From Candidatus Hydrogenedentota bacterium (GTDB lineage: Bacteria > UBA8481 > J006), in contig RFFU01000133.1 of the NCBI GenBank assembly GCA_003697085.1, positions 1 to 16,074 on the forward strand: a DNA stretch of 16,074 nt, read 5' to 3'. The notes below the pieces were generated by a model. That model searched no databases. It was not told the DNA's origin and worked only from the letters and a program-made list of their open reading frames with translations. Within the stretch, counting starts at the first letter, position 1; every line of letters begins with the position of its first letter. This document shows, piece by piece, positions 1-16,074 of the stretch. The position numbers and the translations under genes were made by a program.

Positions 1-1
1 G

Positions 2-313
2 GATGGGACCGTGACCGGGCTTGCGGAAGACGGGACGGAAACGGCGCTGGGGCGGATCGAGCCGGTTCGTTTTCCGAATCCGCAGGGTCTGGAGAATATC
101 GGCGGCAATCTCTTTCGGCCCACGGCCGCGTCGGGCGCGGGAACGCGAGAAACGGGACCCGAGGTTTTGCAAGGGGCGTTGACGCTGTCAAATACGGATC
201 TTGCGACGGAGATGGTGAACCTGATCCGGGACGAGCGATTCACTCAGGCGAATGCCGCAGTCGTGCGAACGGAAGACGAGAACCTCGGCACGATCCTCGA
301 TACAAAGCGATAG
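2..313 (+). CDS. Flagellar hook/basal-body rod family protein (FlgE/FlgF/FlgG type), C-terminal fragment
   Basis: This is the 3' end of a gene whose start lies before the window; the frame is open from base 2. About 103 residues are visible. They contain the family's C-terminal signature: a 'DGTVTG...LGRI' strand pair, a 'FPNPQGLENIGGNLFRPT' segment, 'ASGAGTRETG', and a final helix with 'LSNTDLATEMVNLI' and 'RFTQANAAVVRTEDENL', ending in 'DTKR'. These proteins assemble helically to form the flagellar rod or hook outside the inner membrane. The pattern 'NTDLATEMVNLI...ANA' followed by a short terminal 'KR' is closest to hook protein FlgE as I recall the family, but FlgF or FlgG cannot be excluded without the N-terminus. 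The gene converges on the minus-strand gene ending at 375. No convincing T-tailed terminator lies between them. Confidence 0.85.
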   Translation, partial: DGTVTGLAEDGTETALGRIEPVRFPNPQGLENIGGNLFRPTAASGAGTRETGPEVLQGALTLSNTDLATEMVNLIRDERFTQANAAVVRTEDENLGTILDTKR

Positions 314-374
314 ATTCTCCAGTTGTTCATTTAAGAGAGCACGGGCACGTCTTTTTCTTCCTCGTTCACTCCGA

Positions 375-1622
375 TCAGTGAATCAATGTGAAGCGGCCCG
401 TTCCGACCCGCTTTTCATTGTCGTAAATGCGGTAGAAGTACATTCCGCTCCCCATCAATTTCCCGTTTTGGGTACGTCCGTCCCAAACAAGGGTTCTGTC
501 ACCATCACCGGTGAGAAGCCGCACCCGCCGCCCGCTGATATCAAAAATCTCGATACTTAAGATCGCAGTTGTTGCGAGACAAGATTCCTCGGCGATAGCG
601 AACGTTACCGGACCTTTCTCGGGCCGGAAGGGATTGGGGTAACTTACGACGTCCACCGGCTGACCCTCGACTTCTCCCAGCACGACTCCGGCCGCGGGAT
701 CGACGGTCGTGGCACAACACAGTGGCTGTTCGCTGAATTGAAAGCCGTCGATGAAGACTCCCGACATGAGAACGGCGTCCCCCTCATCGCCGATCGAGAA
801 GACGAGCCAAAAGGGATCGGCACCGTTGGGCAACGGAGAGCAGGTCAGCAGTAAGGGGGTCTGCCCGTCGAATTCCGTTCCCGTGCTTTGGTTTTCATCC
901 TGATTGAAGAAGTTGTTGTTCACACTCATCACCTTGTTCGAATTGTCGAAGACGATGTTGTCGGAGGCGACGGGAATGGAGACCCCGGAACTCGAGTCGA
1001 AGGTGATGGTGGCGGGATTCTCCGCGGCCTGAACGAGGAAAAAATCGTTGAATGCACTCCCCACGAATTCCGGGAATTCCTCGGAGAGAAAGACGAACTG
1101 GAAGGAGAAAGAGAAGGCGGTATCAGGAGGGTCGATCTTGATCCGCAACTGAACGACATCGTCGCCTCCGTTGTCGGCTCCTTTCCCGTCCTGGACACCC
1201 TGATCGAACGAGACGCCGGTTGCATCGTTGCTTCCCGGAATGTCGTTGACGTTTCCCGATGTCAGAATCACGAAGGAACCGCCTTCCGTCGGAAAGTTGT
1301 TTCCAAGGGAGCCCGTTTGAATGGCGAAACCGTTGTTGTCCGCCGTCCCCTGACCGTTGAGGTTCGTCAGCTCCGCTGTCACGATCACGCTGGAAGGAAT
1401 CCCGATGGCTTCCGCCATCTGGACGGCCGTTACATTCGTATCGATGGCGTAAACAGGGAGGGGAATCGTCATCGGGAAGAGGAAAAGGAGAAGGAAAAAG
1501 AAAAACGGAACCGCGAAGAGCCTGGCCCGGTTCTCGTTCCCCGTTTCCGTGAAGGCCTTCTCGAGGCGAACGCTTCTTTTCGAGGCGCCACTCCGTGCGT
1601 TCTGGAGGATTTCTCCGCTCAT
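375..1622 (-). CDS. Secreted choice-of-anchor L domain protein with C-terminal FlgD-Ig-like (T9SS-sorting-like) domain
   Basis: The product is a 415-residue exported protein of unknown substrate. Residues about 33-59 form a signal peptide with a strikingly Phe/Leu-rich core (a run of four Phe), ending near 'PVYA'. Residues about 64-300 match the choice-of-anchor L family: 'GIPSSVIVTAELT' near the start, 'FSFSFQFVFLSEEFPEFVG' around 169-188 and 'SAFNDFFLV' right after it. Residues about 327-415 are an Ig-like tail of the FlgD/T9SS-sorting kind: 'SYPNPFRP', 'IEIFDISGRRVR', 'LVWDGRTQNG', 'SGMYFYRI'. Such tails are commonly the surface-anchoring or export part, so cell-surface display or secretion is likely (inference). 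The ATG at 1622 has no clear Shine-Dalgarno sequence. A start at a later codon, nearer the signal peptide, is possible because the first ~30 residues are hydrophilic. The gene lies 96 bp downstream of the DUF4954 gene. Confidence 0.85.
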   Translation of the reverse strand: MSGEILQNARSGASKRSVRLEKAFTETGNENRARLFAVPFFFFLLLFLFPMTIPLPVYAIDTNVTAVQMAEAIGIPSSVIVTAELTNLNGQGTADNNGFAIQTGSLGNNFPTEGGSFVILTSGNVNDIPGSNDATGVSFDQGVQDGKGADNGGDDVVQLRIKIDPPDTAFSFSFQFVFLSEEFPEFVGSAFNDFFLVQAAENPATITFDSSSGVSIPVASDNIVFDNSNKVMSVNNNFFNQDENQSTGTEFDGQTPLLLTCSPLPNGADPFWLVFSIGDEGDAVLMSGVFIDGFQFSEQPLCCATTVDPAAGVVLGEVEGQPVDVVSYPNPFRPEKGPVTFAIAEESCLATTAILSIEIFDISGRRVRLLTGDGDRTLVWDGRTQNGKLMGSGMYFYRIYDNEKRVGTGRFTLIH

Positions 1623-1670
1623 TGGATTTCGGAGTCTATCGTCGGAGAGGGTTGGAGAGAAGGGAAAAGT

Positions 1671-1676
1671 GATATA
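1671..1676 (-). promoter_or_regulatory. Candidate -10 box upstream of the choice-of-anchor L gene
   Basis: Read on the minus strand, the 96-bp gap after the DUF4954 gene contains 'GGTATATCAC', with TATATC as a possible -10 about 49 bp before the ATG at 1622. The -35 region at the right distance is poor (about half-matching). This would give the secreted-protein gene its own transcript. The support is weak. Confidence 0.25.
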
Positions 1677-1718
1677 CCTCCCGCGCCTGGTGTCCGTGCA
1701 CGCGGCCTCGGTTCCGCG

Positions 1719-3608
1719 TCAGTCTTCTCCCAGGAGTGACTCGATCTCCTTCCGCAGAGCCGCCGTTTCCTCCAACGTCTCCCGAACGAAAGAATCCTCC
1801 GAGGCGGACGGATGGGCTTCGGCGTAGTCGCGAATGATACGGGTTCCTCGTCGGTCGTCCTTTTCCTTGGAAAGGCGCACGTTCTCGGCAACCTTCTCTT
1901 GCATTTCGATAAGTTTTCCCAACGCCTCCTCGACGGAAATACCCGGGAACTCCGCGAGAAGAACTCCGCGCTCGTGTTCCCAACGGTCGGCTTCGCTGGG
2001 GGAGGAAAGGAGTGTGTCCCAGCGATCGCGGGAAAGAGAAGACTCGCGGATTCTACGGTAGAGGCCTCGAAGCGCGTAGTAACGGATAAAGAAAGTATAG
2101 ACTTCGATACCACGAATGCGGGCTCCGTCCTTGAGATAATTCTTTCCCAAGCCGGGAATATCCTGGGATGTGTAGAATTCCTTAACCTTCGGGACTTCGA
2201 CGAGCCGTTTTCGGGCCCGGAGCATCTTGTCGACGATCTCCGGACGGAAGACCTCAAATACCAATCGGTTTCTCTCGGCCCCGTTCCGCCTCTTGAATTT
2301 GATTTCGTTCCGTTTTACCGCATAGGTGTTTTCACTCAAGAGCCATCCGGGTAAAAGTTCGTTTATCGCCGGCGATAATCCGGGAAGACGTTCGGCCGGA
2401 GTATTGATAAGAGAGAAGGGAAATTCAAGCCGTTGAGGGAGGACAGTCACGTTGGTGGCGACCATCGAGTAAGGGGCTTCCGTGAAATCCGAGGGGAACT
2501 TGATATTGCATCCCAACCCGAAGAAGGTGCCTTCGCCGGGCCAAAACTCCTGGTCCGGTGCTTTCCCAGTATGATTTGAACCGATATTCGCACCGTAACC
2601 CACATTTCCTTTTCCTTCGGGCCAGAGGACGGCGATCAGAAGCGCCTGATGATGAAAGCCGACAAAGGGGCCGATCAAACTCGCTTTTACCTCTCCCTTT
2701 TCAATAGCAGTGTTTGGACCGATATACGAATTCGTTACTGTGCCATGATGCCTAATGCAGGTTGATTCCCCCAGAACGGAATTTTCGACTACGGCCATCG
2801 AGGAGACCTCGGTTCCCCATTGGACCACGGAGTTTTGAATCGAAGCGCCGCCTGAAATTCGGACCGGTTCTTCGGGGGCGGAGAGCAGAATGGTATTCTT
2901 TACAAGCGAAGCGCCGTCTACGACGGTGCCCGTTCCGATACAGAAGTTTGTTAGGCACGCGGTATTAAGAATTCGACATCCGCTTTCTATTATCGATCGC
3001 GCGGTTGCGGCGCGTTTCTTCGCTTCGTGGACGAGATTTGAGTACCTCTGGAGGAAATCATGATCGGCGCGATGTTTCGCTACACAGGCGGCGATTTCGA
3101 CCGTGATTTCCGGGAAGAGGGGGACTTCGCGCCCGCCGGTCTCGATTCCCAGAGAAAGATTTTCTCCAATACAGAAAGAGGTGGGCGGGGTTTCGGTCGT
3201 GAGGCGGCCACAGTTCATCAGAATTGTGTCGGTCTGTATCGACGTGCGGCAGAGAAGAGAGACGTTCCGGATCACGGAACGTCCAAAGACGTTACAATCA
3301 GCAAGGACTGTATTCCAAATTTCCGCCGGGAGGGGAATCGTTTCAAGAAGGAGGTTGCCGGGAGAGAGGCCGAGGTGAACGGAACCGAGGAAGTGGGAGT
3401 AGTGAACGAGATCGGGATCGAAATTTCCGCCGACCGTCACCCGGCTCCAGTCCTCGGCCCGGTTACCGTTCTTCTCCATCCGTTCAATCTCTTTTTCGGT
3501 CAAGGCGCGGGATTCGGTGGGGGGAGACGAGATTCGAGAGATCGCCTTCAGGAAATCCGATTCCCGAATCAACCGTTCCGTTTCGATAAGGCATTCCTCC
3601 GGTGTCAC
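1719..3608 (-). CDS. DUF4954 family protein (left-handed beta-helix / hexapeptide-repeat protein)
   Basis: The protein has 629 residues, close to the usual length of DUF4954 proteins, and its function is unknown. N-terminal residues 36-80 carry the family opening ('ALTEKEIERMEKNG', 'AEDWSRV', 'FDPDLV'). Residues about 76-400 contain many hexapeptide-like turns of the acyltransferase/nucleotidyl-sugar type (for example 'NVFGRSVIRNVSLLC', 'NSVVQWGTEV', 'NSVLGESTCI', 'NSYIGPNTAIEKGEV'). A highly conserved block at 338-373 includes 'YGANIGSNHTGKAPDQEFW' and 'FFGLGCNIKFP'. The rest (about 420-629) is charged and helical. The start is GTG at 3608, because 'GGGAG' sits a few bases upstream on the minus strand. 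It follows nagB by 43 bp, so the two are probably co-transcribed. A role in amino-sugar or sugar-nucleotide metabolism is inferred from fold and neighbour only. Confidence 0.85.
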   Translation of the reverse strand: MTPEECLIETERLIRESDFLKAISRISSPPTESRALTEKEIERMEKNGNRAEDWSRVTVGGNFDPDLVHYSHFLGSVHLGLSPGNLLLETIPLPAEIWNTVLADCNVFGRSVIRNVSLLCRTSIQTDTILMNCGRLTTETPPTSFCIGENLSLGIETGGREVPLFPEITVEIAACVAKHRADHDFLQRYSNLVHEAKKRAATARSIIESGCRILNTACLTNFCIGTGTVVDGASLVKNTILLSAPEEPVRISGGASIQNSVVQWGTEVSSMAVVENSVLGESTCIRHHGTVTNSYIGPNTAIEKGEVKASLIGPFVGFHHQALLIAVLWPEGKGNVGYGANIGSNHTGKAPDQEFWPGEGTFFGLGCNIKFPSDFTEAPYSMVATNVTVLPQRLEFPFSLINTPAERLPGLSPAINELLPGWLLSENTYAVKRNEIKFKRRNGAERNRLVFEVFRPEIVDKMLRARKRLVEVPKVKEFYTSQDIPGLGKNYLKDGARIRGIEVYTFFIRYYALRGLYRRIRESSLSRDRWDTLLSSPSEADRWEHERGVLLAEFPGISVEEALGKLIEMQEKVAENVRLSKEKDDRRGTRIIRDYAEAHPSASEDSFVRETLEETAALRKEIESLLGED

Positions 3609-3651
3609 TTCTCTCCCTTTCTTTGGTTTCGCGCCCTACACGAATCTGCTC

Positions 3652-4485
3652 CTATACATAAGAACACGAATGATCCCGAAGGAGCGACGCGGGATCAAGG
3701 TTCTCCTGTTCGATATCCTTGAAATAATTCACGGTGCCGACCCGGAGTTCTTCCGTCGCATCTTCGTCACAAACGATCAAGGCTTTGGGATGGAGTTGAA
3801 GGGCGGAAACCGTCCACATATGGTTTACTCCTTCTTCGACGACCATTTTTAGGGCCCGTGCTTTGTTATGTCCCGTGATAATAATCAGAACCTCCTTCGC
3901 GGCCATCACCGTACCGACGCCCACGGTAAGCGCGCGCTTTGGCACCTTCGAGATATCATTGCCGAAAAAGCGGGAGTTGGCCAGGATCGTGTCGTAGGTG
4001 AGAGTCTTAATGCGGGTTCGTGAGGAGAGGGAGGAGCCTGGTTCATTGAAGGCGATGTGACCATCCGGCCCGATCCCCCCCAAGAAGAGGCGAATGCCTC
4101 CGTAAGAACGGATCTTTTCCTCATACGCGGTGCATTCTTTCTCCAGGTCCGCGGCGTTTCCATTCAGGATATTGACCTGGTCAGGAGGAATATCAATGTG
4201 ATCAAAAAGATTTTTTTTCATAAAAGAATGGTAACTTTCCGGATGATCTTCCGGGAGTCCGATATATTCATCCATATTGAACGTTACGATATTACGGAAA
4301 GAGATCTTTCCTTCCTTGTAAAGGCGAACAAGTTCGCGGTAAGTGCCCAGGGGTGTTGAACCTGTCGGCAGTCCCAGCACCAGGGGTTTTTCCGGTGTGG
4401 GGGCTTCCTCCTTATAGGTCTTGAGGACATAGTGCGCCACCCAACGAGAGACAGAATCATAATCCTTTTGGATAATCAGTCGCAT
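3652..4485 (-). CDS. nagB: Glucosamine-6-phosphate deaminase
   Basis: The enzyme converts glucosamine-6-phosphate to fructose-6-phosphate and ammonia in the cytoplasm, feeding amino sugars into glycolysis. The 277-residue product aligns without offset to E. coli NagB numbering as I recall it. The catalytic residues are present: Asp72 in 'FNMDEYIG', and Asp141, His143 and Glu148 in '[16 protein letters not shown]'. The phosphate loop 'GLPTGSTP' is at 38-45. The residues that bind the allosteric activator N-acetylglucosamine-6-phosphate in E. coli also look conserved: Ser151, Arg158, Lys160 and Tyr254. Allosteric control is therefore plausible. The start is ATG at 4485, preceded by GGAGG (4492-4496) with 6 bp spacing. 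A longer TTG start at 4500 would bury that ribosome site in the coding region. The gene is first in a likely nagB-DUF4954 operon. Confidence 0.97.
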
Positions 4486-4491
4486 ACAAAA

Positions 4492-4496
4492 CCTCC
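4492..4496 (-). promoter_or_regulatory. Ribosome binding site of nagB
   Basis: GGAGG on the minus strand lies 6 bp before ATG 4485. It decides the start, because the upstream in-frame TTG at 4500 would overlap this site. Confidence 0.8.
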
Positions 4497-4638
4497 ACAA
4501 ACTTTAGCTTTTTCCATCACACGAGCCGTTCCGGGAATGCGAAAACGGCGCGGAGAAAGAAATGTCGAAAAGGGCGAAGGGCCCCTGATCAGTTCCACAG
4601 AAATCTTTTGAATAAACGGAAAAACTTTCGCGCCAGAG

Positions 4639-4667
4639 TTTGTATTAGAAAGGGGGTCCTTAATCAA
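4639..4667 (-). promoter_or_regulatory. nagB: Candidate sigma70-type promoter of nagB
   Basis: On the minus strand TTGATT (4667-4662) is followed after 17 bp by TACAAA (4644-4639). Each box has about four of six consensus matches. It would give an untranslated leader of roughly 150 nt before nagB. This is inferred from consensus only. Confidence 0.3.
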
Positions 4668-4901
4668 GAACCACGTTGAAGAGGGAGGGGGTTTTCCGAG
4701 GGGGCGACAACCAAAATGACGGATAGCATTGTTTAACGAAAAGATTTCGGTGAAATGGTTCCGATTTTCGACGAATTATCAGAGGCGGAACAGGGGAACC
4801 AATACAGTTCGAAATCGGTCCCCATCGAAAAACGTCCGCTTGACCATCCGATTCTTAGGACCGTTTCCGAATCGAACCGGATTTACCGCCGAAATAGTGT
4901 G

Positions 4902-4907
4902 TATAAT
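4902..4907 (+). promoter_or_regulatory. Candidate -10 box (TATAAT) upstream of the MAF-like gene
   Basis: This is a perfect TATAAT hexamer in 'GTGTATAATCGG', about 100 bp before the first possible start of the MAF-like gene. No good -35 is seen 16-18 bp upstream, so it may need an activator or be fortuitous. The 12-bp direct repeat begins 7 bp downstream of it. Confidence 0.3.
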
Positions 4908-4913
4908 CGGAAC

Positions 4914-4991
4914 GAAATCTTCCGGAAAGTAGGGAGGCGAAAACCCCTCCGTTTCACATTTGAAAATTCACCACAGTCGGAAATCTTCCGG
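4914..4991. repeat. 12-bp direct repeat GAAATCTTCCGG (two copies)
   Basis: Identical 12-mers lie at 4914-4925 and 4980-4991, spaced 66 bp start to start, which is close to six helical turns. Each copy continues into an inverted CCGGAAA or TTTCCGG motif (4922-4928 and 4992-4998). The position just ahead of the MAF-like gene suggests possible operator sites, but no regulator is identified. Confidence 0.5.
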
Positions 4992-5005
4992 TTTCCGGGG
5001 AAACG

Positions 5006-5035
5006 ATGACGCGGGGGAGATTTTTCCCATACTAT
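5006..5035 (+). promoter_or_regulatory. Alternative candidate promoter overlapping the MAF-like gene start
   Basis: ATGACG (5006-5011) could act as a -35, with TACTAT (5030-5035) as a -10 after 18 bp. Transcription would then begin about 5041-5042, at the in-frame ATG 5042, giving a leaderless message. This competes with use of ATG 5006 as the start codon. The support is weak. Confidence 0.25.
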
Positions 5036-6484
5036 AGAGGAATGAAGCGGATCTCGACGGGAACAGGAAGGGTTGGAGAGAAGGGGGCAGGCGGATGGAG
5101 TATCCGGCCGGCGCGCAACGGCCGCCCAGCCCTCGTCTCTCCCGACGGCCGCTGGATGGAGAGCCGGTTTCGGCCGGACGTGGGCGCACAAAGATGCTTG
5201 GAGGCCTTTTCCGACGCGTTCTCCCCCATTAAGGACCGCACGGTTGTCGTTGTTATAGGGCCTGGAGGGGGGGAAATTCTCCGAGCCGCCCGCAAATTTT
5301 TCGGAAGGAAGGTTCGAATTATCGGGGTCTTTCCTATGTCCGAACATTGGGAAGCGTTCGTAGCAGCGAAGAGCTCTCGCGATTTACTTGAGGATTCCGG
5401 GATCCGTTTTCTTTTCTTCGGGAAGGAAGCAAGTTTCGTTCGGACCGGGGCTGCGGTATGGGGAACGGCCGATCCCTCCGAATTTCTTCGTTCTCTAGCC
5501 GATGCCGCGCGCGGAGCGATTGTCATTCCGTATATCGTTTCCCCTTGCCCCGAGCCCCTGGAAGATCTGGAAAGACTTCTCGAGGATTTTGATCTTCGAA
5601 GACGCACCGCGCTTCGTTTCTCCGCGCTGATGGAGGAGAACCGTGCGGCCAACGAGAAGCGTTTTCTATCCGCTCCTGGCATAGAACGTTGGAAGAATCG
5701 TTGGAAAGGGGAAGAGGTGGTTGTTGCCGGCGGCGGGCCGTCGCTCGATGAGATCGACCTCCAGCGTTTCTCGAATCTTCCGTGGATCGCTGTGGGAACC
5801 GCGCTCAAACCTCTCCTGGCGCGCCGCGTTCAACCCGAACTCTGTGTGATCACCGATCCGCAGGATGAGGTTCTCGAACAGATCTCCGGAGTTCCCCCGG
5901 AGGAAATTCCGCCGACGATCGTGTTTCCAACGACTTGCCGAAATGTGGTGCATTTAATCCCGGAGATTGTGCCAGCGTATCCCGAAGGAGAAGAAGCGTT
6001 TTCGGAAAGCGAGGAAGAGTCGAGCAAAGCGACTTCGAATCCGCGGAACGCCGCGGCGAAGGATGCAGCAGCGGTGAGGAAGGGGGAACTTCCGGCGTTC
6101 GGGACCGTTGCGGGGACGGCTCTGGGAGCGGCGGTGTTAACGGGGGCGCGTCGTGTCTATCTGGCCGGAATCGATTTTGCCTTTCCCGCTGACGATCCTC
6201 TTCGAACTCACTCCCGCGGTACCGCTCGGGAAGAAAGAAGGATTTTTCTTCTCGATCGGTTTTCCTCGATCGAGACGGATCGGTTGAATTCCGCTTTACG
6301 GGGAGGAAATGAGGATTCCGGCGAGAGGCTTCTTTCGGTGGCTGGGATATCGGTTGTGGCTCCGGAGAATCTCCGTCTCTACGCCCGCGCTGTGGAACGT
6401 TTTGTTGCTCGCCATCCCGAAGTCGAGTTCGTCCAGATCGGACGATTCGCCGTGCCGCTGCGCGGTGTCAAGACGGTTTTATGA
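5006..6484 (+). CDS. Motility accessory factor-like protein (MAF / DUF115, 6-hydroxymethylpterin pyrophosphokinase MptE-like domain)
   Basis: The product has 492 residues from ATG 5006, or 480 from the in-frame ATG 5042. Neither start has a well-placed Shine-Dalgarno, so the longer is kept. Residues about 79-112 form a Rossmann-like strand-loop ('VVVVIGPGGGEIL'). The diagnostic core is 'VVVAGGGPSLDEIDL' at 238-252, 'VQPELCVITDPQ' at 275-286, and 'FGTVAGTALGAAVLTGA' plus 'VYLAGIDFAF' at 365-393. In this family the core binds an activated nonulosonic acid sugar and is implicated in O-glycosylation of flagellin. A glycosyltransferase role for flagellin is inferred from the family and from the flagellar fragment elsewhere in the window. 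A low-complexity acidic/Ala-rich insert (about 326-361) interrupts the core before the GTVAGT motif. The gene is monocistronic in appearance, with a 213-bp gap after it. Confidence 0.75.
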   Translation: MTRGRFFPYYRGMKRISTGTGRVGEKGAGGWSIRPARNGRPALVSPDGRWMESRFRPDVGAQRCLEAFSDAFSPIKDRTVVVVIGPGGGEILRAARKFFGRKVRIIGVFPMSEHWEAFVAAKSSRDLLEDSGIRFLFFGKEASFVRTGAAVWGTADPSEFLRSLADAARGAIVIPYIVSPCPEPLEDLERLLEDFDLRRRTALRFSALMEENRAANEKRFLSAPGIERWKNRWKGEEVVVAGGGPSLDEIDLQRFSNLPWIAVGTALKPLLARRVQPELCVITDPQDEVLEQISGVPPEEIPPTIVFPTTCRNVVHLIPEIVPAYPEGEEAFSESEEESSKATSNPRNAAAKDAAAVRKGELPAFGTVAGTALGAAVLTGARRVYLAGIDFAFPADDPLRTHSRGTAREERRIFLLDRFSSIETDRLNSALRGGNEDSGERLLSVAGISVVAPENLRLYARAVERFVARHPEVEFVQIGRFAVPLRGVKTVL

Positions 6485-6535
6485 ACGGAACAAAGTCTGA
6501 TCGACGCGCGGCCTGATGACCCGTGCTTGATCCCT

Positions 6536-6552
6536 GCAGGCAAGATGCCTGC
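6536..6552. repeat. Perfect palindrome GCAGGCA-AGA-TGCCTGC
   Basis: A 7-bp perfect stem with a 3-nt loop, 52 bp after the MAF-like stop codon. There is no T run directly after it, so it is not a standard intrinsic terminator on the plus strand. Its form resembles small dispersed palindromes found in intergenic DNA of many bacteria (inference). Confidence 0.55.
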
Positions 6553-6594
6553 GCCGCGTTGGTGTTCGATGCCGGCGCCGAAAATTGCTGCGCC

Positions 6595-6650
6595 ACCTTT
6601 TTCCTTCTTCCTTTTTCCTTTTGCCTTTTTCCTTCTGCCTCCACCCTCCC
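6595..6650. repeat. Low-complexity pyrimidine tract (CCTTTTGCCTTTT-type)
   Basis: About 56 bases almost purely C/T on the plus strand, built from CTTTTTCC and CCTTTTGCC units. The 13-mer CCTTTTGCCTTTT also occurs, on the opposite strand, in the A/G-rich tail at the very end of the window. This points to a dispersed simple repeat in this genome. Confidence 0.6.
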
Positions 6651-6656
6651 GAGGCC

Positions 6657-6685
6657 TGGAAACTCCTCGCGGGTGAAGGTATAGT
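6657..6685 (+). promoter_or_regulatory. Candidate promoter of the MBL-RsbW-BMC cluster
   Basis: TGGAAA (6657-6662), 17 bp, then TATAGT (6680-6685). Each box matches about four or five of six consensus positions. A start near 6692 would leave a leader of only about 6 nt before ATG 6698. No Shine-Dalgarno is visible there, so the transcript would be nearly leaderless. Confidence 0.35.
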
Positions 6686-6697
6686 GTTTCCTAGACG

Positions 6698-7495
6698 ATG
6701 CAACAGGTTCCCGTCATTACGATCGTGGGGTGTGGAACGAACATCCCATGTCCCGACCGTTACTGCAGCGGTTTTCATCTCGCCGTCGGCGGGGAGGAAT
6801 GGCTGATTGATTGCGGTTCCGGCGTTTTCGGCCGTTTTCCCCGGTACAACCTGGACCCCTTCTCCCTCGACCGGATCTTTTTGACGCACCACCATCCGGA
6901 TCATTCGGCCGATCTCGTCGCCGTTCTCTTCGCCTCCACCTATCTCGATCCTCCGCGCGCCCGCCCGATCGAGATTCTCGGTGGGCCGGGAACGAGGGAT
7001 TTCGTGGAACGCCTGCGGAATCTGTGGCGGGAATGGGTGGCGGTTCCGGCAGGGGTTACGGTGACGGAGTGTGAAACCGGTCGCCTTGAACGAGGCGGAC
7101 GCACGATCCGAATATTTCCGATGGCGCATCATACTTCGAGTGTGGCATTCCGAATCGATTTGGGATCGGGAGGGGAGATTGTGTTTACGGGGGACACGGG
7201 AGGCGGCGCGGAAGTCGTCGCGGCGGCCTCGGGCGCGCGGGTGCTCGTTACCGAGGCCGCCGTTCCATCCGGCGCGGGAATCGAGGGCCATCAGGATCCG
7301 GAAACCGCCGCGCGCGCGGCGGCACAGGCCGATGTCGAGACGCTCGTTCTCGTTCATCGCTATCCCGAGGTCTCGGTGGAGGCCGCTTGCGAGGGGGCAC
7401 GATCCCATTTTCGCGGCCAAATCGTCGTTGCGGCGGAAGGAGATCGATTGTTTCTGGAACCGGAAAAGGTGCGTGTGGAGGGAGAGAACGGGTGA
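6698..7495 (+). CDS. MBL-fold metallo-hydrolase (ribonuclease Z / phosphodiesterase-like)
   Basis: A 265-residue cytoplasmic metallo-beta-lactamase-fold hydrolase. The metal site is complete: HxHxDH as His64-x-His66-x-Asp68-His69 in 'FLTHHHPDHSADL', a further His in 'PMAHHTSS' (144/145), the bridging Asp166 in 'VFTGDTGG', and a final His220 in 'LVLVHRYPE'. The opening 'ITIVGCGTNIPCPDRYCSG' with 'LIDCGSG' is typical of the RNase Z-like branch, which cleaves phosphodiester bonds. The true substrate is unknown; tRNA 3' processing or a cyclic or small phosphodiester are both possible. Its stop codon overlaps the start of the RsbW-like gene by the GTGA arrangement at 7492-7495, so the two are translationally coupled and it heads the microcompartment-protein cluster. 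Confidence 0.85.
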   Translation: MQQVPVITIVGCGTNIPCPDRYCSGFHLAVGGEEWLIDCGSGVFGRFPRYNLDPFSLDRIFLTHHHPDHSADLVAVLFASTYLDPPRARPIEILGGPGTRDFVERLRNLWREWVAVPAGVTVTECETGRLERGGRTIRIFPMAHHTSSVAFRIDLGSGGEIVFTGDTGGGAEVVAAASGARVLVTEAAVPSGAGIEGHQDPETAARAAAQADVETLVLVHRYPEVSVEAACEGARSHFRGQIVVAAEGDRLFLEPEKVRVEGENG

Positions 7496-8931
7496 CGGAG
7501 GTGTTTCCGGAGTTCGAGAAAGAGCGGAGGTTTTCCTCGCGGATGGATGAGATTCAGGGAGCAACGACCTTCCTGGAGGAGACCTTGCGTTCATACGGGC
7601 TTGTCTCCGGGAAGAAGGATCCATTGCTTTTCGACCTGCGGCTCTCCTTGACCGAGGCCTTCGCGAATGTGGTCGAACACGGTTACCGGGGACGGATGGA
7701 GGAACCGATTCTGGTCCGTCTCAGAGTGAAGAAGAACGAATTCCGATTGGAGATTGAAGATTACGCCTACCGTCCCTCGCCGAAGACCCTCCGTTCGCGG
7801 GACCTGGGTGAGTATCGAGAGCGGGGTTTGGGGCTGTTTTTGATCTCGCGATGTATGGACCGGTTGGAATACCGTTTCGAGCGAAACGGCCGAAATCGAA
7901 CGATTATGCGGCGGCGCCTGGACGAAAGAGAGATCGACGATGAAAACGACGTCGGAGATCCGTTCCACGTGGCGGTGTACGAGATGGAAGACGAATGTTT
8001 AATCGTCTTGACCGGAGGATTCACTCACGGAAGGAAGATCTCGACGGAGGAATGGTTGGAGATCGATGCGCGGCAATACGAACTGGACTTGAGGGCCGTG
8101 ACCGCTCTGGACGACGAGGCTGCCGATCAGGTGGCCGCGTTCATCGAGGCCTTGAAGGAAAGGTCCCGCGAGTGTGTCGTGCGGGTGGAGCGCTCCGCGC
8201 TGAGCACGTTGCTTGTCGAGCGCGGTGTGGACTGCTTTGTCAGGGAAGACGGGGGGGATTCCACCACGGGAGGCGTCTTTCATCCGCTGACGGAAAATGT
8301 GCTCCATCACCTCGGTGTCGTCGAGGCCGAAGAGGGAGCGGAGATGGAAGGGGGGGAGCGTACCGCCCGGCCCAGTCTGGTGGAAACGCCTCGGTATCGA
8401 GCCGAATTGCTGGGGGAAATTCATGGAGGCTTTGCCGGAATTGACGGGTTGGAATTCGAGGGAGGGGCTCTGGCCTTGATGCTTCTCTATGTTCAACCGC
8501 GTTCCCGAGCCGGCAGGATTCTTTTCGCGCATTCGGAAGGATTTTTGGGGGAGATGCTCCGGACCTACCGGAGGCGGGAGGGGTATGAATGGGTTGGAGC
8601 GTTCCTCAAGTCCTTCGGGGCGGGGCTGCGCAACATTCTTCCGGGGGTTGCGGCGGAGCGCCAAGCCCTGCGGCTCTCGGGCCTCTTGTCTTTTTGGTAT
8701 CCCGATCGTGTCGTACTGATCCAGGGAACGGATACGAGACGAATTTATTTTCAAAACAAACGTTTCAATCTGGTCCGCCTTCTCGATGCCGTCTCGGCTC
8801 CCTTCGAGATTCATACGGTAAAACGCGAAAGGAAAGAGGTGGGGGCCGGCCTCCTCGATGCTCCGGTAAGGAGCCGGCTCGAGATCGAGGAAGTCGGAGG
8901 AACCGTTGACGTGATCGGACCCAAGTCGTAA
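7492..8931 (+). CDS. RsbW-like serine kinase (HATPase) fused to STAS-like domain and an unrecognised C-terminal domain
   Basis: The start is GTG 7492, preceded by GGAGGGAG with ~6 bp spacing and overlapping the previous stop (GTGA), giving 479 residues. Residues about 10-132 resemble anti-sigma kinases (RsbW/SpoIIAB): the N-box 'SLTEAFANVVEHGYRG' around 52-67 has the expected Glu, Asn and His, and the G2 region 'YRERGLGLFLISRCMD' is at 108-123. The G1 loop reads 'IEDYAYRPSP' where a D-x-G-x-G type is usual, so ATP binding may be altered. Residues about 157-241 look like a STAS anti-anti-sigma fold ('ELDLRAVTALDDEAADQVAAF', then 'LLVERGVDCFV') but with Asp/Asp where the phosphorylated Ser normally sits. 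Residues 242-479 are unrecognised. This suggests a self-contained partner-switch regulator, placed 10 bp ahead of three BMC vertex genes. The kinase assignment is fairly sure; the STAS assignment is moderate. Confidence 0.75.
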   Translation: MTEVFPEFEKERRFSSRMDEIQGATTFLEETLRSYGLVSGKKDPLLFDLRLSLTEAFANVVEHGYRGRMEEPILVRLRVKKNEFRLEIEDYAYRPSPKTLRSRDLGEYRERGLGLFLISRCMDRLEYRFERNGRNRTIMRRRLDEREIDDENDVGDPFHVAVYEMEDECLIVLTGGFTHGRKISTEEWLEIDARQYELDLRAVTALDDEAADQVAAFIEALKERSRECVVRVERSALSTLLVERGVDCFVREDGGDSTTGGVFHPLTENVLHHLGVVEAEEGAEMEGGERTARPSLVETPRYRAELLGEIHGGFAGIDGLEFEGGALALMLLYVQPRSRAGRILFAHSEGFLGEMLRTYRRREGYEWVGAFLKSFGAGLRNILPGVAAERQALRLSGLLSFWYPDRVVLIQGTDTRRIYFQNKRFNLVRLLDAVSAPFEIHTVKRERKEVGAGLLDAPVRSRLEIEEVGGTVDVIGPKS

Positions 8932-8941
8932 CGTATTTCGA

Positions 8942-9238
8942 ATGAAACTGGGAAAGGTCATCGGAAGTGTCGTCGCGACGCGGAAGAGTCCTCGTCTGGA
9001 AGGATTCAAACTTCTCGCGATCCAATACATCACTCCGGACGGCGCTGCTCGTCGGGAGTACGACATTGCGGTGGACGCGGTGGGCGCAGGGGCGGGGGAG
9101 TGGGTCTTGACGGTGCGTGGCTCGTCGGCTCGCGAGGATGTGAAGACGCGAAAGGCGGCCACGGATACGACGATCATCGCCATCGTGGATCGCCTGGACT
9201 GGCGAGGCGAGGTTAGGAACACGGAAGGAGGAGGGTGA
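8942..9238 (+). CDS. EutN/CcmL family bacterial microcompartment vertex protein (BMC-P), copy 1
   Basis: A 98-residue protein of the pentamer family that caps the vertices of microcompartment shells. Signature elements are present: N-terminal 'MKLGKVIGSVVATRKSPRLEG', then 'KLLAIQYI', 'DIAVDAVGAGAGEWVLTVRGS' and C-terminal 'TTIIAIVDRLDW'. The length is typical of the family (about 80-100 residues). It starts 10 bp after the RsbW/STAS stop. No Shine-Dalgarno is seen before ATG 8942, so translation may depend on coupling to the upstream gene. It is the first of three consecutive, clearly diverged BMC-P genes. No BMC-H (hexamer) gene is in the window. Confidence 0.9.
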   Translation: MKLGKVIGSVVATRKSPRLEGFKLLAIQYITPDGAARREYDIAVDAVGAGAGEWVLTVRGSSAREDVKTRKAATDTTIIAIVDRLDWRGEVRNTEGGG

Positions 9239-9588
9239 TGTATCTCGCGCGCGTCGTAGGGCGGGTCTGGGCGACAAGAAAGAATGAAAACTATTCCGGT
9301 GTACCGCTTTTCATTGTCGAGAAGATCGACGAGGATTTTCGGAGCCTGGGAAGCCGGGAGGTTGCGATCGACTCGGTCGGTGTCGGCGAGGGTGAGGTCG
9401 TCTGGTGCGAGGGAGGGAAGGAAGCCGCCTTCGCCCTCCCCTCGCGTTACGGTCCCAGTGATGCTTCCATCGTCGCCAAGGTGGACCATCTCGACGTGGC
9501 ATTGAAGCCGCCCGCGGATCGGCCTGTCGAGATCGTGGGAGAGCGGGGGATTCCGATCGGCGAAGTTCGGAAGGGGAGTGAGGCGTGA
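9238..9588 (+). CDS. EutN/CcmL family bacterial microcompartment vertex protein (BMC-P), copy 2, C-terminally extended
   Basis: The product has 116 residues. ATG 9238 overlaps the preceding TGA (TGATG) and follows a strong GGAAGGAGGAGGG site. A GTG at 9235 is also possible. The family pattern is 'MYLARVVGRVWATRKNENYSG', 'PLFIVEKI', 'EVAIDSVGVGEGEVVWCEG' and 'SDASIVAKVDHLD'. The usual 'GSSAR' after the GEG strand is replaced by 'GKEAAF', so the pore-proximal loop differs. A further ~25 residues after the normal family end ('PPADRPVEIVGERGIPIGEV') are unusual and could be a docking or tethering tail (inference). It is likely one of three pentamer types made from the same message. Confidence 0.88.
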   Translation: MYLARVVGRVWATRKNENYSGVPLFIVEKIDEDFRSLGSREVAIDSVGVGEGEVVWCEGGKEAAFALPSRYGPSDASIVAKVDHLDVALKPPADRPVEIVGERGIPIGEVRKGSEA

Positions 9589-9860
9589 AACTGGCTCTGG
9601 TTATCGGAAAGGCCGTTGCCGAAGAGAAGCACCCGACTTTCGAGAAGCGAACGACGCTTCTCTGTCGCCCTTTGAATCTCGACCTCGAACCGGAAGGACC
9701 ACCGATCATTGCGATGGACACGGTAGGAGCGGGGGAAGGGGAGGTGGTTTTGATCATCCAGGAGGGGCGTTCCGCCCGCGATTTCACTCAGAATCCTCAC
9801 GCGGCGACGAGGACAATGATCGTGGGAATCGTGGACCGACTGGACCGATATGAGGAGTGA
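9585..9860 (+). CDS. EutN/CcmL family bacterial microcompartment vertex protein (BMC-P), copy 3
   Basis: The product has 91 residues. The start is GTG 9585, overlapping the previous stop as GTGA and preceded by GGGGAG. Family elements are 'KLALVIGKAVAEEKHPTFEK', 'IIAMDTVGAGEGEVVLIIQEG', 'RSARDF' and 'TRTMIVGIVDRLDRYEE'. The region after the first strand ('TTLLCRPLNLDLEPEGPP') is longer and less like copies 1 and 2. The three copies share the GxGEG strand-turn but little else, so they probably arose by old duplication and may form distinct homo- or hetero-pentamers. A 104-bp gap holding a 32-codon ORF separates it from aroF. Confidence 0.9.
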   Translation: MKLALVIGKAVAEEKHPTFEKRTTLLCRPLNLDLEPEGPPIIAMDTVGAGEGEVVLIIQEGRSARDFTQNPHAATRTMIVGIVDRLDRYEE

Positions 9861-9869
9861 GGCGAAGCG

Positions 9870-9968
9870 GTGATTCCGGGAGTCGGGTCGAAGAGGTTCG
9901 GAGGTTGGGAACCGAACGACGCCGCTCTGATGCGTGGTGAACGATTCCGCGGGGAAAGCGGCGAATGA
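9870..9968 (+). CDS. Possible small ORF (32 codons) bridging BMC-P3 and aroF
   Basis: GTG 9870 opens a 32-codon frame that ends with a TGA overlapping the aroF ATG (ATGA at 9965-9968). It therefore fills the gap exactly and could couple aroF translation to the BMC-P genes. The predicted peptide starts '[20 protein letters not shown]' and resembles nothing I recognise. The stretch also contains a 6-bp hairpin (GTTCGG ... CCGAAC, about 9896-9917). It may equally be an untranslated leader of aroF. Confidence 0.25.
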
Positions 9969-10966
9969 TCATCGTCATGGCTCCGGGGCACACGCCGGAG
10001 GAGCGCGCGCGTGTGGAAGAGACAATTCGTTCTCACGGATACCGTGTCGTTCCGATCGTCGGCGAGTTGAGAACGGTGATCGCCGCAGTGGGCGACGGGG
10101 ACAAGGACGTGCTTTACCAGTGCGAGTCCTTTCCCGGGGTCGAGAGCGCTATGCGCGTGCTCACACCCTACAAATTCGTCGCCAAGGTTCCCGGCCGGTT
10201 GCGGACGGTCATCAATGTCGCGAATACGGTGATCGGTGAGGGAACCCTTCGTGTGATCGCCGGCCCGTGTTCGGTCGAGACGGAAGAGGGGTACCTGCGG
10301 ATTGCAAAGGCCGTAAAGGAGGCCGGGGCGGATCTTCTACGCGGAGGGGCCTTCAAGCCGCGCACTTCGCCGTATTCTTTTCAAGGTTTGGGCGAGGAGG
10401 GCCTGCGGATTCTCGCTCGAGTCGGAAAGGAATTGGGCTTGGGAGTGGTGACGGAGGTGATGAGCCGGGACACGGTGGAGCTGGTGGCGTCCTACGCCGA
10501 CATTCTTCAGATCGGCGCGAGGAATATGCACAACTTCGCCCTTTTGAAAGAGGTAGGGCGGTGCGAGAAACCGGTCTTTCTCAAGCGGGGGATCGCGGCC
10601 ACGATCGAGGAATTCCTGATGGCCGCCGAATACATCGTCTCGGCGGGCAATCCCAACGTCATTCTCTGCGAGCGGGGAATACGCACCTTCGAGACAGCCA
10701 CTCGGTTTACGCTCGACATCAACGCCGTCGCGGTCTTGAAGAAACGGAGTCATCTTCCCGTCTTTGTCGATCCGAGTCACGCGACGGGGCACTGGGAGTT
10801 GGTTGCTCCTGCGGCGAAGGCCGCGGTGGCGGCCGGAGCGGACGGATTGATGATCGAGGTGCACGACGATCCCGCTTCCGCCGTCAGCGACGGTATCCAG
10901 TCGTTGCTGCCGCATCGTTTTGCTGCCTTGATGCACGAACTGCGGGGAAAAGAGTCGGCGGGGTGA
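9965..10966 (+). CDS. aroF: 3-deoxy-7-phosphoheptulonate (DAHP) synthase, AroF/type I-beta with N-terminal ferredoxin-like regulatory domain
   Basis: The enzyme condenses phosphoenolpyruvate with erythrose-4-phosphate, the first step of aromatic amino acid synthesis. The product has 333 residues. Residues 1-74 form the small ferredoxin-like domain found in Thermotoga-type enzymes, where it mediates feedback by aromatic amino acids. The (beta/alpha)8 barrel carries 'AGPCSVE' (99-105), '[16 protein letters not shown]' (126-141), 'IGARNMHNF' (183-191), 'FLKRG' (205-209), 'CERG' (235-238) and 'DPSHATG' (269-275), covering substrate and metal ligands. The start ATG 9965 overlaps the stop of the small upstream ORF. 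It is probably transcribed with the BMC-P genes. Whether it is cargo or simply a neighbour is unknown. Confidence 0.95.
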
Positions 10967-11071
10967 TGCCTTTTTTTCTTTCCGTCGGCGTTTCGGCAAG
11001 GTAAAGTTTTCTGTGGGACGGGAGGGTTTCTTCCGGTTCATGACGTCCGCTTGGGAGGTGCTGAGTTTGAG

Positions 11072-12436
11072 ATGAAGAGGATCGTTGTTCTGCTTTTGGG
11101 ATTGTCGTTGATCGCGGAAAGTTCGGAAGCATTGCTCGGGCCTCCGCCGGAACTCGACGCCCGCGATGTCCATTTGGGGCTCGAGGTGGGAACCGGCAAG
11201 CGGGACGTGAAATTGACCGGATCGGCCGGACCCTCTCGGATCAATCCGACCGTTCTTACGTTCTCTCAAACCTCTCTCGACCTCCGGCTCGATTATGGAA
11301 TCAGCAAGACCTTCTCCGTGTACGGACTTCTCGGGTTTGAGAAGGGCGATTTGGGAACGTTGACGTTTCCCGCGGGCCTGGGAAATCTTCCCATGAACGG
11401 CGATCTCGGTTTTTTGGCGGGAATCGGCGGGCAGGCCGTCTTTTCGCCGATGTCGACGGCGCCCGATCTCTTGGTGGCGCTTTCCGGAGAGTTCCGCACA
11501 TTCCGTTCCGACATTTCCGGAGGTCAGATCGACGCGGACGAAATCCGCCTGGCGCTGAAGGGATCGCGGCGTTTCGGGCAGTTGGTCCCCTATGGGGGGG
11601 TGATGTGGTCGTCGCTCTCGGCGGATTTCACCGGAACGACCTCCATTTCCCAAGCCGCTCGCGGCGACCTCGATTCCGATGACGAATTCGGTTTGCTGCT
11701 CGGGGCACAATACGATTTCAGTCCGCGAATTCAGGGGCGGGTCGAGGCTGAGCTCGTCTCCTCGACGGCCATCAATCTTTCGGTCGTTTACAATCTCGGG
11801 GGTTCCTGGACCCATCCTCCGCGCGCGGCGGCGCCGCCCCCGGAACCGGCAGGGTCCAAGCGCACGTCGGCGAAGAAGCGCGGCGGTTCTCCGGCAGCGA
11901 CGCGACGTCGCGCGGAGCGAAGCGAGCGGGCTTACGAGGCCCGTCGTCGCGCCCAGGAGGTGGCGGCGGAAGGGGGGAGAGAAGAGAGGCGGAAAGAGAG
12001 CAGCGGCGGAGAAGGAGAAGTGCGGGCCCCGAGTGGAGCGGTAGGGCCGGAAGAGGCGGCCGCTTCGCCTTCTCCCCGCGACATCGCGCAGGCGCGCGAG
12101 TTGGTGCGCGAGGGCAACGAACTCGTGGAATTGGGAAAGACGGCGGACGCGATCGTGAAGTACCGCCGCGCCGTGGCACTCGATCCGTCCAACGTCCGTG
12201 CTTGGTACAACCTCGCGACGGCGCAGTACCTCGATCGCGATTACCTCGGCGCCCGCGCTTCGTACGAGGAAACCGTTCATCTCAATCCGGAAGATGTCGA
12301 TGCCCATCTCTACCTCGGGTTCTGTTATTTCCGTCTGGGGGACCGGGACGGCGCGATTCGAGAGTGGAAGCGTGTCTTGGAACTCGATCCTGAAAACTCT
12401 GTGGCGAAGAACAACATTCAGGCTTTGAGCCGGTAA
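11072..12436 (+). CDS. Outer-membrane beta-barrel-like protein fused to C-terminal TPR repeats
   Basis: The product has 454 residues from ATG 11072, chosen because the signal peptide 'MKRIVVLLLGLSLIAESSEA' begins there. GGGAGG at 11053-11058 is rather distant (13 bp). A TTG at 11051 would add seven residues. Residues about 23-245 show alternating amphipathic strands with aromatic girdle residues ('LDLRLDYGISKTFSVYGLLG', 'PDLLVALSGEFRTF', 'FGLLLGAQYDFSPRIQGRVE', 'INLSVVYNLGGSW'), like a small porin-type barrel. Residues about 246-335 are a long Pro/Ala then Arg/Glu-rich linker, probably partly coiled. Residues about 335-454 are three TPR units ('AWYNLATAQYLDRDYLGARA', 'AHLYLGFCYFRLGDRDGAI'). 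Both the linker and the TPRs would sit in the periplasm. The exact role is unknown; it is likely linked to the CpaF ATPase 59 bp downstream. Confidence 0.7.
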   Translation: MKRIVVLLLGLSLIAESSEALLGPPPELDARDVHLGLEVGTGKRDVKLTGSAGPSRINPTVLTFSQTSLDLRLDYGISKTFSVYGLLGFEKGDLGTLTFPAGLGNLPMNGDLGFLAGIGGQAVFSPMSTAPDLLVALSGEFRTFRSDISGGQIDADEIRLALKGSRRFGQLVPYGGVMWSSLSADFTGTTSISQAARGDLDSDDEFGLLLGAQYDFSPRIQGRVEAELVSSTAINLSVVYNLGGSWTHPPRAAAPPPEPAGSKRTSAKKRGGSPAATRRRAERSERAYEARRRAQEVAAEGGREERRKESSGGEGEVRAPSGAVGPEEAAASPSPRDIAQARELVREGNELVELGKTADAIVKYRRAVALDPSNVRAWYNLATAQYLDRDYLGARASYEETVHLNPEDVDAHLYLGFCYFRLGDRDGAIREWKRVLELDPENSVAKNNIQALSR

Positions 12437-12495
12437 CGAATGCGGGGAGAAGAGAAGAGAGAAGAGACGAAAGTATCGGAAGGAGGGAAGGAAAG

Positions 12496-13830
12496 ATGTC
12501 CTTAGCGGAGAAGATGGCGCAGTTGCGTACGGGCGGTGAGGTCGAGAAGAAGAAGAAGGTGGACCTACACAACAAGGTGACCGAGGCCGTGCGGCCGCAA
12601 CTGGATGTCGATCTGCTGCGGAGTCCGGATCACGAGATGCGGGATCGCGTTTTGAAAGAAAAAGTGACGGAAGCGGCCCTGAGAATCACGACGGAGGAGA
12701 ACATCAATCTGAGCAAGACGGAGTTCGAGCGGCTGGTTTCGGACGTTGTCGCCGGAATTCTCGGCTTCGGCCCGCTTGAACGCCTTCTGCGCGATAAGAC
12801 CGTAACGGAAATAATGACGAAAGGACCGTATTGTGTCTTCGTGGAGCAGAATGGGAAGGTGATCAAGTCCGACGTAAAATTCCGTGACGAGGAGGAGTTG
12901 CGGGAGATCGTGGACAAGATTATGAAACCGTTGGGGCGTGTCTGCGACGAGACGACGCCGTACCAGGACGCCCGCCTTCCCGACGGGTCGCGTGTCAACG
13001 TCGTGATTCCTCCACTGGCGCTGGACGGGACGGCCTTGACGATTCGGAAATTCTCGAAGAACCGTCTCACGCACAAGGACTTGATTCGGTTTGGATCGAT
13101 GACGGAGGAGATGGCCGAGTTCCTGAAGTGTTGCGTCAAGGCGCGGTTGAACATCATCGTCTCGGGCGGAACGGGAAGCGGTAAAACGACGCTGCTCAAT
13201 GTTCTTTCCTCGTTCATTCCCGAGGAGGAGCGGACCGTGACGATCGAGGATGCGGCGGAGTTGAGTTTCGCTCAGGAGCACGTCATTCGGCTCGAGACGC
13301 GTCCGCCGGATTTCGAGGGGAAGGGCGAGATTACGATCCGGGATATGGTTCGTAACGCCTTGCGGATGCGGCCCGACCGGATCGTCGTTGGAGAATGCCG
13401 CGGCGGAGAAGCGATGGATATGTTACAGGCGATGAATACGGGGCACGACGGGTCGATGACGACGATCCACGCCAACAGCCCCCAGGACGTGATCTCGCGG
13501 CTCGAGACCCTCGTGATGATGGCGGGATACGAACTGCCGATCAAGGCGATCCGAAAGCAGATCTCCAGCGCCATCAACCTCATCATTCAGCAATCCCGCC
13601 TTCTGGATGGTTCGCGCAAGATTACGTACATCACCGAGGTGCAGGGGATGGAGGGAGAATCGATACTTCTCCAGGACATCTTCGTCTTCGAGCAGGAAGG
13701 AATGGGACCTGACGGAAAGATCATTGGAAAACTGAAACCGACGGGACTGGTTCCGAAATTCATCGATCGATTCAAGGCGGAAGGAATCGAGGTATCGCCG
13801 GCGCTCTTTCACGCGCAGAACGAGGAGTAG
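12496..13830 (+). CDS. cpaF: CpaF/TadA family type II/IV secretion ATPase
   Basis: A cytoplasmic hexameric ATPase that powers Tad/Flp pilus assembly or a related secretion machine. The product has 444 residues, typical of CpaF. After a charged N-terminal domain with 'GFGPLERLLRD' (90-100), residues 224-231 are the Walker A 'GGTGSGKT', 'RMRPDRIVVGECRGGEA' (290-306) is the Walker B region, and 'TGHDGSMTTIHANSP' (315-329) is the His box. The motif near 105-110 reads 'EIMTKG', where 'DIMVNG' is commonly seen. ATG 12496 has AGGAGG at 12481-12486. TadB, TadC, CpaB, CpaC and prepilin genes are absent nearby, so the ATPase is an orphan here. It is instead flanked by a barrel-TPR protein and two small TPR proteins that probably share its operon. 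Confidence 0.93.
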   Translation: MSLAEKMAQLRTGGEVEKKKKVDLHNKVTEAVRPQLDVDLLRSPDHEMRDRVLKEKVTEAALRITTEENINLSKTEFERLVSDVVAGILGFGPLERLLRDKTVTEIMTKGPYCVFVEQNGKVIKSDVKFRDEEELREIVDKIMKPLGRVCDETTPYQDARLPDGSRVNVVIPPLALDGTALTIRKFSKNRLTHKDLIRFGSMTEEMAEFLKCCVKARLNIIVSGGTGSGKTTLLNVLSSFIPEEERTVTIEDAAELSFAQEHVIRLETRPPDFEGKGEITIRDMVRNALRMRPDRIVVGECRGGEAMDMLQAMNTGHDGSMTTIHANSPQDVISRLETLVMMAGYELPIKAIRKQISSAINLIIQQSRLLDGSRKITYITEVQGMEGESILLQDIFVFEQEGMGPDGKIIGKLKPTGLVPKFIDRFKAEGIEVSPALFHAQNEE

Positions 13831-13914
13831 TCCTCGGTTTCGTTCGAACTCACCCGGGTCGCGGTGGGCCGGATCGAGGAAAACCGCGTCGGGAGACGGG
13901 CAAGGAGGTCGTTC

Positions 13915-14331
13915 GTGGGGTACAGGCGTCCCATCTTCATTCTCGGGCTGATGATTGTAAGCCTGTTGGTGATCTTTTCCGGTTTGCTTGTTCCCCCCCA
14001 ACAGCGCTGGCCGAACGTCTTGAAACGGACGGCGCAACCGCCTCCGAAGAGAATCACTCACCGACCTCCCCCGCCGGGGCAGAAGTTGGATCCCGAGGAG
14101 AAGAAGGCCTTGGAGGAGGCCGCGGATGCGCAGTATCGCCTGGCGGAGTACTATTATCAAAAGGGCGATCTCGAGCGAGCGCGGGAGGAGTACGTCAAAC
14201 TCATCGACAATTTTCCTTATCTGGAATTGGATTACGGGTTTCGACGGGACGAGGCGTGGGCGCGGTTGAAGGAGATAAACAAGATGTTGGCGGCCGAGAA
14301 AGAGGCCGCGACGCGGGGCGTTCCGAAATAA
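13915..14331 (+). CDS. Small membrane-anchored TPR-like protein
   Basis: The product has 138 residues. GTG 13915 is preferred over ATG 13864 because AAGGAGG (13902-13908) lies 6 bp before it, and because the membrane segment then starts at the N-terminus. Residues about 6-26 ('PIFILGLMIVSLLVIFSGLL') form one transmembrane helix. Residues 36-60 are Pro-rich, and residues about 65-125 are a TPR-like helical hairpin ('AQYRLAEYYYQKGDLERARE') facing the periplasm if the N-terminus is inside. The function is unknown. It follows cpaF by 84 bp and lies 1 bp from the next TPR gene, so it may be a structural partner of the ATPase-driven system. Confidence 0.7.
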   Translation: MGYRRPIFILGLMIVSLLVIFSGLLVPPQQRWPNVLKRTAQPPPKRITHRPPPPGQKLDPEEKKALEEAADAQYRLAEYYYQKGDLERAREEYVKLIDNFPYLELDYGFRRDEAWARLKEINKMLAAEKEAATRGVPK

Positions 14332-14332
14332 A

Positions 14333-14893
14333 ATGGCGTTGAAGGGGCTCGGCGCCGGTGCCATCTCTGTTCGAGTTCAAGCCTGGACGGACCAAGTCCG
14401 GGCGCAGGGATTTGAGGCCTTGTGGCACAGATTATCGGATGAGGAGCGGGAGGAGTTCGTGCGTTTCGCCTCTCGCTTCGACGAGATTCTGGCTTTGGAA
14501 GCGGAGAAGCGATGGCAGGCGGCCGTCGATGCATACCAGGGGTTGGCCGAGAGTTTCCCACCGTATTCGGATGTCGCCATCGAGCGAGCCGGGTATCTCG
14601 TGAACGAAAAGATTAACCGCGCGATCCGCTATTACAACAACGGAGTTCGGGCGCTCGAGGCGAAGATGTACAACAAGGCCATGCAGTACTTCGATTTGGC
14701 GCTGGGTATCGATCCGTATATGGAGCGGGCGCTGTACAATCTCGGAATGGCACACAAACTCAATTACCTCGCGAATCCCGAGGCAAATCATTTATCGAAG
14801 GTTTCGGCGATCGAGGCCTTCAAGAAACTTCTGAAGATCAATCCGGGTCATCTTCGCGCCGCGGCGCAGGTTGAGCAGATGTCCCGATTATGA
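14333..14893 (+). CDS. TPR repeat protein
   Basis: The product has 186 residues with no signal peptide or membrane segment, so it is probably cytoplasmic. Residues about 50-180 contain TPR-type helix pairs ('KRWQAAVDAYQGLAESFPPY', 'AIRYYNNGVRALEAKMYNKA', 'MQYFDLALGIDPYMERALYN', 'AIEAFKKLLKINPGHLRAAA'). ATG 14333 is one base after the preceding stop and lacks a clear ribosome site, so it is probably translated by coupling. TPR proteins are usually protein-binding scaffolds. The partner is not known, but the CpaF ATPase or the membrane-anchored neighbour are natural candidates (inference). Confidence 0.75.
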   Translation: MALKGLGAGAISVRVQAWTDQVRAQGFEALWHRLSDEEREEFVRFASRFDEILALEAEKRWQAAVDAYQGLAESFPPYSDVAIERAGYLVNEKINRAIRYYNNGVRALEAKMYNKAMQYFDLALGIDPYMERALYNLGMAHKLNYLANPEANHLSKVSAIEAFKKLLKINPGHLRAAAQVEQMSRL

Positions 14894-14968
14894 AGCGGAA
14901 AAAACAAGCGAATTCGTCCGAGAGGAAACGAAGACCCGGGTGCGCTTTGTTGAGACGGAGAACCGGCG

Positions 14969-15742
14969 GTGTTTCGTAGGGGCCTGCCGGGAGACGCCCC
15001 GGATCGAAAAAATCCCGTGGTCGTTTTCACCGGTGCCGGAATGTCGGCGGAAAGTGGCGTGCGGACGTTCCGTGGATCCGGCGGCTTGTGGGAAGGGTAT
15101 CGTGTCGAGGATGTCGCAACGCCCGACGCCTTTGCGCGCAATCCGGAACTCGTCTGGAAATTCTATCTGGAACGCCGTCGTCAGTTGCAAAAGGTTCAGC
15201 CGAATGCGGGACATCGCGCCGTGGCGGCGTGGCGGGAGTGGTTCGGCGAGGTGCCCGTTGTGACGCAGAACGTGGACGGGCTTCACCAACGCGCCGGTTC
15301 GGTCGAGGTGATCGAACTCCACGGGTCGTTAATCAAGGTGCGCTGTTTTGACTGCGGTGGAATGGTCGAGAAAGAACCGTTTTCGACGATGACGGAGTTG
15401 CCGGAGGAGGGGATACCGCGGTGTGTCTGCGGCGGGTTGCTTCGACCGGCCGTGGTCTGGTTCGGCGAGGCGCTGCCGGACGAGGCGTACCGGCGGGCTG
15501 TGGAACTTGTGACGAGTTGTGAACTGCTGGTCGTCATCGGCACATCGAACGTCGTCTATCCCGCAGCGGCCTTACCGGTTATGGCCTTGGAGCACGGGGC
15601 GAAGGTGGTCGAAGTGAATATCGAACGGACGGCGCTGACACCGTCGGTGCACCGGTTCTACGAGGGACCGGCCGGGGAAATTCTTCCTCGGTGGCGGCGG
15701 GACGAGGAGCCGCTGTCCTGGGCGGCGGCGGCGAAAGGGTAA
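14969..15742 (+). CDS. cobB: NAD-dependent protein deacylase (sirtuin, SIR2/CobB family)
   Basis: The enzyme removes acyl groups from lysines using NAD+, producing nicotinamide and O-acyl-ADP-ribose, in the cytoplasm. The product has 257 residues from GTG 14969, the first start after an in-frame stop at 14951, with GGAG 8 bp upstream. The motifs are all present: 'GAGMSAESGVRTFRG' (22-36), 'TQNVDGLH' (99-106), catalytic His118 in 'ELHGS', zinc cysteines 126, 129, 152 and 154, 'WFGE' and 'GTSNVVYPAA' (191-200). Tyr66 and Arg69 in 'FYLERR' match the Y-x-x-R pair of class III sirtuins (SIRT5/CobB), which supports desuccinylase or demalonylase ability as well as deacetylation. It is separated by 75 bp from the TPR gene and by 97 bp from tRNA-Leu. 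Confidence 0.94.
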   Translation: MFRRGLPGDAPDRKNPVVVFTGAGMSAESGVRTFRGSGGLWEGYRVEDVATPDAFARNPELVWKFYLERRRQLQKVQPNAGHRAVAAWREWFGEVPVVTQNVDGLHQRAGSVEVIELHGSLIKVRCFDCGGMVEKEPFSTMTELPEEGIPRCVCGGLLRPAVVWFGEALPDEAYRRAVELVTSCELLVVIGTSNVVYPAAALPVMALEHGAKVVEVNIERTALTPSVHRFYEGPAGEILPRWRRDEEPLSWAAAAKG

Positions 15743-15773
15743 AAAAAGGGGTTTCGGAATCCTCTGGCTTGCT

Positions 15774-15779
15774 TATAAT
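15774..15779 (+). promoter_or_regulatory. Candidate -10 box of tRNA-Leu promoter
   Basis: A perfect TATAAT in 'GCTTATAATCC', 60 bp before the mature tRNA 5' end. The -35 region (TTTCGG-like, near 15752) is weak. Confidence 0.4.
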
Positions 15780-15839
15780 CCATTTCTTGTCCGGATTGGG
15801 GAAGCGCCGAGATCTAGATTGGGAAAGCGCGGCAAGAAC

Positions 15840-15923
15840 GCCGGAGTGGCGGAACTGGCAGACGCGCCGGACTCAAAATCCGGTTGGAGCAATCCAGTGT
15901 GGGTTCGAATCCCACCTCCGGCA
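15840..15923 (+). tRNA. tRNA-Leu (anticodon CAA)
   Basis: An 84-nt class II tRNA. The acceptor stem GCCGGAG (15840-15846) pairs perfectly with CTCCGGC (15916-15922), with discriminator A15923. The anticodon stem CCGGA/TCCGG encloses the loop CTCAAAA, so the anticodon is CAA, reading the Leu codon UUG. A long variable arm has a TGGA/TCCA stem, as expected for leucine. The T arm is GTGGG-TTCGAAT-CCCAC. The 3' CCA is not encoded (the sequence continues AAAAAA), so it must be added enzymatically. Confidence 0.96.
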
Positions 15924-15932
15924 AAAAAAGGT

Positions 15933-16003
15933 GTCATTCTTACAATTTGTCAATTTCAGAGAAGGGTCCTGAAATGGGGTCATTCTTACAATTTGTCAAT
16001 TTC
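15933..16003. repeat. 25-bp direct repeat pair flanking a small hairpin, next to tRNA-Leu
   Basis: Two identical 25-bp copies (15933-15957 and 15979-16003) begin GTCATTCTTACAATTTG and end TCAATTTC, with a period of 46 bp. Between them lies a perfect inverted repeat, ATTTCAG (15953-15959) and CTGAAAT (15969-15975), with a 9-nt loop. The location 9 bp downstream of a tRNA and the AT-rich composition unlike the genes suggest the end of a small mobile or dispersed repeat element. The element itself is not inside the window. Confidence 0.6.
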
Positions 16004-16044
16004 GTTTTTCGGAACGGCCGGAAACGAACCACGGAAGGCACGGA

Positions 16045-16074
16045 ATAAAGAAAAAGTCAAAAGGCAAAAGGCAA
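16045..16074. repeat. A/G-rich simple repeat at the window end (AAAAGGC units)
   Basis: The tail consists of AAAAGTC/AAAAGGC units running off the edge, preceded by the phrase 'CCACGGAAGGCACGGAA' (16030-16046) with an internal ACGGAA repeat. Its reverse complement shares CCTTTTGCCTTTT with the tract at 6595-6650. Confidence 0.5.

What the first reader, a model, noticed from the sequence alone, without database searches (positions are those of the whole stretch)
8942..9860. Three tandem, diverged microcompartment vertex proteins without any hexamer shell gene
Three consecutive EutN/CcmL (BMC-P) genes overlap or nearly touch, and each has the GxGEG family core but a different sequence elsewhere. 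BMC-P pentamers normally cap shells built mainly from BMC-H hexamers, yet no BMC-H, BMC-T, aldehyde dehydrogenase or other signature cargo enzyme is in the 16-kb window. This is either a satellite vertex locus serving a shell encoded elsewhere or a pentamer-only use of the fold. The neighbours (MBL hydrolase, RsbW/STAS regulator, DAHP synthase) are not a classical BMC set as far as I know.
Basis: partly seen in the sequence, partly recalled or inferred. Interest (0 to 1): 0.8.

Follow-up and report, generated by a model that had tools for sequence, protein, structure and literature searches.

The report
Outlying vertex genes of scattered microcompartment
The three small genes make the corner pieces of a bacterial protein organelle whose walls and enzymes are encoded elsewhere in the same genome, an arrangement already known; the scattered parts suggest that the organelle breaks down the sugar of DNA.

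Summary
Confirmed: three consecutive, overlapping EutN/CcmL (BMC-P) genes at 8942-9860, 29-43% identical to each other. They are not a recent local duplication (AU p 0.009). One falls in each of three ancient BMC-P clades, and 11 of 11 triplet-bearing genomes examined have exactly one B and one C member plus an A member: the published 'BMC-P triplet'.

'No hexamer' holds only for the 16-kb contig. The same genome encodes BMC-H, a fourth BMC-P and an acylating aldehyde dehydrogenase (C86), PduT-type BMC-T with PduS (C143), PduL (C133) and a deoxyribose-phosphate aldolase with an encapsulation-peptide-like helix next to DeoB (C8). So this is a satellite vertex locus of a dispersed (FRAG-like) BMC; pentamer-only use is not supported.

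The neighbours are not partners: in the sister genome the RsbW-like, OmpTPR and CpaF genes run in the same order without BMC-P or AroF, and its triplet lies elsewhere.

Likeliest function: corner proteins of a deoxyribose-5-phosphate (SPU-type) metabolosome. EP-like helices occur on DeoC in 31 of 49 BMC-P genomes versus 1 of 20 without (p 8e-6); DeoC lies within 2 kb of BMC-P in at least 18 genomes. Catalogued FRAG BMCs lacked a signature enzyme, so that link is the interesting part.

The parts
8942..9238 (+). BMC-P vertex protein P1 (98 aa), clade A; closest solved structure 5v74 chain A1, annotated EutN/CcmL (to my knowledge the Haliangium ochraceum BMC-P)
   Evidence: PF03319 E 1.5e-29; 5v74 E 2.3e-21; tree
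9235..9588 (+). BMC-P vertex protein P2 (117 aa from GTG 9235, or ATG 9238), clade B, with a C-terminal extension of about 30 residues
   Evidence: PF03319 E 6e-22; tree clade of 11 rows, one per triplet genome
9585..9860 (+). BMC-P vertex protein P3 (91 aa, GTG start), clade C
   Evidence: PF03319 E 2.1e-23; tree clade of 11 rows, one per triplet genome
7537..8931 (+). RsbW-like HATPase gene immediately upstream (start uncertain); probably shares a transcript with the triplet but is judged not a BMC partner
   Evidence: PF13581 E 7.6e-21; the sister homologue lies in the same CpaF operon without BMC-P genes
9965..10966 (+). DAHP synthase (AroF type), 105 bp downstream; together with the triplet absent from the sister's RsbW-OmpTPR junction; no conserved link to BMC
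   Evidence: PF00793 E 5e-82; PRK08673

Best explanation
The three genes encode the vertex (pentamer) proteins of a bacterial microcompartment whose other parts are scattered over the genome. Each is a different ancient type (A, B, C), so the shell can have three kinds of corner, plus a fourth (second type A) encoded next to the BMC-H gene. The shell walls are the single BMC-H (C86) and the PduT-like BMC-T (C143). [quoted passage not shown] Shown: gene content, the one-B-one-C rule, dispersed locations, EP-like helices, conserved catalytic and Fe-S cysteines, and the statistical link of EP-DeoC with BMC-P genes. Inferred: that all these proteins assemble into one organelle, that the helices target cargo, the substrate, and any role for having three corner types.
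For: BMC-H, tandem BMC-T and a fourth BMC-P on other contigs. Acylating AldDh beside BMC-H, 69% identical to the sister's, whose AldDh sits in PduL-BMC-H-AldDh-PduS-PduT-EutQN, with N-terminus MDDAEIAGIVSRVMSRL. PduL with MDEALIGRIVEEVLHSL on C133. DeoC (TIGR00126 E 8e-89) with a VERITREVVRRL helix, beside DeoB (TIGR01696 E 1e-129), on C8; deoC-deoB also adjacent in the sister. PduT-like protein keeps a Cys aligned with the Cys of 3pac and 3nwg; AldDh keeps the PduP active-site region. BMC-P tree: 11 of 11 triplet genomes have one B and one C. EP motif on DeoC in 31/49 BMC-P genomes vs 1/20 without, p 8e-6; N-terminal extension of 40 aa or more in 46/49 vs 9/19; DeoC within 2 kb of BMC-P in at least 18 genomes. 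G030 has PduL-A-RpiB-B-C-DeoC in one cluster.
Against: No experiment; no proof that proteins from five contigs meet in one shell. The closest AldDh relatives are mostly in clostridial BMC loci without DeoC nearby (DeoC in 6 of 80 loci), so the AldDh alone does not point to deoxyribose. Other signature enzymes (class II aldolase PF00596, glycyl-radical enzymes) were not searched in this genome. DeoC in G000 carries an unidentified 250-residue middle region. The EP motif is short, and one control genome (G334) has it too.
Confidence: 0.72

Rival explanations
1. Satellite vertex locus of a dispersed BMC whose cargo is not deoxyribose-phosphate but another aldehyde-producing pathway (for example a class II aldolase or glycyl-radical route).
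For: AldDh, PduL, PduS and PduT are shared by many BMC types; 74 of 80 nearest AldDh loci lack DeoC; the 2021 catalogue lists FRAG types without an obvious signature enzyme (PMC8217296).
Against: EP-like helix on DeoC in this genome, and deoC-deoB adjacency in this genome and its sister (the sister's DeoC N-terminus is cut off by its contig end); association of EP-DeoC with BMC-P across genomes.
Confidence: 0.2
2. Pentamer-only use of the BMC-P fold: the three proteins form assemblies without hexamers, serving the local MBL/RsbW/AroF genes.
For: No BMC-H or BMC-T in the 16-kb contig; the genes follow the RsbW-like gene by 11 bp, so co-expression is likely.
Against: BMC-H and BMC-T in the same genome and BMC-H in all 13 BMC-P genomes examined; neighbours not conserved with the triplet; the RsbW-like gene belongs to a CpaF operon without BMC-P in the sister.
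Confidence: 0.03
3. A relic: the triplet is an inserted or leftover copy that no longer contributes, the working corner protein being P4 beside BMC-H.
For: P4 alone sits in the main cluster; triplet+AroF interrupts an operon that is uninterrupted in the sister; P1 is divergent (end branch 1.22).
Against: All three frames are intact with short overlaps and full-length PF03319 matches; the A-B-C set is complete, as in 11 of 11 genomes.
Confidence: 0.05

Closest known systems
BMC-P triplet (Sutter et al. 2021, PMC8217296)
   Same: Three BMC-P paralogues from three separate clades, two of which always co-occur; here B and C co-occur in 11 of 11 genomes plus an A member
   Different: This genome has a fourth BMC-P (second A) by the BMC-H gene; the paper's clade colours could not be assigned here
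FRAG BMC types (Sutter et al. 2021)
   Same: Shell genes scattered over several loci, BMC-P triplet, most shell genes far from enzymes, found in candidate phyla
   Different: A candidate signature enzyme (EP-tagged DeoC with DeoB) is proposed here; the paper lists FRAG1-7 among types lacking one
SPU (sugar phosphate utilization) BMC (Axen 2014 PMC4207490; Sutter 2021)
   Same: DeoC, RpiB, AldDh, PduL, PduS/PduT-type parts in one genome; BMC-P triplets and DeoC side by side in relatives such as G030
   Different: In this genome the parts lie on five contigs instead of one locus
HO BMC of Haliangium ochraceum
   Same: Three BMC-P, one BMC-H, satellite BMC-P genes; P1 and P4 are nearest to the BMC-P of structure 5v74, which I know as the HO shell
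   Different: The only BMC-T here is PduT-like, whereas HO has three BMC-T (PMC4207490)

Membership tests
BMC-P (EutN/CcmL, PF03319) | Full-length PF03319 domain over cut-off | tested here: met
   78-103 bits against a 25-bit cut-off for all three
BMC-P (EutN/CcmL, PF03319) | Forms pentamers at shell vertices | not testable with these tools
   No experiment; relatives of P1-P3 have solved structures
BMC-P triplet | Three paralogues from three separate clades, two of them always together | tested here: met
   One B and one C in each of 11 genomes, plus an A member; P1+P2+P3 as one clade rejected, p-AU 0.009
BMC-P triplet | Membership of the published gray and orange clades | not tested
   The reference tree is in supplements not held
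FRAG BMC | Shell genes in several separate genomic places | tested here: met
   Shell genes on C31, C86 and C143; contig ends put the triplet at least 10 kb from BMC-H whatever the scaffold order
FRAG BMC | Match to the FRAG shell-protein profiles | not tested
   Those profiles were not in the libraries searched
SPU BMC | DeoC-type aldolase, RpiB and AldDh with a BMC shell in the genome | tested here: met
   DeoC on C8, two RpiB (C137, C86), AldDh on C86, BMC-H on C86
SPU BMC | These genes grouped in one locus with shell genes | tested here: not met
   Spread over C8, C31, C86, C133, C143
Metabolosome cargo | Encapsulation-peptide-like amphipathic helix on core enzymes | tested here: met
   AldDh, PduL, DeoC and EutQN-like N-termini; DeoC motif 31/49 vs 1/20
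Pentamer-only BMC-P system | No BMC-H/BMC-T in the genome | tested here: not met
   Three PF00936 domains in the genome: one BMC-H, one tandem BMC-T

The most novel reading that the evidence does not exclude
Dispersed (FRAG-type) microcompartments in this and related lineages are scattered deoxyribose-phosphate (SPU-type) metabolosomes: the missing signature enzyme is an EP-tagged DeoC encoded away from the shell genes, and the BMC-P triplet is a portable three-corner kit that moves as a block into unrelated operons.
Probability: 0.45. Interest if true: 0.6.

Novelty: new member of a known kind. Interest (0 to 1): 0.42.

Why it matters
It shows that the apparent oddity is the normal state of dispersed microcompartments. 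It also gives a testable substrate, DNA-derived deoxyribose, for a class of organelles that the 2021 catalogue left without one. The triplet's different address in two genomes of one order suggests that corner genes relocate independently of the shell, which bears on why cells keep three corner types when twelve pentamers of one type would close a shell.

Tried and rejected
Pentamer-only reading: rejected by BMC-H in all 13 BMC-P genomes examined. Neighbour-based function (MBL, RsbW-like, AroF): rejected by absence of synteny and by the sister's BMC-free RsbW-OmpTPR-CpaF order. Recent tandem duplication: rejected. Horizontal origin of the triplet: not resolved; P2 grouping with the sister's B is borderline (p 0.048), P3 and P1 not rejected. 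AldDh neighbours as substrate evidence: uninformative, mostly clostridial loci. RsbW-like search in 386 genomes: only the HATPase part is widespread, one clear homologue in the sister. A degenerate alignment of type B could not be used for a genome scan. One EP script mis-picked frames and is replaced; its gene-distance table stands. Promoter/terminator scan of the region gave no more than chance.

Full report
What is there. ORFs at 8942-9238, 9235-9588 and 9585-9860 on the + strand are full-length BMC-P (EutN/CcmL) proteins. They overlap by a few bases (TGATG and GTGA junctions), start 11 bp after an RsbW-like gene, and are followed 105 bp later by a DAHP synthase gene. Their mutual identity is 29-43%. 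Nothing else in the window is a shell or BMC cargo gene.

The genome. The window is all of contig C31 of a 3.2-Mb, 145-contig genome that is 94.6% complete. The genome has three PF00936 domains: one BMC-H on C86 and one tandem BMC-T on C143. It has four BMC-P: the three here and one between BMC-H and an aldehyde dehydrogenase on C86. The C86 dehydrogenase is of the acylating PduP/EutE group (NF011927, 586 bits; nearest structures 5jfl and 6gvs). C143 has a PduT-like BMC-T next to a PduS-like RnfC-family protein; the PduT-like protein keeps the cysteine aligned with those of 3pac and 3nwg, which from general knowledge of PduT holds a 4Fe-4S cluster. C133 has PduL. GC content of the five contigs is 56-58%. 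Because the triplet is at least 6.2 kb from the nearest end of C31 and the C86 cluster at least 4.6 kb from its own, the triplet and BMC-H cannot be closer than about 10.8 kb.

Sister genome. The only other sampled member of the order, G001, has a contig of the same length as PEWQ01000188.1 of Candidatus Hydrogenedentes bacterium CG07_land_8_20_14_0_80_42_17, which also carries the same 69%-identical AldDh, so the window's organism is probably of that lineage; its own name was not found. In G001 one cluster reads PduL - BMC-H - AldDh - PduS - PduT - EutQN-like - 5'-nucleotidase - GGDEF sensor. In the window's genome the same parts are split over C133, C86 and C143, with the EutQN-like, 5'-nucleotidase and GGDEF genes still following the AldDh on C86. 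G001's BMC-P triplet is on another contig between other genes. On G001 contig C30 the homologues of the window's RsbW-like, OmpTPR, CpaF and two following genes run in the window's order, with no BMC-P and no AroF between RsbW-like and OmpTPR. The triplet (with or without AroF) is therefore either inserted in one lineage or lost from the other, and the operon around it has no conserved tie to it.

The triplet rule. A tree of 37 BMC-P proteins from 13 genomes has a clade B of 11 rows and a clade C of 11 rows, each with exactly one protein from each of the same 11 genomes; the rest are type A. The two genomes with a single BMC-P have only type A. Support for the B/rest split is modest (84/94) and for C 94/85, but the one-each pattern in 11 of 11 genomes does not depend on those values. 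Treating P1, P2 and P3 as one clade is rejected (p-AU 0.009), so they are not a local duplication; P1 and P4 may be. Across 386 genomes 94 have BMC-P and about 78 of these have three or more (counted). This is the 'BMC-P triplet' of Sutter et al. (PMC8217296), who also define satellite loci and describe FRAG BMCs whose shell genes lie in up to six places, commonly with a triplet, in candidate phyla among others.

Cargo. In the same genome C8 carries a 510-residue protein whose C-terminal part is DeoC (TIGR00126, 297 bits) and whose N-terminus reads VNVDKMLVERITREVVRRLERS, next to phosphopentomutase DeoB. The AldDh (MDDAEIAGIVSRVMSRL), PduL (MDEALIGRIVEEVLHSL) and EutQN-like protein (MDLELIRRVVEEEVRRAV) begin alike. 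Using a pattern written from those three, an EP-like helix was sought upstream of the DeoC core: 31 of 49 BMC-P-bearing genomes have it against 1 of 20 genomes without BMC-P, Fisher p 8e-6. The pattern was written after the DeoC N-termini had been seen, so it is not fully blind. An earlier, differently built motif test gave 34 of 49 against 5 of 19, p 0.002. The one exception, G334, is 82% complete and its family has other members with BMC-P. The controls were the best-scoring DeoC of BMC-free genomes, not a random draw, and the species are related to varying degrees, so the p-values are approximate. DeoC lies within 2 kb of a BMC-P gene in at least 18 genomes; G030 has PduL, BMC-P A, RpiB, BMC-P B, BMC-P C and DeoC in a row. 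The sister's DeoC is cut by its contig end, so its N-terminus could not be read. This is the chemistry that Axen et al. named SPU and tied to DNA breakdown (PMC4207490).

Reading. The genes are the vertex set of a dispersed microcompartment, most likely one for deoxyribose-5-phosphate. Dispersal matches FRAG; enzyme content matches SPU. Sutter et al. list FRAG1-7 among types without an obvious aldehyde-producing enzyme. A text search for later work on FRAG BMCs found only that paper among those held, which is not proof of absence.

Limits. The genome is a draft. The substrate rests on gene content and a short motif. The EutQ-like module on RpiB of C86 was seen by eye only and did not reach significance in the profile search. 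The clade letters here are not mapped to the published colours.

Noticed in passing
L008 4594-5085 (-), G000:C86: A 163-aa protein next to the AldDh has an EP-like N-terminus and two copies of a module like the EutQ N-terminus (EutQ residues 3-48, E 8.6e-5), the part shown in Salmonella to join shell and cargo (PMC12487888). It may be this organelle's shell-cargo bridge; the sister has the same protein.
   Followed up: partly
L246, L109, L107, L260, L306: The same EutQ-like module occurs by profile search in PduL C-termini, an RpiB N-terminus and other proteins of BMC loci in many genomes; it could be a second kind of cargo-docking tag besides EPs. The RpiB tail at G000:C86 about 21,100-21,200 looks similar by eye only.
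   Followed up: partly
L162 1428-2960 (-), G000:C8: The DeoC protein has about 250 residues of unidentified sequence between the EP-like helix and the aldolase; DeoC proteins of G001, G119, G133, G166, G019 and G268 have long extra regions in the same place.
   Followed up: no
L248 (G026:C26): One open frame of 480 aa joins RpiB and DeoC, a natural fusion of the two SPU signature enzymes.
   Followed up: no
L008 1109-4529 (-), G000:C86; L112 96-3337 (-): A UshA-like 5'-nucleotidase and a HAMP-GAF-GGDEF sensor gene follow the BMC cluster in both genomes of the order, which would fit feeding on nucleotides.
   Followed up: partly
L111 7661-9124 (-), G000:C133: A PLP-dependent enzyme distantly like cysteine synthase lies directly after the EP-tagged PduL; role unknown.
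   Followed up: no
window 1719-4500 (-): A DUF4954 hexapeptide-repeat protein and a glucosamine-6-phosphate deaminase gene are neighbours.
   Followed up: no
window 11051-14893 (+): An OmpTPR - CpaF ATPase - small protein - TPR cluster is conserved in order with the sister genome (CpaF 81% identical) and looks like part of a Tad-like pilus or secretion system.
   Followed up: partly
L262 (CP070695.1): A contig labelled Heimdallarchaeota holds a full SPU-like set (PduL, BMC-H, BMC-P, AldDh, PduS, PduT, RpiB, BMC-P, DeoC); either a microcompartment in an archaeal assembly or a mislabelled genome.
   Followed up: no
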